IMG/VR virus record: IMGVR_UViG_3300042303_000360
Location: 1-51,681 of that record
Origin: a virus
Direction: 5' to 3' (one strand)
DNA length: 51,681 nt
Shown here: positions 1 to 51,681 of the stretch, piece after piece
Numbering within the stretch: position 1 is the first letter of the stretch
Layout of the letters: every line of letters starts with the position of its first letter
Program-made: the position numbers and the translations under genes
Notes under the pieces: model-generated
Told to the model about the DNA's origin: nothing
What the model saw: the letters and a program-made list of their open reading frames with translations, nothing else
Databases searched by the model: none

Positions 1-127
1 CTGGCTTCCCGGTTCTTCCCTAAGCCTTGATTTCCCTAGGGATGGACCCACGGCGCTTCCCGCTGTATCCCTACAGATCCGTGGGAATTGTGGGAACGGT
101 GTGGGAATGAAACTGACCAAGACCATC
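1..127. repeat. Terminal direct repeat (circular overlap), left copy
   Basis: Bases 1-127 are identical to 51555-51681. The repeat runs from the attP flank into the first codons of the integrase gene and carries no repeat-specific feature of its own. An exact overlap of 127 bases is what a k-mer assembler leaves when it walks round a circle, so I read this as circular closure and not as a packaged terminal redundancy. Confidence 0.93.
81..107 (+). promoter_or_regulatory. Three GTGGGAA direct repeats, putative integrase arm-type sites (one arm)
   Basis: GTGGGAA occurs at 81-87, 90-96 and 101-107, that is 9 and 11 bp apart, immediately before and across the integrase start. Two more copies lie at 51402-51408 and 51413-51419 on the far side of the tRNA-like core. 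Short direct repeats on both sides of a core are how arm-type binding sites of heterobivalent tyrosine integrases (lambda, P2, HP1) are arranged. Binding by this integrase is inferred. Confidence 0.55.
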
Positions 128-1261
128 ACCGAGGGCGCCGCCCCGCGCGCCCAGCGCTACCGCCTGAACGACAGCCTGGTGCCCGGGCTCACCCTGCTGG
201 TGCTGCCCTCGGGGGCCCGCACCTACTACCTGCGCCACCGCGTCGACGGCCAGCAGCGTGAGCTGAAGCTGGGCACGCCGGTGGAGCTCACCCCCGATCA
301 GGCGCGCGCGCTGGCGCGGGAGGCCCTCGCCCAGGTGCGCGCTGGGGGCGACCCGGCCGAGGAGCGCCGCCGGCGCCGGGAGGCCCCGACGATCGAGGCC
401 CTCGCCGCCCGCCACCTGCAGGCCCACGCCAGCCGGAAGCGGTCAGGTCGCAACGACGAGATCCTCTGGCGGCGACACCTGCTGCCGGCGTTCGGGCGGC
501 TCAAGGTGGCGGCCCTGACGCGCGAGCGGATCCGTGAATGGCACGCCACCCACCCGCAGCCGGCGACCGCCAATCGGGCCCTGGAGGTGCTCGGGGTGGC
601 GATGGGTCTGGCGGAGGACTGGGGCTGGCGGCCAGCCGGCAGCAATCCGGCCCGCGGGGTCAAGGCGCACCAGGAGCGGCAGCGGCGGCGGTACGCCAGC
701 GCGGCCGAGCTCGTGCGCCTGCGTGCTGCACTGCAGCGATGGGAGGAGGCAGGGCCGCTGGCGGTGCGGTGGCGGTTCGCGCAGCTGGTGCGCCTGCTGC
801 TGCTCACCGGCGCGCGCCTGCGTGAGGTGATGTGCGCCGAGTGGGCTTGGATCGACTGGCAGCGGCAGGTGCTGCGGGTGCCAGCTGATCGCGGCAAGAC
901 GGGCGCGGCTGAGATCCAGCTGAGCGATCGCGCCGTGGTGATCCTGCAGGGCCTGCAGGATGCCCAGGCCCTGACTGGGCCCTGCCGGTGGGTGATCCCG
1001 GGCGATGGGGCCCAGGGCCCGCTGGTGGGCTACCGGCGCATGTGGCTGGCCCTGCTGCAGGACGCGGGCATCGAAGATCTGCGGGTGCACGACCTGCGCC
1101 ACACGTTCGCCAGCTACGCCCTGAGCGGCGGCCAGACGCTGGGCACGGTGGGCCAGCTGCTGGGGCACCGGAGCGCGCAGACGACGACGCGCTACGCCCA
1201 CCTGATCACGGAGACGGCGCAGGCGGCGGTGGCGCGGGTGAGCGACGATCTGGGGGTGTGA
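101..1261 (+). CDS. int: Tyrosine recombinase (phage integrase)
   Basis: A 386-aa site-specific tyrosine recombinase expected to integrate the circle into the host chromosome. The N-terminal arm-binding region (about residues 15-85) resembles DUF4102-type integrases, the core-binding domain follows (about 95-190), and the catalytic domain holds R239 in TGARLREV, a candidate K266, H330-x-x-R333 in HDLRHTF, H356 in LLGH and the nucleophile Y365 in TTTRYAH. All catalytic residues are present, so it looks active. GTG at 101 is the first start and ATG at 107, two codons in, is equally possible. GTGGGAA repeats overlap the start, so bound integrase could repress its own gene. The presumed attP lies just upstream across the contig joint. 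A 459-bp non-coding region follows. Confidence 0.95.
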   Translation: MGMKLTKTITEGAAPRAQRYRLNDSLVPGLTLLVLPSGARTYYLRHRVDGQQRELKLGTPVELTPDQARALAREALAQVRAGGDPAEERRRRREAPTIEALAARHLQAHASRKRSGRNDEILWRRHLLPAFGRLKVAALTRERIREWHATHPQPATANRALEVLGVAMGLAEDWGWRPAGSNPARGVKAHQERQRRRYASAAELVRLRAALQRWEEAGPLAVRWRFAQLVRLLLLTGARLREVMCAEWAWIDWQRQVLRVPADRGKTGAAEIQLSDRAVVILQGLQDAQALTGPCRWVIPGDGAQGPLVGYRRMWLALLQDAGIEDLRVHDLRHTFASYALSGGQTLGTVGQLLGHRSAQTTTRYAHLITETAQAAVARVSDDLGV

Positions 1262-1292
1262 TGAATCAGTACGGCTGCACTGCTTATCAATG

Positions 1293-1317
1293 AGATCGAC
1301 TGCGCCGCAGTGGATCT
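1293..1317. repeat. 25-bp imperfect palindrome, copy 1
   Basis: Left arm AGATCGACTGCG, right arm CGCAGTGGATCT around a central C. The inner ACTGCG/CGCAGT and the outer AGATC/GATCT pair perfectly, with one mismatch between them. It belongs to a six-member family (see 1427, 1604, 36329, 37410, 37566). GGTAGTAC follows the palindrome, as it does at copy 2. Confidence 0.75.
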
Positions 1318-1426
1318 GCCCCGGTAGTACATCCGCTCACCCCCGATTGTGAACGGATGTAACGCAACCGAGTGTGACACCTGTGGAAATCGAGTTCTCC
1401 ACAGGTACACCCGGATACATTTCGCG

Positions 1427-1451
1427 AGATCCCTTGCGCCGCAGTGTATCT
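1427..1451. repeat. 25-bp imperfect palindrome, copy 2
   Basis: Left arm AGATCCCTTGCG, right arm CGCAGTGTATCT. The left arm is the exact reverse complement of the right arm of copy 3 (CGCAAGGGATCT), so the copies exchange half-site types. That is expected if each half-site binds one protein subunit. GGTAGTAC follows, as at copy 1. Confidence 0.75.
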
Positions 1452-1603
1452 GGGCGGTAGTACGCCTGACCCATCGGCGGCAATACTGTGCCTGCGTGAT
1501 ACCAAATCAGCCGGACCATGTGCCAGTTGAGGGCCAACCCGTGTGCAGCGTGTGTGCCAGTTCCAGCTTATGTGTGCCACTACGTCACCGGCACACGCCG
1601 CCG

Positions 1604-1628
1604 AGATCGACTGCGCCGCAAGGGATCT
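1604..1628. repeat. 25-bp imperfect palindrome, copy 3
   Basis: Left arm AGATCGACTGCG (identical to copy 1) and right arm CGCAAGGGATCT (reverse complement of the left arm of copy 2). It lies 93 bp upstream of the ATG at 1721. Confidence 0.75.
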
Positions 1629-1720
1629 GGCCAATCTTGGTACGCCCGTACCAGCTAGTCGTGTGCTCCGTGCGGTGACGTTCTGGTGCACACTGATGGG
1701 GCACCACCGCACCACACGCC

Positions 1721-1915
1721 ATGGACATCGCCAACGCACTGATCAAGCTCGCCGAGCTGCACGACGCAGCCGCCGAGATCCCCGCGCTGCTGCAGGCGCT
1801 CCGGGACGCCTACTCCGACGACGAGTGGGAGGCCATGGAGGCCCAGCACCCACGGGTCGCTGATCTGATCAGCGCCTGCTGCGACATCGAGGCCGCAGTC
1901 GGCTACGGCGACTGA
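1721..1915 (+). CDS. Small acidic hypothetical protein (64 aa)
   Basis: I do not recognise this 64-residue protein. It is rich in Ala, Asp and Glu, predicted mostly helical, with a Cys pair near the C-terminus (SACCDIE), and has no membrane segment. It is the first gene after the repeat-rich region and is followed 42 bp later by a second small helical protein, so the two probably share a transcript. Position next to int, with no recognisable repressor elsewhere, makes it a weak candidate for a regulatory role, but it shows no helix-turn-helix. Confidence 0.55.
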   Translation: MDIANALIKLAELHDAAAEIPALLQALRDAYSDDEWEAMEAQHPRVADLISACCDIEAAVGYGD

Positions 1916-1957
1916 GCCGCCCCCCACCGATCCCCACCACACGCCACACACACCGCC

Positions 1958-2182
1958 ATGGAACACACCACCGCCACCGACATCGCCGCCCTGGAGGCGG
2001 AGATCGCCGCCATCGAGGCGGAGGACGCCGCGCAGCGCGCGCGGGTGGGCGCACTGCTCGCCACCGGCAGCAGCGCCGTCCGGCTGGCGGACTGCCGGGT
2101 GATGGCCGAGCAGGCCGCCCGCGAGCTGGCGGTGCAGGAGCGCTACCAGCGCCGCATCAGCCGCGCCATCGAGGCGCCCTGA
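1958..2182 (+). CDS. Small coiled-coil hypothetical protein (74 aa)
   Basis: A 74-aa protein whose residues 8-32 form an Ala/Glu/Ile heptad-like pattern (ALEAEIAAIEAED) suggesting a coiled coil, followed by a basic C-terminal helix. No catalytic motif is visible. It follows the 64-aa gene in the same direction and precedes a Zn-ribbon protein. Function unknown. Confidence 0.55.
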   Translation: MEHTTATDIAALEAEIAAIEAEDAAQRARVGALLATGSSAVRLADCRVMAEQAARELAVQERYQRRISRAIEAP

Positions 2183-2307
2183 GCGCCGCCTGCGTGCCCC
2201 TGCGAGGCGCCTCAACGCCGTGCTGCGTGTCTCACGCCGTCACGCGACCTGACGCGCCCCACAGGCGCTCCTGTGCGCCACTCCGTCACATCACCCCACC
2301 ACGCCCC

Positions 2308-2526
2308 ATGACCACTGCGACCAGCACCGCACGCACACGCCGCTACAGGGCCCGCCTGCGGGGCCTGCCTGATCCCGACGCCCCGCAGCCGTGCCCTGAC
2401 TGCGGCCGGCTGGTGCGCAGTCGCCTGACTCGGCCGCTGTGCTCCCGGTGCTGGCGGCGCACACCAGCTGGGCGCGAGGCGAACCGGCTCCGCATGGCGG
2501 CGGCCAGGGCCCGGCAGGACGTGTAA
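2308..2526 (+). CDS. Small zinc-ribbon protein (72 aa)
   Basis: The ATG at 2308 opens a 72-aa, very basic protein. A four-cysteine knuckle is clear: CPDC at about residues 28-31 and CSRC at about 47-50, a treble-clef or zinc-ribbon spacing, followed by an Arg-rich helix. Such proteins usually bind nucleic acid. The 125-bp gap before it carries several ACGC-rich near-repeats and no other gene. A regulatory role in the int-proximal cluster is possible but unproven. Confidence 0.55.
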   Translation: MTTATSTARTRRYRARLRGLPDPDAPQPCPDCGRLVRSRLTRPLCSRCWRRTPAGREANRLRMAAARARQDV

Positions 2527-2541
2527 AGAAATGTGATATCA

Positions 2542-2563
2542 GCGCGGCACCTCGCTGCCGCGC
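2542..2563 (+). terminator. Strong hairpin between small genes (attenuator-like)
   Basis: GCGCGGCA (2542-2549) pairs perfectly with TGCCGCGC (2556-2563) around a 6-nt loop. Only CCTTACCTT follows, not a T-run, so it is at best a weak terminator or an RNA-stabilising hairpin between the zinc-ribbon gene and the membrane-protein gene. Confidence 0.35.
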
Positions 2564-2639
2564 CCTTACCTTGGGCTCATCGGCAGGCCGAGCGCGCCGC
2601 CGATCACCACCACATCGCCCGGCACTGGCCGGAGGAACC

Positions 2640-3029
2640 ATGCCCATCACCACCATCGCCGGCACCGCTGGCCGCATCACTGGCACCATCACCCGTGGCC
2701 TGATCTGGGCCCACCGCACGATCAACTGGGCCGAGGTGGCAGCCATCGTCCTGCACGGCCTGCAGGTGCTCATCGTGCTCGCCCTGCTGGCCGGCCGCGC
2801 CACACGCCGCCTCTGGGATGCGCTGCCAGGCTGGAGCGAACAGCTGGGGCAGTGCTACCGCCACCTGCTGGTGTCCCGCAGGGCGCCCACCACACCACCT
2901 GCGGTGCATCCCCTGCAGGCCCTGGCCACCGAGCTGGAGCAGCTCAGCCGCTCTGATCTCCAGCGCCTCGCAGGCAGCCGCCGCCGGCTGGCCAAGGCGC
3001 AACTGATCAGCATGGCGCTGGCCTGCTGA
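2640..3029 (+). CDS. Small membrane protein with charged C-terminal domain (129 aa)
   Basis: The ATG at 2640 is preceded by a good GGAGG Shine-Dalgarno. Residues about 30-55 (AEVAAIVLHGLQVLIVLALLAGR) form one transmembrane helix. The C-terminal half is soluble, helical and basic. I do not recognise the family. It is the last plus-strand gene before the convergent late genes and is followed by two hairpins, the second with a T5 tract. A role in superinfection exclusion or lysogen membrane modification would fit the position but is only a guess. Confidence 0.6.
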   Translation: MPITTIAGTAGRITGTITRGLIWAHRTINWAEVAAIVLHGLQVLIVLALLAGRATRRLWDALPGWSEQLGQCYRHLLVSRRAPTTPPAVHPLQALATELEQLSRSDLQRLAGSRRRLAKAQLISMALAC

Positions 3030-3045
3030 CCGGATCCGCTGACGC

Positions 3046-3130
3046 GCGGCCCGGTGCCCCTTCAGGGCCGCATACCGTCAGCTGGTGAGACACGAGCGTT
3101 GCCCCGGGAGGTCGCAGCCCCGGGGTTTTT
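3046..3130 (+). terminator. Tandem hairpins with T-tract, terminator of the int-proximal operon
   Basis: Hairpin one pairs GCGGCCC (3046-3052) with GGGCCGC (3065-3071). Hairpin two pairs CCCCGG (3102-3107) with CCGGGG (3120-3125) and runs into TTTTT (3126-3130). This is a convincing intrinsic terminator on the plus strand at the point where plus and minus transcription converge. No T-run follows on the minus strand. Confidence 0.75.
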
Positions 3131-3420
3131 CATGGCCCGCAGAACACATCCGGGCTGCCGGCCGCCACGCTGGTGCAGCCGCTGATCGCATCACCCACGC
3201 GGCCAGCGCCGCGGCCGTTCACGAACACCGTCGTGCTGCCGACAGCGATCGGCGCTGCGTGCGTCGGGCACGGCTCACCCGGCAGCAGGTGCGGCGTGTT
3301 CATGTCGCCTTGGCGGCTCCAGCGGATGCCGTTCACGAAGACGTTGGGGCTGCCCTCGGCCCGGGTCATCCCCGAGCAGTGGGCCACATCAGCGTCGCCG
3401 ATTCGCGTTGCTGCGGGCAC
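3130..3420 (-). CDS. PAAR-motif tail spike tip protein
   Basis: A 96-aa PAAR-repeat protein expected to form the sharp, metal-stabilised tip on the gpV spike of a contractile tail. It shows the repeated Gly/Val-rich hairpins of PAAR proteins (SPNVFVNG, STTVFVNG, SPDVFCG) and the metal ligands of the family in AHCSG, a second His in PTHAAP and Cys in SGCTS. Length is normal for a bare PAAR tip. It is the last gene of the late operon and overlaps the preceding 73-aa gene by 32 bp. PAAR tips on P2-like phage tails are known but less usual than apex domains built into gpV. Confidence 0.88.
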   Translation of the reverse strand: MPAATRIGDADVAHCSGMTRAEGSPNVFVNGIRWSRQGDMNTPHLLPGEPCPTHAAPIAVGSTTVFVNGRGAGRVGDAISGCTSVAAGSPDVFCGP

Positions 3421-3610
3421 GCTCCACCTGCATCAGTTCCTGCAGTCTGCCAGGCCACAATTCGATCTCAGCGTGCTGCTCGGGCGTGTGCGGCGGCGGC
3501 GGGATCTCAGGCTCAAACCGCACCACGTGATCGAACACCACCGGGATGTCCTCCCACCGGCGGTAGGTGCGCAGCACCCCGCCAACGATCAGGTCGAAGC
3601 GGTGGGCCAC
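3389..3610 (-). CDS. Conserved hypothetical late protein (73 aa)
   Basis: A 73-aa soluble protein beginning MAHRFDLIVGGV, with a Pro-rich middle (EIPPPPHTPEQHAE) and a helical Arg/Glu-rich end. From memory, near-identical short proteins occur beside lysis or spike genes in other cyanobacterial phages, but no function is known to me. It overlaps the lysozyme gene by 22 bp and the PAAR gene by 32 bp, so all three are likely translated from one message. Confidence 0.7.
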   Translation of the reverse strand: MAHRFDLIVGGVLRTYRRWEDIPVVFDHVVRFEPEIPPPPHTPEQHAEIELWPGRLQELMQVERARSNANRRR

Positions 3611-4035
3611 AGCTCGCGCGGTTCTTTGCCGGTGGCCATCATGCGGCTCAGCCGCTCAGCGCGCTTCCCCACCTGCCGGGCCCACTTGCTGTCCAGCATC
3701 ATGCTGGCGGCCCGGGTGTAGTCGCCCGCCTCGATCGTGGCCAGGGTGCGCTTGAACGACAGCAGGCCCGCGATGCCCAGGTTGAACGCCATGTCCAGCA
3801 GCACCCGCTGCCGCACCTCGTCCAGCTTGGCCACCCACGGCAGCGCCCGCTGCACCTCGCGCCAATGGTCGTCGATGTCGTTGCCGAGCAGGTAGGCAGC
3901 CTCAGCCTTGCTGATGCCGCGGTCCTCCAGGTTGCGACCGATCCCGATCGTCAGCTTGCCCGCTGTGCAGCGGTACGGCTTCAGGCGCTCGCCCTCATGG
4001 AGGCGCAGCTGCCTGATCATCGCGGTGCGATCCAT
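3589..4035 (-). CDS. Endolysin, GH24 lysozyme
   Basis: A 148-aa T4/P22-type lysozyme that cleaves the MurNAc-GlcNAc bond of peptidoglycan. The family catalytic signature Glu-8 residues-Asp/Cys-5 residues-Thr is exact: E14, C23, T29 in HEGERLKPYRCTAGKLT. The C-terminal helical lobe (DMAFNLGIAGLLSF, then RAERLSRMMATG) is the usual one. No signal or SAR helix is visible, so export to the periplasm should depend on a holin. Neighbouring genes encode a C39-like peptidase and two small membrane proteins, making a lysis cassette. Confidence 0.93.
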   Translation of the reverse strand: MDRTAMIRQLRLHEGERLKPYRCTAGKLTIGIGRNLEDRGISKAEAAYLLGNDIDDHWREVQRALPWVAKLDEVRQRVLLDMAFNLGIAGLLSFKRTLATIEAGDYTRAASMMLDSKWARQVGKRAERLSRMMATGKEPRELWPTAST

Positions 4036-4042
4036 CAGGGCC

Positions 4043-4228
4043 TCACTTGCCCAGGAACTTGTCCAGGGGGTTGGTGCTCTTGGGCTTGTGCGGGAACGCC
4101 TGACGAGCGGCGGCCAGCAGCAGCTGCAGAACGCTGTTCGACTTGTACTTGCTCATGCCCAGCAGCTCGCTGGCCACGAACAGCGCCAGGCCGATCAGCT
4201 CTAGATGGGTGCCTTCCATAAACGACAT
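4043..4228 (-). CDS. Small membrane protein of the lysis region (61 aa), possible holin
   Basis: The ATG at 4228 (MSFMEGTH) is chosen because a GAGGAG Shine-Dalgarno, made partly from the upstream gene's stop codon, sits 7 nt before it. One hydrophobic helix (LIGLALFVASELLG, about residues 11-24) is followed by a basic amphipathic stretch ending PKSTNPLDKFLGK. The same layout is familiar from short conserved proteins in cyanophages. It lies directly upstream of the lysozyme, which suggests holin or antiholin activity, but with a single helix this is uncertain. Confidence 0.7.
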   Translation of the reverse strand: MSFMEGTHLELIGLALFVASELLGMSKYKSNSVLQLLLAAARQAFPHKPKSTNPLDKFLGK

Positions 4229-4239
4229 CGTGCTGCTCC

Positions 4240-4953
4240 TCAAAGGCTAGCGATGATTGCCCACCCGGTCCCAGGACCTTCGACCATCCAGCGTGGCCCC
4301 AGGTTTTTCTTGCTGTACCGGAGCCGGGCGCCCCAGTTGTTGAGGTAGGCACCGCCCACCAGGTCGATCTCACCGAACGGATCGTGCACCACCAGCGCAT
4401 CGTCCGAGTAGCCGATCGCGCAGACCCAGTGGCCGCCGCCCTGGGGCGCCGATACCGGCCCCTTGTGAAGCATGCCGATTGGCACCGGGATGCCCTTGTC
4501 GATCTGCGCCTTCAGGGTGCCCCAGCCAGCGTTGCGGACGAAGTGCGCCTCGATGCCGTAGGACTGCAGCGCCTTGATCTGGCTGGTGGCCTCGGTGGTG
4601 TCGCCGTAGCGCAGCACGCGGCCGAGATAGGCGTCGTCACCATTGGGGCCGGTGAGCGTGCCGGGCTTGAGGGTCTCCAGCAGCATGGCGCAGGAGCTGC
4701 TGAAGCACATCCGAAGCGCGTGCTCAGTGGCCGAGTCGCGCTGGCTGAAGTAGCGGACCTGCAGCGGGTTGGTCAGCTGCCGTGGCGTCTCTTGCTTGCC
4801 TGCTGCGCGCCAGGCCTGCACCCAGTTGGCGTCGGTCTTCTTCAGGCTGGCCGGCACCGCCTCCCACAGCTGCTGAATGGCGGCTCGTTGGTACGGCAGA
4901 TCCTTCCAGTGCTGGAAGTAGGGGACCAGATCCGCGACCAGCTGCTCGCTCAC
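4240..4953 (-). CDS. C39-like cysteine peptidase family protein
   Basis: A 237-aa protein with a peptidase C39-like (papain-fold) domain in its last 170 residues. Candidate catalytic residues are C83 in RMCFSSSCAM, H175 in GGGHWVCAIGY and D191 in VVHDPFG, in the family order. Residues 1-60 are helical (possibly substrate or wall binding). Proteins like this occur in lysis and baseplate regions of many cyanophages and are thought to cut peptide bonds, perhaps in the cell wall, although the substrate is not established. It overlaps the upstream membrane-protein gene by 4 bp. Confidence 0.8.
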   Translation of the reverse strand: MSEQLVADLVPYFQHWKDLPYQRAAIQQLWEAVPASLKKTDANWVQAWRAAGKQETPRQLTNPLQVRYFSQRDSATEHALRMCFSSSCAMLLETLKPGTLTGPNGDDAYLGRVLRYGDTTEATSQIKALQSYGIEAHFVRNAGWGTLKAQIDKGIPVPIGMLHKGPVSAPQGGGHWVCAIGYSDDALVVHDPFGEIDLVGGAYLNNWGARLRYSKKNLGPRWMVEGPGTGWAIIASL

Positions 4954-5216
4954 TGTTGCTCTGGCGGCTGCGCCTCCAGGATAGTCACGCGCCGATCGAG
5001 GTCCAGCATCTTGGTCTCGATCTTGCTCACATCCGATCGGCTCTCGTTCATCAGCACCACCACCTGCTGCTGATCCTTGCGCAGCTCAGCCAGCTGGATC
5101 TGAACGTTGACGAGCATCGTGGCCAACAGGCCAATGCCACCAATGATGGCCGCAGGCAGCGCCTGGCCCATGCCGGACAGGAACGTGTTCCACCCGTTCG
5201 GGCGTTGGTCGGCCAT
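4950..5216 (-). CDS. Membrane-anchored coiled-coil protein, holin- or spanin-like (88 aa)
   Basis: Residues about 18-38 (ALPAAIIGGIGLLATMLVNV) form one transmembrane helix and residues 40-80 a coiled coil with heptads (IQLAELRKDQQQ, MLDLDRRVTILEAQ). N-terminal anchor plus periplasmic coiled coil is the plan of an inner-membrane spanin, and the plan is also shared by some holin-like proteins. No overlapping lipoprotein partner (o-spanin) was found. Located between gpD and the peptidase gene, so a lysis function is likely. Confidence 0.7.
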   Translation of the reverse strand: MADQRPNGWNTFLSGMGQALPAAIIGGIGLLATMLVNVQIQLAELRKDQQQVVVLMNESRSDVSKIETKMLDLDRRVTILEAQPPEQQ

Positions 5217-5240
5217 GGTCGCCCCGCGCTACATGAAAGT

Positions 5241-6656
5241 CTATTTCAAGCGCCAGAACTCGGGCCCACGGCCGTAGTAGCTGGTGTAACCATTGGGCGA
5301 TGCCACCCAGCTGAAGGTGCCCCGGCTGGAGCTGTTGCTGATGATCGTGCCATCGGGCTGCACGATGCCGATGTGGGGATAGGGCGGGCTGCCGTTGTCG
5401 CGCATGATCGCAATGGCGCCAGGCTCCGGGCCAGCCAGCAGTGTGCCGCCGCCCCTGGCCAGGGCTGCCCGCGCATCGGGCACGTAGTTGCTGTTCCCCC
5501 ATGGTGGCGTGAGGCCCGCCTTGCGCAGCACCTTGTTCACCGCATAGACGCAGGCGTTGTTCGCGCCGCCCGGGCCGCCCTTGGTGCTCATGCCGCGGCT
5601 GCTGCTGGCCGCGCTGCTGAGCAGCCTGGCCTTCTCAGTGGCGGGCTTGCCGTTGTTGGCGCCTGCACCACCGGCCCAGTCGCTGTCGCCTTCCCCCTGC
5701 GTACCGCACTCAACGGTGGTCGTGTAGCCCCCGCTGCCATACTCGTGCATCACCGATTTGATGTTCCAGGTGCCGTCCACATAGGCGCGGAAGCCCTGCA
5801 GTGTGACCAGGCCCTCGGCGTTGATCTGCGGGCGGCCGGGCATCTGCAGGCTGATGCGCACCTCGCCAGCCTTGAGCGATTGCAGGCGGCTCTCGGCTGC
5901 GGCCTTGGCCTCGGCCTGGCTGCGAAACAGCTGCTTCTCCTGGTAGACGGGCAGCGGGCCCTTTTCGCCGAAGGTCTCGATCTTCTCCTTGTTCAGCTTG
6001 CGGTCCAGGTACTTCACCTTCACCTGGCCGTAGGCCCCGCGGTTCTTGAGGGTGCACCGCCAGCTGCTCACCTCGCTGGCGCTGATCGCCACGGTGCCGC
6101 CGATGCCCGCACCACGCGGCACGATCACCAGCTTGCCGTCAGCTGGCTTGATCGTGGCCTTGTATTTCTCAGCCAGGCGCGTGAGGAACGACTGATCGCT
6201 CTCGTTGGTCTGGTCCTCGTGCTTGATCTGCGCGCTGCCAATGCCACCCTGCAGCACCACCTGCAGGCCGTTGCGCTTGCCAATCTCCTGCGCAATCGCG
6301 CCCAGGGTGGTGCCGTGCCAGCTCTGGGTGCGCTGCTCCTTCACCAGCTCCGGGGCCGTCTGCGCAGCCGTGGCCTTGATCACCATGCTGCGCGGGCCGT
6401 TGCTCAGCTCAACCTCATCCACAGCGAACGCGCCCATGTAGGCAGGCAGCTGGCCGCCGGTGCTGTAGCCCAGCCACAGGCGCAGCCAGCTGCCCGACCG
6501 AGGCACGGGGAGGAGAGCGCCGCGATCATCCAGTGCGATCTCGAGGCTGTCGCTCTGCTGGCCAGCCTGGTCGTTGATCCTGATGCTGAGCAGGCGGTCA
6601 GCCATCGCCGCCGTCACATCGGATCCGTCAGCAACAATCCTGAACGCTGGTTTCAT
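5241..6656 (-). CDS. D: Baseplate hub protein gpD fused to an NlpC/CHAP-like peptidase domain
   Basis: 471 aa. Residues 1-320 match P2 gpD (late control D, really the tail hub equivalent of T4 gp27), with the usual order of beta domains and the SFLTRLAEKY segment. Residues 360-471 are a separate papain-like cell-wall peptidase: C369 in NNACVYAVNKVLRKAG, H428 in YPHIGIV and polar N441 in IISNSSS. P2 gpD has no such domain. The fusion would place a wall-cutting enzyme at the tail tip for DNA entry. The gene overlaps gpX by 4 bp, as in the P2 order U-X-D. Confidence 0.9.
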   Translation of the reverse strand: MKPAFRIVADGSDVTAAMADRLLSIRINDQAGQQSDSLEIALDDRGALLPVPRSGSWLRLWLGYSTGGQLPAYMGAFAVDEVELSNGPRSMVIKATAAQTAPELVKEQRTQSWHGTTLGAIAQEIGKRNGLQVVLQGGIGSAQIKHEDQTNESDQSFLTRLAEKYKATIKPADGKLVIVPRGAGIGGTVAISASEVSSWRCTLKNRGAYGQVKVKYLDRKLNKEKIETFGEKGPLPVYQEKQLFRSQAEAKAAAESRLQSLKAGEVRISLQMPGRPQINAEGLVTLQGFRAYVDGTWNIKSVMHEYGSGGYTTTVECGTQGEGDSDWAGGAGANNGKPATEKARLLSSAASSSRGMSTKGGPGGANNACVYAVNKVLRKAGLTPPWGNSNYVPDARAALARGGGTLLAGPEPGAIAIMRDNGSPPYPHIGIVQPDGTIISNSSSRGTFSWVASPNGYTSYYGRGPEFWRLK

Positions 6657-6865
6657 TGATCCCAGATCCTGAGCACTTCGGTGGTCTCAGGCTGCGGCAG
6701 ATCCGGCAGCAGGATCGTCATGCCAGGCGGCAGGATCGGCAGCATGTCGGCCAGGCCAGGGTTCGCCACCAGCACGGCCTCGACTGTCTGCTGGGTGCGC
6801 CCGTAATAGCGCCAGCAGATGTCGTCAAGCTCATCGAATTGCTGCGTGATGTATTGCTGTGCCAT
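6653..6865 (-). CDS. X: Tail protein gpX (LysM-like)
   Basis: A 70-aa P2 gpX homologue, a LysM-like small tail protein. It carries the family core ELDDICWRYYGRTQQTVEAV and the closing NPGL...LPPGMTILLPDLP. It lies between U and D exactly as in P2 and overlaps gpD by 4 bp. It acts in tail completion, probably linking the tape measure end to the hub. Confidence 0.92.
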   Translation of the reverse strand: MAQQYITQQFDELDDICWRYYGRTQQTVEAVLVANPGLADMLPILPPGMTILLPDLPQPETTEVLRIWDQ

Positions 6866-6868
6866 GGC

Positions 6869-7813
6869 CTAGCTGATGGTGGTGATGGTGGTGCGCACTG
6901 CGGCGGTGATCTTGGGGTCCACGTTCATCACGTCGATCACAGTGCCCGCGCTGCGCAGCAGCTGCTGTGCCGCCTGCAGCTGCGCCTGCGGCACCAGGCC
7001 CGGCAGGCTGCCCGGGCCCCTGCCCTGCACGATCTCCAGCGCCACAGCCAGAGCCTGGGGCCCGCGGCCCTGCTGGTAAGCCTGGCTCAGGTGGGCGGCA
7101 TTGACGCCCACCTGGGCCCACTGCGGCGCCTTGCTGGGGTCAATGCCCAGCATGCCAAAGGCGCGCAGGGCACCGCCCACGTAATCGCCCCGGGCCGCCA
7201 GGCTGGCGCCTGCTGCTGCGGTGCTGACCAGCGTGGCCACCTGGCCCAGGTTGAACCCTGCGGCCTTGGCCTGTGCCGCCACGGCAGCGGTCTGCGGGGC
7301 CTTGGCCAGGCTGCCCAGATCAAAGGCTGAGCCACCAGCGAAGAACGACGGCAGGCCGCCGGCCAGGGCATTGGCCAGGCTGCTGCCGGGCTGCACGCTC
7401 AACGGGCTGGCGGCCTGGCCCGGGTTGTCCTCGCCGTAATAGACCAGCGACACGTTGAACCCGATCTGGCGGGCACCGCCACCAGGCGCGAACACCTCCT
7501 TGGTCTCGCGCAGTTGCTTGATCACCCACCGCCCGTAGACCTTGCCCAGGCCATCGGTGAACATCAGCGGGTTGCCCTGCCGTGCCAGGGTGCGCAGCTC
7601 CTCGAGCGTGTTCTGCCTGCCGCTGAACCCAGGGAACAGCACACCGTCGAGGGTGATCTGCTGGGCGCCAGGGCCCACGAACTGATTGGCCGGATCACGC
7701 CCTAGCCGATCCTGCTGCTCCCAGCGGAAGTCGGCGCTGTGATCCACCGTCTGGGGCACGCCATTGGGCAGGCTGAACTGAAAGCTGCCCAGCTGATACA
7801 GGGGCCTAGTCAT
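6869..7813 (-). CDS. U: Tail protein gpU with C-terminal extension
   Basis: 314 aa. Residues 1-130 are a P2 gpU domain (LGSFQFSLP, TLEELRTLARQGNPLMFTDG, GRWVIKQL), needed in P2 for tail assembly next to the tape measure. P2 gpU itself is only about 160 aa. The remaining 170 residues are an Ala/Gly/Gln-rich, predicted helical extension of unknown function. It overlaps the tape measure gene by 8 bp. Confidence 0.85.
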   Translation of the reverse strand: MTRPLYQLGSFQFSLPNGVPQTVDHSADFRWEQQDRLGRDPANQFVGPGAQQITLDGVLFPGFSGRQNTLEELRTLARQGNPLMFTDGLGKVYGRWVIKQLRETKEVFAPGGGARQIGFNVSLVYYGEDNPGQAASPLSVQPGSSLANALAGGLPSFFAGGSAFDLGSLAKAPQTAAVAAQAKAAGFNLGQVATLVSTAAAGASLAARGDYVGGALRAFGMLGIDPSKAPQWAQVGVNAAHLSQAYQQGRGPQALAVALEIVQGRGPGSLPGLVPQAQLQAAQQLLRSAGTVIDVMNVDPKITAAVRTTITTIS

Positions 7814-10154
7814 TCAGCAGCACCCGGTGGGAGGACTCGATCTCGCGCTGGATGTCCACAAAGGCCAGCTCCACTTGACGGCGGATCTCCATGGCATCGC
7901 CGCCCGCTGCGTTGATCGTAATCGGGGCGTTGACAGTGACGGGTGCGCTGGGCGCTGCAGCTGCAGGCACAGGCGCCGCCAGCATGGCCGCCATCGCCGC
8001 GGCGCTCATGGGCCTGGCGATCCTTGGGATGATCGCCCCGTCCATGCCAGGCACGAACAGCTCGCGGCGGCGCTCACCCACCACGTAGGGCATGCCCGCA
8101 CGCACGGGGCCGCCCAGGGCCCGGCCCGGGGGCGATCCGGCGCCAGCTGGTGCGGGTGCACCACCGCCACCGAAGAAGCCGGTGATCTTGCCCCAGGTGC
8201 CGCGGATCCAGCCGAACAGCTCGCCCGCCTTGGCCTTGAGGCCGTTGAGGATCGCGTCAATGATCCGCTGGCCCACGGTGCCAAGGCGCCCGGGGATGCC
8301 TTGGATGAACGACACGATGCCGTTGAAAATGCCCTGGATGCCCGGGGGCAGCTTGCCGAACACGCCCAGCACCAGGGCCGGGATCGGGAACATCGCGGCC
8401 ACCACGTAGGGCGCCACCTGGCGGAACACGTTGGTGATCTGCTGGAACACCAGCTGGGCCACGGTCACGATGCCGCGCAGCACGTTGCCGATCGCCTGAG
8501 GGATCGCGCTGATCGCGCTGATGATGCCCTGCCGCAGCGCGCCCAGGCCGGTGATGATGCCGCTGAAGCTGCTGGTGATCTTGGCGGTATTGCCGGTGAA
8601 GATCCCGGTGATCAGCCCCCACACGTTGCCGATGAACTGGCCGATGCCCGCGAACACCGTCTTGATGCCAGCGGCCCAGCCGTTGACGGCGTTGCGGAAC
8701 CAGCCGAAGCGGTTGTAGGCGGCCACCAGGGCGGCACCGATGCCGACGATTGCCAGCACAGTGAGCCCGATCGGGCCGGTCAGTGCTGCGAACACCCCGC
8801 CCAGGATCGCGCCTGCACCACCAGCTGCGCCGATCGCAGCGCCCAGGGCGCCCACGATGCTGATCAGGCTGCTGACGAATGGCGCCACCGCCACCAGGCC
8901 CACGAATGCTGCGCCCAGGCCAGCCACCACAGCGGTCACGCCAGGGAACCGCTGGGCGAAGTCTGCGATGCGTTCAGCGATCGGCAGCACGGCCTCGCCC
9001 AGGCGCGTCAGCGCAGGCAGCAGGGCGGCGCCCACCACGATGCCCAGCCGCTGGGCGGTGTTCTGGAAGCTCTGCAGGCTGGCGCCAAACGTCTGCACCT
9101 GCCGCTGGTAATCGCGGTCGATCGTGCCAGCTGCGGTCTGGCCGCCCGCGTCATCGCGGAGCTTGGCGTACTCCTTGCGGTATTTCATCAGCGACATCAG
9201 GGCCAGCTTGGCCTCCTTGTCGCCGAAGATTTCGCCCAGCTTGAACGCATCGCCTCCGGTCACCCGCTGCAGCTCAGCCAGTGCCGCCTCCATTGGGTTG
9301 ATGCCCTTGCGCTGGGCATCCTTCAGCACCTGCTCGATGTTGACGCCGAACTTGGCGAAGTTCTTGACGGTCTGCGGCGCCGTCATCTTGAGCATGGCGT
9401 CCGTCAACCGGGTGGCCGCCTGCCCTGCATCCGGCGCGTCCTTGCGCACCATCTGCATCATGGCCGCCAGGCTGATTGCGCCCTGCTTGCCCTGGATGCC
9501 CAGGCTGCCAGCAGCTGCGGCGATCGTGGGCATGAACTGCGCCATGTCGCGCAGCTCGAAGGCGCCCTGCTTGCCCGCAAAGGCCAGCGCATCGAAGGTC
9601 GCCTTCAGCTCAGTGGGGCGGATCTTGAGGGCGTTCTGCAGCTGGAAGCCTGTCTTGGTCACATCCAGCAGGTCGCTGTTGGTGGCAGTGGCCACACGCC
9701 CCAGCGATTCCATGGACGCCACGGCATCCTGCAGGCTGAGGCCCTGGGCCACCAGATCCTGCACGCCCTGCGCCAGGGTGGTGGCGCTGAGGTTGGTGAA
9801 GTTGCGGCCCGACAGCCGCAGCACTTCATCAGTCACACCCTTCAGCTCGGCACCGCTAGCCCCGGCCGTCTTGCCGATGTCGGTCAGCACACCCTGAAAG
9901 GTGCTGGCTGCCCGGATGCTGCCAGTCAGTGCGATGCCAATGCCAGCGGCGCCAGCGGCAGCCAGCTGAAAGGCATCATCACGCAGCAGGTTCTTGAACT
10001 CACGCGAGCCCGCTGTAGCGGTGTCGCGCATCGTGCGGACGGTGTTGCGCCCGAACGATGAGACCTGCTGCTGTGCGGCGCGCAGCGATTGGCCAAGACT
10101 GGCGGCGATCTTGCCGCCGATCTCGACCGTGATCTTGCTGAGCCCGCCGTTCAT
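7806..10154 (-). CDS. T: Tail tape measure protein (gpT)
   Basis: A 782-aa TP901-type tape measure. The conserved N-terminal half (TFQGVLTDIGKTAGAS, LAQGVQDLVAQGLS, AATRLTDAMLKM, FGDKEAKLALMSL) is followed by hydrophobic Gly/Ala-rich segments (about 420-600) typical of the part injected into the membrane. Its length should set a tail of about 110-120 nm by the usual 1.5 Å per residue rule. The start ATG overlaps the stop of the E' frame by 3 bases, exactly the P2 E/E'-T layout. Confidence 0.93.
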   Translation of the reverse strand: MNGGLSKITVEIGGKIAASLGQSLRAAQQQVSSFGRNTVRTMRDTATAGSREFKNLLRDDAFQLAAAGAAGIGIALTGSIRAASTFQGVLTDIGKTAGASGAELKGVTDEVLRLSGRNFTNLSATTLAQGVQDLVAQGLSLQDAVASMESLGRVATATNSDLLDVTKTGFQLQNALKIRPTELKATFDALAFAGKQGAFELRDMAQFMPTIAAAAGSLGIQGKQGAISLAAMMQMVRKDAPDAGQAATRLTDAMLKMTAPQTVKNFAKFGVNIEQVLKDAQRKGINPMEAALAELQRVTGGDAFKLGEIFGDKEAKLALMSLMKYRKEYAKLRDDAGGQTAAGTIDRDYQRQVQTFGASLQSFQNTAQRLGIVVGAALLPALTRLGEAVLPIAERIADFAQRFPGVTAVVAGLGAAFVGLVAVAPFVSSLISIVGALGAAIGAAGGAGAILGGVFAALTGPIGLTVLAIVGIGAALVAAYNRFGWFRNAVNGWAAGIKTVFAGIGQFIGNVWGLITGIFTGNTAKITSSFSGIITGLGALRQGIISAISAIPQAIGNVLRGIVTVAQLVFQQITNVFRQVAPYVVAAMFPIPALVLGVFGKLPPGIQGIFNGIVSFIQGIPGRLGTVGQRIIDAILNGLKAKAGELFGWIRGTWGKITGFFGGGGAPAPAGAGSPPGRALGGPVRAGMPYVVGERRRELFVPGMDGAIIPRIARPMSAAAMAAMLAAPVPAAAAPSAPVTVNAPITINAAGGDAMEIRRQVELAFVDIQREIESSHRVLLND

Positions 10155-10375
10155 TTGCCCTGCTTCAGCGCCTTGGCGATCTTATTCTCGACTGTCCGGG
10201 CGGCCTTGTGCCATGCCCAGAACTCGTCGCTCTCGATGTCCAGGATGTCAGCCAAGCCCCACCCGGTGAGCTTCGCCAGGATCACAACGGCCCGGCGCAG
10301 ATCATCGGTTAGGACTTGGCCTGCCTGAAATCCGCGACCTGCTGCTCCAGCTTCGCCCAGTCGGCCGAATCCAGT
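10151..10375 (-). CDS. E': Tail chaperone extension E' (read by -1 frameshift from E)
   Basis: The frame -1 to gpE is open from 10375 to the TGA at 10151-10153 and encodes a conserved-looking tail, VLTDDLRRAVVILAK then LADILDIESDEFWAWHKAA, the GpE' type of P2-like phages. It has no convincing start codon of its own before the conserved part. In P2 it is made by slipping from E. Here the two frames overlap for about 65 bp (10311-10375), so a -1 slip must happen there. I do not see a canonical X-XXY-YYZ heptamer. Confidence 0.75.
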   Translation of the reverse strand, partial: TGFGRLGEAGAAGRGFQAGQVLTDDLRRAVVILAKLTGWGLADILDIESDEFWAWHKAARTVENKIAKALKQGK

Positions 10376-10572
10376 TCATGCAGATCATCAGGCGCCACCT
10401 CGCACAGGCTTGCGATGAGCTGCAGGGCCTTGTCGGCATCGTCTGCCTTTGACTTGGCCATCGCCAGCTCATCGCGCACCTTGGGGCGGCGCATGATCAG
10501 GTGTTTCACCTGAACGCCACTGATCTCGATGGGATAGTCCAGTTCGATCTTGGCTGTGGCGCGCTTGTCCAT
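10309..10572 (-). CDS. E: Tail assembly chaperone gpE
   Basis: An 87-aa P2 gpE-type tail chaperone. It has the characteristic beginning (ELDYPIEISGVQVKHLIMRRPKVRDELA) and an acidic middle (APDDLHELDSADWAKLE). It binds the tape measure during tail assembly and is not part of the virion. Located between the tube gene and the tape measure, the universal position for the two-frame chaperone. Confidence 0.9.
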   Translation of the reverse strand: MDKRATAKIELDYPIEISGVQVKHLIMRRPKVRDELAMAKSKADDADKALQLIASLCEVAPDDLHELDSADWAKLEQQVADFRQAKS

Positions 10573-10577
10573 CTAAG

Positions 10578-11087
10578 TCAGACCCCGATTGCCGTGCGGA
10601 TCGTAGCAAGCTGATCCACACCGTTCACACGGCGGATCATGTTCACCTTGTCCACCTCGATCACCTCGCGGCCACCGATGGTCACCTTGAGGTAGCGCAG
10701 CGCCATGGTGCAGGTCATGGTGGTCGGCTCGCCAGACTGCCAATCGCCGGGGTCCATCTCCTTGATGACGCCGGTCATGTTGACGATCATGGCCACGGCT
10801 TCCTCACCATCGCGGCGCAGGGCGCCACGGGCGGTCACCTGGGTGGCAGCACCATCGGCTAGGCCGTAGAGGCTGAGGACGTTCTCGTCGTAGTCGAACA
10901 GCTCGAAGCTGGTCTCCAGGGCCTCCATGCCCATGTCGATCTCGACAGGGGCATCCATGCCGCCGCCCCGGAACTCCTCCATCTTGGTGGTGAGTGTGGG
11001 CAGGGTCAGGGTCGAGACGGTCCCGGCGAGGCCACGACCGTCAACAAACAGGCTGAAGTTCTTTAGAACGCGGGGGACTTGGGCCAT
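10578..11087 (-). CDS. FII: Major tail tube protein (gpFII)
   Basis: A 169-aa P2 FII-type tail tube subunit that stacks in hexamers around the tape measure. Family features are the start VPRVLKNFSLFVDG, LTLPTLTTKMEEFRGGGMDAP and the C-terminal beta strands KVTIGGREVIEVDKVNMIRRVNG. Full length for the family. It follows the sheath gene by 10 bp. Confidence 0.95.
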   Translation of the reverse strand: MAQVPRVLKNFSLFVDGRGLAGTVSTLTLPTLTTKMEEFRGGGMDAPVEIDMGMEALETSFELFDYDENVLSLYGLADGAATQVTARGALRRDGEEAVAMIVNMTGVIKEMDPGDWQSGEPTTMTCTMALRYLKVTIGGREVIEVDKVNMIRRVNGVDQLATIRTAIGV

Positions 11088-11097
11088 GGGTCAATCC

Positions 11098-12516
11098 TCA
11101 ACGGAAAAGGTCTACGACGTAGCTGTTCACCAGGTGCGAGCGGAACGTCACCCGCTCGGCCGGGTAGGGCGGCGTGAACTCAAAGTCGAAGAACACCTGC
11201 CCGTTGGCGATGGTGGCCGGGGTGTTCAGCTCGGGATCCACCCAGACATCGCCGCCCAGGATCGCGCCGCGCGACTTGAGGCTGCGCAGGTAGCCGCGCA
11301 CTGACTCCTGCACCTCCTCCAGGTAGGTGGCGGTGATGCAGCGATCCACAGCCCACAGGTGGCCGCGCAGGATCGACTCGTTGATCATGTCGGCGGTCCG
11401 GCGCACGCTCAGGAAGGCGTATTTCGGATCCATCGCCAGGGTGCGGTTGCCCCACAGGCGGAAGCCTTGCTCGCGCACGATGGTGGCGATCTTGGCTTCG
11501 TTCAGCAGGTTGGCCCGGCTGGTGTAGTCGCCCAGGGTGAAGTCGATGGCGCGCGCGGTGCCCTCGATGCCGTTGATTTCGTTGTTGGAGGGGCTCCACC
11601 AGAAGCCGCGCTCGTTGTCGACCTTGTTGATCAGGCCGGCCACGGCGGGGGAAGCGGGCACGCTGGAGCCGTCGCGCAGCACCCAGGGGTCCACCACGTA
11701 GATGCGATCAGAGCCGAAGTCATCGGCGATCTGAATGGCAGCAGCGTCGGTGGTGTTGGGGCCGTCGGCGATGATCACCGCGCGGAGGCGCTGAGCGATG
11801 CCCAGCATCTCGGCCAGCACTTCAGAGCGGACGGTGCCGCGGTTGATGGTGCCAGCGGTCGCCTGGGCGCCACCTGCAGGGGGTGCGGCCAGGGTGACGG
11901 TGGGGTTGGTGGTGTAGTTCGAGCCAGGGTCGGTGATCGTTACGCTCACCACCTTGCCGGCGTTGTCGCCGGTGCCCAGGACTGCAACTGCCGTCGCCTG
12001 CTTGCCGCCAGCCGCGGGCGCGCTGATGGTCACTGCAGGAGCAGTGGTGTAGCCCGCGCCCTGCGCGTTCACGGCGATCGACAGGATGCCGTTGGTGCTG
12101 CGCTGGTGGGTGTAGCCCGGGGCGATCAGCACGCGGGGGGCAAAGCCCACCTCGTTCTCAGCAGCCAGGAACGCATGCACGCCCTCGTAGGCGCCAGTGC
12201 TGTTGTTGATGCCGCCGCGCACGCTGTTGATCGTGGCGCCCTCGTTCTGGCCTGCGGCCACACGCACCACCACCACCACAGCGCCGGCCTGGTCGTAGAT
12301 CAGGTCCAGCGCAGCAGGCAGCGTGCCAGCCTCGCCGATCCCCTGCATCTCGCCACGGCGGGCGATCAGCACAGGGGTGTTGAGCGGAAACTTGTCAGCG
12401 TCGGCATCCGGGGCGGTGCCGATCAGGCCAATCACGGAGGACCGGACAGTCTGGATCGGGCGGGCTCCAGTGTCGATCTGGAGAACCTCCACGCCGTGGA
12501 GAAAGGTCGTCGTCAT
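11098..12516 (-). CDS. FI: Contractile tail sheath protein (gpFI) with an inserted repeat domain
   Basis: 472 aa. N- and C-terminal parts are a normal P2 FI sheath (FLHGVEVLQIDTGARPI, LIAPGYTHQ, LAEMLGIAQRLRAVIIADGPNTT, GHLWAVDRCITATYLEEVQ). Between GYTHQ (138) and SEVLAEM (231) about 90 extra residues form two tandem beta repeats (GAGYTTAPAVTISAP and GSNYTTNPTVTLAAP). P2 sheath runs straight through this point, so the insert is probably a surface decoration. The message has a strong AGGAGG Shine-Dalgarno (12529-12534) lying in a small hairpin with 12521-12525, which may tune its high expression. Confidence 0.94.
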   Translation of the reverse strand: MTTTFLHGVEVLQIDTGARPIQTVRSSVIGLIGTAPDADADKFPLNTPVLIARRGEMQGIGEAGTLPAALDLIYDQAGAVVVVVRVAAGQNEGATINSVRGGINNSTGAYEGVHAFLAAENEVGFAPRVLIAPGYTHQRSTNGILSIAVNAQGAGYTTAPAVTISAPAAGGKQATAVAVLGTGDNAGKVVSVTITDPGSNYTTNPTVTLAAPPAGGAQATAGTINRGTVRSEVLAEMLGIAQRLRAVIIADGPNTTDAAAIQIADDFGSDRIYVVDPWVLRDGSSVPASPAVAGLINKVDNERGFWWSPSNNEINGIEGTARAIDFTLGDYTSRANLLNEAKIATIVREQGFRLWGNRTLAMDPKYAFLSVRRTADMINESILRGHLWAVDRCITATYLEEVQESVRGYLRSLKSRGAILGGDVWVDPELNTPATIANGQVFFDFEFTPPYPAERVTFRSHLVNSYVVDLFR

Positions 12517-12520
12517 GGGT

Positions 12521-12534
12521 AGGAGATTCCTCCT
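12521..12534 (-). promoter_or_regulatory. Shine-Dalgarno hairpin of the sheath gene
   Basis: On the minus strand AGGAGG is followed after AAT by CTCCT, so the ribosome site can fold into a 5-bp stem with a 4-nt loop (plus-strand 12521-12525 with 12530-12534). It is an otherwise perfect ribosome site, and the fold may modulate it. Confidence 0.4.
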
Positions 12535-12569
12535 GTCTGGTTGATTCTAGGCGGAGTCCCGGGCAGGTC

Positions 12570-12695
12570 TTAACCCTGCCCGCGGGAGCGCTTGCGGCCA
12601 TGGTTGGCCTTGCTGTGCTTGCCGTCGCCCTGGCGTGTGCGCTTGGGCTTGCTGTGGATCTTGAGGTTGCCGGTGGCGCTTTTGGGCTTGGCCAT
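12570..12695 (-). CDS. 41-aa highly basic conserved cyanophage peptide
   Basis: ATG at 12695 to TAA at 12570-12572. The peptide starts MAKPKSATGNLKIHSKPKRT and ends HSKANHGRKRSRGQG, with 17 Lys/Arg/His in 41 residues. I recognise this layout from short proteins in structural regions of T4-like cyanophages. It overlaps the preceding gene by one base (TAATG) and precedes the sheath, so it is certainly in the late message. Nucleic-acid or negatively charged surface binding is likely and the function is unknown. Confidence 0.8.
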   Translation of the reverse strand: MAKPKSATGNLKIHSKPKRTRQGDGKHSKANHGRKRSRGQG

Positions 12696-13468
12696 TACCG
12701 CAGGATGATCAGGCTGATGCTGGCGCAATCAACACCGGCAGGCGGCGTCTGATTGGTTGAGCCGACGAGGATTCGCACGGCTGCGGCTGTCTTGGTGGTC
12801 GGCGGCAGAGCTTGACCTGTGGCGTGGAAGTTGATCGTGGTTTTGGGGTTGTTAGTGGCAGCGGCTGTAGCCATGCCAGCGACCGCGTAGTTGCCATCAG
12901 CCAGGGGCGCCGCGAAGTTGATGCCGTAGTCGCCAGTGGCGCAATCGGCAATGCTGGCGACGTTGTTGCCAGCTGCTACAGGGCAGCGGCGCAGCACAAC
13001 GCTGCCGCTTGTCGTTGCGCTGCTGCCCATGGCAACCGTGAAGGTGCTGCTGCTGGGCACGGTCTGCACGATGTAGACACCATCAGTAGCAGTGCCAGAC
13101 GTGAAATCAAGGCTGACGATGTGCCCCACCAGTAAGCCGTGACTGGCAAGGGTGATGGTCACTGTTGTGCCGGACTGGCTGTAGGTCGCCGTCGGGTTTG
13201 CTGCATCGGTGCCGTCGAAGCTGACCCAGGTGGGCGCGAAGCTCACGCCTGGCGCCAGCTTCTGAGCGGTGATCGCTGCATCGGCAATCTTGGTGGTCGT
13301 GACAGCGCCATCCGCCAGGTCGGCGGTCACCACTGCACCAGGTGCAATGTCAGCGGTTTCGATGCTGCCATCCTGGATGTCAGCGCCGGTGAGGCTGCTG
13401 TCCTGAACATCAGCGGAAGTGATCGTCGAATCCGACACCATCGCGCCGGGGATCCTCTGCAGTGGCAT
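12695..13468 (-). CDS. Tail fibre-like protein with repeat stalk (257 aa)
   Basis: Residues 10-75 are a run of short pseudo-repeats (SSLTGADIQDGSIETADIAP, AVTTTKIADAAITAQKLAPG) of the kind that form trimeric fibre stalks. Residues about 90-165 are a beta domain (TVTITLASHGLLVGHIVS, STFTVAMGSS) that resembles a segment of the 476-aa protein at 15694-17124. The C-terminal 90 residues form the tip. No enzyme motif. Probably a short tail fibre or fibre cap. Confidence 0.7.
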   Translation of the reverse strand: MPLQRIPGAMVSDSTITSADVQDSSLTGADIQDGSIETADIAPGAVVTADLADGAVTTTKIADAAITAQKLAPGVSFAPTWVSFDGTDAANPTATYSQSGTTVTITLASHGLLVGHIVSLDFTSGTATDGVYIVQTVPSSSTFTVAMGSSATTSGSVVLRRCPVAAGNNVASIADCATGDYGINFAAPLADGNYAVAGMATAAATNNPKTTINFHATGQALPPTTKTAAAVRILVGSTNQTPPAGVDCASISLIILR

Positions 13469-13497
13469 GGCCTACAAGGCGATGGGAAATCCGAAGG

Positions 13498-13812
13498 CTA
13501 AGACTGCTCAGTAGCAGGCGGCAGCCACTGGCAGGTGGCTTCATCGAGCACCCAATCCGGGCCCGGCTGCGGCGCGATGAACGCATCACGCTCTGAGTCG
13601 TAGGTGTAGCCGATGCCGGCGTAGTTCTTGCGATAAGGCGTGCCCCCATCTTTATGGACACCGCCTTGAGTGTTGTAGCTGGTGCGCTTGCACACTTGCC
13701 CCCGGAAAGCGCCATAGTGCTGCTCCCAGTCGATGTTGTCTTCGCCTTCATCTTTGCCGACGATGACGTCGGTAACGATGTTGTTGGTGTCAAGGAATGC
13801 GTAGTGAGCCAT
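13498..13812 (-). CDS. Conserved cyanophage structural protein, MAHYAF type (104 aa)
   Basis: The ATG at 13812 (MAHYAFLDTNNIVTDVIVGKDE) is preferred over an in-frame TTG two codons earlier. The motifs CKRTSYNTQGG, RKNYAGIGYTYD and FIAPQPGPDWVLDEATCQW are a very recognisable family in structural regions of marine and freshwater cyanophages. The function is unknown. It starts right after the stop of the Gly-rich adhesin, so the two are co-translated. Confidence 0.85.
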   Translation of the reverse strand: MAHYAFLDTNNIVTDVIVGKDEGEDNIDWEQHYGAFRGQVCKRTSYNTQGGVHKDGGTPYRKNYAGIGYTYDSERDAFIAPQPGPDWVLDEATCQWLPPATEQS

Positions 13813-13814
13813 GG

Positions 13815-14678
13815 TCAAACAAAAACAAACTGGATGTTGCCGGTGCCGGCGGTGAATGTTGTCACCCTGTCTTGACCAACGATCGAGGTAGTAAAAGTCA
13901 ACCCGCCACCTGGATTGATGACAAGAAAATTAGCCGGACAACGAAGAATGACAACGCCTGATCCTCCAAGGGCGTTTGCACCGCCACCGCCGCCAGTATT
14001 GACCGATCCGGCTGTGCCGTTCGCACCACCGCCACCGGCGCCGCCTCCGGCCGGGCTGTTACCGCCACCACCGCCGGCACGAACCACAGAAGATCCTGTA
14101 ATGGTTGAAGCAACACCGCTGCCGCCATTGCCACCAAAAGCAGCGGCCCCAGCGGCGCCAGCACCGCCGCCGCTACCACCCCAGGCGCCACCGCTATTAC
14201 CAAAGCCGGCGCCACCAGCGAAGCCTTGGCCAACAGTTCCGCTTCCTCCCCCTGATCCGCCTCCATTAGTTTGGAATGAGCCGCCACCACCGCCACTACC
14301 GCCGACACCGCCAGCACCGTTGCCACCGCCACCGCCGCCACCTAGGCTGGTAATAGTCGAGAATGAACTCGAATTGCTACCGCCTGCACCAATAGAAATT
14401 ACATAGCTGGTCTCAGGAGTAACAAGCAAAGGCGATTCTGCAGCAGCACCGCCACCCGAACTTTCGGTTAAATAACTGGACCGATAGCCCCCGGCGCCAC
14501 CGCCACCTCGGTTGCCACCATTGCCGCCACCGCCGATTACTAAGTAACTGACAAAGAAGGGGGTAAGTGGCCACCTGCCTTGGCTTCTTGCCAGCAAAGC
14601 TTCATCAATGCGCCAAACGCCACCCGCCGTGAGTGCCGTGGGGGTATTTGCTGTGCCAATAATACCGCCGTTACTCAT
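13815..14678 (-). CDS. Glycine-rich tail fibre adhesin (287 aa)
   Basis: Residues about 50-240 consist of Gly-rich loops (GGGGNGGNRGGGGAGG, GGSGGGGGSF, AGGAGFGNSGGAWGGSGGG and more), the architecture of gp38-type adhesins, in which polyglycine helices pack into a sandwich that presents variable loops to the receptor. Short N- and C-terminal beta segments (SYLVIGGGG, VVILRCPANFL) close it. Codons are more A/T-rich than in the tail genes around it, suggesting separate ancestry. Likely a receptor-binding protein that sets host range. Confidence 0.8.
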   Translation of the reverse strand: MSNGGIIGTANTPTALTAGGVWRIDEALLARSQGRWPLTPFFVSYLVIGGGGNGGNRGGGGAGGYRSSYLTESSGGGAAAESPLLVTPETSYVISIGAGGSNSSSFSTITSLGGGGGGGNGAGGVGGSGGGGGSFQTNGGGSGGGSGTVGQGFAGGAGFGNSGGAWGGSGGGAGAAGAAAFGGNGGSGVASTITGSSVVRAGGGGGNSPAGGGAGGGGANGTAGSVNTGGGGGANALGGSGVVILRCPANFLVINPGGGLTFTTSIVGQDRVTTFTAGTGNIQFVFV

Positions 14679-15016
14679 GCCCTTATCTCCAATGCGCTAA
14701 GGGTCACATCAAGGTCATTAGCTGCTGATGCTGTCGCTCTTATCTTTTGCGACTGCCTGAGGACCACTTTGTTAGCGATCACCTCAAGCGATGCACCCGC
14801 TGGGACCGAGACTATATGGGCCAGTGTGCTCAATACGGCATTGCTGCTGTCGGTCACTGTCACTGTGATATTTGCGGGGGTACTCCCATCGACATTTGCC
14901 ACCATGCAGCTCAGCACAATGGCTCTGTCGGCCGCGTTGGTTGTAGGCGCCTGGTAGATGTCTGTGGCGCTGGTTGAGGTCAACCTGACGGTGGCGTTGT
15001 TGAAAGTTTCAGCCAT
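14675..15016 (-). CDS. Small beta-rich structural protein (113 aa)
   Basis: A 113-aa protein made of alternating beta strands (ATVRLTSTSATDIYQAP, NITVTVTDSSNAVLSTLAHI, KIRATASAANDLDVTLSAL). It overlaps the adhesin gene by 4 bp. Such beta-sandwich proteins are common among cyanophage virion components. It could be a fibre collar or connector for the adhesin. No enzymatic motif. Confidence 0.65.
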   Translation of the reverse strand: MAETFNNATVRLTSTSATDIYQAPTTNAADRAIVLSCMVANVDGSTPANITVTVTDSSNAVLSTLAHIVSVPAGASLEVIANKVVLRQSQKIRATASAANDLDVTLSALEIRA

Positions 15017-15020
15017 GGAA

Positions 15021-15689
15021 TTACCCTAATGCGATTGACAGCGCCATGATCGTGCTGGTCACGTCTGGCGCCAGTTTATCAACGGTGACGGCGCCGTCTC
15101 TCAGCTTCGGCGTCGTCACCGTGTCATCAGCCGGGGCCCCAGCAGACGCAACGCCCAGCGCCAGCACGCGCACCACCGTGCCCGCTGGCACGCCTTCGCT
15201 CAGCGTCAGCAGCGTGCCCGCCTGATTGAGGGTGTACTCGGCAGTTGGCTGCACCACGCCATCGACCGTCACCAGCGCCGACGGCTTGTTGATGATCGCC
15301 GTGCTCAGTGTGAACGCTGACTGGTTCGCCGTGGCGGTGAAGACCATCTCGGTCTGCACCGCGCCCTGCACGTAGCGGGCGTCAGACTCAGCCTTGGTGT
15401 AGACGGCGCTGGCGTTGGCCTTCAGCGCCAGCTGGGAAGCCACCGTCGCGGCGAAGTTGGCATCGTCGCCCAGGGCCTCCGCCAGCTCGTTCAGCGTGTC
15501 GAGCGCACCCGGTGCGCCGTTGATCAGGTTGCTGATCAGCTGGTCAACTTCGAGTTTGGTGTAGCGCGCGAATATATCCGCGTCGATCGCCTGCAACGCA
15601 GCCCGCAGCCGCGCTACATCCTCCACCAGCAGGTTGTCTGCGTTGGGCAACTGATAGCTGCGGTTCGTTGTGCGGTCGTCAATCGGCAT
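15021..15689 (-). CDS. Tail fibre protein (222 aa)
   Basis: The N-terminal segment RSYQLPNADNLLVEDVARLRAALQ is a phage-fibre attachment motif. It is followed by a helical segment with a LDTLNELAEALGDDANFAAT pattern seen in many fibres. A beta domain (TANQSAFTLSTAIINKPSALVTVDG) and a VTTPKLRDGAVTVDKLAP stalk repeat end the protein. Probably a trimeric side fibre, part of the block that replaces P2 H/G. Confidence 0.78.
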   Translation of the reverse strand: MPIDDRTTNRSYQLPNADNLLVEDVARLRAALQAIDADIFARYTKLEVDQLISNLINGAPGALDTLNELAEALGDDANFAATVASQLALKANASAVYTKAESDARYVQGAVQTEMVFTATANQSAFTLSTAIINKPSALVTVDGVVQPTAEYTLNQAGTLLTLSEGVPAGTVVRVLALGVASAGAPADDTVTTPKLRDGAVTVDKLAPDVTSTIMALSIALG

Positions 15690-15693
15690 CGGA

Positions 15694-17124
15694 TCAGATC
15701 ACCACGAGACGAAGTTGGCGGAGCTGCGGGCGGGCTGCTGCAGCGCCGGTGAGCGTGAGGCGCACGCGCGTGGTTGTGCCGCCGGCTGTGAAGCTGGCGA
15801 CCGTGTGCACACGCTCAACCCAGCCGTCGCCCACCGCGCTGCTGCTGGTCAGTGCCACCGTCTGCCAGGTGCCGGTGCTGGTCTCGAACTCCACCAGCAC
15901 GCTGGAGGCCCCGGGCAGCAGCGCTTCAAACGTGCAGCTTACCTTCGCGCCAGCAGCGCACGGGATCGCACGGCTCACGTAGGTGCCGGTCTCGCCCAGG
16001 TTGCCGTAGACCGCTTGCGTGCCGGCGAACAGGTAGGGGCTCAGGGTGTTAGTGCCGCGCAGCACTGCCGAGAGTGTCAGCGCCACGTTCAGATCCTCAG
16101 CCAGCTGGATGCGGGCATTGTCAGTACCGCGGATCTGGCTGCCATCCGGCCGGGTGAAGACGAACTCGGCGTCGGTCTCGGAGCTGATCCGCTCCACGCC
16201 GGCCAGCGCCACCAGGTCGGTGATGTCGCCCACGGCGGCCAAGATGGTGCCGGTCGCGGGCGTCGCCGGGCTGCCGCTCACGGTGAACGTGTAGGTGCTG
16301 GCTCCCGTCGAAGTGATCGTGAAGGCGCCGTTGTACTCGGTCTGGGTGGCACCGCTGTGAACCACCTTCTGACCGGTCACAAACGGGTGAGATCCGCCGA
16401 CCCAGGTTGCGGTAGCTGTGCTGCCCGAACGAGTGATCGTGACCGTGCCTGCCCGCAGCTGCCCCAGGTTCACGGTCCTGGTGGTGCTGGTGAACCGGGC
16501 CCCGTACATGCGGAAGGTCAGGTCCGATTCCTGCACCGGTGTCCAGGTGCTGGCGTTGGAGCTCTTCAGCATCGTGCCGATGGTGTACGGCTGCGACGTG
16601 ACGAACTGGTTGGCCGCTGCATCGAACTTGCCCAGCTCCGCCAAGCCCACCGCGTGCACGGGATCATCCGTCAGTAGCACCATGGCGTACTCCACCCCGG
16701 CCTGCAGGAACACCGGCCGAGTGAGGCTGATCTTGTTCCATGCTCCCACCGTGATGGCGCTGCCTTGGAGCACACCCTCTGCAAGCGTTGTCGTATTCGG
16801 CAGGCCTACCTCCGTCTCCCGGATCTCCAGGTACACCTTGTTTCCAACGTTGCCCCTGACAGTGAACCAGAAGTCCACCCCTGTGATATGCCGCGACTGA
16901 TCGAGGCGGAACGTCTGTGCCAGCGGGTCAATGAACCGCGTCTGAATCGAAACGCTCGACAGCCTTTGCGTGCGAGTGATGATCGTACCTTCGCCCACGA
17001 AGCGGCCTGCGCCGAAACTTCCCTGGTCGCCCAGGAACGTGACGCGCTTGGTGCCGGCTGGCACGTTGGCTGGGATCGTGAACGACCCCGCGATCTGACC
17101 GGATGCGTTTGCTGTAAGGGGCAT
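15694..17124 (-). CDS. Large beta-rich tail/baseplate protein (476 aa)
   Basis: The N-terminal quarter (SFTIPANVPAGTKRVTFLGD, DPLAQTFRLDQSRHITGVDFWF) continues the theme of DUF4815-associated tail proteins, and I suspect this gene and the next upstream one are a split version of a single long protein. Residues about 225-300 repeat the beta motif also found at 12695-13468 (TVTITRSGSTATATWVGG, YTFTVSGS). The C-terminus is a jelly-roll-like segment. A structural, adhesive role at the baseplate periphery is likely. Confidence 0.7.
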   Translation of the reverse strand: MPLTANASGQIAGSFTIPANVPAGTKRVTFLGDQGSFGAGRFVGEGTIITRTQRLSSVSIQTRFIDPLAQTFRLDQSRHITGVDFWFTVRGNVGNKVYLEIRETEVGLPNTTTLAEGVLQGSAITVGAWNKISLTRPVFLQAGVEYAMVLLTDDPVHAVGLAELGKFDAAANQFVTSQPYTIGTMLKSSNASTWTPVQESDLTFRMYGARFTSTTRTVNLGQLRAGTVTITRSGSTATATWVGGSHPFVTGQKVVHSGATQTEYNGAFTITSTGASTYTFTVSGSPATPATGTILAAVGDITDLVALAGVERISSETDAEFVFTRPDGSQIRGTDNARIQLAEDLNVALTLSAVLRGTNTLSPYLFAGTQAVYGNLGETGTYVSRAIPCAAGAKVSCTFEALLPGASSVLVEFETSTGTWQTVALTSSSAVGDGWVERVHTVASFTAGGTTTRVRLTLTGAAAARPQLRQLRLVVI

Positions 17125-17127
17125 GGC

Positions 17128-19071
17128 TCAGGGAGGAGTGACGTTGATCCCGTCGAATTGGACTTGGGTGAGCGTTTCACCGGGGTCGAAACCGTCCAGG
17201 GTGAAGTTGATGGTGATCGGCCGCAAGAACTGCGCCGGCTGCTGGCTTTCGCTCAGCAGCTGGGTGCGAGTGGTAGTGGTGGTTTCGACCTGGAAGCGAC
17301 GGCTGCGGTCCATCACATTGTTCACGATTGCCTGGGTGATCGGGCTCGCCCAGATTGTGTTGATCACGGTCCAACGATCCACAGCTGGGGTGAGCACCAC
17401 TGCGGCCGGGATCGGGTCGAAGCTGGCATAGGGGTTGATCTTGCTACTGCCGGTCCGGCGCGTCTGCTCCAGGATGATCTCCTCGGTGTAAGGGAGCATC
17501 CAGTCCTGGGCGTTGTTCGTCGGCGCCTGGTAGATCGTCGGCGCGATCGGCAGCTGCAACGTGCCGTCAACGATCGCGGCCGTTTGCGTGATGCCCTGAT
17601 CGCGCAGGTCGTCATCGAGGAACGGGTCGACGAACACGCCGCGCTTGCTGCTCGGCTCGCGTGAGCTGATGTCGTTGCGCAGGCGCTCCAGCGCCACCAA
17701 GTCGAACAGGTCCACCACCAGCGAGCGGATGCGCTCCAGCTGGTCGAATGGGATCGCGCGGATGCCGTCGTTGCTGACGCCTGGTGTCAGGCCCCAGCGC
17801 TGCTCAATCGTCGCCAGGGCCAGCAGGTTGGGGGGCACGGCAGGAGGCAGTGGCGTGAAGCGGGAGCTGATGCCCTTCACCCGCGAGAAGTTGCCCTCGC
17901 GGTCGATGCACAGCCGGTCGTAGCGCGGCAGCTTCCACCGGTAGTCGGTGAGCACCAGCGTGCCGTTCACCGCGCCGGTGACAGTGAAGGTGCCAGCCTG
18001 TAGGTCGATCGCCGAGGGGGTGACATTGCCGAGGTATCGGTAGGTGATCGAGTAGGTCGAGCCGGGAGCCGGTTCAGCACCACCCGGACTCCAGTCCACC
18101 TTGTCGCCGTTCAGGAAGTAGTCGGTGGTGGCGACGTAGGAAGTAGCGCCCTGGGTGATGCTTTGGATGCTGAGCACCGACACGTCGGGCAGCGTGTCTT
18201 GGCCACCACTGAAGCCGCCCCTGGTGATCGTGACGGTCTTCTGCTGGGTAATCACCACCTCGAGAATGCTCTCGACCGGGAAGCGATTCAACTGGATGGT
18301 GGCGCTGCCACCGGTTGCGCCGGTGAAGGTGTCGGGTTCAGCGTCGATCAGCTCAAGTTCCGGGTCCTCGGCATAGGTGAGCCGGGTGCTGGCCAGCTTG
18401 TCGATCTTGTAGCCGAAGATGTTGCCGGTGCCGTCCTTGACTGAGAAGGTGTTGACGCCGGCCGCCAGACCTAGAGCGGTGACGCTGAGGCCGGTGACGA
18501 TGTAGTTGCCGTTGCTCTCGCGGTCGTAGCGCGCCAGCGCTTCGGTGAACGCATCGCCCAGGTTGTCGCCGCCTGGGTTGAGCAGCACACCGTCGATGAT
18601 CGTGTAGACGGGGTAGAAGACGCCGGTGCTGCCGTCGCCCTCGCGGCCCCATGCGGCGGTGACGCGCAGGCGGCCGGCGCCAGGTTCGGTGTAGTTGCGA
18701 GTGCCAACGGCAGGATCCCGCAGGTCGGAATCCTCAACCTCTGTGATCTCCGCATCGAGCAGGTAGACACCGACGCGGGCGATGCCGACCAAGGGGATGG
18801 TGACGTTGGCCGCGGCGATCTCGCGGACGGCGCCGCGCAGGTAGATCAGGCTGAGCGGGCAGGCGGCCGTGGTGCCGGTGATGGCCGGCGGCGTGCCGCT
18901 GATCACCGCGCCATCATTAAACACCGCATCAGCGATCCGCTTCAGGCGGTCAATGACGGTGCTCTGCACCTCGTTCAGCTCAGCCGACTGCAGGCCCTTG
19001 CCTGCACGGAAGAGGATCTCGTCGTAGCGATCGGCCGCGTCGAACCTGTTGTAGTAGCCGGTCAGCGTCAT
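17128..19071 (-). CDS. DUF4815-domain tail protein (647 aa)
   Basis: The start YYNRFDAADRYDEILFRAGK then LQSAELNEVQS is the hallmark of the DUF4815 family, large phage tail/baseplate proteins of unknown exact role. The domain extends through most of the protein with beta-rich modules (TIQLNRFPVESILEVVITQ, YFLNGDKVDWSPGG) and a C-terminal fibre-like section. It stops 3 bp before the 476-aa gene and overlaps the 161-aa gene by one base. It likely links the baseplate wedge (gpJ/gpI) to the fibres. Confidence 0.85.
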   Translation of the reverse strand: MTLTGYYNRFDAADRYDEILFRAGKGLQSAELNEVQSTVIDRLKRIADAVFNDGAVISGTPPAITGTTAACPLSLIYLRGAVREIAAANVTIPLVGIARVGVYLLDAEITEVEDSDLRDPAVGTRNYTEPGAGRLRVTAAWGREGDGSTGVFYPVYTIIDGVLLNPGGDNLGDAFTEALARYDRESNGNYIVTGLSVTALGLAAGVNTFSVKDGTGNIFGYKIDKLASTRLTYAEDPELELIDAEPDTFTGATGGSATIQLNRFPVESILEVVITQQKTVTITRGGFSGGQDTLPDVSVLSIQSITQGATSYVATTDYFLNGDKVDWSPGGAEPAPGSTYSITYRYLGNVTPSAIDLQAGTFTVTGAVNGTLVLTDYRWKLPRYDRLCIDREGNFSRVKGISSRFTPLPPAVPPNLLALATIEQRWGLTPGVSNDGIRAIPFDQLERIRSLVVDLFDLVALERLRNDISSREPSSKRGVFVDPFLDDDLRDQGITQTAAIVDGTLQLPIAPTIYQAPTNNAQDWMLPYTEEIILEQTRRTGSSKINPYASFDPIPAAVVLTPAVDRWTVINTIWASPITQAIVNNVMDRSRRFQVETTTTTRTQLLSESQQPAQFLRPITINFTLDGFDPGETLTQVQFDGINVTPP

Positions 19072-19556
19072 CAGAAGGTCACCACGAACTCAAACAGCTG
19101 ACGGGTTGTGATCTCACGCACGATAGGCGCGCGGCGCTCGATCACCAGCATGGTGCCAGGCTGCGCCACCTGCGCAGGCAGCAGATAGAACTGGCCAGCG
19201 GGCACACCAGCGGCCGCCACCGTGTCGAGGAAGATCGCCATCTCACGGATGGTGGAGCCGACGGCATCCTCAAACTCGAAGAAGAACCGGAAGTAGAGGT
19301 TGTTGGTCGGTGTCGCGGTGATGTCGAACTGCCCCTCGGGGACTCTGATCGCGCCGTTGGTGGCCGGCGTGCAGAACTCCACCTGGTTGGACTTGCGGCG
19401 GGCGATCTCCGCCAGCAGCGCGGTGCTGTTGGCGGGCGGATCCGGCGGCGAGTTACCCCATCCTGTGCTGCCACTGCCCCAGGCCATGTGAGCCGTGCGC
19501 GCCTTGATCGCAATAGCAATAGCGGTGCGCCCGCTCGTGGTCAGGATCGCCGCCAT
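19071..19556 (-). CDS. Putative tail fibre base protein (161 aa)
   Basis: A 161-aa beta-rich protein with an N-terminal helix (GRTAIAIAIKARTAHMAWGSG) and a conserved-looking STIREMAIFLDT segment resembling the N-terminal attachment domain of P2/Mu-type fibres (gpH N-terminus). It follows gpI by 25 bp, where P2 has H. I infer that it is the adaptor that docks fibre proteins to the baseplate. Confidence 0.65.
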   Translation of the reverse strand: MAAILTTSGRTAIAIAIKARTAHMAWGSGSTGWGNSPPDPPANSTALLAEIARRKSNQVEFCTPATNGAIRVPEGQFDITATPTNNLYFRFFFEFEDAVGSTIREMAIFLDTVAAAGVPAGQFYLLPAQVAQPGTMLVIERRAPIVREITTRQLFEFVVTF

Positions 19557-19581
19557 GTCCTCCCCTTAATCGCTCCCCATG

Positions 19582-20421
19582 CTACGCGGTCTGTGTGGTG
19601 ACAGAGCTTGAGGCAACAGCGTTCACATCGCCCCATGTGGTTGGCTGCCACTTGATTGCTGCCCATGTTTGCCCCTGGTATTTTCCGCTCACCCCTTCCT
19701 GGGTGGAGATCAGCGCCGGGTGATTGATCGTGTGCCATTCCTCATCCAGCTTGCTGCGCGACAGGATGAACCGATCGTTCATCCCTGCCAGCACGTTGAT
19801 CACATCGGTGTGTGTGCTGGCGACAGTGGCGTTTTCCAGCACCAGGCTGGCGTGAATCTGGCCGTAGCTGATCTGCGGCCAGTCTGGCCGAGGCCTCACA
19901 CCACTGTGGTCGCTGAGCATTCCACCGTCGCTCAGCAGGCTGTCGTCCAGCACGAACCGGCGGAAGTCGTAGACCGCGTAGATCCGCTGCAGTCTGCTGC
20001 GCACCGGGCTGCTGATCCGCGCAATCGCCATCACCTGGTCGATCACGTCTTCGCCGTTTGTCGCAGCAGCAAGCCCCAGCTGGTATTCAGCCCATCGGGC
20101 GGTGCCGCCCTCTGACTCTTCGACCAGGCCCGTGACGCCAATCCAACCCAGCGCGATCCGAACCGACTCTGGGGTGCCGCGCACCCGCTGCCACTGCACG
20201 CCCTCCTGCAGGGCGCGGCGCTGATCGACCAGGTACGGCACCAGCTCGCCCAGGCCGTACTCGTAGATCAGCCATGGAACCACCGCGTCGGGGATGTCGA
20301 TGCGCTTGGCGGTACGGATCGTGGGGATCGGTGGCCCCACACGCTCAAAGCTGCTGGTGCTGCGGGAGAAGTCGCGCTCGAGCTGCGTTGAGTTGGGCGG
20401 TAGCAGGTCGTACCGGCTCAT
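19582..20421 (-). CDS. I: Baseplate wedge protein gpI
   Basis: A 279-aa P2 gpI family protein. The segment LLPPNSTQLERDFSRSTS is the classic N-terminus, followed by IPDAVVPWLIYEYGLGELVPY and RGTPESVRIALGWIGV. The C-terminal 100 residues are longer than in P2. It overlaps gpJ by 4 bp. It forms the wedge with gpJ and connects outward to the fibres. Confidence 0.93.
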   Translation of the reverse strand: MSRYDLLPPNSTQLERDFSRSTSSFERVGPPIPTIRTAKRIDIPDAVVPWLIYEYGLGELVPYLVDQRRALQEGVQWQRVRGTPESVRIALGWIGVTGLVEESEGGTARWAEYQLGLAAATNGEDVIDQVMAIARISSPVRSRLQRIYAVYDFRRFVLDDSLLSDGGMLSDHSGVRPRPDWPQISYGQIHASLVLENATVASTHTDVINVLAGMNDRFILSRSKLDEEWHTINHPALISTQEGVSGKYQGQTWAAIKWQPTTWGDVNAVASSSVTTQTA

Positions 20422-21389
20422 CGGTCACGGCCCGCCAAAATCAGTGTGATGCTCCCCAGCGCAGGCGCATCACTGGGCTGGCAGATTACGTTCGCTGTTG
20501 GCGCTGTCAAGACCACACGTTGCACACCGGCGGGGTGCAGCTGGGCAATCAGCCAGCTGGTGGTCACGTCCCAGCCCAGGCCGGATTGCGCGGCAAAGGC
20601 ATCGCGCAGGCGTTGCTGCAGGCCGTTGAAAACCTCGATCGGTGTGCCCGGGTAGAGGTAGACCTGGGCTGCGACGTTGACCGTGATGATGTTGGCGCTC
20701 TGCACCGTCACGGTGTCGGTCAGCACCCGCACCTCATCGGCCTGCAGGCGGCTGTCCACCACCTCGATCAGCTCAGCACTGGCCAAGCCATAGCCGCCAC
20801 CGGCCTGCACAAAGGCCAGGATCCGGGCGCGATACGCCGCGTCGGTTTCGTTGGCGTTGCGGGTGATGCCGTAGGCGGTGCCCAACTGATCCAGGGCCTC
20901 ACCCGTTGCGGCAGGCACCTGCTCGCCTTCCTTGCTCAGGATCGCCACGGCCACGACCCCGGGGGTGGGGCTGCTGATCGCCGCGTCCTTCACCTGATCG
21001 TCAGCCGTCAGCGCCTGGTAGCGATACCAGGCCGCACCGCCTGCGGTGCTGCTGCCCATGATGCGCTCGATCGTGCGCAGGCGCAGCGCCTCGTCGCTTT
21101 CGCCCTCCAGGCGGGTAACGCCATAGAAGGCCGCCAGGTTGTCCATGTCAGCGCCCAGGGCGTAGCGCAGCAGCGTGGCCTGCAGCGCATCGTTCACCCG
21201 CTGGCGCAGGATCAGCTCGCGGGCTGCCGCCACTTCCAGGATCTTGACACCCGGATCGCTCTCCAGGATCTCGGTATAGCTGGGATCACGGGCCTGCAGA
21301 TCCGCGATCATCTGGGCCAGGATCGTCTCGTAATCCAGTTCCTCGATGATCGTGGGTTCTGGGATGGAGCTGAAGTCGATCGCGCTCAT
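20418..21389 (-). CDS. J: Baseplate wedge protein gpJ
   Basis: A 323-aa P2 gpJ / T4 gp6-like baseplate protein. Diagnostic segments are FSSIPEPTIIEELDYETIL, ARDPSYTEILESDPGVKILE, ALGADMDNLAAFYGVTRLEG and the C-terminal VNVAAQVYLYPGTP. Full length. It overlaps gpW by one base and gpI by 4 bp, in P2 order V-W-J-I. Confidence 0.95.
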   Translation of the reverse strand: MSAIDFSSIPEPTIIEELDYETILAQMIADLQARDPSYTEILESDPGVKILEVAAARELILRQRVNDALQATLLRYALGADMDNLAAFYGVTRLEGESDEALRLRTIERIMGSSTAGGAAWYRYQALTADDQVKDAAISSPTPGVVAVAILSKEGEQVPAATGEALDQLGTAYGITRNANETDAAYRARILAFVQAGGGYGLASAELIEVVDSRLQADEVRVLTDTVTVQSANIITVNVAAQVYLYPGTPIEVFNGLQQRLRDAFAAQSGLGWDVTTSWLIAQLHPAGVQRVVLTAPTANVICQPSDAPALGSITLILAGRDR

Positions 21390-21730
21390 CAGATCACCAG
21401 TCCCTCGATCTCGATGCGCTCACCGTTCAGCAGATAGTAGCCAACCAGGCTCAGCTCGATCTGCCCGGCATCGCTCACGTTGTCGATCCGCACCTGCTCC
21501 AGCCTCAATCGCGGCTCCCATCGTTCCAATGCCTCAGCCGTGGCAGCCACCAGCTCAGCCACCAGGCTGGCGTTGATCGGGCGGTCCACCAGACGCGGCA
21601 GCCTGCTGCCGTAGTCGCGCCGATAGACGCGGGTGCCGATCGGCGTGGTGAGAATGTCCTGGATTGATTGCCGCAGGTGATCAAAGCCACCCAGCTGGGT
21701 GCCGCTGCTGCGGCTCATCCCGCCCGCCAT
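21389..21730 (-). CDS. W: Baseplate protein gpW (gp25-like)
   Basis: A 113-aa gp25/P2 gpW lysozyme-like baseplate protein, where sheath polymerisation starts. It shows the family core HLRQSIQDILTTPIGTRVYRRDYGSRL and the C-terminal strands QIELSLVGYYLLNGERI. The fold is lysozyme-related but no catalytic residues are expected. It lies between gpV and gpJ. Confidence 0.95.
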   Translation of the reverse strand: MAGGMSRSSGTQLGGFDHLRQSIQDILTTPIGTRVYRRDYGSRLPRLVDRPINASLVAELVAATAEALERWEPRLRLEQVRIDNVSDAGQIELSLVGYYLLNGERIEIEGLVI

Positions 21731-21741
21731 GGCCGCGCCTC

Positions 21742-22260
21742 CTACGGGTTCAGGTCGATTCTCGCACCGACGATCTTCACGTCGCCATCGGCCTCGATGT
21801 CGATCTTGCCGGTGGCCTTGATCCGCACGTCGCCCTTGACGTCCATCAACAGCTTGTGGGCTTCGCGGTCGTACTCGATCACCGTGCCGTCGTCGTAGGT
21901 GCGGCGCTGCAGGCCGGCCCGGTTGCCGTTTGCGTTGCCGTCGGAGAACAGGCCGGGGATGGCAACGCCATTGGCCAGCTCACCCGACGGGGCCAGCAGC
22001 ATCACCACCTCGCCCACTTCCGGCGGATCCCACACGCGATCCTTGCCCGCGCGCGGCGTGAACCATGGCACCCAGTCGGAGAGGATCTCACCGTCCTGGA
22101 GCTGCACGCGCAGCGCGGGAAAGCCAGCGGTCTGGCCCGTGTAGTCGACTTCTGCCACGGTGCCGTAGCGGGCGACGTTGCTGAGCCGCCGCGCGTGATC
22201 GGTGTTCTCAGCAGAGCCGACACCAGCGGTCAGCTGGTCGGAGCGATTAACGCCCAGCAT
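21742..22260 (-). CDS. V: Baseplate spike protein gpV
   Basis: A 172-aa P2 gpV spike. An OB-like N-terminal domain (RYGTVAEVDY, FPALRVQLQDGEIL, VWDPPEVGEVVMLLAPSGEL) is followed by a repetitive C-terminal beta-helix (VKGDVRIKATGKIDIEADGD). The helix ends without the HxH iron-binding apex seen in P2, which agrees with a separate PAAR tip gene (3130-3420) capping it. It overlaps the upstream 122-aa gene by 14 bp. Confidence 0.92.
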   Translation of the reverse strand: MLGVNRSDQLTAGVGSAENTDHARRLSNVARYGTVAEVDYTGQTAGFPALRVQLQDGEILSDWVPWFTPRAGKDRVWDPPEVGEVVMLLAPSGELANGVAIPGLFSDGNANGNRAGLQRRTYDDGTVIEYDREAHKLLMDVKGDVRIKATGKIDIEADGDVKIVGARIDLNP

Positions 22261-22615
22261 CGGCGGCCTTCCACAGGTAACGGATCACGCCAGGGATCTC
22301 GGCGCCGGTCGGGGCCACTTCGAGGGCGTCCTTGATGAGCAGCTGCGAGGCCAGCATGTGGACGCCGTGGCGAATGCCATGCGGCTCAGCCTCGCCGATG
22401 GGGCGGCCGATGACGGCTTCAGCGGCTGTGCTCGCCAGGCCCAGGGCCGTGCTGAGCCGTGCGCGGTCCGGCTGCTCGATGCCCATGAACGCCGCCAGGC
22501 TGTCGACGTTCAGCGGCAGGTCCTGCACGTAGGCCTCGTTGCGCTCTGGGGTGCTGGGGTCGTCGGCTTGGAACTGCCCCTCGGTGGTGCGTGCGCGCTT
22601 GCGGGTGGTGGCCAT
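22247..22615 (-). CDS. Putative head-tail connector-type protein (122 aa)
   Basis: A predominantly helical 122-aa protein with a basic N-terminus (ATTRKRARTTEG). The central part (VDSLAAFMGIEQPDRARLST, GIRHGVHMLASQLLIKDALEV) vaguely resembles gp6/HK97-type connector helices. Similarity is weak. Its position after the tail-terminator-like gene and before gpV supports a head-tail junction role. It is fused by a one-base overlap to the upstream gene. Confidence 0.55.
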   Translation of the reverse strand: MATTRKRARTTEGQFQADDPSTPERNEAYVQDLPLNVDSLAAFMGIEQPDRARLSTALGLASTAAEAVIGRPIGEAEPHGIRHGVHMLASQLLIKDALEVAPTGAEIPGVIRYLWKAADAGR

Positions 22616-23220
22616 CAGTTGATCGGCTCCTCTTGGCTGAATAGCTCGGCCTCACCAATGGGGCAGGCCTCGCCGGTATTGCCCACCGGGCAGCCGGGGG
22701 TGACTTGGCCACCAGGATAGGAGCCGCTGCGCTCCAGGGGCCCATCGCCTGCGGCTGCTGCGTCGTCCACATAGGGGTTGCTGCAGTCGCGGTAGGGGCG
22801 CCGGTAGGTCACCTCGTAGCGCAGCGTGGTGGCGCCGGTGGTGAGCGCACCATCGAACTCAGGATCGTCGCTGCGGGTGTCGAGGTAGAAGGCGTCGCTC
22901 GACTCAAAGCCAGGGATGATCCAGCTCTGCAGGGCGGCCTCGACCTGATCGGCCATGCTGTCGAGGTCTTCGTCGATGTCGTCGAAGCTCTGCGCGATGC
23001 AGATCACGGAGACGATGCAGCGGCGCCGCTCGAAGCCATTCCAGCCGGAGGGGCTGCGTTCCTGCAGCTCGTCAGGCTCGCGGGTGTGGATGACGATCGC
23101 TGGCAGCTGCGGCTCCTCGATCGGCATCAGGCGGCCCTTGTAGACCCGATCCTCTGCGGCGGTGACGTTGAGCAGGCGAGAGACGAATGCGGCTCGAAGC
23201 TGCGTGCGGGGGTGGGTCAT
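22615..23220 (-). CDS. Putative tail terminator / minor tail protein U-like (201 aa)
   Basis: Begins RTQLRAAFVSRLLNVTAAEDRVYKGR and continues PAIVIHTREPDELQE, the pattern of lambda gpU-like tail terminators, which have an N-terminal helix then strands. The C-terminal 50 residues (Gly/Pro/Cys-rich, GGQVTPGCPVGNTGEACP) are an unusual extension. It would form the hexameric ring that stops tail growth and docks the head. Confidence 0.65.
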   Translation of the reverse strand: MTHPRTQLRAAFVSRLLNVTAAEDRVYKGRLMPIEEPQLPAIVIHTREPDELQERSPSGWNGFERRRCIVSVICIAQSFDDIDEDLDSMADQVEAALQSWIIPGFESSDAFYLDTRSDDPEFDGALTTGATTLRYEVTYRRPYRDCSNPYVDDAAAAGDGPLERSGSYPGGQVTPGCPVGNTGEACPIGEAELFSQEEPIN

Positions 23221-23567
23221 GGCGGCGCCAGCAAATACGTTCCGCTGAGGTGGTGGGCGTCCATCAGCCCCGATAGCTCAGCAACGTGGGCTGCGGTCAG
23301 TTCCACCTGGCCCAGCAGTAGCCAGATGGCACCTTGCATGGCTGCGGGGTTCACGCGGCCCGCCATGGCGTCTTGGATGGCTGAGACGAAGATGGCCAGT
23401 GCCTTGGCTTGCTCTGCCGTGGCGGGCGTCTGCAGCAGCGCCTGATAGGTCATGCTGCTGAGTAGGCCGTTGTAGAAGCCTGGGTAGTCGGGCTCCGGCG
23501 CGTCGCCTGGAATCTCCAGCGCCTGGATGACCTGCCCGTTGTTATCGAATAAGACGACGCGGCTCAT
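23217..23567 (-). CDS. Hypothetical late protein (116 aa)
   Basis: Not recognised. A 116-aa mostly helical protein with an N-terminal strand pair (SRVVLFDNNGQVIQALEI) and Ala/Met/Leu-rich helices (ALAIFVSAIQDAMAG, AAMQGAIWLLLGQVEL). It overlaps the tail-terminator-like gene by 4 bp and follows the 224-aa fibre-like protein by 1 bp. It could be a fibre chaperone because it follows fibre genes, but nothing in the sequence proves it. Confidence 0.5.
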   Translation of the reverse strand: MSRVVLFDNNGQVIQALEIPGDAPEPDYPGFYNGLLSSMTYQALLQTPATAEQAKALAIFVSAIQDAMAGRVNPAAMQGAIWLLLGQVELTAAHVAELSGLMDAHHLSGTYLLAPP

Positions 23568-23568
23568 G

Positions 23569-24243
23569 TCACACCCCCAGGAAACAAACGGGTCGGGAGA
23601 CGTTACTGACTTGAAGTGACCCCGCTGTCGCTGGCAGCGATGTCTGCCCTGCCTGCCGCAGGACTGTTACAATGGCCCCAGCGCTGGTAAATTCGCCAGC
23701 AGGTGCAACATTCGCTAGGTTTGCCACAAACGAAGGCGTTGCGCCGCCTGCTGTTGCCAGAAATGCCAGCCAATACCAGCCGGGTGACACCGATTGATTG
23801 ATTGCTGCCGCATACGTTGCTGCGCCGCTGGCTGTAATCTGCAGCGCTGCGTCTACAATCTTGGTCGTCGGACGTGAACCACTGTTGTTGTAGATACCCA
23901 GTAGCACGTCTGTCGTTCCAGCGTATGTTGTATGTGTACGGCAGATTAGCTGAGTCGCTGGAACTGCCTCGGGAATAAAGATCTGGTGATATTCGACAAA
24001 GTTTAGCTGTGCGGAAACATTGGTCAGAGCTCCGGTCCTACAGTTATTCGGCGCCAGCATCGACCCGCTGCCGCCGCTCCATGGCGCCAGGCCGGGGGAG
24101 GGGAGGCCGCCGCCGCCAGGCGCCCCCCAAGCAGGAGGTTGCCCAGGGCCCTGTGACGTGATCTGCTGACCAGCAGTGCCGGCCGACCCGTTCAGCAGCA
24201 GGCCAGCCTTGAAGTCAGGTGGCGTCAGAAACTCCCTGGCCAT
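23569..24243 (-). CDS. Fibre-like structural protein (224 aa)
   Basis: A 224-aa protein whose N-terminal PDFKAGLLLNGSAGTAGQQI then GGGGLPSPGLAPWSGGSGSM is a flexible Gly/Pro-rich linker. Residues 60-224 are a beta-sandwich-like domain (NFVEYHQIFIPEAVPATQLI, TTDVLLGIYNNSGSRPT, SPGWYWLAFLATAGG), similar in style to carbohydrate-binding domains of fibres. Its codons are more A/T-rich than in flanking genes. It overlaps the next upstream gene by one base. Likely a head or collar fibre, as it lies near head genes. Confidence 0.6.
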   Translation of the reverse strand: MAREFLTPPDFKAGLLLNGSAGTAGQQITSQGPGQPPAWGAPGGGGLPSPGLAPWSGGSGSMLAPNNCRTGALTNVSAQLNFVEYHQIFIPEAVPATQLICRTHTTYAGTTDVLLGIYNNSGSRPTTKIVDAALQITASGAATYAAAINQSVSPGWYWLAFLATAGGATPSFVANLANVAPAGEFTSAGAIVTVLRQAGQTSLPATAGSLQVSNVSRPVCFLGV

Positions 24244-25034
24244 CAGCCCATCACCACTACACGGAAGGCGTTAGTTGCGGGAGCCGTCGCAAAGATCACT
24301 GCCACCGCGTTCACACTGGTGCGCTGCACGTCCACCTCCACGTCATCGAAGCTGCCCGAGTTTGGGAATACCCGCACCAACACGTCACGGGTGTTGAAGT
24401 TGTGCGTCACCGTGTAGCTGGTAGCGCTGCCATCGCCCACGTTCGCCGATAACTTCCGCAGCCGCCCAGACCAGCCGGCCAGTGTCTGCGGCGACACTGC
24501 CAGATCAGCAGCGGTGCCAGTGTCGACCTCAGCCTGGGTCGCCAAGCGCACGATCCCAGCCTGGGTGGTGCTGGCCGCCGGGGCGCTGGTGCCCATCACC
24601 GTCCAGCTCACCGCCGTGCTGTCCAGGGTGCCGTTCACCGCTGTCTGCCGGTAGGTCACGCCAGCACCGGTGCCTTCCTCCACCGTGGTGGTGGCCTGCT
24701 CCAGTTCCGCGAAGGTGTTGGCATCGAGCGCCCGGACCATCGCCGTCGCGGCGCCGTTCCACACGTAGATGCCGTTCTGAGCGCCTGCGGTCTGCGCGCG
24801 CACCAGCAACCGGTCACCGCTGACCATCGTGATGCCGTCAATCGTCGCGCCAGGGCTGGCCAGGTTCAGGTTCGCCTGGGTGGCCACGCGGCATGAATCC
24901 TTCCACGCCAGGCCCTCAACGGCCGAATCCACGTACCCCTTGTTTGCTGCGTCGCCACTTGCAGTAGGCGCCGGCAGGTTGGTGACCTTCGAGACTCCCT
25001 GGAAGTCGAAGTCGGTGAAAATGTTGCGGGGCAT
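24243..25034 (-). CDS. Fibre-like structural protein (263 aa)
   Basis: The N-terminal segment FTDFDFQGVSKVTNLPAPTA then DAANKGYVDSAVEGLAWKDS is common in phage tail/head fibre proteins of cyanophages. Next is a beta module (LVRAQTAGAQNGIYVWNGAA) and a QAGIVRLATQAEVDTGTAAD repeat familiar from P2/Mu-type fibres. The C-terminal domain ends VTHNFNTRDVLVRVFPNSG. Probably a trimeric fibre. It sits in the head-tail region, away from the main fibre block, so it may be a whisker or head fibre. Confidence 0.72.
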   Translation of the reverse strand: MPRNIFTDFDFQGVSKVTNLPAPTASGDAANKGYVDSAVEGLAWKDSCRVATQANLNLASPGATIDGITMVSGDRLLVRAQTAGAQNGIYVWNGAATAMVRALDANTFAELEQATTTVEEGTGAGVTYRQTAVNGTLDSTAVSWTVMGTSAPAASTTQAGIVRLATQAEVDTGTAADLAVSPQTLAGWSGRLRKLSANVGDGSATSYTVTHNFNTRDVLVRVFPNSGSFDDVEVDVQRTSVNAVAVIFATAPATNAFRVVVMG

Positions 25035-25041
25035 GGTGTCC

Positions 25042-25563
25042 TCAGATCAGGCGGGCGAGTCCAGCAGTTGCTGGGTTCAGTGTAACGACGGTTTGATTCA
25101 CGCTCGGATGTGCAATCTCCGCGTCAATCTCTTGCATCCCACTGTTGAACAGTTCGACGCTGGGGCGATACCCCAGGTTGTGGTTGATCGTCCACGTCGT
25201 CGCTGGTGTGGATTGCGTGTGGACGTAGGCCGACACGCCTCCGCCAGTTGACCCCAGCGGGGCGTAGCGGGCGTCGCCCTCGCTCTGGGTGAGATAGCCA
25301 GGGTGGGGATCTGCGGCCTGCTCATGCGCCGCAACGGCAGCGGCCGGAGCACCGAGCGCCGCATAGGCCGCGTTCGCCTCGGTGCCGGTCAGGTAGCCGG
25401 GATGCGGGTCGGCCGCGTCAGCATGAGCAGCCACTGCATCTTCTGCAGCGCCAGCGAGCTCGCGCTCCTCGATCGCATCCTCCAGCTTGTTCAGGTTGCC
25501 ATCGTGCTCCTGAGCAGTCAGCGGGCTGCCCTTGATCAGTCGTCGGATCAGATTCAGGGCCAT
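25042..25563 (-). CDS. Virion protein with two DPHPGYLT repeats (173 aa)
   Basis: Residues about 45-110 hold two copies of a 33-residue unit containing ADPHPGYLT and a trailing ARYAPLG/AAYAALG, a motif frequent in phage collar and fibre proteins. The C-terminal domain (TWTINHNLGYRPSVELFNSG) matches a small beta domain of phage tip proteins. The N-terminus (IKGSPLTAQEHDGNLNKLED) is a common virion attachment helix. It overlaps the gpFII-like gene by one base. Confidence 0.7.
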   Translation of the reverse strand: MALNLIRRLIKGSPLTAQEHDGNLNKLEDAIEERELAGAAEDAVAAHADAADPHPGYLTGTEANAAYAALGAPAAAVAAHEQAADPHPGYLTQSEGDARYAPLGSTGGGVSAYVHTQSTPATTWTINHNLGYRPSVELFNSGMQEIDAEIAHPSVNQTVVTLNPATAGLARLI

Positions 25564-25928
25564 CAGGCAAACACTCCAACCTCGAAAACACCTGGGTTGA
25601 ACACCGCCGGCGGCGGCATCCGATGCAGCATCAGCAGCCAGCCGCCATGCCCATCAGGCTGCGGATCTCGCACCTTGAACAGGCCGCCGCGCACCTCCAC
25701 CTCATCGCCTTGTTTCGGCTCGATCGCCAGCTCAGCACCGTTGATCAGCAGCACCGGCTGCGTCGATCGCACCTGCACTCCGGTCTCAGGATCCAGTCCG
25801 ACGTGGCTGGCCTGGTAGACACCGCCAATCTCGTGCACATCAGAGCCCCGGCGATAGGTGATAGGGGATCGCTCCCCCATCACCTTCACCACCGCCTTCA
25901 GGGCCAGACTGGCGATGTCTGGCAGCAT
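25563..25928 (-). CDS. Head-tail joining protein, lambda gpFII-like (121 aa)
   Basis: A 121-aa protein whose C-terminal half (AELAIEPKQGDEVEVRGGLF, VRDPQPDGHGGWLLMLHR) has the typical beta pattern of lambda gpFII-type head-tail attachment proteins: a nucleotide-independent barrel that completes the connector. Directly after the DUF2190 decoration protein, as in many lambda-headed phages. Overlaps it by one base. Confidence 0.7.
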   Translation of the reverse strand: MLPDIASLALKAVVKVMGERSPITYRRGSDVHEIGGVYQASHVGLDPETGVQVRSTQPVLLINGAELAIEPKQGDEVEVRGGLFKVRDPQPDGHGGWLLMLHRMPPPAVFNPGVFEVGVFA

Positions 25929-26254
25929 CAGTCGAGACGCACGCGCGCCACTGCATCAGCGGTGGCCTTGGCCGCCAGGAACAAACCCACCCGGGTGTTG
26001 CTGGTCACAACCGGCGTGATCCGACGGTTGGTGTTATCCCAGTAGGCGATGGCGCCCACAACGGCATCGGTGCCGGCGCCGGTGGCGGCGGTCAGGTCAT
26101 ACACACCCTCGGTGTGGATGTTGGTGCTGGCGCCAGAAGCGCCATCCACCACGCACACACCGAACAGTTGGCCGACCAGCACGCCTTCACCCGAATTGCG
26201 GGCGTACGGGAGGGCGACCTCCACGTACTTGCCGTCTTGAACGAAGTTCTTCAT
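25928..26254 (-). CDS. Capsid decoration protein, DUF2190 type (108 aa)
   Basis: A 108-aa DUF2190 protein (YVEVALPYARNSGEGVLVGQ, FGVCVVDGASGAS, TEGVYDLTAATGAGTDAVVG, ARVRLD) believed to be a trimeric cement or spike protein on HK97-fold capsids, equivalent to lambda gpD. It follows the capsid gene by 37 bp. Confidence 0.9.
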   Translation of the reverse strand: MKNFVQDGKYVEVALPYARNSGEGVLVGQLFGVCVVDGASGASTNIHTEGVYDLTAATGAGTDAVVGAIAYWDNTNRRITPVVTSNTRVGLFLAAKATADAVARVRLD

Positions 26255-26291
26255 GGATCAGTCCTCAAAGGATGGTTGGAAGAAAGCCGGA

Positions 26292-28178
26292 TCAGGCGCC
26301 GGTGGAGCGGTAGAAGCCCTGGTGCTGGCTCACCATGCAGCCGAAGTCATGGCGCAGGTAGGTGGTAATGCCGTCGGGATCGCGCTTGATCTCAGACTCG
26401 ATGGTCGGCCCGGCTTCGCCTTCCAGGTAGCCGTACACCAGCTTGTCCACGCCGGGGTAGTTGCCCACGATGTAGAACTGGCTCACGCTGCTGGCGTCCA
26501 GACGGGGCTCCACGATCTTCTGCAGGTAGCCCGAGAAGATGTTGACGTTGCTGGTCTGCGCAGGGGTGATGGTGGTGTTGAACTTGTCGAACGCAGTCTC
26601 CAGGGTGGTGGGCAGCAGGATGTACTGCGGCACCACATAGAGGGGGTTCTTGCCGGTGAAGTCCTTCTGGTTGCGCATCTTCTGACGCGCTTCAGAGATG
26701 GAGGCCTCGCCGATCACGCCGGTGCCGGTGTTGTTGTGGCTGGCGTGGAACAGGGCCACGCCATCGCTCATGCACTTGGCGTTGCCGGTGATCAGGCCCC
26801 ACATCAGGTTGGCTTCCAGCGTGGCGACGCCGCGGGCCAGCACCTGCACAGCGCGGGTGATGTAACCCAGGTTGTCGTTGATGATCAGGCGGCGGCCGAT
26901 CACCAGCTTCTTGCCGTACTCGGTGAGGCTCCAGGCGCCCTGTTGCTCCTGCAGGGTGCCGGTCTTGTACTCACCGCCTTCCTTGATCTCCTCGGGGATC
27001 ATCTGACCGCCGACCTCGATCTCCTTCATCTCGCGGAAGTCAGGCAGGTTGCGCTGCTCCGCCAAGGGGCGCCAGGTCTGCTGCTCTTCGCCATAGGCAG
27101 CCTTCAGCGTCACGCGCTGGATGCTGGCCATCAGCAGCGGGAAGTCGCTGGTGCTGTGCAGAGCACGCACTGCGATCTCGCTCTTGTCCATGCCGCGGGC
27201 GTTGATCCCGGCCATGTCGAGCGACTCGCGGGCCAGATCGAGCAGCGTGGTGCCGCGATACTCGCGGGCGCCACCGTCGGTCAGCTCGCCCAGGTTGGAG
27301 CGGAACTTCAGGTAGTCGAGCTTCGCCTCGAAGCGCTTCTGCCCATGATCCTTGGTCACTTCGACGCGGCTCTGCGCAGGAGTCTTGCGCTCCTCGGCCG
27401 AGCGGGCGTCGATCAGCTGCATCCGGGCGTCATCAAGCGCCACGCCATCGGCGATCAGCTTGTGGGCCAGCTCGTCGCTCACCTGCAGCTTGCGGGCGGC
27501 GTCGAGGATGCCGGCGGCGCGGCGGCGCTCTTCGGCGCGCACGGCCTCCAGATCCACCACTGGCGCAGCAGGCGCAGCGGCGCGGGATTCAATCTTTTGC
27601 TCGGGCGCAGCCTCAGCGGCCGGCGCCCCCTGGTTCAGTTCGTCCATGGATCGCTCCTGTTGGAGTTGGGTGGGGGTGGGCTCGTCTGAGCGCACCTGGG
27701 CCCCAGCGTCAGCCGGGATCGGGACCAGCGAGAGCTCATAGGGCTCCCAGTCCACAGCGCGCTCAACCGGCACAGCGCCGGTCTCATCGCGCTCGGTCTT
27801 GTGGACCTTGTAGCCCACAGACACGTTGCGGTAGATGCCGTCGATCACATCCTGGAAGACGCTCTCGACTTCATCACGCCGGCTGAACTTCACCAGGGCG
27901 CGGCCCTCGTTGCCATTCAGCCATGCTCGCTGCACCACGCCGATTTGGCTGCGCAACGAGAAGGAGTCGTGCGCATCGAGCAGCGGAGCTCCTTTGTTCA
28001 GTCGCTCCATGCGCACGGCGCCGGGCGCCATGCTCAGCTCCTCGATGTAGTCGCCGCGCGACCAGCTGGCGCGCTTCACCTGGGCGCCGGTCGACCAGAC
28101 CAGCTCGACAGTTCGCTCCTCGACGTTGATCGTCTCGGGGGCGAACATTGCCCGGGTCTGCAGGAGACCGTCGCTCAT
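26292..28178 (-). CDS. Prohead protease-scaffold-major capsid protein fusion (628 aa)
   Basis: One reading frame joins three functions. Residues 1-165 are an S78/U35-type prohead protease with H70 (LLDAHDS) and S120 (NVSVGY) as catalytic residues. Residues about 180-280 are a charged, coiled-coil scaffold or delta domain. Residues about 300-628 are an HK97-fold major capsid protein (QTWRPLAEQRNLPDFREMKE, GYITRAVQVLARGVATLEA, HASHNNTGTGV). Protease-capsid fusions occur in some Mu-like and siphovirus relatives. A second start is embedded in the frame at 27647 (see separate entry). Confidence 0.92.
   Translation of the reverse strand: MSDGLLQTRAMFAPETINVEERTVELVWSTGAQVKRASWSRGDYIEELSMAPGAVRMERLNKGAPLLDAHDSFSLRSQIGVVQRAWLNGNEGRALVKFSRRDEVESVFQDVIDGIYRNVSVGYKVHKTERDETGAVPVERAVDWEPYELSLVPIPADAGAQVRSDEPTPTQLQQERSMDELNQGAPAAEAAPEQKIESRAAAPAAPVVDLEAVRAEERRRAAGILDAARKLQVSDELAHKLIADGVALDDARMQLIDARSAEERKTPAQSRVEVTKDHGQKRFEAKLDYLKFRSNLGELTDGGAREYRGTTLLDLARESLDMAGINARGMDKSEIAVRALHSTSDFPLLMASIQRVTLKAAYGEEQQTWRPLAEQRNLPDFREMKEIEVGGQMIPEEIKEGGEYKTGTLQEQQGAWSLTEYGKKLVIGRRLIINDNLGYITRAVQVLARGVATLEANLMWGLITGNAKCMSDGVALFHASHNNTGTGVIGEASISEARQKMRNQKDFTGKNPLYVVPQYILLPTTLETAFDKFNTTITPAQTSNVNIFSGYLQKIVEPRLDASSVSQFYIVGNYPGVDKLVYGYLEGEAGPTIESEIKRDPDGITTYLRHDFGCMVSQHQGFYRSTGA
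27647..27658 (-). promoter_or_regulatory. Internal ribosome site and start for the scaffold-capsid portion
   Basis: Within the fusion gene the codon at 27647 is ATG (residue M178, MDELNQGAPAAEAAP). AGGAG lies on the minus strand at 27654-27658, 6 nt upstream. The start falls exactly between protease and scaffold domains, so a 451-aa capsid precursor could be made in excess over the fused protease, much as lambda Nu3 is made inside gene C. Confidence 0.7.
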
Positions 28179-28208
28179 GTGTACTCCCTCATCGTTGCGA
28201 TTCTAGGG

Positions 28209-29762
28209 TCAGCCTGCGGGAGCGGTTCTCGGCGCTGCAGGCGCTGGCGGCTGCTCTGCTTCCATCGGCGGCTCACCCGTCGGCGGCATCGTCGACCCAA
28301 TCGGCCGCGCCTGCGTCAGGCCGGCGGCGCTCACCTTCCGCGGGTCGCTGTCGAGCACCACGCCAGCTGCATCCAGCTGCTGGTTCCACTCGGAGTAGAG
28401 CCGCAGCACTTCGTCGGGCTCGTAGCCATCCAGGCGGATCGCTTCCTGCGGCGGCAGCAGGCCCGCGCGCATCCGGCTCAGCGCCGAGCTCGTCTCGCTC
28501 TGCGGGTCGTAGAGCTCGCGGCGCGGCGGCGTCCAGTCGGCGCTCAGGCCATCGGTGGCGATGCCCACCGTCGACGCCTGCGACGCCCACCAGATCCAGA
28601 TTCGATCAAACACGGTCGGCGCCAGGATCTGCCAGGTGTCGCTCATCAGCCGGCGCTGGAAGCCGATCCAGCCCATTCGGCCCTGGGTGTAGCTGCCGCC
28701 GCTGTAGTCGCCCGTCAGCTCTTCGTAGGTGATGCCGATGCCGGCTGCGATCTCCAGCAGGTAGGTCTTGATCACGCGGTCGATCTCGCCCGCGGCTGGC
28801 GGGTTGATCGTCCTGATGTCCTGGCCCGGGCCCAGCCGCACAATGCCGCCCGGCTCGATGCGATCGCCGATCGTGCTCTTCTGATCGCTCGTGCCGTCAA
28901 GGTCAACCACTGCAGCCGCCAGGCACGCAGCCACCTTCTCCTTCATCAGCCGCGCATCGAGCAGATCGCCCAGATCCTTCAGCCGCACCATCACCGGCGC
29001 CAGGCAGCTGACGCCGCGCGTCATGCCCGGCCGCTCCGGCGTGAACAGGTGGATGATCTGGTTCGCAGGCACCGTGTTGCTGGTGATCGCCGTCGCCTGC
29101 ACCGCGCTCTCGCCCGGGTGGTAGTTGTAGATCCAGAAGCGCTCGCGCCGCCCCTCGGCGTCGTAGACGATCCCGCGCTTCGTCCAGCCCTCGCCTGTCA
29201 CGCCCGGCGTGTCGTGGGTCTCGTCGATCCAGTCGCCCTCCATCACCTGCAGCTGCAGGGGCACCGTCAGGCCCAGCCGCCGCATCACCGCAGCGCTCGG
29301 CGTGCGGAACCGGATCAGCACCTCGCCCGACTCCTTCCAGGTGCGCACCACCTGCGCCATCAGGCCGTCGAAGTTGAGCAGGCCGTGGTAGTCGCACTGC
29401 TGCGGATCCGCCATCCACGCGCGCATCAGCTCCGTGATGCGTTCGCCCTGGCGGCCGTTGCGCCTGGCCTGCTTCGCCTTGAAACTCCAGCCCGAGCCGA
29501 TCAGGTTGGTGACCCAGCTCTCGACCGCTTTGCGCGCATAGGGGTTGTTGCGCACCAGATCGCGCGCGCGATCACGCTGCACGCCGAATCCCCGCGCGCT
29601 CGCTGCATCAGCCGAGCTGCCCTGCGTGATCCAGCCATCAGTGCGCCGGCCCCGCGCCGCCGCGTCGTAGCGGCGCATCTGATCGAGCTGCAAGCGCGCC
29701 GCCTGGCGCCGCAACGCCGCACGTGGAGCAATGGCCGCCAGCAGCTGCTCGAAAGGGTTCAT
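28209..29762 (-). CDS. Portal protein, lambda gpB family (517 aa)
   Basis: A 517-aa lambda-type portal (phage_portal_2 family). Landmarks are QSSADAASARGFGVQRDRAR-like N-terminus, RDLVRNNPYARKAVESWV, NLIGSGW, WTKRGIVYDAEGRRERFWIY, HLFTPERPGMTRGVSCLAP and GITYEELTGDYSGGSYTQGR. It forms the dodecameric DNA gate. The Pro-rich C-terminus (PPTGEPPMEAEQPPAPAAP) is variable in the family. It overlaps the gpW-like gene by 4 bp and precedes the capsid fusion. Confidence 0.95.
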   Translation of the reverse strand: MNPFEQLLAAIAPRAALRRQAARLQLDQMRRYDAAARGRRTDGWITQGSSADAASARGFGVQRDRARDLVRNNPYARKAVESWVTNLIGSGWSFKAKQARRNGRQGERITELMRAWMADPQQCDYHGLLNFDGLMAQVVRTWKESGEVLIRFRTPSAAVMRRLGLTVPLQLQVMEGDWIDETHDTPGVTGEGWTKRGIVYDAEGRRERFWIYNYHPGESAVQATAITSNTVPANQIIHLFTPERPGMTRGVSCLAPVMVRLKDLGDLLDARLMKEKVAACLAAAVVDLDGTSDQKSTIGDRIEPGGIVRLGPGQDIRTINPPAAGEIDRVIKTYLLEIAAGIGITYEELTGDYSGGSYTQGRMGWIGFQRRLMSDTWQILAPTVFDRIWIWWASQASTVGIATDGLSADWTPPRRELYDPQSETSSALSRMRAGLLPPQEAIRLDGYEPDEVLRLYSEWNQQLDAAGVVLDSDPRKVSAAGLTQARPIGSTMPPTGEPPMEAEQPPAPAAPRTAPAG

Positions 29763-29968
29763 TCGTAGTCCCGCACCACGGCCGGGTAGTCGATCCGCAC
29801 GACCGGTGCAGTGGCGGCCGCCAGGTTGCTGGCGATCAAGTTGCGGGCGCGCATCAGGTCGCTCATCGACTGGTAGCGCACCACCTTGTCGTCGTAGCGC
29901 ACCTCCAGGTATCCGCCGGCAATCGCTTCTTCGATGGCCGCCAGATGCGCCTGCGTGAATGTGCTCAT
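29759..29968 (-). CDS. Head-tail joining protein gpW (lambda type, 69 aa)
   Basis: The ATG at 29968 (MSTFTQAHLAAIEEA) follows a GAGGAGG ribosome site. A GTG three codons earlier is possible. Sequence and length match lambda gpW: a helix, a beta hairpin (LEVRYDDKVVRYQSM) and a second helix (SDLMRARNLIASNLAAA). It binds between portal and gpFII after DNA packaging. It lies between terminase and portal as in lambda. Confidence 0.92.
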   Translation of the reverse strand: MSTFTQAHLAAIEEAIAGGYLEVRYDDKVVRYQSMSDLMRARNLIASNLAAATAPVVRIDYPAVVRDYE

Positions 29969-29996
29969 CCCAGCCACCTCCTCGCGGCCATGCTAC

Positions 29997-31898
29997 TCAG
30001 TCCCAGAAGCTGCTCCCTGTGCTGGCTGGCCGCTCATCCTCCTGCACCGGTGCAGGCCGCGGCACATCACGCACCACACCGGCGTAGCGCTCCTCATCCC
30101 ACCGCTCATCGCTCCACCGATCCGCACCCACCAGCGCCGCCGCGGCCCGCGCATACACCCTGCAGTCGAGCGCTTCGTTCCGCGGCCTGGTCTTGATCCA
30201 CTCGAACCTGTTGTAGCCCCGCCGGTCGATCGTGTTCGTCAGCCGCTCCGCGCACAGCTGCCGGAACCATTCCTCGCCGTGCTGCGGGAAGTGGCACCAG
30301 CCATGCGGCAGCTCGCCGTCATCCGGCAGCGGCCGCCGCAGCCAGCCATAGAGCTCGCTCTTCGCCGTGCTGCTCCCCACCGGCCACACCTTCACGCCAC
30401 CACGCAGCGCCTTGCCATTACGCAGCACCTCCACCCGCCCCGGTGTGCCGATGATCGCCGTCTGCGTCTCCTGGCCCTTCACCGCAATCACACGGTTGCC
30501 GGCCTGGCCACGCACCCACCGGTAGACCTCCTGGCTCCTGAAGCCCGAGTCGATCGCCGTCATCCGGATCGGCAGCCGCTGCCCGTCGCCGCGGCCGAAC
30601 TCCGAGCGCACGAACTTCGTCAGCTCGCGCCACACATCCGGCTGCGCCGTGTCGCCAGCCAGCACCTGATAGTCGAGGCTCCAGCTCTTCATCCCAGGGC
30701 CCCAGCCCACCACCTCCAGCTCGAGGCGGTCCATCTGCACGTCCACGCCGCAGGTGATGAACACCACGCCGTCGGGCACCGTGCCCAGCTCATAGAGCTC
30801 CCGCCGGTTGTAGAGCGCCTCCCAGTCCGGCGCCTCGCCATCGTCGTTCCAGCACTCCGCCAGCACCGTGTTGGTCCACGGTTTCAGCTCCGCCGGGTTG
30901 TCCTTCGCCTTCTCGTAGCCCACCACCGCATCGGTCCAGCTGAACCACCCCAGCGGCGCATAGAGCGCCGAGCAGTGGTAGCCCTGCACCGTCCGTTCTG
31001 GGAACGACGCCTCCCACCACTCGTCGGTGAAGACCTCGGGGTCATACCACCATGCTTTCGTGTCCTCCTCGATCCCCTCGCCGCATTCCTCGCAGATCAG
31101 CACCGGCGGCATCCGCAGCGTGTTCGGCAAGCCCGAGTCCTTCGGGTCGTACCGGATCCGGTCCCACACGATCCCCTGCCGGTGCTGGCAATGGGGGCAG
31201 GGCAGCAGCAGGTGCTGCTGGTTGCTGTCTTCCCACTTCGCCCAGATTTGGCTCCGGTTCGCGATCGTCGGCGTCGACGTCCACGCCATCTTCTTCCGCA
31301 CGCCGAACGTCCGGGTGCGGGCCGTCACAATCGCCAGCGGGCTTCCTTCTTTATCCACGTCCGCCGGCCAGCGGTCGATCTCATCCCCGCCGAGATACCG
31401 GATTGGCATCGACGCCAGGCCGCTCGCTGCATTCGCTCCGCCGAGGATCAGGAAGCCGCCGGTGAACTCCTTCATCAGCTGCGTGTTGCCGCTGTCCCGC
31501 TCGCGCGGCGCCTTCACCTTCTCCTGCAGGCTCGGGCTTGCCTCGATCATCGGGGCGATGCGCATCTTGCTGTAGCGCTTCGCCAGGTCGATCGTCGGCT
31601 GCACGAACAGCGCCGGCCCCGGCGCGATGTCCATCGTGTAGCCGGTCCAGTTGTTGAGCGCCTCGCTCTTGCCCATCTGGCTCCCGAACACCAGCACCAC
31701 CTCCTGCACCGTGCTGGTGGCCGAAAGGTCATCCATGGCCTTGCGGAGATAGGGGGTCCTGCTCGTTCTCCACGGACCGTGCTCACTCGAGGCCTTCGGG
31801 CTGAGAATCCGCCGCTGGTCCGCCCACTCGCTGACCGTCAGCAGCGGGTCAGGCTCCAGGCCCCGCCGAAACGCGCGCCGGCATTCCTCAATCAGCAT
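29997..31898 (-). CDS. Terminase large subunit, GpA family (633 aa)
   Basis: A 633-aa lambda gpA-type packaging ATPase and nuclease. The N-terminal ATPase has the variant Walker A GSQMGKS (72-78) and Walker B YLGGDEIDRWP (D172, E173). The C-terminal nuclease begins FITCGVDVQMDRLELEVVGW with the first catalytic Asp and continues through AIDSGFRSQEVYRWV. GpA enzymes usually cut at cos sites, so a cos site is expected, but I could not identify one. Overlaps the small subunit by 11 bp. Confidence 0.96.
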   Translation of the reverse strand: MLIEECRRAFRRGLEPDPLLTVSEWADQRRILSPKASSEHGPWRTSRTPYLRKAMDDLSATSTVQEVVLVFGSQMGKSEALNNWTGYTMDIAPGPALFVQPTIDLAKRYSKMRIAPMIEASPSLQEKVKAPRERDSGNTQLMKEFTGGFLILGGANAASGLASMPIRYLGGDEIDRWPADVDKEGSPLAIVTARTRTFGVRKKMAWTSTPTIANRSQIWAKWEDSNQQHLLLPCPHCQHRQGIVWDRIRYDPKDSGLPNTLRMPPVLICEECGEGIEEDTKAWWYDPEVFTDEWWEASFPERTVQGYHCSALYAPLGWFSWTDAVVGYEKAKDNPAELKPWTNTVLAECWNDDGEAPDWEALYNRRELYELGTVPDGVVFITCGVDVQMDRLELEVVGWGPGMKSWSLDYQVLAGDTAQPDVWRELTKFVRSEFGRGDGQRLPIRMTAIDSGFRSQEVYRWVRGQAGNRVIAVKGQETQTAIIGTPGRVEVLRNGKALRGGVKVWPVGSSTAKSELYGWLRRPLPDDGELPHGWCHFPQHGEEWFRQLCAERLTNTIDRRGYNRFEWIKTRPRNEALDCRVYARAAAALVGADRWSDERWDEERYAGVVRDVPRPAPVQEDERPASTGSSFWD

Positions 31899-32433
31899 CA
31901 GCCGCCAGTCCCTCCAGCGCCTTCACCAGATGGCGCTCCAGCACCAGCAGCACCTCCGCGCGTTGCTCCGGCGTCAGGCCCCCGGCCGCCCGCGCGATGT
32001 CGCCGATCATCAGCTGCGGCGTCCGCCGCAACGAATCCCGCACCCGCCGGCCTTCCTCGAACCACACCCGCTCCACATCTGACTTCGGCACCAGCTGGCC
32101 CTGGCGCTCCTTCAGGTCGAGCTCCAGCAGCTTCGCCTGATACAGCGTCCGCAGCGCCTGGGCCTGCGCATGGCTCGGTGCCTTCGACAGCACATCCGGC
32201 GCGTTGCCCTGCTGCTGCTCCCGCTCCCGCGCACGTTCCGCCGCTGCGCCACGCTGCTTCGCCGGCGACGTGTTCCGCTGCCACTCCTGGTCCGCAATCT
32301 CCGGGTCGATCTGCCAGCGGCGCTTCCCCGCCTGCACCGCACCCTTCACGATCCGGCCGTCGGCAATCGCCTTCCGCACCGCGCGACCCGTCACGCCGCG
32401 CTGCTCTGCGTACTCGTCTGGGGAGATCAGCAC
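31888..32433 (-). CDS. Terminase small subunit, Nu1-like (181 aa)
   Basis: 181 aa. Residues 1-50 form a winged helix-turn-helix (ISPDEYAEQRGVTGRAVRKA, DGRIVKGAVQAGKRRW) that recognises the packaging site. The central region is a charged coiled coil (AAAERAREREQQQG) and the C-terminal helices bind the large subunit. Length equals lambda Nu1. It lies immediately upstream of the large subunit. Confidence 0.9.
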   Translation of the reverse strand: MLISPDEYAEQRGVTGRAVRKAIADGRIVKGAVQAGKRRWQIDPEIADQEWQRNTSPAKQRGAAAERAREREQQQGNAPDVLSKAPSHAQAQALRTLYQAKLLELDLKERQGQLVPKSDVERVWFEEGRRVRDSLRRTPQLMIGDIARAAGGLTPEQRAEVLLVLERHLVKALEGLAADAD

Positions 32434-32705
32434 AGCTCAACGTAGTAGCCCAGATCAGTCAGCTTCCGCGCCACTCCCGGCGGAAACGGGCTCATCAGCT
32501 GAATCGGCGTGTCGCTCGGCGCGATCCCCTTCACCAGCGCAGCCAGCTGGTCGATGAGCATCACCGTGTGGCCGCGGCCCTCCAGCATCTCCTCGACCGT
32601 CACTTCTGGCCCCACCGGCCCGAAGGTGATCCGCATCGGCCAGGCCCTCACATGACCATTCGGGCCCCACTGGCAGCCGTAGGCGATCTGCGCGACCTCA
32701 ATCAT
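32427..32705 (-). CDS. Small hypothetical protein upstream of terminase (92 aa)
   Basis: The ATG at 32705 (MIEVAQIAYGCQWGPNGHV) overlaps the stop of the preceding gene and is preferred over an earlier start. 92 aa, mixed alpha/beta, with VEEMLEGRGHTVMLIDQLAA resembling a Rossmann-like strand-helix and ending LTDLGYYVELC. Not recognised. Membership in the tightly overlapping cassette with IbrA/IbrB suggests a linked function. Confidence 0.6.
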   Translation of the reverse strand: MIEVAQIAYGCQWGPNGHVRAWPMRITFGPVGPEVTVEEMLEGRGHTVMLIDQLAALVKGIAPSDTPIQLMSPFPPGVARKLTDLGYYVELC

Positions 32706-33081
32706 TGAACCCAGCAACGAACGGCCTGATGCAGCTGGCAGGCGCATCCTGCCAGGGCATGAGCACCCGGGTGCCTGGCGTCGCGTTCATCACCGACCAA
32801 CCCAGCGGGCACTGCTGCACCCAGGACCAGATCTGCCCCACCTCCACCCGCAGGTAGCGCGGCGCCCGGTCGAGCACCCCATAGACCAGCATCCCGCCAG
32901 CGCGCGGCCGCTCCGTCACCTCGAGGCCCAGCCGATCGGCCAGGGCCCAGGCCAGTAGCTGCCCGCCGCGGTCCATCCCACACACCGACGTGCACTGCCT
33001 CGAGCACTGCGCCGCGATCACATCTACCGCCGCATCGAAGCCCGCCCAGGTGAGCGTCAGCAGCGGCCCGTCGCTGCTCAT
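32698..33081 (-). CDS. Putative phosphoribosyltransferase-like hypothetical protein (127 aa)
   Basis: The ATG at 33081 overlaps the TGA of IbrB (ATGA), so 127 aa is the natural length. VCGMDRGGQLLAWALADRLG resembles the flexible-strand GGxxLA-helix of type I phosphoribosyltransferases, and AGGMLVYGVLDRAPR could be the following strand, but the PRPP-binding loop is not clearly conserved. Cys residues (CSRQCTSVC) are unusual. Function unproven. Confidence 0.55.
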   Translation of the reverse strand: MSSDGPLLTLTWAGFDAAVDVIAAQCSRQCTSVCGMDRGGQLLAWALADRLGLEVTERPRAGGMLVYGVLDRAPRYLRVEVGQIWSWVQQCPLGWSVMNATPGTRVLMPWQDAPASCIRPFVAGFND

Positions 33082-33596
33082 CCCTTCCTCGGCACCCACG
33101 CCTTGTTCAGCCCGCGGCCGCGGCCCACCTGCGTCGGCATCCCCGCGCGGTTCACCAGCCGCTGCACTTCCTCGCGCTCCATCCCCAGTCGCTTCTGGAT
33201 CGTGCGCTCTGGCACTCCCTCGTCCACCATCCGCCGCACGATGTCCGCCATCCGCAGCACACCATGCGTGCCCCTGGCTCGGTTGTGCCTGATCGTCGAC
33301 ATCATCCGGTGCACCGGATCCAGACGCACCTGCACAGTAGGCACCAGACCACCCGTCAGGCCAGCCACTCGCGGATCCGCGCTCACCGTCCACCGATGGA
33401 AGCCATCGACGATCACGAACTTCCCGTCAGCCTCCGGCAGCGTCACGATTGCCGAGGTCCAGCCGTCCTCGAGGATGCTCACGATCAGCAGCTCCAGCTC
33501 GGGCGGCGCCACGTGGTTCGGGTTGTAGGCGTTGCCCACCAGGCGGTCGCGCGGCACCCACCGCACCTGCGACACCGGCTGCTGCTCCACGCTCAC
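33078..33596 (-). CDS. ParB-like nuclease-domain protein, IbrB type (172 aa)
   Basis: The GTG at 33596 overlaps the stop of the IbrA gene (GTGA) and is the coupled start. 172 aa. A ParB/Srx-fold domain (residues 8-110) contains IVDGFHRWT (62-70), the IbrB version of the ParB GxHR motif. It is followed by an HTH-like segment (RMVDEGVPERTIQKRLGME, EVQRLVNRAG). In E. coli prophages IbrB is always paired with IbrA and together they alter gene expression by an unknown mechanism. Here the pair is intact and translationally coupled. Confidence 0.82.
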   Translation of the reverse strand: MSVEQQPVSQVRWVPRDRLVGNAYNPNHVAPPELELLIVSILEDGWTSAIVTLPEADGKFVIVDGFHRWTVSADPRVAGLTGGLVPTVQVRLDPVHRMMSTIRHNRARGTHGVLRMADIVRRMVDEGVPERTIQKRLGMEREEVQRLVNRAGMPTQVGRGRGLNKAWVPRKG

Positions 33597-34765
33597 GGCT
33601 TCCGCTCCAGCGCCTTCACGTCCTCGAACGTCAGCCCCTTCCGCGCCGCCGCCGTGATCGCCCGCTGCACCAGCTGGCCCTTCTTCCGGCCCTTCAGGTC
33701 GCCGCGGCTCACCATCTGGCACACGTACCGCCAGCTCAGTCCCGTCATCACGTCGTCCTCTTCCTCCGGGATCGGCCGCCGCGTCTTCTTCCGGTGCATG
33801 CGCACCACCTGCGCCACGCTTCGCGCGATCTCCCCGCGCTCCTTCGCTGGGTAGAGCTCCAGCAGGCTCATCGCCCAGTCCTTCCAGCTCATCCCCGCCG
33901 GCGGCTGCTTCAGCTTCGCGCCATAGAGGTCGGTCCTCGCATAGCGCCCCGCCGTGTTCACGCCCTCCACCCGCCGCAGCATTCGGTCCCACAGCTCCGG
34001 CCAGCCCTGCGGATACTTCCACAGCCCACCCAGCGGCTCCTCACCGAACGGTGGCGTCACCCGCTGCACCCCGACACTCGTCCCCATCAGGGCCTGGACG
34101 TCATAGGCCCGGTTGTAGTCCCACCCCTCGCGGGCCGCCGCCACCCACACGTCCTCCGCACGCCAGTCGTAGATCGGCTTGCAGTTGGTGTAGTACCCCT
34201 GGCGCGGCTCCGCGATGTAGTTGTCGCGCTCCTTCTTCGTCACCGTCTGCAGCCGGCGCGGGCTCTCCTGCGCCCTGATCCCCGTCAGGTCCGCCACCGT
34301 CCCGCACTCCGGCCCGAACAGCACCGGGCCCACATCATCGAGCTGCATCCCCATCTCGAACCGCGGCACATCCCGCACCGTCACCACCCGGGCCGGCATC
34401 GGCCGCACCCAGCGATCGCGCGCCGACTCGTCCCAGCAGTTCCACCACGGCTGGCTCCTGGCGCACGCATTCCGGTGCCGGATCGGCAGGCAGCACCACA
34501 GCAGCCGCACATCCTCCCGCCCACGCACCCGCTCCACATACTCCACCGTCTCGGGGTACAACGCCTCCTCGTCCACGAAGTAGACGTCCAGCGGCAGCCG
34601 GCCTCGCTCGCGCGCCACCTGGGCCGTCAGGTTCAGCACCACCGTGCTGTCCTTCCCGCCGCTGAAGCTCACCACCACCCGATCGAACAGGTCGTAGATC
34701 CGCTGCAGCCGCATCAGGGCCGCAGCCATCACGTCCTGCTCCACCTCCACCTTGCGCAGCGTCAT
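33593..34765 (-). CDS. PAPS reductase-like protein, IbrA type (390 aa)
   Basis: A 390-aa member of the adenine-nucleotide alpha-hydrolase (PP-loop) family. The ATP-pyrophosphatase loop SFSGGKDSTVVL (33-44) is intact, followed by VYFVDEEALYPETVEYVERV, TGIRAQESPRRL and YYTNCKPIYDWRAEDVW, the signature of IbrA/DUF3440-type PAPS reductase homologues. DndC, which makes phosphorothioate DNA, belongs to the same superfamily, but this is not DndC. No DndA/D/E partners are present. Possible activities are sulfur or adenylate transfer to a nucleic acid or nucleotide. It overlaps the bicupin gene and IbrB by 4 bp each. Confidence 0.87.
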   Translation of the reverse strand: MTLRKVEVEQDVMAAALMRLQRIYDLFDRVVVSFSGGKDSTVVLNLTAQVARERGRLPLDVYFVDEEALYPETVEYVERVRGREDVRLLWCCLPIRHRNACARSQPWWNCWDESARDRWVRPMPARVVTVRDVPRFEMGMQLDDVGPVLFGPECGTVADLTGIRAQESPRRLQTVTKKERDNYIAEPRQGYYTNCKPIYDWRAEDVWVAAAREGWDYNRAYDVQALMGTSVGVQRVTPPFGEEPLGGLWKYPQGWPELWDRMLRRVEGVNTAGRYARTDLYGAKLKQPPAGMSWKDWAMSLLELYPAKERGEIARSVAQVVRMHRKKTRRPIPEEEDDVMTGLSWRYVCQMVSRGDLKGRKKGQLVQRAITAAARKGLTFEDVKALERKP

Positions 34766-35493
34766 CGCGTCCGGTGCTCCGCGCGCTCCGGCGCCGCCGC
34801 ACTCACGCCCTCGATGATCGTCCTGGTCAGCATCGGGTGCTGCTCATCCGTCGGGCCGCAGTCCGAGTCCGGGTGCCACGCCACCACAACCATGCTCTCG
34901 TCACGCTCGGTCCTGAACCGGTGCTGGCCGTCCGCATGGATCACGAACACCATCCCCGGCAGCAGCGGCTGGCGGCCCCCCGGCGTCACGCACTGGCCGC
35001 GCCCGCGCAGCACCACACCAATCCGCACGCTTGGGTGCGTGTGCATCGTCTGCTCGGTCCCGCCCGGGAACCACAGCCCGTTCAGGCATGGATCCCCCAG
35101 CTTCACCGGCGGCACCAGCAGCGTGTCCATGCAGCCGTCGATGTAGCGCAGCCGGCCCTGGGCCTCCACCGGCCCGCCCACCGCGAACATCCCGCGCCAT
35201 CCGTGCTGGCTGATCACGATCCCCTCCGGCAGCCCATCCGGATCCCGCACTGGGTAGACCGCCACCTTGCCTGGCACCGACGCATACATGCCCGGCCGCA
35301 GCCGATACCGATCGCCCTCCCACGGCTCCACCCACAGGCCGCCGTGGATGCAGAACACGAACGCCGTCGCGTTCTCCTCGCTGTGCAGCAGCTGCCCGCC
35401 GCACATCACGCCATAGACCCGCGTGCCGCTCTCCTCCAGATCCAGCAGCAGGCCGTTCCGCAGCTTCAGTCCCTCAAACGCTCGATCGAGCAT
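34762..35493 (-). CDS. Bicupin-like protein (243 aa)
   Basis: 243 aa with two cupin-like beta barrels. The C-terminal one is a good cupin: FPGGTEQTMHTHPSVRIGVV (metal-ligand type HTH), VLRGRGQCVTPGG and LLPGMVFVIHADGQHRF. The N-terminal one (ENATAFVFCIHGGLWVEPWE, YRLRPGMYASVPG) lacks clear metal ligands and may be structural. Cupins can be metal-dependent oxygenases, isomerases or simple sensors. It is translationally coupled to IbrA, so it probably acts on the same substrate or product. Confidence 0.8.
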   Translation of the reverse strand: MLDRAFEGLKLRNGLLLDLEESGTRVYGVMCGGQLLHSEENATAFVFCIHGGLWVEPWEGDRYRLRPGMYASVPGKVAVYPVRDPDGLPEGIVISQHGWRGMFAVGGPVEAQGRLRYIDGCMDTLLVPPVKLGDPCLNGLWFPGGTEQTMHTHPSVRIGVVLRGRGQCVTPGGRQPLLPGMVFVIHADGQHRFRTERDESMVVVAWHPDSDCGPTDEQHPMLTRTIIEGVSAAAPERAEHRTR

Positions 35494-36205
35494 CCATCCA
35501 CTCCCGGCAGACCTTCACCAACGCCTCTGGCGTCCCTTCCAGTCCGCTCGCCTCCTTCGCCATCCGCACCGCGCTCAGCACCACCTCTCGGTCATCCCAC
35601 AGCAGGTTCACGCTGAAGACGTGGCGCTCCTCCACCTGACCGCTCTCGGCCGTCGCGTCCGCATCGTCGTCGTCCTCGCCCACAGGCCCCAGGCCCAGGC
35701 CCTCCTGCCGCTCCGGCTCAACCCGCTCAGTCCCGGCAGCCGTCGCCACACCCTCGAACGATCCCAGGTCCAGGTCATCCTGCAGCCGCTGCAGCTCGTC
35801 GTCGCTCCAGCCCAGCGCCTCCAGGTCGAAGTCCTCCACCCGCAGCGCTTCGAGCTCCGCCTGCAGCAGGTCCAGATCCCAGCCCGCGTTCTCCGCCAGC
35901 CGGTTGTCGGCCAGCACATAGGCCCGCCGCTGCTCAGTCGTCAGGTGATCGAGCACCACCACCGGCACCTGGGCCAGGCCGAGACGGCGCGCTGCCTCCA
36001 GCCGACCATGGCCCGCCAGGATCCCGTCCTGCCCGTCGACCAGGATCGGTGCCGTGAAGCCGAACTCCTGGATCGACGCCTGGATCTGCTCCAGCTGGCG
36101 CTCGGAGTGGGTCCGGGCGTTCCGCTCATAGGGCTGCAGCCGCTCCAGCGGCCACAGCTCCAACCGTGACGCCATCGTCGGCGCCTTGCTCTTGCGCTTC
36201 GTCAT
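35474..36205 (-). CDS. ParB/sulfiredoxin-fold DNA-binding protein (243 aa)
   Basis: 243 aa. Residues 18-115 are a ParB N-terminal-like domain (RLQPYERNARTHSERQLEQ, DGILAGHGRLEAARRLG with GHGR 65-68, YVLADNRLAENAGWD), the type usually found next to phage DNA methyltransferases or terminases. A strongly acidic linker (EDDDDADATAES) leads to a C-terminal domain (FSVNLLWDDREVVLSAVRMA) that I do not recognise. It is the first gene of the late operon and overlaps the bicupin gene by 20 bp. ParB-like domains hydrolyse nucleotides or nick DNA, so it may provide that step in the cassette. Confidence 0.82.
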   Translation of the reverse strand: MTKRKSKAPTMASRLELWPLERLQPYERNARTHSERQLEQIQASIQEFGFTAPILVDGQDGILAGHGRLEAARRLGLAQVPVVVLDHLTTEQRRAYVLADNRLAENAGWDLDLLQAELEALRVEDFDLEALGWSDDELQRLQDDLDLGSFEGVATAAGTERVEPERQEGLGLGPVGEDDDDADATAESGQVEERHVFSVNLLWDDREVVLSAVRMAKEASGLEGTPEALVKVCREWMDARSSV

Positions 36206-36328
36206 GCGGTCATCAGATCACAGAGGGGCCAGATGCGGAACCTGACGGAACATCCTCGGGCATCCTCAGTGATCAGAAAAACCATCAGAACCCGCCAGAA
36301 CCGGCTCGCAATTGGCGCAGCCTATTGA

Positions 36329-36353
36329 GAACCCCAGTCATTGCAGGGGGTTT
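36329..36353. repeat. 25-bp imperfect palindrome, copy 4 (late operon leader)
   Basis: Left arm GAACCCCAGTCA, right arm TTGCAGGGGGTTT. AACCCC and GGGGTT pair. It is the most diverged copy of the six-member family and lies about 125 bp upstream of the first late gene (ParB). Confidence 0.55.
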
Positions 36354-36382
36354 GGAACCCAGACCGGAACCTGGCTCTAGCG

Positions 36383-36405
36383 AAAAATCGGGGTGCGCGG
36401 CCCCG
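36383..36405 (-). terminator. Intrinsic terminator after tail protein Z (end of leftward early operon)
   Basis: On the minus strand CGGGG (36405-36401) pairs with CCCCG (36393-36389) around a 7-nt loop and is followed by ATTTTT (36388-36383). It separates the leftward early genes from the late operon, so the late genes should have their own promoter. Confidence 0.75.
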
Positions 36406-36470
36406 TGTGCTTTTGGCGCCAGGTGGAGCCAAAAGGGTGGGGGGGTGGGGGGTGGCGTGGGGGGTGGGGC

Positions 36471-37028
36471 TCAGGCCCTGCCGAAGCCCCTGCCCATGGC
36501 CCCCAGGGCGCGCAGGATGCCGTTCTCCAGGGCCTCCTCGATGCGCACCTCTGTGCGTGCCTGAAGGGCTGGAGCCCACTTGCCCCCGGTGAAGATGGCG
36601 TGGATAGACGGGCCCTTGATGGTCTCCAAGGGGTAGCGCTCCTTGCCCCTGCGTTTGAAGGGCAGGCCCTTGGCGATGAAGCCGGACTTCACGACGGTGC
36701 GCTGGCCCCGGTAGATGCTCATGCTGAGGCCCGTGCTGGTCTGCTTGGGCTTGAACTGCATGGCCGTGATGGGCTTGCGGTTGGTGCGGATGATCGCGGT
36801 CTGGCCGCCGTCCCTGAACTGCGGGTTGGAGACGTCCTGCTTGATGCGGCCGGCGGTGAGCGAGTAGCGCTGACCGATCGACTTGGCCAGGGTGGTGCGG
36901 CCTGCCCGGGCAGCGTCACGAACGCCTGAGCGGATGGCCTTGGGGATGTCGTGGGAGGAGAGGCGGGCGAGGGTCTGAGCCAGCTCGCGGTCACCCAGGA
37001 CGCGGGCGTTGATGTCGATGACGGCCAT
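36471..37028 (-). CDS. Minor tail protein Z-like (185 aa)
   Basis: A 185-aa prophage minor tail protein Z (GpZ) homologue: VIDINARVLGDRELAQTLAR, KAIRSGVRDAARAGRTTLAK and YSLTAGRIKQDVSNPQFRD are characteristic of this family, which joins tail to head in lambda-like phages. Its position is odd. It lies outside the late operon, separated from it by a terminator, and downstream of the primase and DUF7303-like genes. It could be transcribed from an internal promoter in the region upstream of 37292. Confidence 0.85.
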   Translation of the reverse strand: MAVIDINARVLGDRELAQTLARLSSHDIPKAIRSGVRDAARAGRTTLAKSIGQRYSLTAGRIKQDVSNPQFRDGGQTAIIRTNRKPITAMQFKPKQTSTGLSMSIYRGQRTVVKSGFIAKGLPFKRRGKERYPLETIKGPSIHAIFTGGKWAPALQARTEVRIEEALENGILRALGAMGRGFGRA

Positions 37029-37046
37029 GGGTGGGTCCTCCTGGGT

Positions 37047-37292
37047 TCAGGCTAGGCGGGTCACGGCAAGGCCGTCTTGGACCTTGTTGACGGAGAAGCT
37101 CCGGCGCAGCCGAGCGCCGACCTTGTGGACGTAGGTGCGGATGTAGGGCTCGGTGCGGCCGTCTTGATCTTGGCCTTCAGCCATGGGGATCACGAAAGCC
37201 TGGCCGGGTTGGATTTGCTCGATGGGCCAGTTGTGGCGTGGATAGCGGGTGCGGTGACGGAGCGCAGAAGCGTCGACGACTGGAAAAGACAT
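37047..37292 (-). CDS. DUF7303-like conserved phage protein (81 aa)
   Basis: The ATG at 37292 (SFPVVDASALRHRTRYPRHN) is chosen because upstream sequence is non-coding and repeat-rich. The pattern PIEQIQPGQAFVIPMAEGQ then RRSFSVNKVQDGLAVTRL is that of a short family found in many phages that infect cyanobacteria and proteobacteria, usually beside replication genes. Function unknown. No Shine-Dalgarno is visible, but a TATAGT box on the minus strand (37322-37317) suggests a very short leader. Confidence 0.75.
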   Translation of the reverse strand: MSFPVVDASALRHRTRYPRHNWPIEQIQPGQAFVIPMAEGQDQDGRTEPYIRTYVHKVGARLRRSFSVNKVQDGLAVTRLA

Positions 37293-37409
37293 GAAAGAAA
37301 CGGAAGCAACGAAACAACTATAAGCCTGCAAGGTGGTTTTCGAGCTGACCAACAAGCCAACCAATTCCCTTACGCCTCTCACGGTCGTCTCACGGTCAGC
37401 GTGAGACCA

Positions 37410-37434
37410 AAACCCTTTGCGCTGCAAGGGGTTT
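37410..37434. repeat. 25-bp imperfect palindrome, copy 5
   Basis: Left arm AAACCCTTTGCG, right arm CTGCAAGGGGTTT. Flanking GTGAGA (37401) and TCTCAC (37443) extend the dyad outward. Confidence 0.75.
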
Positions 37435-37498
37435 GCCCCTCTTCTCACACTCTCACACCCTTTACGGAAATACAGATACATACAAGCAGTCTCACTCC

Positions 37499-37516
37499 AC
37501 ACACACACACACACAC
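37499..37516. repeat. (AC)9 dinucleotide repeat
   Basis: Eighteen bases of uninterrupted AC in the candidate origin. Short dinucleotide runs are rare in phage genomes of this GC content and can ease strand opening or vary in length. Confidence 0.85.
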
Positions 37517-37539
37517 TTAAGGGGGCTCTCTCTCGGCGG

Positions 37540-37616
37540 TGAGCGTGAGAACGTGAGAGAGCCCCAAACCCCTTGTGTCGCAAGGGATTTGGGGCTCACA
37601 CGTTTCTCACGCTTTG
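37540..37616. repeat. Large imperfect inverted repeat containing palindrome copy 6
   Basis: The 25-bp palindrome 37566-37590 (arms AAACCCCTTGTG and TCGCAAGGGATTT) sits inside a bigger dyad: GCCCC/GGGGC directly outside it, then AGCGTGAGAACGTGAGAGA on the left matched by the complement of TCACACGTTTCTCACGCT on the right with small gaps. The whole dyad is about 77 bp and could extrude as a cruciform or fold in RNA. Confidence 0.75.
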
Positions 37617-37624
37617 GGGTCTTC

Positions 37625-40204
37625 TCACGGCGGATCGGCGCTATCGACCGCATCGAGGGGCACTCTCACAGCGCGGCTGGTTGCACCGGCTCCCTTGAAG
37701 TAGATCGAGCCTGCTTTGGTCGCGCCGGGCAGTCGCGTGAGGACGGTGGGCCAGCAATTCGACCATGCGGTGTCCCGGAGGATGGCGGCGATCGCCTCGG
37801 CGTTGTTGCTGATGACGACGTAGCCGCCCTCCTCGGCCTTGATGCCGTTGCGCCCCAGGGTGGACTGGGCCAACCGAGCCTCGATGTTGAAGTCGTGTTC
37901 GCGGTGCAGGGCCAGCTCCACCAGCTCACCGATCGAGCGTGTGAGCGTGGTGCGGTCGGCCTCGACGCGGAGCTGGTGCTGGAGGATGCGCTGGATGCAG
38001 CGGCGCTCGTCCGGCACCTCGGTGGCCTGGCTGTAGGGCTCCCAGTTGTTGTCGTCGATCAGCTGCTGGGCCTGCTGCGGCGTGACGATCTGCGAGCTGT
38101 GGAGCGACCATGCGCCAGCCAGCAAGGTGCCGTACTGATCGCCGAGGCGCTGGGAGTCGAAGCGCTCGGCGGCGACGCGGGTGAAGACGCGGATCGAGGC
38201 GCGAATGGTGGGGATGAGGCTGACTGTGCGCGCCTGGAGGCGGCGCCCGATTTCTTCGCTGATGAAGCGATCGAGGTCGCGGTCAAGGGCCTCCCAGTGC
38301 GCCTGGCGCTGCTCTTTGGGGAGCTCTGATGGGTTGCGGAGGGTGAGCTGCGCGAAGCGGCTCTTGTCTGCGCCCTGCTTGAGGCTGGTGGCGATCGAGC
38401 TCATCAGGAACATGGAGCGGATCGTGAAGCGCTGCGTGTCGCCCTCGGGCGTGCCCTTGAGGGTGTGGGCCTTGCTCTCGCTGCTGGCGACCCGGGCGAG
38501 GCCGAGGATGGCTTGCATCCGCTGCTGATCGGTGCGCTCGTTCGACTCGGCCTCGTCGAAGACGACGGGGAGAGCGTCTGCGCGAAGCGCCTGGCGGATG
38601 CCGGGCTCTGTGGTGTTGCCCGCGACGATCAGGCCCATGTCGCCCAGCAGTGGGGTGACGTAGCGATCGAGGATGGCGGACTTGCCGGAGCCTGCTGCAG
38701 CGGTGAGCCAGGTGTGGGGCCGCCATGGCAGCGCGCCGCAGATCGGCGCCAGGGTGACCCAGCCAGCGAGCAGGAGGCCTGATGCTGGCACCTCCCAGTG
38801 GAAGCGCTCGGCGATCTCGGCCAGGACGTAGGCCTCAGCATCGGTGAGCGGGGTGGCGTTTGCGGGGCCCTGCAGTGAGCTGAGGCGCTGGTAGAGGTAG
38901 GTGCTGTCCTTGAGGCGGTCGGTGATGGAGCGATCGGCGCCGTCGACCACCAGGCGATCGCCGAGGTGAAGGACAGAGCGGCCGCCATCCCACCAGGCGC
39001 CGCGGCCGCGGATCCGATCGGGGCTGTAGATGCCGACCCGGGCCTGTTGCTCGAACAGATCTGAGGCTGCAGCAGTCCAGTTGGGGCCCGACTTGCCGGG
39101 GTAGAACGTCTCCCAGTAACCCAGGGGCGCAAGGGCGACGAGGTTGGTGCCGGTGTGCGATGAGCGGGAGAGGCGGAGCACCTGCCCGGTGCGGTGCGGC
39201 TGGTAGTAAAAGGCGTCGTGATCGAAGCCGAGGCAGGTGAAGTAGCCGCCGGCTGAAGGCTTGATCGGCTCCGGGTCAGCGGGTGTGTCTTCGGGCTCCG
39301 GGAGCTCCTGCTGCTCAGCACCGGCCCCGGCGTAGGCATCAGCGCCCCAGGTAGTGAGCACCGCCTCGATGCTGCTGGTGTTGGCGCGGGCGTAGGCGGC
39401 GGCCTCCTGAGGTGTCCAGTCGGCGTCGGCAATGTCCCAGGCCTCTGGGGCGTCGGGCGGGTTGGCGACGACCTTGAGGGTGGTGCCGGCCATGGGAAGC
39501 AGCTTCTCGGCGATGCGCGCCATGGCGGAGCGGCCCACGTCGTCGTTGTCGGGCCAGAGGATCACCTTGCGGCCAGCGAGCGGCGACCAGTCAGCCTTGT
39601 CGACGGCCTTGCAGCCAGAGGGCCAGGTGGTGACGATGACGGCTGGGAACAGCTTCGCGGCGGCGTCGGCTGTCTTCTCGCCCTCCACCACCAGGGCCGG
39701 CGCATCGGGCTTGGCGCGCAGCGCTTCGAGGTTGAGCAGCGGCCGCGGCGATGGTGGCGCCTTCCACCGCCAGGCGGAGCCATCCCAGCTGAGGGGCCTG
39801 ATCTTTTTGCCGGGGAAGCGGGTGACGATGAAGGTGTCGCTGTAGCGCCAGACGTTCTCGGCGCCGCGGGTGGGCGGCTCGACCACGGGGTGCTGCTGCT
39901 GCGGCTCGCGGGCGATGCCGATGTGTTGCTCGATCCGCTGGGCGGCCTCCTTGAACTGCCAACCGGTGCGGCGCATCAGCATGTCCATGCCGTTGCCAGC
40001 ACCACCGCGCTGGTCCTTGCCGCCGCACTGGTTGCAGAACCAGGAGCCGCTGCCGTCCTTGTCATCGAAGCGGTAGCGGTCCTCGCCACCGCACAGTGGG
40101 CAGGGCTGATGCTCATCGGTCAGCTGCTGCGCGCTGAGGCCGGCCAGGCACGCCAGGATTTCAGGCCACCGGCCCCGGGCGGCCTCGTTGATGTCTTTTG
40201 GCAT
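37625..40204 (-). CDS. Primase-helicase, phage P4 alpha-like (859 aa)
   Basis: 859 aa in three modules. An N-terminal zinc ribbon uses C35, C38, C57 and C60 (CPLCGGEDRYRF, WFCNQCG). A Toprim-type primase region has E174 (VVEGEKTAD) and D219/D221 (LWPDNDD). A C-terminal superfamily 3-like / DUF927-type helicase carries Walker A TAAAGSGKSA (501-510) and Walker B VVFDEAES (547-554). This arrangement allows both primer synthesis and unwinding at a phage origin. The iteron-rich region immediately after its stop codon fits origin recognition by this protein. It is translated just after two small genes on the same strand. Confidence 0.92.
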   Translation of the reverse strand: MPKDINEAARGRWPEILACLAGLSAQQLTDEHQPCPLCGGEDRYRFDDKDGSGSWFCNQCGGKDQRGGAGNGMDMLMRRTGWQFKEAAQRIEQHIGIAREPQQQHPVVEPPTRGAENVWRYSDTFIVTRFPGKKIRPLSWDGSAWRWKAPPSPRPLLNLEALRAKPDAPALVVEGEKTADAAAKLFPAVIVTTWPSGCKAVDKADWSPLAGRKVILWPDNDDVGRSAMARIAEKLLPMAGTTLKVVANPPDAPEAWDIADADWTPQEAAAYARANTSSIEAVLTTWGADAYAGAGAEQQELPEPEDTPADPEPIKPSAGGYFTCLGFDHDAFYYQPHRTGQVLRLSRSSHTGTNLVALAPLGYWETFYPGKSGPNWTAAASDLFEQQARVGIYSPDRIRGRGAWWDGGRSVLHLGDRLVVDGADRSITDRLKDSTYLYQRLSSLQGPANATPLTDAEAYVLAEIAERFHWEVPASGLLLAGWVTLAPICGALPWRPHTWLTAAAGSGKSAILDRYVTPLLGDMGLIVAGNTTEPGIRQALRADALPVVFDEAESNERTDQQRMQAILGLARVASSESKAHTLKGTPEGDTQRFTIRSMFLMSSIATSLKQGADKSRFAQLTLRNPSELPKEQRQAHWEALDRDLDRFISEEIGRRLQARTVSLIPTIRASIRVFTRVAAERFDSQRLGDQYGTLLAGAWSLHSSQIVTPQQAQQLIDDNNWEPYSQATEVPDERRCIQRILQHQLRVEADRTTLTRSIGELVELALHREHDFNIEARLAQSTLGRNGIKAEEGGYVVISNNAEAIAAILRDTAWSNCWPTVLTRLPGATKAGSIYFKGAGATSRAVRVPLDAVDSADPP

Positions 40205-40207
40205 GGC

Positions 40208-40408
40208 CTACGCCGCGTCCTGTTCGATGGCTTGGATCAGCAGCTCCACCTCAGCGGTGAGCAGCTTCACTGTGCGGGCGGGGATGCCCATGGTGCCCAG
40301 CTGGCGTAGGTCGGTGATGCGCTGGCGGAGCAACTCGCCGATGCGGCGGCGTTCGTAGGCGACGCCTGCAGCCCAAGCAACGGAGTCGCGGAGATCGAGG
40401 ACGGTCAT
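40208..40408 (-). CDS. Small helical hypothetical protein (66 aa)
   Basis: 66 aa, all helical (DLRDSVAWAAGVAYERRRIG, ELLRQRITDLRQLGTMGIPA, TAEVELLIQAIEQDAA). Overlaps its upstream neighbour by 4 bp and ends 3 bp before the primase start, so it is translationally coupled to it. It may be a primase accessory. Not recognised. Confidence 0.6.
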   Translation of the reverse strand: MTVLDLRDSVAWAAGVAYERRRIGELLRQRITDLRQLGTMGIPARTVKLLTAEVELLIQAIEQDAA

Positions 40409-40602
40409 GCCGGATCCTCCTGCCAGTCAGGCTCCAGTGCGGCGATGCCAATGACGTGCGATGGGAACAGCTCTTGCGCAGTGAGCATCGCGTCGGATCG
40501 AGTGCGAGCCATCACGCCGATGCGAATGGGCGGCTCGTCGTGGCGCAGTGCGGTGATGGTGAAAGGGAGCAGCTGAGGCTGCCGGCGAAGAAAGCCGATC
40601 AT
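40405..40602 (-). CDS. Small hypothetical protein (65 aa)
   Basis: 65-aa alpha/beta protein (IGFLRRQPQLLPFTITALRH, DEPPIRIGVMARTRSDAMLT, AQELFPSHVIGIAALEPDWQ). Overlaps both neighbours by 4 bp. No recognised motif. Confidence 0.6.
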   Translation of the reverse strand: MIGFLRRQPQLLPFTITALRHDEPPIRIGVMARTRSDAMLTAQELFPSHVIGIAALEPDWQEDPA

Positions 40603-40847
40603 GCGCCGGGTTCCTGTTGGAGTGGGAGGTTGGCTGCTGCGATGCGGTTGTGAAGGCGGCGCGCGTCGCGAACGGTGGCTTCAGTGGCGTGCCATGACCA
40701 GCCGCGGTAGCGGATCTGGTGTTCAGCCCACAGCTCGGGCGCCTTGGCCCAGTTGAAGGCATGCTGATCGGTGGCGGGCTCGCAGTGGTGCGCATCCCGG
40801 TAGAGCTTGCGCAGCCGGTGGATGGCTGTCTCGGGGGAGAGGGTCAT
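40599..40847 (-). CDS. Small hypothetical protein (82 aa)
   Basis: The ATG at 40847 (TLSPETAIHRLRKLYRDAHH) is chosen because the remainder of the open frame upstream is a shadow of the nuclease gene. A helical protein with several Trp/His residues (WAKAPELWAEHQIRYRGWSW). Overlaps the next gene by 4 bp. It looks soluble and may bind nucleic acid. Confidence 0.6.
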   Translation of the reverse strand: MTLSPETAIHRLRKLYRDAHHCEPATDQHAFNWAKAPELWAEHQIRYRGWSWHATEATVRDARRLHNRIAAANLPLQQEPGA

Positions 40848-40917
40848 GGCGGTTGCCAGAGTGCTCCCGGACGCTACGGGCGCAGGGTGGGGTCTGAGCG
40901 GCGTGCGTAACGAACCG

Positions 40918-41277
40918 TCACAGTCGAAGGATCGACAGCGCATCGGGAACCGAGCGCGCGACGCCAGCGAGGCCGCCGGCCTGCTTGATGAGGCGGATGA
41001 AGGCCTGCTGCTGCTCGGTGGGGCGGCCGCGGTCCTTGACCTCGACGGCGGTGAAGACGGCGACACGGCGGCCCACCATGTCGGGCGTGATGACGATGGT
41101 GCGATAGCCGATGAGATCGGAGCTGCCCGGGCAGAGGCCGTAGCGCACGAGCTGGCCGCGCTGATCGCGGAGCGCGCCGACGTTGTTGCGCCAGAGGCGA
41201 GCAGGGCCACCGCCGGCGCATGCTGCCAGCTGGATCTCGGACTGGATCTTCCGCTCATCCGAATGCTCGCGCGCCAT
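40918..41277 (-). CDS. VRR-NUC domain nuclease (119 aa)
   Basis: A stand-alone VRR-NUC (PD-(D/E)xK superfamily) nuclease of 119 aa. Active-site elements are E13 in KIQSEIQLAA, D74 in GSSDLIGYR and the E-x-K of FTAVEVKDRGRPT, with the trailing QQQAFIRLIKQAGG helix typical of the family. Phage versions can be flap or junction nucleases. It overlaps the SF2 helicase gene by 23 bp, and a helicase plus VRR-NUC pair is a common phage replication and recombination unit. Confidence 0.9.
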   Translation of the reverse strand: MAREHSDERKIQSEIQLAACAGGGPARLWRNNVGALRDQRGQLVRYGLCPGSSDLIGYRTIVITPDMVGRRVAVFTAVEVKDRGRPTEQQQAFIRLIKQAGGLAGVARSVPDALSILRL

Positions 41278-42667
41278 GGCTGCCTCGTGCTCTCAGGATG
41301 TGATCGGTCCAGCCGCGAGAGTAGCCGCGCTCAAGTCGGATGGCCTCGAGTTCCTCTCGTGTGCGGGCCTGGCCCACTTCGGTGCGCTTGCGGCGGGCGA
41401 TCACGCTGGCGGGCAACTCCTGCAGTTCGCCCTCGATGGTCGCCAGCTCGCGGCGTGCGGCCTGGGGGAAGACGTGGCCGCACTCGGGGCAGGTCGGCGA
41501 AGCCGAGGGGATGGCGGAGAAGCAGCTGTCGCAGACCTTGATGGGCAGCGCATCGCTGGCGGCGCGCTTGCGCTTGGTCTGGCCCTCGAGGCTCCACTCG
41601 CGGGGATCGGTGGGGCGGCCATGGCGCAGGGTGTTGCCCACGTGGTCGTTCACCACTGCGTAGGGCTTGCCGGGTGATGGCCGCAGCACGCGGCCGACCT
41701 GCTGGAGGTGCAGGCCCAGGCTGTCGGTGGGGCGCAAGAGCATGGCGCCTGTGACCGACGGAATATCGGTGCCCTCAGAAATGATGTCGCAGCTGGTGAG
41801 CACCTTGAGCACACCAGCGCCGAGATCGGCGATGAGGCGGCGGCGCTGGCCGCGGTCCATCGAGCCATCGAGGCGGGCGGCGCTGATGCCCTGGGCGCGG
41901 AAGGCCTCGGCGACGGCGTCAGCGTGCGCGACCGAGCAGCAGAAGGCGATGGCGGTGCCGTTGTGGACTGGCTCGATCGTGCGGCGGTAGTGGGAGACCG
42001 CATCGCCCATGGCCTGGCCCTGCCGGAGGATCTCCTCGGACTGCTGGTGGCCTTTGCGGGTGTCGAAGCGCTTGATGCCCGAGAGGTCGATGCCAGGCGG
42101 CGCGAAGATGCGCGCCGGTACGAGGAAGCCCTGCTCAGTGAGCCAGGCAGCGTCGGGGCCCTCGATGAGCGTCTCGAACTGATCGCCGAGGCCGCGGCCG
42201 TCGAGGCGTTCCGGGGTAGCGGTCACCCCGAGGATGTGTGCCCGGGGCATGGCGGCCAGCACCTTGGCCCAGGTGCCGGCGACGGCATGGTGGGCTTCGT
42301 CGACGATCAGCAGCTGGAAGAAGTCAGCCGGGATGGTGTGGAGCCGCCGTGCGAGCGTCTGGACTGAGGCCACCTGCACGCCCTGGCGCAGGTCCTGGCG
42401 GTAGCCGGCGGCGATGATGCCGTGCTGGCAGCCGATGGCGTGGAGGGAGCGGCTGGCCTGATCCACCAGCTCCTGGCGGTGGACGAGGATGCAGACGCGG
42501 TTGCCGCGGATGGCGGCCTGCTCGGCGATGTAGACGAACGTGTAGGTCTTGCCGCCGCCGGTGGCCAGCACGAAAAGGACGCGCCGGCGGCTGGCCATGT
42601 AGGCACCGCGGATCTCGGCGACGGCTAAGGCCTGAAATGGTCTGAGGGTAACTGACATACCTGCCAC
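41255..42667 (-). CDS. SF2 DEAD/DEAH-box helicase with C-terminal zinc ribbon (470 aa)
   Basis: 470 aa. Motif I ATGGGKT (35-41), motif II VDEAH (122-126), motif III VTATPERLDG (148-157) and motif VI LQQVGRVLR (321-329) define an SSL2-like SF2 ATPase. A zinc ribbon with C379, C382, C393 and C396 (CDSC, CPEC) follows. It likely remodels branched or protein-bound DNA during replication. First gene of the leftward operon, starting 32 bp after the predicted -10 region, with its start at 42667 or, nine bases later, at 42658. Confidence 0.93.
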   Translation of the reverse strand: MAGMSVTLRPFQALAVAEIRGAYMASRRRVLFVLATGGGKTYTFVYIAEQAAIRGNRVCILVHRQELVDQASRSLHAIGCQHGIIAAGYRQDLRQGVQVASVQTLARRLHTIPADFFQLLIVDEAHHAVAGTWAKVLAAMPRAHILGVTATPERLDGRGLGDQFETLIEGPDAAWLTEQGFLVPARIFAPPGIDLSGIKRFDTRKGHQQSEEILRQGQAMGDAVSHYRRTIEPVHNGTAIAFCCSVAHADAVAEAFRAQGISAARLDGSMDRGQRRRLIADLGAGVLKVLTSCDIISEGTDIPSVTGAMLLRPTDSLGLHLQQVGRVLRPSPGKPYAVVNDHVGNTLRHGRPTDPREWSLEGQTKRKRAASDALPIKVCDSCFSAIPSASPTCPECGHVFPQAARRELATIEGELQELPASVIARRKRTEVGQARTREELEAIRLERGYSRGWTDHILRARGSHGARAFG

Positions 42668-42675
42668 GGTAGGGG

Positions 42676-42704
42676 TTGACCGTGAGCTGAGGATCGCAGA
42701 TTAT
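42676..42704 (+). promoter_or_regulatory. Rightward early promoter
   Basis: -35 TTGACC (42676-42681), 17-bp spacer, -10 GATTAT (42699-42704), a near-consensus sigma-70/SigA promoter. The first rightward gene starts at 42762 with a GGGAGG ribosome site 8 nt before its ATG. Confidence 0.75.
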
Positions 42705-42727
42705 CCCGCTAAATCAATGCTTTGCAA
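42700..42727 (-). promoter_or_regulatory. Leftward early promoter, overlapping the rightward one
   Basis: Minus-strand -35 TTGCAA (42727-42722), 16-bp spacer, -10 GATAAT (42705-42700). Its -10 box shares five bases with the -10 of the rightward promoter on the other strand, so two polymerases cannot bind at once. Confidence 0.65.
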
Positions 42728-42739
42728 CAGTATGTGACG
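42722..42739. promoter_or_regulatory. Operator-like site TTGCAACAGTATGTGACG
   Basis: This segment overlaps the -35 box of the leftward promoter and the start of the rightward transcript. It shares TTGnnACAGnATGTGA with 46231-46246, upstream of another early gene group, and is related to the reversed half-site arrangement at 48956-48975. Confidence 0.5.
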
Positions 42740-42761
42740 GGATGCGACGGGAGGCAGAAGT

Positions 42762-42995
42762 ATGGGCGAGGAAGCCCTTATGGTCGGGGCTGACCCCCGC
42801 AATTCACAGATGAGGTCTTCGCAAGCAGAACTTATTGGCTCGCTCATTGCGCTTCTGATCATTCTTGGCATCTGCAGCGGCTTTGCCTGGATTGCAGCCA
42901 GAAACGAAGCCGCCGCCTTCAACCGCTTCACCGACGGCCCGAAGGTCACGACCTGGGACGCCGTGTGGCTCGACCTGCGCGTGGAGGCTCGCTGA
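42762..42995 (+). CDS. Small membrane-anchored protein (77 aa)
   Basis: 77 aa. A transmembrane helix (LIGSLIALLIILGICSGFAW, about 24-44) is followed by a short soluble tail with FNRFTDGPKVTTWDAVWLDL, a motif I recall from small membrane proteins in many phages. Topology suggests an N-terminal anchor. Possible role in superinfection exclusion or membrane signalling, not established. First gene after the rightward promoter. Confidence 0.72.
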   Translation: MGEEALMVGADPRNSQMRSSQAELIGSLIALLIILGICSGFAWIAARNEAAAFNRFTDGPKVTTWDAVWLDLRVEAR

Positions 42996-43177
42996 TGCCT
43001 GACACACGACGCATCATTCAGATTGCCATTGACCCAACCACCTCAAGTGGAATTGCCCCAGTGATCTACGCCCTTTGTGACGATGGATCTCTGTGGTGTC
43101 GCCCGGATCTATTTGGCAAGCGCTGGGAGAAACTGCCTGGAATCCCCTGCCACGAGCAGGATGCCAGCGATGCCTAA
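42995..43177 (+). CDS. Small hypothetical protein (60 aa)
   Basis: The ATG at 42995 overlaps the preceding stop (TGATG), making a 60-aa protein (RRIIQIAIDPTTSSGIAPVI, YALCDDGSLWCRPDLFGK). The YALCDDGSLW motif looks like a beta hairpin of a small single-domain protein. Not recognised. Confidence 0.65.
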   Translation: MPDTRRIIQIAIDPTTSSGIAPVIYALCDDGSLWCRPDLFGKRWEKLPGIPCHEQDASDA

Positions 43178-43979
43178 TCTCACCCACCATCCGGGCCTCA
43201 CCAACGAGGCCTATCACCACCTCAAGGCGGTCAGCCCGAGCCAGATCAAGGTGCTGGGGCGCAGCCCGCTGCACTACTTCGACCAGTTCCTGGCCGAGGA
43301 CCGCGAGAAGCGTGAGGCGACTCCGGCGATGCTGATGGGCACAGCGCTTCACACGGCGGTGCTGGAGCCCGAGCTGTGGGACAGCACCATCGCGGTGCCG
43401 CCGCAGTCGTTCGATCGCCGCAGCAAGGCGGGCCGTGAGCTCGCCGCCGAGTTCGAGCGCGAGAGCGCTGGGAAGGTGGTGCTCAGCCCAGACGACGCGG
43501 ACCAGGTGCGGCGCATGGCTGACGCGGTGCGCAAGCACCCGGCGGCGCGGTTCCTCCTGGAGCTCCCCGGCCGGCGGGAGGCCTCCTACACCTGGACGGA
43601 TCCGGCCACGGGGCTGGAGTGCAAGACCCGGCCGGACTGGCACAGCGAGGACGGCCGGATCGTGGTGGACGTGAAGACGACCCGCGACGCCAGCCGGGCT
43701 GAGTTTGCCAAGAGCATCGCCAACCTCGACTACCACGTCCAGGCGGCATGGAACCAGGACGCGATCGGCGCCGAGCAGTTCATCACCATCGCGGTGGAGA
43801 ACGTGCGGCCCTATGCCGTGGCGGTCTACCCCGCCAGTGGCGGGATGATTGCCGCCGGGCAGCGGCGGATCGAGGCGGCGATGACGCTGCTGGCCGAGTG
43901 CTGGAAGTCAAGCCAATGGCCTGGCTACGGCGACCTGGTGCAGGAGCCGATCGACCTGCCGAGGTGGTGCGATGACTGA
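43161..43979 (+). CDS. RecE-like exonuclease, PD-(D/E)xK family (272 aa)
   Basis: The ATG at 43161 or 43170 (PNLTHHPGLTNEAYHHL) is the natural start. A further-upstream start is a shadow of the previous gene. It is a RecE/exonuclease VIII-like C-terminal nuclease (PDDEXK, DUF3799-type): SPSQIKVLGRSPLHYFDQ, MLMGTALHTAVLEPE, the metal-binding D in CKTRPDWHSE and D-x-K of VVDVKTTRDAS. It resects dsDNA 5' ends and works with an annealing protein, which is encoded 0.3 kb downstream. Confidence 0.9.
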   Translation: MPAMPNLTHHPGLTNEAYHHLKAVSPSQIKVLGRSPLHYFDQFLAEDREKREATPAMLMGTALHTAVLEPELWDSTIAVPPQSFDRRSKAGRELAAEFERESAGKVVLSPDDADQVRRMADAVRKHPAARFLLELPGRREASYTWTDPATGLECKTRPDWHSEDGRIVVDVKTTRDASRAEFAKSIANLDYHVQAAWNQDAIGAEQFITIAVENVRPYAVAVYPASGGMIAAGQRRIEAAMTLLAECWKSSQWPGYGDLVQEPIDLPRWCDD

Positions 43980-44043
43980 GCTGGCCATCCTGCTGTGGGC
44001 TATCGCCCTGGGCCTGGCTTACCTGGCGGTGAGACAGCCCTGA
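43972..44043 (+). CDS. Tiny membrane peptide (23 aa)
   Basis: ATG 43972 overlaps the exonuclease stop and TGA 44041-44043 overlaps the next ATG. The product TELAILLWAIALGLAYLAVR is a single hydrophobic helix ending in Arg. Double overlap coupling in an operon supports translation, but so short an ORF needs proof. Confidence 0.5.
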   Translation: MTELAILLWAIALGLAYLAVRQP

Positions 44044-44306
44044 TGGATCACGCCGAAAAGCCCAAGGCACTGCGGGCCCTAGTGGCTGAGCTGCAGCGCC
44101 TTCTGCGATCACCACCACCCACAGAGGAGACCGCTGCCGTGCAGCCGATGCCTGAGGCCCTGGAGTTCCTGCAGCCGCCAACGTTCGCCGAAGCCCTGCA
44201 GGCATTGGAGCACCTGGCCGCCACGATCCAGATCCTGGACGAGCTCAGCGATGCCGACCAGGACGCAATCGACCGACTGTTTCGTTTCGTGCAAACCCAC
44301 CGATGA
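44043..44306 (+). CDS. Small helical hypothetical protein (87 aa)
   Basis: ATG 44043 overlaps the stop of the tiny membrane peptide (TGATG). 87 aa, two long amphipathic helices (KALRALVAELQRLLRS, FAEALQALEHLAATIQILDE) separated by a Pro-rich linker, acidic end (LSDADQDAIDRLFRF). It overlaps the RecT-like gene by 4 bp, so it may assist recombination. Not recognised. Confidence 0.62.
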   Translation: MDHAEKPKALRALVAELQRLLRSPPPTEETAAVQPMPEALEFLQPPTFAEALQALEHLAATIQILDELSDADQDAIDRLFRFVQTHR

Positions 44307-45079
44307 CCGAATCAACCGCACTCACTACCAGCACGGCGCCCGCGCCATCACCGCTGGCCTTCCTGCACGATGGTGCAGCCTTTGAGCACATCTGGCGTGT
44401 AGCCAAGGCGTTCAGCTGCAGCCGCATGGTGCCCCAGCATTTCCAGGGCAAGCCCGAGGACTGCATGGTGGCGCTGATGATGGCGCAGCAGCTGGAGGTA
44501 AACCCGCTGCTGGCCCTGCAGAACCTGCAGGTGGTCAATGGCCGGGCAGGCTTCAGCGCCAGCTTCGCCATTGGCCTTGCGAATCAACGCGGGCCGTTCG
44601 CTGGGCCCATCACCTGGACCAACGAAGGCCATGGCGACGATCTTGTAGTGGTCGCCCACGCAGTTGTGAAAGCAACTCGGGAAGAAGTCTCAGTGCCGGT
44701 TTCGATGGCAACAGCCAAGGCTGAAGGCTGGGTCAAGAACCCGAAGTATCGTTCGATGCCAGAGCAAATGCTCAGGTATCGCTCGGCGGTGTGGCTTATC
44801 CGATTGCATTGTCCGGAAGTATTGCTAGGGCTTTCAACAGATGAAGAAATCTGGACGCAAAATCAGAACCCTTCATCGAGGGGTGCTAAGCCCGTCCAGG
44901 TGGTCGATCAGACGCTAGCAGCGGCATCATCCGGAACCATCGTTGAGCAGCTAAACCAGCAGATTCGCGCAACTGCTGAGACAGTCGATGTGAGTGAAGT
45001 GGCGTTACCAACAACGCCGCAGGCCATGCAGTCTGCGGAAGCTGACAACGACAACCAACCCGAAGACCCGTTCAGCTGA
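44303..45079 (+). CDS. RecT-like single-strand annealing protein (258 aa)
   Basis: 258 aa. VAKAFSCSRMVPQHFQGKPE, CMVALMMAQQLEVNPLLALQ, NLQVVNGRAGFSASFAIGLA and MPEQMLRYRSAVWLIRLHCP are the core of a RecT/Redbeta-type family common in phages of diverse bacteria. It anneals complementary ssDNA after resection by the upstream exonuclease. The acidic C-terminus (ADNDNQPEDPFS) resembles the SSB-interaction tail. The gene is a compositional mosaic: the first 320 bp are GC-rich like the neighbours, and from about 44625 to the end the codons are markedly A/T-richer. Confidence 0.88.
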   Translation: MTESTALTTSTAPAPSPLAFLHDGAAFEHIWRVAKAFSCSRMVPQHFQGKPEDCMVALMMAQQLEVNPLLALQNLQVVNGRAGFSASFAIGLANQRGPFAGPITWTNEGHGDDLVVVAHAVVKATREEVSVPVSMATAKAEGWVKNPKYRSMPEQMLRYRSAVWLIRLHCPEVLLGLSTDEEIWTQNQNPSSRGAKPVQVVDQTLAAASSGTIVEQLNQQIRATAETVDVSEVALPTTPQAMQSAEADNDNQPEDPFS

Positions 45080-45088
45080 GCCGCACCA

Positions 45089-45313
45089 ATGACTGATCGC
45101 GCTTTCTTGACACCCAAGGAGCTCGCCATACGCTGGCGGCTCAATCACCAAACGCTCGCCAACTGGCGGCATGCACGCAAGGGCCCACCGTTCATTCGCG
45201 TGGGCGCCCGTGTGCTCTATCCCCTCGAGGGAATCCACGCTTACGAGAAGCTTTCACCGACATGGCTTTCAACGGATACATCACAGGCAACCTCGGCCGC
45301 GACCCGGAGCTGA
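45089..45313 (+). CDS. Excisionase-like HTH protein, MerR/HTH_17 type (74 aa)
   Basis: 74 aa. LTPKELAIRWRLNHQTLANW then KGPPFIRVGARVLYPLEGIH is the HTH_17 (AlpA/Xis) fold: a winged helix that recognises DNA with one helix. Such proteins act as excisionases or transcription factors. With an integrase in the genome, recombination directionality factor is a good hypothesis. Its last 52 bp overlap the SSB gene in another frame. Confidence 0.78.
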   Translation: MTDRAFLTPKELAIRWRLNHQTLANWRHARKGPPFIRVGARVLYPLEGIHAYEKLSPTWLSTDTSQATSAATRS

Positions 45314-45780
45314 AGTACCTCGACAGCGGCAGGCAGGTTGCGAACTTCACCATGGCCGTGCGCCAGAACAAGAAGGACGCGCCTGCTCGCTGGGTCAAGG
45401 TGGCGGTATGGGGCAAGGCTGCTGAGTACGTGGGCAACTACGTGAAGAAGGGCGACAGCGTTGTGTGCTTCGGCCGAGTGGAGGCTCCTGAGCTCTTCAC
45501 GCGGCGCGACGGCTCGCAGGGCCTCGCCGAGGTGTTCACCGCGGAGAACATCGAGAAGTGGGGCGAGCGGCGTGAGGAGGGGCATGCCCCTGCGCAGGCT
45601 GCCGCCCCGGCCGCCCTTGCCGCCCCGCCGGCCCCGGCCCCGGCCCCGGCCCCGGCCCCGGCCCAGCATCCTGCGCATCAGGCGGCGGGGTGGCAGCCGA
45701 GCCCAGCCAATGGCACGGTGGCAGCAGGGTGGAACAGCGGCCCGCTGGATCCGCCTGATGACGACGGCATCCCGTTCTGA
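45262..45780 (+). CDS. ssb: Single-stranded DNA-binding protein (172 aa)
   Basis: 172 aa. Residues 1-105 form the OB fold (FNGYITGNLGRDPELKYLDS, GRQVANFTMAVRQNKKDAPA, RWVKVAVWGKAAEYVGNYVK). The linker is an Ala/Pro repeat coded by tandem GGCCCC units (45623-45664), liable to slippage. The C-terminal tip DDDGIPF is the docking peptide for host replication and repair partners. It supports replication and RecE/RecT-type recombination. Confidence 0.95.
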   Translation: MAFNGYITGNLGRDPELKYLDSGRQVANFTMAVRQNKKDAPARWVKVAVWGKAAEYVGNYVKKGDSVVCFGRVEAPELFTRRDGSQGLAEVFTAENIEKWGERREEGHAPAQAAAPAALAAPPAPAPAPAPAPAQHPAHQAAGWQPSPANGTVAAGWNSGPLDPPDDDGIPF

Positions 45781-46246
45781 GGTGATCGACTCTGCGTTCT
45801 TGGCGTCGCTGCGGCGGCGCCACCGCGCTGAGCTGGTGCTGGTGCTGGTGCAGCTAGAGCAGCTCGCGCCAGGTTGGTGGCTGACCTTGCAGGAGCTGGC
45901 CGAGCAGCTCGGCACCGACCGGGCGACGCTGAACCGCAGCATCCGCAAGCTGGAAGACCTGGGCCTGCTGCAGCGGGCCTCGATCAGCAACAGCGGCGGG
46001 ACGTGGATCTGGTGGGTGAAGAAGGCCGAGGGTGATGAGCCGCGGCCGGAGGACGAGCCAGCATGGGTGCTGCGCGACCTGAGCCGGCAGGTGCACCAGC
46101 GGGTGCCGATCAGCAAGCGGTGGGCGTGGGCGCAACGCCACGGGATCCCGCGCCAGACGATGCGGTCGTTCCTGGCTGGGAACTACCGGGTGCTGCGTGA
46201 GCGGTGGGAGCTCGTCGCCACACCAATGGATTGTTACAGCATGTGA
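45758..46246 (+). CDS. Winged-helix DNA-binding protein (162 aa)
   Basis: The ATG at 45758 overlaps the end of ssb. GTG at 45782, just after the SSB stop, is an alternative. Residues 30-85 (LAPGWWLTLQELAEQLGTDR, ATLNRSIRKLEDLGLLQR) form a MarR/ArsR-like winged helix. A C-terminal basic helical part (ISKRWAWAQRHGIPRQTMRS) may be a second HTH. It is the strongest candidate in the genome for a phage transcription regulator, though it does not look like a CI repressor. Confidence 0.75.
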   Translation: MTTASRSEVIDSAFLASLRRRHRAELVLVLVQLEQLAPGWWLTLQELAEQLGTDRATLNRSIRKLEDLGLLQRASISNSGGTWIWWVKKAEGDEPRPEDEPAWVLRDLSRQVHQRVPISKRWAWAQRHGIPRQTMRSFLAGNYRVLRERWELVATPMDCYSM

Positions 46247-46323
46247 ACGACGCTGGCCACCGACGAGGTGCGAGCGGGATGATTCACTCACGGCCGGAGA
46301 CGGCCACCCACCCCGACAGATCA
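46231..46323 (+). promoter_or_regulatory. Early leader A with dyad and conserved 45-bp segment
   Basis: The end of the winged-helix gene and the 77-bp gap after it contain TTGTTACAGCATGTGAACGA (46231-46250; half-sites TTGTTACA and TGTGAACGA in dyad) and, next to the ATG at 46324, a segment GGGATGATTnnCTnACGG-nCGGAGACGnCCACC-ACCCCG that recurs at 49001-49039 before another early gene. Two leaders sharing a sequence up to the start suggest a common promoter, mRNA 5' region or operator. Confidence 0.5.
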
Positions 46324-46500
46324 ATGACCCGCTTCAAGATCAACTATCGCGACATCGCCCCGAGCGGTGACGTGATCGGCCGCGGCATCATCATCGACGC
46401 CGACTGCCTGGAAGATGCCGAAGCCCGCGCCTGCCTGCTGGCCCGCGGTGACGAGGACATCGAGTCGGTGCGCCGCTTCACCTGGGGGGAGGTGGCGTGA
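46324..46500 (+). CDS. Small alpha/beta hypothetical protein (58 aa)
   Basis: The ATG at 46324 follows leader A. 58 aa beginning TRFKINYRDIAPSGDVIGRG and ending ESVRRFTWGEVA, a single small alpha/beta domain. Not recognised, but similar short proteins are common in cyanophage early regions. It overlaps the next gene. Confidence 0.65.
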   Translation: MTRFKINYRDIAPSGDVIGRGIIIDADCLEDAEARACLLARGDEDIESVRRFTWGEVA

Positions 46501-46763
46501 TGGCTGAGCTGATCTTCCAGTCCGAGCACAGCACTGCCGATGGGCCCGTGTGGGTCGTCACCCGCCAGCCGGGGCAGATCACCAATCCCTACGTGGTGGA
46601 GTTCATGAAGCGCGGCCGCAACGGCAAGCTGCTCGACCAGACCGCCGAATGGCACTGGATTGCGCATCAGTGGTGCAAGCACCGATGGCTGCCGAAGCCG
46701 CCGACAGTGCCGAAGTGGCTGCTCGCCAAGGTCGAGGCGCACATGCGGGGGGTAAAGCCATGA
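46500..46763 (+). CDS. Hypothetical protein (87 aa)
   Basis: ATG 46500 overlaps the preceding stop (a GTG at 46497 is an alternative). A Trp-rich 87-aa protein (GPVWVVTRQPGQITNPYVVE, TAEWHWIAHQWCKHRWLPKP). No recognised motif. Aromatic residues in a basic context may mean nucleic-acid binding. Confidence 0.6.
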   Translation: MAELIFQSEHSTADGPVWVVTRQPGQITNPYVVEFMKRGRNGKLLDQTAEWHWIAHQWCKHRWLPKPPTVPKWLLAKVEAHMRGVKP

Positions 46764-46927
46764 CCCGCACCCAAGCGCTCAAGGCCATCACCAGCTACGC
46801 CGCAGCCGGACAGCTGGACATGGCCACCCGCATCTACTGCGAGCACCAGATCAGCCGCAAGGCATTCGATGAAGCCGTGGCCAAGGGCCAGCGGCTAGCC
46901 ACCTTCGTCAATTCCAACCATGCCTGA
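46760..46927 (+). CDS. Small helical hypothetical protein (55 aa)
   Basis: ATG 46760 overlaps the preceding stop (ATGA). 55 aa, helical (RTQALKAITSYAAAGQLDMA, TRIYCEHQISRKAFDEAVAK). Not recognised. Confidence 0.6.
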   Translation: MTRTQALKAITSYAAAGQLDMATRIYCEHQISRKAFDEAVAKGQRLATFVNSNHA

Positions 46928-47069
46928 GAACACCCTGCTGGGCCGCTGCCTAGTGGCTTACGAGGAAGCCTTCGAGGCTGATGACGCTAACGGCGACGAA
47001 GAGCCCGAAGACGACTGGGACAGCCACCCATCACTGACTGCTCAACAACGCAACCCGACCCTGCAATGA
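46920..47069 (+). CDS. Small acidic hypothetical protein (49 aa)
   Basis: ATG 46920 lies within the end of the previous gene. 49 aa, strongly acidic (EAFEADDANGDEEPEDDWDS). Small acidic early phage proteins often act as DNA mimics or inhibitors of host enzymes, but nothing specific can be assigned. It overlaps the RlpA-like gene by 4 bp. Confidence 0.55.
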   Translation: MPENTLLGRCLVAYEEAFEADDANGDEEPEDDWDSHPSLTAQQRNPTLQ

Positions 47070-47398
47070 AGCGCATCATTCTCCTCATCGCGCTGCTCCA
47101 CCAGCTCACGCCGACCGCTGATGCACATGGCCGCGCTGTGACCGCCACCGTCTACGACGGGTGGTATCACGGCCGCACCACCTACTGCGGCGGCACCTAT
47201 CGGCACTGGGGCGTGAGCGCTGCGCATCCTTGGCTCCCATGCGGCACGCCCGTGCGGGTGAGCCACCAGGGCCGTGTGCTCACGGTGCCGGTGACCGATC
47301 GCTGCGACTGCAGCTCGATTGATCTGAGCGCCGGTGCTGCGCATCGCCTGGGTGTGCCGCTTGATGGCATCGCAACTGTTCGCATCTCTCACCGATGA
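47066..47398 (+). CDS. Exported RlpA-like double-psi beta-barrel protein (110 aa)
   Basis: 110 aa with a signal peptide (KRIILLIALLHQLTPTADA, cleavage near A20). The mature part is a double-psi beta-barrel of the RlpA/expansin type: VTATVYDGWYHGRTTYCGGT, GVSAAHPWLPCGTPVRVSHQ and VPVTDRCDCSSIDLSAGAAH, with the conserved catalytic-type Asp D78 and three cysteines that could form disulphides. RlpA enzymes cut peptidoglycan lacking stem peptides. It sits in the early region, far from the lysis genes, so wall remodelling for the phage's own entry exclusion or lysogen fitness is conceivable. Confidence 0.85.
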   Translation: MKRIILLIALLHQLTPTADAHGRAVTATVYDGWYHGRTTYCGGTYRHWGVSAAHPWLPCGTPVRVSHQGRVLTVPVTDRCDCSSIDLSAGAAHRLGVPLDGIATVRISHR

Positions 47399-47511
47399 GC
47401 ACCCTGATCCTGTTCGCCTGGGCCGACATCAGGAACAACGGCGCTGTGCAGCAGCCTGGCGTCAACCCTTGGAATGAGCAGCAAGACCCCACTACCCGCG
47501 ATAAATCATGA
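47395..47511 (+). CDS. Small hypothetical protein (38 aa)
   Basis: ATG 47395 overlaps the preceding stop and TGA 47509-47511 overlaps the next ATG (ATGA). 38 aa (STLILFAWADIRNNGAVQQP, GVNPWNEQQDPTTRDKS). The tight coupling argues that it is translated. The start resembles a short hydrophobic segment but is too short for a clear membrane helix. Confidence 0.5.
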   Translation: MSTLILFAWADIRNNGAVQQPGVNPWNEQQDPTTRDKS

Positions 47512-47996
47512 CCACCACAACAACCGACTGGCGTGCGCTGTGCGCTGAGCTGGTCACAGCTTTGCGCGAACGTATAGATGATAAGTCGACTCCAAGCCCT
47601 CAGTACGTCAACGCCATTCATTTGATTGACCGCACCGCCACCGCCCTGGCCCAGCCCGAGCCGCAGGGGCCGACGGATGAGGAGCTTTTGAATCTCGGCA
47701 ACGATCTCATGGGCGACTGTCTCCCGTGTGACCCAGACCTACTGCTTGCTTTTGCCCGCGCCGTCTTCACCCGCTGGGGCCGCCCCGCCATCGAGCCGGT
47801 GCCGGTGAGCGAGCGCCTGCCGGGGGCGGAGGATTGCATCCGACGTGGTGATGATGACTGGTGCTGGGGACAAGAGCGCAGCTTGCTCACTGGGCAGGCC
47901 GCAGCTCGCTGGCGCCTGATGCGCGTGAGTTCGTTGGCAGATGAGGCCGTGGCCTGGGCCCCCCACTGGGCGTTTCCGGTGCCCACCGCCCAGTAA
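47508..47996 (+). CDS. DUF551-like hypothetical protein (162 aa)
   Basis: 162 aa. N-terminal helical part (DWRALCAELVTALRERIDDK) and a C-terminal DUF551-type segment (PVPVSERLPGAEDCIRRGDD then WAPHWAFPVP) that recurs in phages of many hosts, including cyanobacteria. Function unknown. It ends a group of overlapping genes and is followed by a structured non-coding stretch with a terminator. Confidence 0.75.
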   Translation: MTTTTTDWRALCAELVTALRERIDDKSTPSPQYVNAIHLIDRTATALAQPEPQGPTDEELLNLGNDLMGDCLPCDPDLLLAFARAVFTRWGRPAIEPVPVSERLPGAEDCIRRGDDDWCWGQERSLLTGQAAARWRLMRVSSLADEAVAWAPHWAFPVPTAQ

Positions 47997-48148
47997 CCTG
48001 ACCCTCACCGGGTCGGCTCCACCCGTAAGGGCGAGCACCTCTGCAGCAGGCCCCTGGGGTGGCCGCTGCCGCAGATGGAGGCATCGGAGGCCCGGCACTT
48101 ACTCACCCTTGGCCCCGGTTCGATGCCGGGGCTTTTCCTCGCGCGTCC
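47997..48148 (+). ncRNA. Structured non-coding stretch, candidate RNA element
   Basis: 152 bp without a gene but with three successive hairpins on the plus strand: CGGGT/ACCCG (48009-48025), GCAGC-a-GGCC / GGCC-GCTGC (about 48042-48069), and the terminator GCCCCGG/CCGGGGC (48112-48132). It may be the folded 3' end of the upstream operon or a separate small RNA. No clear promoter is seen at its start. Confidence 0.35.
48112..48136 (+). terminator. Intrinsic terminator
   Basis: GCCCCGG pairs with CCGGGGC around TTCGATG and is followed by TTTTCC. The loop mimics a tRNA T-loop, but no tRNA exists here. It would end the 46.3-48.0 kb early operon just ahead of the Zn-ribbon gene. Confidence 0.65.
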
Positions 48149-48664
48149 ATGTACCGAGTCCCGCCCTGTCCTCACTGCAACAGCGATTGCACCAGCGTGC
48201 TGGAGACCAAGAAGGTCCGCAACGGCACGCGACGTCGCCGCCATGAGTGCGACGTCTGCGCTTACCGATGGACCTCATGGGATGGCCCCCCGCCTGGCCG
48301 TGGAGGGGGCAACTCGAGCGGCAAGCCCGTCAGCCGGAAGCAGCCCATCGAGCGCGATCAGATCCGCGAGATCCTGCTGAGCACCGAGAGCAATAACGCG
48401 ATCGCTCGACGTCTCAACCGCTCACCAGAGGCCGTGCGCCAGATCCGCCTGGGCATCATCCACGCCAGCGTGCATCCGGAGATCGCACGCCGCGATAAGC
48501 CAGCGCCCATTCCTAAGCCGAGCGACGGCCCGAGCTGCTACGGCTGCACCCACTGGAGCGATCGCTGCGGCTTTGGCTTCCCGGATCCTCAGATCGAGGG
48601 CCCGGCGTTTGCCGCCGACTGCAGCCTCTACGAGCCAGTGAGCCAGTCGATCAGCCTGGCTTGA
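48149..48664 (+). CDS. Zinc-ribbon and helix-turn-helix protein (171 aa)
   Basis: The ATG at 48149 ([20 protein letters not shown]) is the first good start after the terminator. Residues 6-40 form an NrdR-like zinc ribbon ([16 protein letters not shown]). Residues 75-105 are an HTH ([20 protein letters not shown]). A C-terminal cysteine cluster ([25 protein letters not shown]) is a second zinc site. The combination is familiar from cyanophage early genes of unknown role. A transcription factor is the likeliest reading. Confidence 0.78.
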
Positions 48665-48918
48665 CCGATCTCGCTCCAGTAGGGCTGTTCCCGCCACCAG
48701 CTGAACACCTCCCGGTGCCCCTTGCGGCGGTTGCAGGGGAGGCAGGCGGGCACCAGATTGTTGGCCACCGTGAGCCCGCCCTTGGCCTTGGGCATCACGT
48801 GATCGAGGCTCTGGGCCGGATCGCCGCAGTAGGCGCAGCGATGCTTCCAAGCCTCGAAGATGCGAGCGCGGAAGCGGTGGCGGGTGATCAGCTCGGTGCC
48901 GTCGATCCGCGCCTGCAT
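48628..48918 (-). CDS. HNH endonuclease (96 aa)
   Basis: A 96-aa HNH nuclease. [20 protein letters not shown] contains CxxC and the catalytic DH, followed by [18 protein letters not shown] with the second CxxC. The only minus-strand gene in the rightward early block, it overlaps the end of the Zn-ribbon gene by 37 bp in convergent orientation. It could be a homing or packaging-associated nuclease. Packaging nucleases usually lie next to terminase, which is not the case here. Confidence 0.88.
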
Positions 48919-49048
48919 GTGCAGAAGTCCGCTCCAGCAAGCCTACTGGGCCCGCTTGTGAACGATTGTTACGAAGCAGTGGCCGATGGGCAGTGGCGCG
49001 GGGATGATTGGCTTACGGGCGGAGACGCCCACCACCCCGGAGCAAGCC
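48919..49048. promoter_or_regulatory. Divergent intergenic region with early leader B
   Basis: 130 bp between the HNH gene (leftward) and the next plus gene. It contains TTGTGAACGATTGTTACGAA (48956-48975), the same two half-sites as leader A but in the opposite order, and the segment at 49001-49039 shared with leader A (GGGATGATT...CGGAGACG...ACCCCG), ending 10 bp before the ATG at 49049. Confidence 0.5.
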
Positions 49049-49279
49049 ATGAGCCTCCAGCAAGTTGGCAACGACATCGAAGCCCAGATCCTCAAAGGCT
49101 GCGGCGCCGCCATCGAGTGGACCTTCCGAGCCGCGGATCGCTTCACCATCAGCGGCGACTGCGTGGCCGTCAACCGCGCGGTGCTCTACTGCATCGAGCA
49201 CGACCTCTGCCGGATCGAAGACGACACGGTGTACGACGCCGAGCTTGATCAGTCCTTCGCTTACCTGAAGGCAGCTTGA
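49049..49279 (+). CDS. Hypothetical protein (76 aa)
   Basis: The ATG at 49049 (SLQQVGNDIEAQILKGCGAA) follows leader B. 76-aa alpha/beta protein (IEWTFRAADRFTISGDCVAV, NRAVLYCIEHDLCRIEDDTV). It appears well folded and soluble. I recall similar short proteins in cyanophage early operons without known function. Confidence 0.65.
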   Translation: MSLQQVGNDIEAQILKGCGAAIEWTFRAADRFTISGDCVAVNRAVLYCIEHDLCRIEDDTVYDAELDQSFAYLKAA

Positions 49280-49287
49280 CCGGTCCC

Positions 49288-49305
49288 GGGCCGCTCCGGC
49301 GGCCC
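49288..49305 (+). terminator. GC-rich hairpin, weak terminator candidate
   Basis: GGGCCGC (49288-49294) pairs perfectly with GCGGCCC (49299-49305) with a TCCG loop, followed by TTCCCATTTAT. Only a partial U-tract, so termination would be inefficient. Confidence 0.4.
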
Positions 49306-49331
49306 TTCCCATTTATCCCATCAGACCTACC

Positions 49332-49490
49332 ATGCGACCAATTCTCATCGGCAGCACACTGTGCCTGGGCCTAACAGCCGGGTTCTGGTACTCGCTCACC
49401 AGCAGCCTGACGGACATCACGATCAGGGACTGCCAGGCCGGCGTGCAGCGGGCCTGCGATCAGCTCAAGAAAGACGGGGTGCAGCCGTGA
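49332..49490 (+). CDS. Small membrane-anchored or exported protein (52 aa)
   Basis: ATG 49332 to TGA 49488-49490. 52 aa. An N-terminal hydrophobic segment (PILIGSTLCLGLTAGFWYSL) is followed by a periplasmic-type tail with two cysteines (CQAGVQRACDQLKKDG) that could pair. It overlaps the next gene by 4 bp. Function unknown. Confidence 0.6.
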   Translation: MRPILIGSTLCLGLTAGFWYSLTSSLTDITIRDCQAGVQRACDQLKKDGVQP

Positions 49491-49684
49491 GCTACGCACT
49501 CCGCCGCGGCCAGCAGTGGATCTCAGCACCCCAAGGTGACGGCCGCCCTATCCCGCCGGTGCTCGCCATCGCCGATGACCGCACCGATGCCTGGCTGCTC
49601 CCCAGCCTGGATGAAGCCATCGAGATCCAGCAGCTGCTGCGCATGTGCTGGGGCTGGGCCACAGAGGTGAGGGCGATTCGATGA
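49487..49684 (+). CDS. Small hypothetical protein (65 aa)
   Basis: The GTG at 49487 overlaps the preceding stop (GTGA). 65 aa beginning SYALRRGQQWISAPQGDGRP, then AWLLPSLDEAIEIQQLLRMC. Not recognised. It overlaps the next start by 4 bp. Confidence 0.62.
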   Translation: MSYALRRGQQWISAPQGDGRPIPPVLAIADDRTDAWLLPSLDEAIEIQQLLRMCWGWATEVRAIR

Positions 49685-49896
49685 ACACCCGGATCCTGAA
49701 CCAGCAGCGGTGGCGGTTCCACCCTGGCGCGACCGTCTACGTGCGGGCCTGGCCATCGGATGAAACCGCCAAGGTGGTTGGCACGATCCAACCGACGCGC
49801 AGCGGTTGGCCGCACTACCTCGTGGTCGATTCGGTCGGCATCGAGTGGCAGATCGCTCAGGTCGAGCTGAGCAGCAAACCGATCCCTAAGGAGTGA
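49681..49896 (+). CDS. Small beta-rich hypothetical protein (71 aa)
   Basis: ATG 49681 (NTRILNQQRWRFHPGATVYV) overlaps the preceding stop. 71 aa with an SH3-like beta pattern (ATVYVRAWPSDETAKVVGTI, HYLVVDSVGIEWQIAQVELS). Such barrels often bind partners or nucleic acid. Overlaps the next ATG by one base. Confidence 0.62.
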   Translation: MNTRILNQQRWRFHPGATVYVRAWPSDETAKVVGTIQPTRSGWPHYLVVDSVGIEWQIAQVELSSKPIPKE

Positions 49897-50045
49897 TGAC
49901 ACCCAACTGCAACCCGCAAGAGCAGAACGAGCGCCAGGCCCAGCTCGATGCGCTCTACGAAGCCGACGGCCGGCATGATCCGGCCCACCCCATGCACAGC
50001 CTCTACACCGGCCTTGCCGAAACCTACGCCGCACTCCGCCCATGA
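49896..50045 (+). CDS. Small hypothetical protein (49 aa)
   Basis: ATG 49896 overlaps the preceding stop and the TGA at 50043-50045 overlaps the dCTP deaminase start. 49 aa, charged and helical (NERQAQLDALYEADGRHDPA). Not recognised. Confidence 0.52.
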   Translation: MTPNCNPQEQNERQAQLDALYEADGRHDPAHPMHSLYTGLAETYAALRP

Positions 50046-50557
50046 CTGTTCTCGCTGATTGGCAGATCCGTGCCCGCTGTGAAGCCGGCATGGTCGTGCC
50101 CTTCAATCCCGATCTGGTAAACCCCGCCAGCCTCGATGTACGCCTGGGCCCCAGGATCCAGGTGGAGCAGATCTTCACCCGGAAGCTGCGCACCATCGAC
50201 ATCAGCTACACCACACCCGAGCGGCCGTATCTGATCTGGCCGCTGCAGTGGCTGCTGGCCGAGACGGTGGAGAGCTTCTGTCTCTCGGACAACATCGCCG
50301 CGCAGTTCAAGCTCAAGAGCTCCAGGGCCCGAGAGGGAATTGACCACGCCCTTGCCGGCTTTGCGGACCCAGGCTGGTTCGGCTCAAAGCTCACCATGGA
50401 GCTGCGGAATAATCGCCTGCTGCACCGCGTGCCGATCTGGTGCGGGATGCGGATCGGGCAGATGAAGTTCGAGTTCATGGATGCGCTGCCGACCCGCAGC
50501 TATGCGCTGACCGGCCGCTACAACAACGACACCACCGTTCAGGAGAGCAAGGGATGA
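50042..50557 (+). CDS. dCTP deaminase / dUTPase-superfamily protein (171 aa)
   Basis: 171 aa. NPASLDVRLGPRIQVEQIFT, LKSSRAREGIDHALAGFADP and GWFGSKLTMELRNN match dCTP deaminase (Dcd) motifs, where the SSxAR loop and the conserved DPGW segment form the trimeric active site. It would convert dCTP to dUTP (or hydrolyse to dUMP if bifunctional). Paired with the adjacent dATP/dGTP diphosphohydrolase-type protein, it implies active reshaping of the dNTP pool. Confidence 0.85.
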   Translation: MTVLADWQIRARCEAGMVVPFNPDLVNPASLDVRLGPRIQVEQIFTRKLRTIDISYTTPERPYLIWPLQWLLAETVESFCLSDNIAAQFKLKSSRAREGIDHALAGFADPGWFGSKLTMELRNNRLLHRVPIWCGMRIGQMKFEFMDALPTRSYALTGRYNNDTTVQESKG

Positions 50558-50904
50558 GCGAACACGACCCTACTGGTCGAAGCGCCCACGACCCTGGTGC
50601 CAAGCTCGACGCAGGCAAGATCCGCGCCGGCCTGGTGCTGGGCGGCTTCAGTCGGGGCCTGGAAGCAGTGGCGGAAGTTGGCACATTCGGGGCCCACAAG
50701 TACACCCCGAACGGCTGGCGCTCTGTTCCGAACGGAGTCGAGCGCTACACCGATGCCCTCTGGCGCCACCTGCTCGCTGAGCACCAGGGGATAGAGCTCG
50801 ATTCCGACTCCAGGCTCCTCCATGCGGCCCATACCGCTTGGAATGCCTTGGCCCGGCTGGAGCTGATGCTGACCAAACTGGAGGCCAGCCATGATCCTCT
50901 CTGA
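50554..50904 (+). CDS. dATP/dGTP diphosphohydrolase N-terminal-type protein (116 aa)
   Basis: 116 aa. GAKLDAGKIRAGLVLGGFSR, VGTFGAHKYTPNGWRSVPNG, VERYTDALWRHLLAEHQGIE and LLHAAHTAWNALARLELMLT are the signature of the dATP/dGTP diphosphohydrolase N-terminal family (DUF5664-like all-alpha NTP pyrophosphatase), with E/D/H metal ligands in the helices. It overlaps dCTP deaminase by 4 bp. Such enzymes cleave dNTPs to dNMPs and appear in phages that alter pool composition, including 2-aminoadenine phages, but no PurZ homologue is present here. Confidence 0.85.
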   Translation: MSEHDPTGRSAHDPGAKLDAGKIRAGLVLGGFSRGLEAVAEVGTFGAHKYTPNGWRSVPNGVERYTDALWRHLLAEHQGIELDSDSRLLHAAHTAWNALARLELMLTKLEASHDPL

Positions 50905-51106
50905 AGCACCGCGCTACGCCGGCCAGACGCACCCCTGCTATGGGGTGCAACCGGTCGGGTGGCAGGACACCACCCGCCACATGCCCTGGGTGTTTACTGG
51001 CCGGACGGTCTGGTGGGGGTTCGCCTGCGACACCCGCAGCGATGCCCTGGCGGTCGCCTTCGACATGGCCAGCCAGATCAGCCCCGAGCCGCCGGTGGGC
51101 ACATGA
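50891..51106 (+). CDS. Small Trp-rich hypothetical protein (71 aa)
   Basis: 71 aa (YAGQTHPCYGVQPVGWQDTT, PWVFTGRTVWWGFACDTRSD). A single small beta-rich domain. Overlaps both neighbours. Not recognised. Confidence 0.62.
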   Translation: MILSEAPRYAGQTHPCYGVQPVGWQDTTRHMPWVFTGRTVWWGFACDTRSDALAVAFDMASQISPEPPVGT

Positions 51107-51282
51107 GCGATCCGATCGAGCTGAGCACAGCGCAGCGGTTCGAGATCGAGCGGTTCAGCCGTGCGATCGACACCACCACCGACGTGGTGGTGCTGCGGGC
51201 CCTGGCGAAGCAGCTGCTGCAGGCCTGGCAGGTGCAGCGTGCGGCAACCAACTGGGTGATGCAGCAGGGGCTGAAGCGATGA
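51103..51282 (+). CDS. Small two-helix cyanobacterial-type protein, NblA-like layout (59 aa)
   Basis: The ATG at 51103 overlaps the preceding stop. 59 aa: IELSTAQRFEIERFSRAIDT then VLRALAKQLLQAWQVQRAAT and NWVMQQGLKR. Hydrophobic and Gln/Phe positions line up without gaps with the two-helix NblA family (FxIxxF..., LxxLxxQ) that tags phycobilisomes for degradation. Length (59 aa) also fits. It could equally be an unrelated conserved cyanobacterial helical hairpin. The similarity is by eye only. Confidence 0.6.
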   Translation: MSDPIELSTAQRFEIERFSRAIDTTTDVVVLRALAKQLLQAWQVQRAATNWVMQQGLKR

Positions 51283-51473
51283 GCCAGGCCACGCACGAGA
51301 CGCTGCCAGACGGCGCGATCAGGGTGTGCCTGGGGGGCGTGTGCGGCACGGTGTCGAGCTGGCACCTGGTGGAGGTGAAGGAGCGGCAGCTGGTCGAGCT
51401 TGTGGGAAAGGCGTGGGAACGATCGCGAGCCGGTAAGCTGACCCGGGAATGTTCAAGCCCGCCAAGTCATTGA
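51279..51473 (+). CDS. Small hypothetical protein overlapping the attP region (64 aa)
   Basis: ATG 51279 overlaps the preceding stop. 64 aa (THETLPDGAIRVCLGGVCGT, VSSWHLVEVKERQLVELVGK). Its last 72 bp contain two GTGGGAA repeats (arm-type candidates) and its stop lies inside the terminator hairpin loop, so the gene runs into the attachment region. Upon integration at the tRNA core it should stay intact. Confidence 0.65.
   Translation: MSQATHETLPDGAIRVCLGGVCGTVSSWHLVEVKERQLVELVGKAWERSRAGKLTRECSSPPSH
51402..51419 (+). promoter_or_regulatory. Two GTGGGAA repeats, putative integrase arm-type sites (other arm)
   Basis: GTGGGAA at 51402-51408 and 51413-51419 (11 bp apart), in the same orientation as the three copies at 81-107. 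Together they flank the tRNA-like core, about 70 bp away on this side. Confidence 0.5.
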
Positions 51474-51490
51474 CCTGGCGGGCTTTTTCT
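51455..51490 (+). terminator. Intrinsic terminator ending the rightward early operon
   Basis: AAGCCCGCCA (51455-51464) pairs perfectly with TGGCGGGCTT (51476-51485), followed by TTTTTC. It stops early transcription before it enters the attachment site and integrase gene. Confidence 0.88.
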
Positions 51491-51541
51491 TGGTTGCGGG
51501 GGCCAGATTTGAACTGACGACCTTCAGGTTATGAGCCTGAC
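51491..51541 (-). other. attP: Partial initiator tRNA-fMet(CAT), presumed attP core
   Basis: On the minus strand this reads as the 3' half of an initiator tRNA: anticodon stem TCAGG/CCTGA (51540-51536 with 51528-51524) around loop CTCATAA with anticodon CAT (51533-51531), AGGTC variable loop, T-arm GTCAG/CTGGC around TTCAAAT, acceptor 3' strand and the encoded CCA (51493-51491). The D-arm and 5' acceptor strand are missing. This is the usual form of an attP core that restores the tRNA gene on integration. Anticodon-stem AGG/CCT pairs and AGGTC favour initiator over elongator methionine tRNA and resemble cyanobacterial/plastid versions. Confidence 0.8.
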
Positions 51542-51554
51542 GTTTCGCTATCAT

Positions 51555-51681
51555 CTGGCTTCCCGGTTCTTCCCTAAGCCTTGATTTCCCTAGGGATGGA
51601 CCCACGGCGCTTCCCGCTGTATCCCTACAGATCCGTGGGAATTGTGGGAACGGTGTGGGAATGAAACTGACCAAGACCATC
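51555..51681. repeat. Terminal direct repeat (circular overlap), right copy
   Basis: Identical to bases 1-127. The open frame beginning at 51655 is only the repeated start of the integrase gene. Confidence 0.93.

Follow-up and report, generated by a model that had tools for sequence, protein, structure and literature searches.

The window, that is, the whole stretch of DNA analysed here, is an IMG/VR virus record of 51,681 bp, which carries on its minus strand a cassette of six genes extending from position 36205 to position 32427. The genes are read in the order ParB1, cupin, IbrA, IbrB, PRT127, u92 and then the terminase genes TerS and TerL, and each overlaps the next, by 20, 4, 4, 4, 8, 7 and 11 bp in succession. 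The original prediction, made from the sequence alone, had described six genes overlapping end to start and running into the terminase, and the coordinates, the common strand and the overlaps of 4–20 bp among the six agree with it. All features described below lie on the minus strand. The cassette is preceded by a non-coding gap (36206..36470), where a consensus scan, the only search made of it, gave a terminator-like inverted repeat at 36389–36405 and no sigma-70-like match. In all six genes dN is lower than dS when relatives are compared, and against the closest relative the values are 0.03–0.20 for dN and 0.23–0.52 for dS.

Proteins encoded at the locus

ParB1 (35474..36205) is a ParB-fold protein of 243 aa (Pfam ParB_N, E 5.6e-7). 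A role in ParABS partition was considered and rejected, because no ParA-like match was found among the cassette genes scanned and because ParB1 groups with methylase-linked ParB domains. The cupin (34762..35493), also of 243 aa, is a bicupin with two Cupin_2 stretches (E 1.5e-12), and its best PDB sequence match is the bicupin BacB. The metal-binding histidines are kept in the C-terminal domain only, where His151, His153 and His191 are invariant in an alignment of 115 sequences. At the position of the fourth ligand, where cupins usually carry Glu or Gln, there is an invariant Arg157, and Cys121 and Cys136 are likewise invariant among the 115 sequences.

IbrA (33593..34765) is a PP-loop protein of 390 aa with the motif SGGKDS, which matches Pfam PAPS_reduct (E 3e-16), DUF3440 (E 1e-11) and phrog_2302 (E 5e-87). 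It lies next to IbrB (33078..33596), a second ParB-fold protein of 172 aa with a GTG start, which was assigned by the ParB-like phrog_2159 (E 4e-59), by alignment and by PDB matches to ParB, Noc and SbnI; the alignment also gives a DGFHR motif and a C-terminal HTH-like region. The two genes thus form a PAPS_reduct plus DUF3440 and ParB-fold pair, and the identities first proposed for the ParB-fold, bicupin, IbrA-type and IbrB-type proteins are confirmed.

The next two genes were described at first as unknowns, one of them vaguely resembling a phosphoribosyltransferase (PRTase), and family scans gave no firm match for either. PRT127 (32698..33081; 127 aa) has a degenerate type I, XGPRT-like PRTase fold according to AlphaFold2, Foldseek and BLASTP: its low-confidence model (pLDDT 65) matches E. 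coli XGPRT with a Foldseek E of 1.2e-4, and its sequence matches the PRTase of a preQ0 gene cluster in a related phage contig, L168, with a BLASTP E of 7e-11. The PRPP loop of the L168 enzyme is intact (VVDDICETGHT), whereas the PRPP-binding DDxxxTG loop is absent from the PRT127 alignment and the PPi loop is not conserved. Because of this, an active PRTase step was rejected, and PRT127 probably does not contribute a reaction of its own. The other protein, u92 (32427..32705; 92 aa), is an orphan with an alpha/beta fold predicted at a pLDDT of 92.6, for which Foldseek gave no match at E ≤ 1e-3 in the PDB or BFVD. The terminase small subunit TerS (31888..32433; phrog_57, E 8e-24) and the large subunit TerL (29997..31898; GpA type, PF05876/PF20454) complete the row.

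Distribution of the core and of the terminase-side genes

When IMG/VR was searched with IbrA, with the cupin and with a cupin alignment, 80 distinct contigs were obtained, in which the mobile core consists of ParB, cupin, IbrA and IbrB; contigs are denoted here by L numbers. IbrA and IbrB are each present in 77 of them and a ParB-fold gene directly adjoins the cupin in 68. The contigs fall into at least 16 groups when grouped by the genes outside the cassette. The gene order of the window, for which a search had been proposed, recurs in dozens of other IMG/VR contigs, so it is not due to chance. In addition, the gene distances correlate (r 0.88 for IbrA and ParB1, 0.84 for IbrA and IbrB), and in L054, L071 and L073 the order is permuted to IbrA-IbrB-cupin, that is, the linkage is kept even where the order is lost. 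As judged from these sequences, the ParB-cupin-IbrA-IbrB module is co-inherited.

In 61 of the 80 contigs the cassette is followed on the same strand by TerL, at a distance of 0.3–3.3 kb from its last gene. When TerL was classified by Pfam, with PHROGs also used, these 61 were divided into GpA (37), TerL_ATPase (15), Terminase_6 (5) and Terminase_3 (4), so the cassette holds its terminase-side place across unrelated terminase types. Most of the remaining 19 contigs end too early or have a divergent TerL, and L043, L045 and L063 show more than 3.7 kb of downstream sequence without TerL.

The claim of a six-gene unit holds for the order of the genes and has to be narrowed for its extent, since the core is made up of four genes and PRT127 and u92 belong with TerS and TerL, not with the cassette. 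This assignment, based on comparison of contigs, has two grounds: other genes insert between IbrB and PRT127 (ParB and radical SAM genes in L002 and L006; ParB-DUF4417 was also seen there in L028), and both genes persist where cupin-IbrA-IbrB is replaced. PRT127 and u92 are limited to part of the GpA lineage, and u92 was not found in cultured phages.

Among 50,697 cultured phage records the cupin had no match, while IbrA was found in 215 and IbrB in 220, all without the cupin. In most of the records that were opened, the IbrA-IbrB pair is found in a replication, lysis or lysogeny region; in one it lies near a portal gene. The pair can therefore act away from the terminase, which counts against a function in DNA modification. 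A scan of a genome collection gave cellular cupins and a single cassette contig, L113, binned as Synechococcaceae, a possible pointer to freshwater picocyanobacteria as hosts. No publication on a cupin with PAPS-reductase and ParB in phages was found in the part of the literature covered.

Alternative contents of the slot

With u92 as the query, 67 loci belonging to the lineage of the window were found in IMG/VR, 31 of which hold the cassette IbrA or cupin. A further 11 loci are without the cassette and have more than 2.5 kb visible upstream, and their content differs: ParB1, u92, TerS and TerL are constant in the sister phages and the slot of cupin-IbrA-IbrB is variable. Evidence for a swap comes from three of these contigs, two of dpd type and one of CmoX type. 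In two sister contigs, L181 and L188, no genes for modification, of the cassette or of another kind, were detected.

In L168 and L183, ParB1 is followed by a DpdA-like transglycosylase, QueC, FolE, QueD, a PRTase and QueE, and then by the PRT127/u92-TerS-TerL block. QueC is above the Pfam cut-off (E about 1e-66), QueE matches E. coli QueE (E 2e-64), FolE matches GTP cyclohydrolase I, and QueD was called from sequence, a strict PDB search having given no match. The DpdA-like protein has 35% identity to an annotated phage DpdA (tblastn); it has no match to Pfam PF01702, presumably because phage DpdA is divergent. FolE, QueD, QueE, QueC and DpdA are the minimal set for preQ0 in phage DNA (dPreQ0) (PMC6884629). 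In L173, ParB1 is followed by a C5-MTase, an AsnB-type protein with a glutaminase domain and a CmoA-like protein. The best PDB match of the C5-MTase is 8YF3, which is CmoX, a DNA cytosine carboxymethyltransferase; CmoX and its partner CmoY, an asparagine-synthetase homologue acting on DNA, are proven DNA-modifying enzymes, around which ParB-domain genes are common (PMC12783734). Over the N-terminal 144 residues, ParB1 of the window has 74% identity to that of L168 and 65% to that of L173. Thus what stays the same is ParB1 together with the terminase side, and what has been exchanged is the set of modification enzymes. Searched with the same queries, the cassette contigs examined gave no homologues of DpdA, QueC, FolE, QueD, QueE, CmoX or methylases, except L043, where a separate C5-MTase lies farther downstream.

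Similar surroundings are met in other phages. Of 60 cultured phage records sampled across the ranking of close ParB1 relatives, 23 have the relative annotated as a DNA methylase, and in several of the loci that were opened ParB, either as a gene of its own or as a fusion with a methylase, adjoins the terminase or lies close to it. ParB1 homologues in this position have N6/N4 methylases or TET/JBP-like genes as fusion partners or neighbours, and a ParB-based scan of IMG/VR also gave TET/JBP-like or methylase genes adjoining ParB and TerL. In cyanophage MED4-117 the row is ParB, an FkbM-type MTase, a TET/JBP-like protein with a sub-threshold match, and TerL. The third of these is annotated as queuine tRNA-ribosyltransferase, but the protein is unlike the DpdA of L168 and its only Pfam match is the sub-threshold one to Tet_JBP (E 3.5e-6), so with caution it is regarded as TET/JBP-like.

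At the level of sequence, these comparisons demonstrate a conserved module, its adjacency to unrelated terminases and its replacement by known DNA-modification pathways. The deciding evidence for function is the exchange of the slot for such pathways while ParB1, u92, TerS and TerL are kept, and it makes it rather probable that the genes for cupin, IbrA and IbrB, which precede the terminase directly, form a module for DNA hypermodification with ParB1 in its service. DNA as the target is inferred from the slot, and the cassette probably makes another modified DNA base. The idea of DNA modification, as first proposed, has good support from the genomic context. The locus L147, a member of the same lineage, counts against a role in DNA modification, having a ParB1-IbrB fusion without cupin and IbrA.

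The slot is hypervariable and also takes HNH-like, rSAM and LAGLIDADG-like genes, as would be expected if the cassette were a selfish or hitch-hiking block of unrelated functions in an insertion-tolerant terminase region. This is, however, extremely improbable, since the four core genes stay together in at least 16 backgrounds, even when permuted, and the alternative occupants are repeatedly DNA-modification genes. Another explanation is regulatory, with IbrA and IbrB acting as prophage co-activators, here of the late genes: the E. coli namesakes were named as co-activators, the name is annotated in several phages, the C-terminus of IbrB is HTH-like and the cassette heads the late operon. That name, however, comes from a genetic effect and not from a mechanism, the PP-loop and cupin metal residues are fully kept in 77–115 sequences, and sister phages have biosynthetic enzymes instead, so that a regulatory cassette is very unlikely.

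Putative chemistry and comparison with known systems

The neighbours of the cupin bear on the reaction. A second PP-loop protein accompanies it in L047, L068, L069, L074, L078, L082, L085 and L092, and L068, L069 and L092 have a separate class II glutamine amidotransferase gene. In the marine phage contigs L018 and L019 a related cupin lies with an asparagine-synthetase-like PP-loop gene among structural genes, and many of 34 cellular cupin loci have AsnB-type amidotransferases and a Zn-ribbon/membrane protein. This repeated pairing with ATP-pyrophosphatases, and sometimes with glutamine amidotransferases, suggests that an adenylation step comes first and that an amide or amine is then transferred. 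The chemistry would accordingly be ATP-driven activation with, probably, amidation, and the nucleotide activation first ascribed to the pathway fits a PP-loop IbrA that would activate its substrate with ATP.

The cellular cupin-AsnB cluster with its Zn-ribbon/membrane protein has no obvious link to DNA, which counts against DNA modification. The membrane-type partner, the two marine contigs and the many substrates taken by PP-loop enzymes would suit a different target, namely a protein of the virion, some small metabolite, or a nucleotide pool used to counter host defence. Such a target is nevertheless unlikely in view of the slot swap with two proven DNA-modification pathways and of the ParB-methylase and TET-like precedents at the same position.

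Sulfur chemistry has also to be weighed, in which IbrA would resemble DndC or SspD, IbrB would resemble the ParB-fold DndB, and the product would be phosphorothioate or thio-base DNA. The PP-loop PAPS_reduct domain is common to IbrA and these enzymes, and PADLOC gives weak matches of IbrA to DndC/SspD; moreover, DndB resembles ParB, whose fold is able to bind NTPs (PMC12704722, PMC10853773). On the other hand, no four-cysteine Fe-S set is conserved in 79 IbrA sequences (C92 95%, C101 89%, C110 72%), and C92 and C101 are missing from L020 and L021, which makes sulfur transfer less likely. Furthermore, PADLOC and the architecture of the loci give no DndD-, DndE-, SspB- or SspC-like gene among the six, and the partners of the module are glutamine amidotransferases, not sulfur donors. 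Sulfur-based DNA modification is thus quite unlikely, and the sulfur transfer originally offered as one option is disfavoured, as IbrA conserves no DndC- or APS reductase-like cysteine set. The wider proposal, modification of phage DNA around packaging, gains strongly from the context, from the swaps with the DpdA/preQ0 and CmoX-type pathways and from the methylase and TET/JBP-like genes elsewhere.

For DNA hypermodification, the following course may be envisaged. IbrA, a PP-loop ATP pyrophosphatase, would adenylate an oxygen atom, carbonyl or carboxyl, that belongs to a DNA base or to a group attached to it, and a nucleophile, ammonia or an amine being likelier than sulfur, would then displace AMP. 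The three-histidine metal cupin would make the reactive group or tailor the product, and the two ParB-fold proteins would be the DNA- and NTP-binding components that guide the enzymes to the phage DNA. Modification would follow replication and immediately precede packaging, and it would serve to block host nucleases. The core genes include no canonical base-flipping enzyme, which would leave IbrA to act on DNA or nucleotides by itself and counts against this course. That a three-histidine cupin and a PAPS-reductase-type ATP pyrophosphatase carry out an undescribed DNA base modification under two ParB-fold proteins is a tentative reading, slightly short of even chances; with no MTase, TET/JBP or thymidylate-synthase homologue and no DpdA, it would involve no known DNA-modifying class. 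IbrA-IbrB pairs are widespread (more than 200 cultured phage records and E. coli K-12 ybdNM), and to our knowledge their chemistry has not been established; if the reading is true, it gives a chemistry for the DUF3440/IbrA-IbrB (YbdN-YbdM) family. In addition, the general terminase-side slot of ParB, modification genes and TerS-TerL could be mined for further DNA modifications in uncultivated phages.

Several known systems resemble the cassette in part. Dnd/Ssp phosphorothioation likewise combines a PP-loop enzyme with a ParB-fold protein, but has the conserved Fe-S cysteine set and DndD/E or SspB/C, which the cassette lacks. IbrA-IbrB pairs of E. coli prophages and many cultured phages, and YbdN-YbdM of E. 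coli K-12, which is of the same type (PMC9068703), have the same PAPS_reduct plus DUF3440 and ParB-fold proteins; the cultured-phage pairs, however, are without a cupin and, where inspected, mostly unlinked to the terminase. The 7-deazaguanine (dpd/preQ0) pathway (PMC6884629) occupies the identical slot in L168 and L183 and includes QueC, which is a PP-loop enzyme, as well as a relative of PRT127 among the PRTases, but no DpdA, QueC, FolE, QueD or QueE is present in the cassette contigs examined. The CmoA-CmoX-CmoY system for 5-carboxymethylcytosine in Synechococcus phage S-B43 (PMC12783734) also uses an ATP-pyrophosphatase, CmoY being an AsnB-like ligase on phage DNA, often has a ParB-domain gene near and takes the same terminase-side slot in the sister L173; the cassette, unlike it, is without a CmoX, CmoA or AsnB homologue, and its IbrA is of the PAPS-reductase/DUF3440 type and has as its partners the cupin and another ParB-fold protein. 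Finally, phage DNA methylases fused or adjacent to ParB (phrog_498) and TET/JBP-like oxygenases by the terminase have a close relative of ParB1 in the same place, but where those loci have an MTase or 2OG oxygenase as the catalytic partner, the cassette has cupin-IbrA-IbrB.

Neighbours of the cassette and of its cupin

In the window, a neck/tail-completion gene (36471-37028, minus strand; phrog_27, Minor_tail_Z) stands isolated, with the primase-helicase region on one side and the cassette on the other, and relatives keep this gene at the same place.

In viral loci L047 (6671-7168) and L085 (4967-5422), a cysteine-rich protein of about 150 aa, which has no match in Pfam, lies between the cupin and a second PP-loop gene. 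Cupins also occur in an uncharacterised cellular three-gene cluster with a Zn-ribbon/TM/Toprim-like protein and an AsnB-type amidotransferase (GTDB loci L093, L096, L101, L104, L105, L109 and others), whose hosts include Bacteroidota, Planctomycetota, Verrucomicrobiota and Acidobacteriota.

Fusion, insertion and radical-SAM-like genes in the slot

Sister contig L147 carries an in-frame ParB1-IbrB fusion without cupin and IbrA (4363-5640), apparently a natural deletion that joined the two ParB-fold proteins. A LAGLIDADG-like ORF, probably a homing endonuclease, separates IbrA from IbrB in L014 (2378-2905). A second ParB and a radical-SAM-like (Rv2578c-type) gene, possibly a further modification step, occupy the slot between ParB1 and the terminase genes in L002 (7708-9565), L006 (5388-7258), L156 and L186, with the cupin cassette present in some and absent in others.

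Base-modification pathways in sister phages

L173 (2005-5616) encodes a ParB, a CmoX-like C5-MTase, an AsnB-type glutaminase ligase and a CmoA-like protein, a set that resembles the 5-carboxymethylcytosine system in its ammonia-using branch. Two uncultivated phages of the window's lineage, L168 (1662-6685) and L183 (1-4700), contain a complete preQ0 pathway, ParB-DpdA-QueC-FolE-QueD-PRTase-QueE, with terminase directly downstream. Their small PRTase adjoins QueD/QueE; the minimal preQ0 set (PMC6884629) is without such a PRTase.
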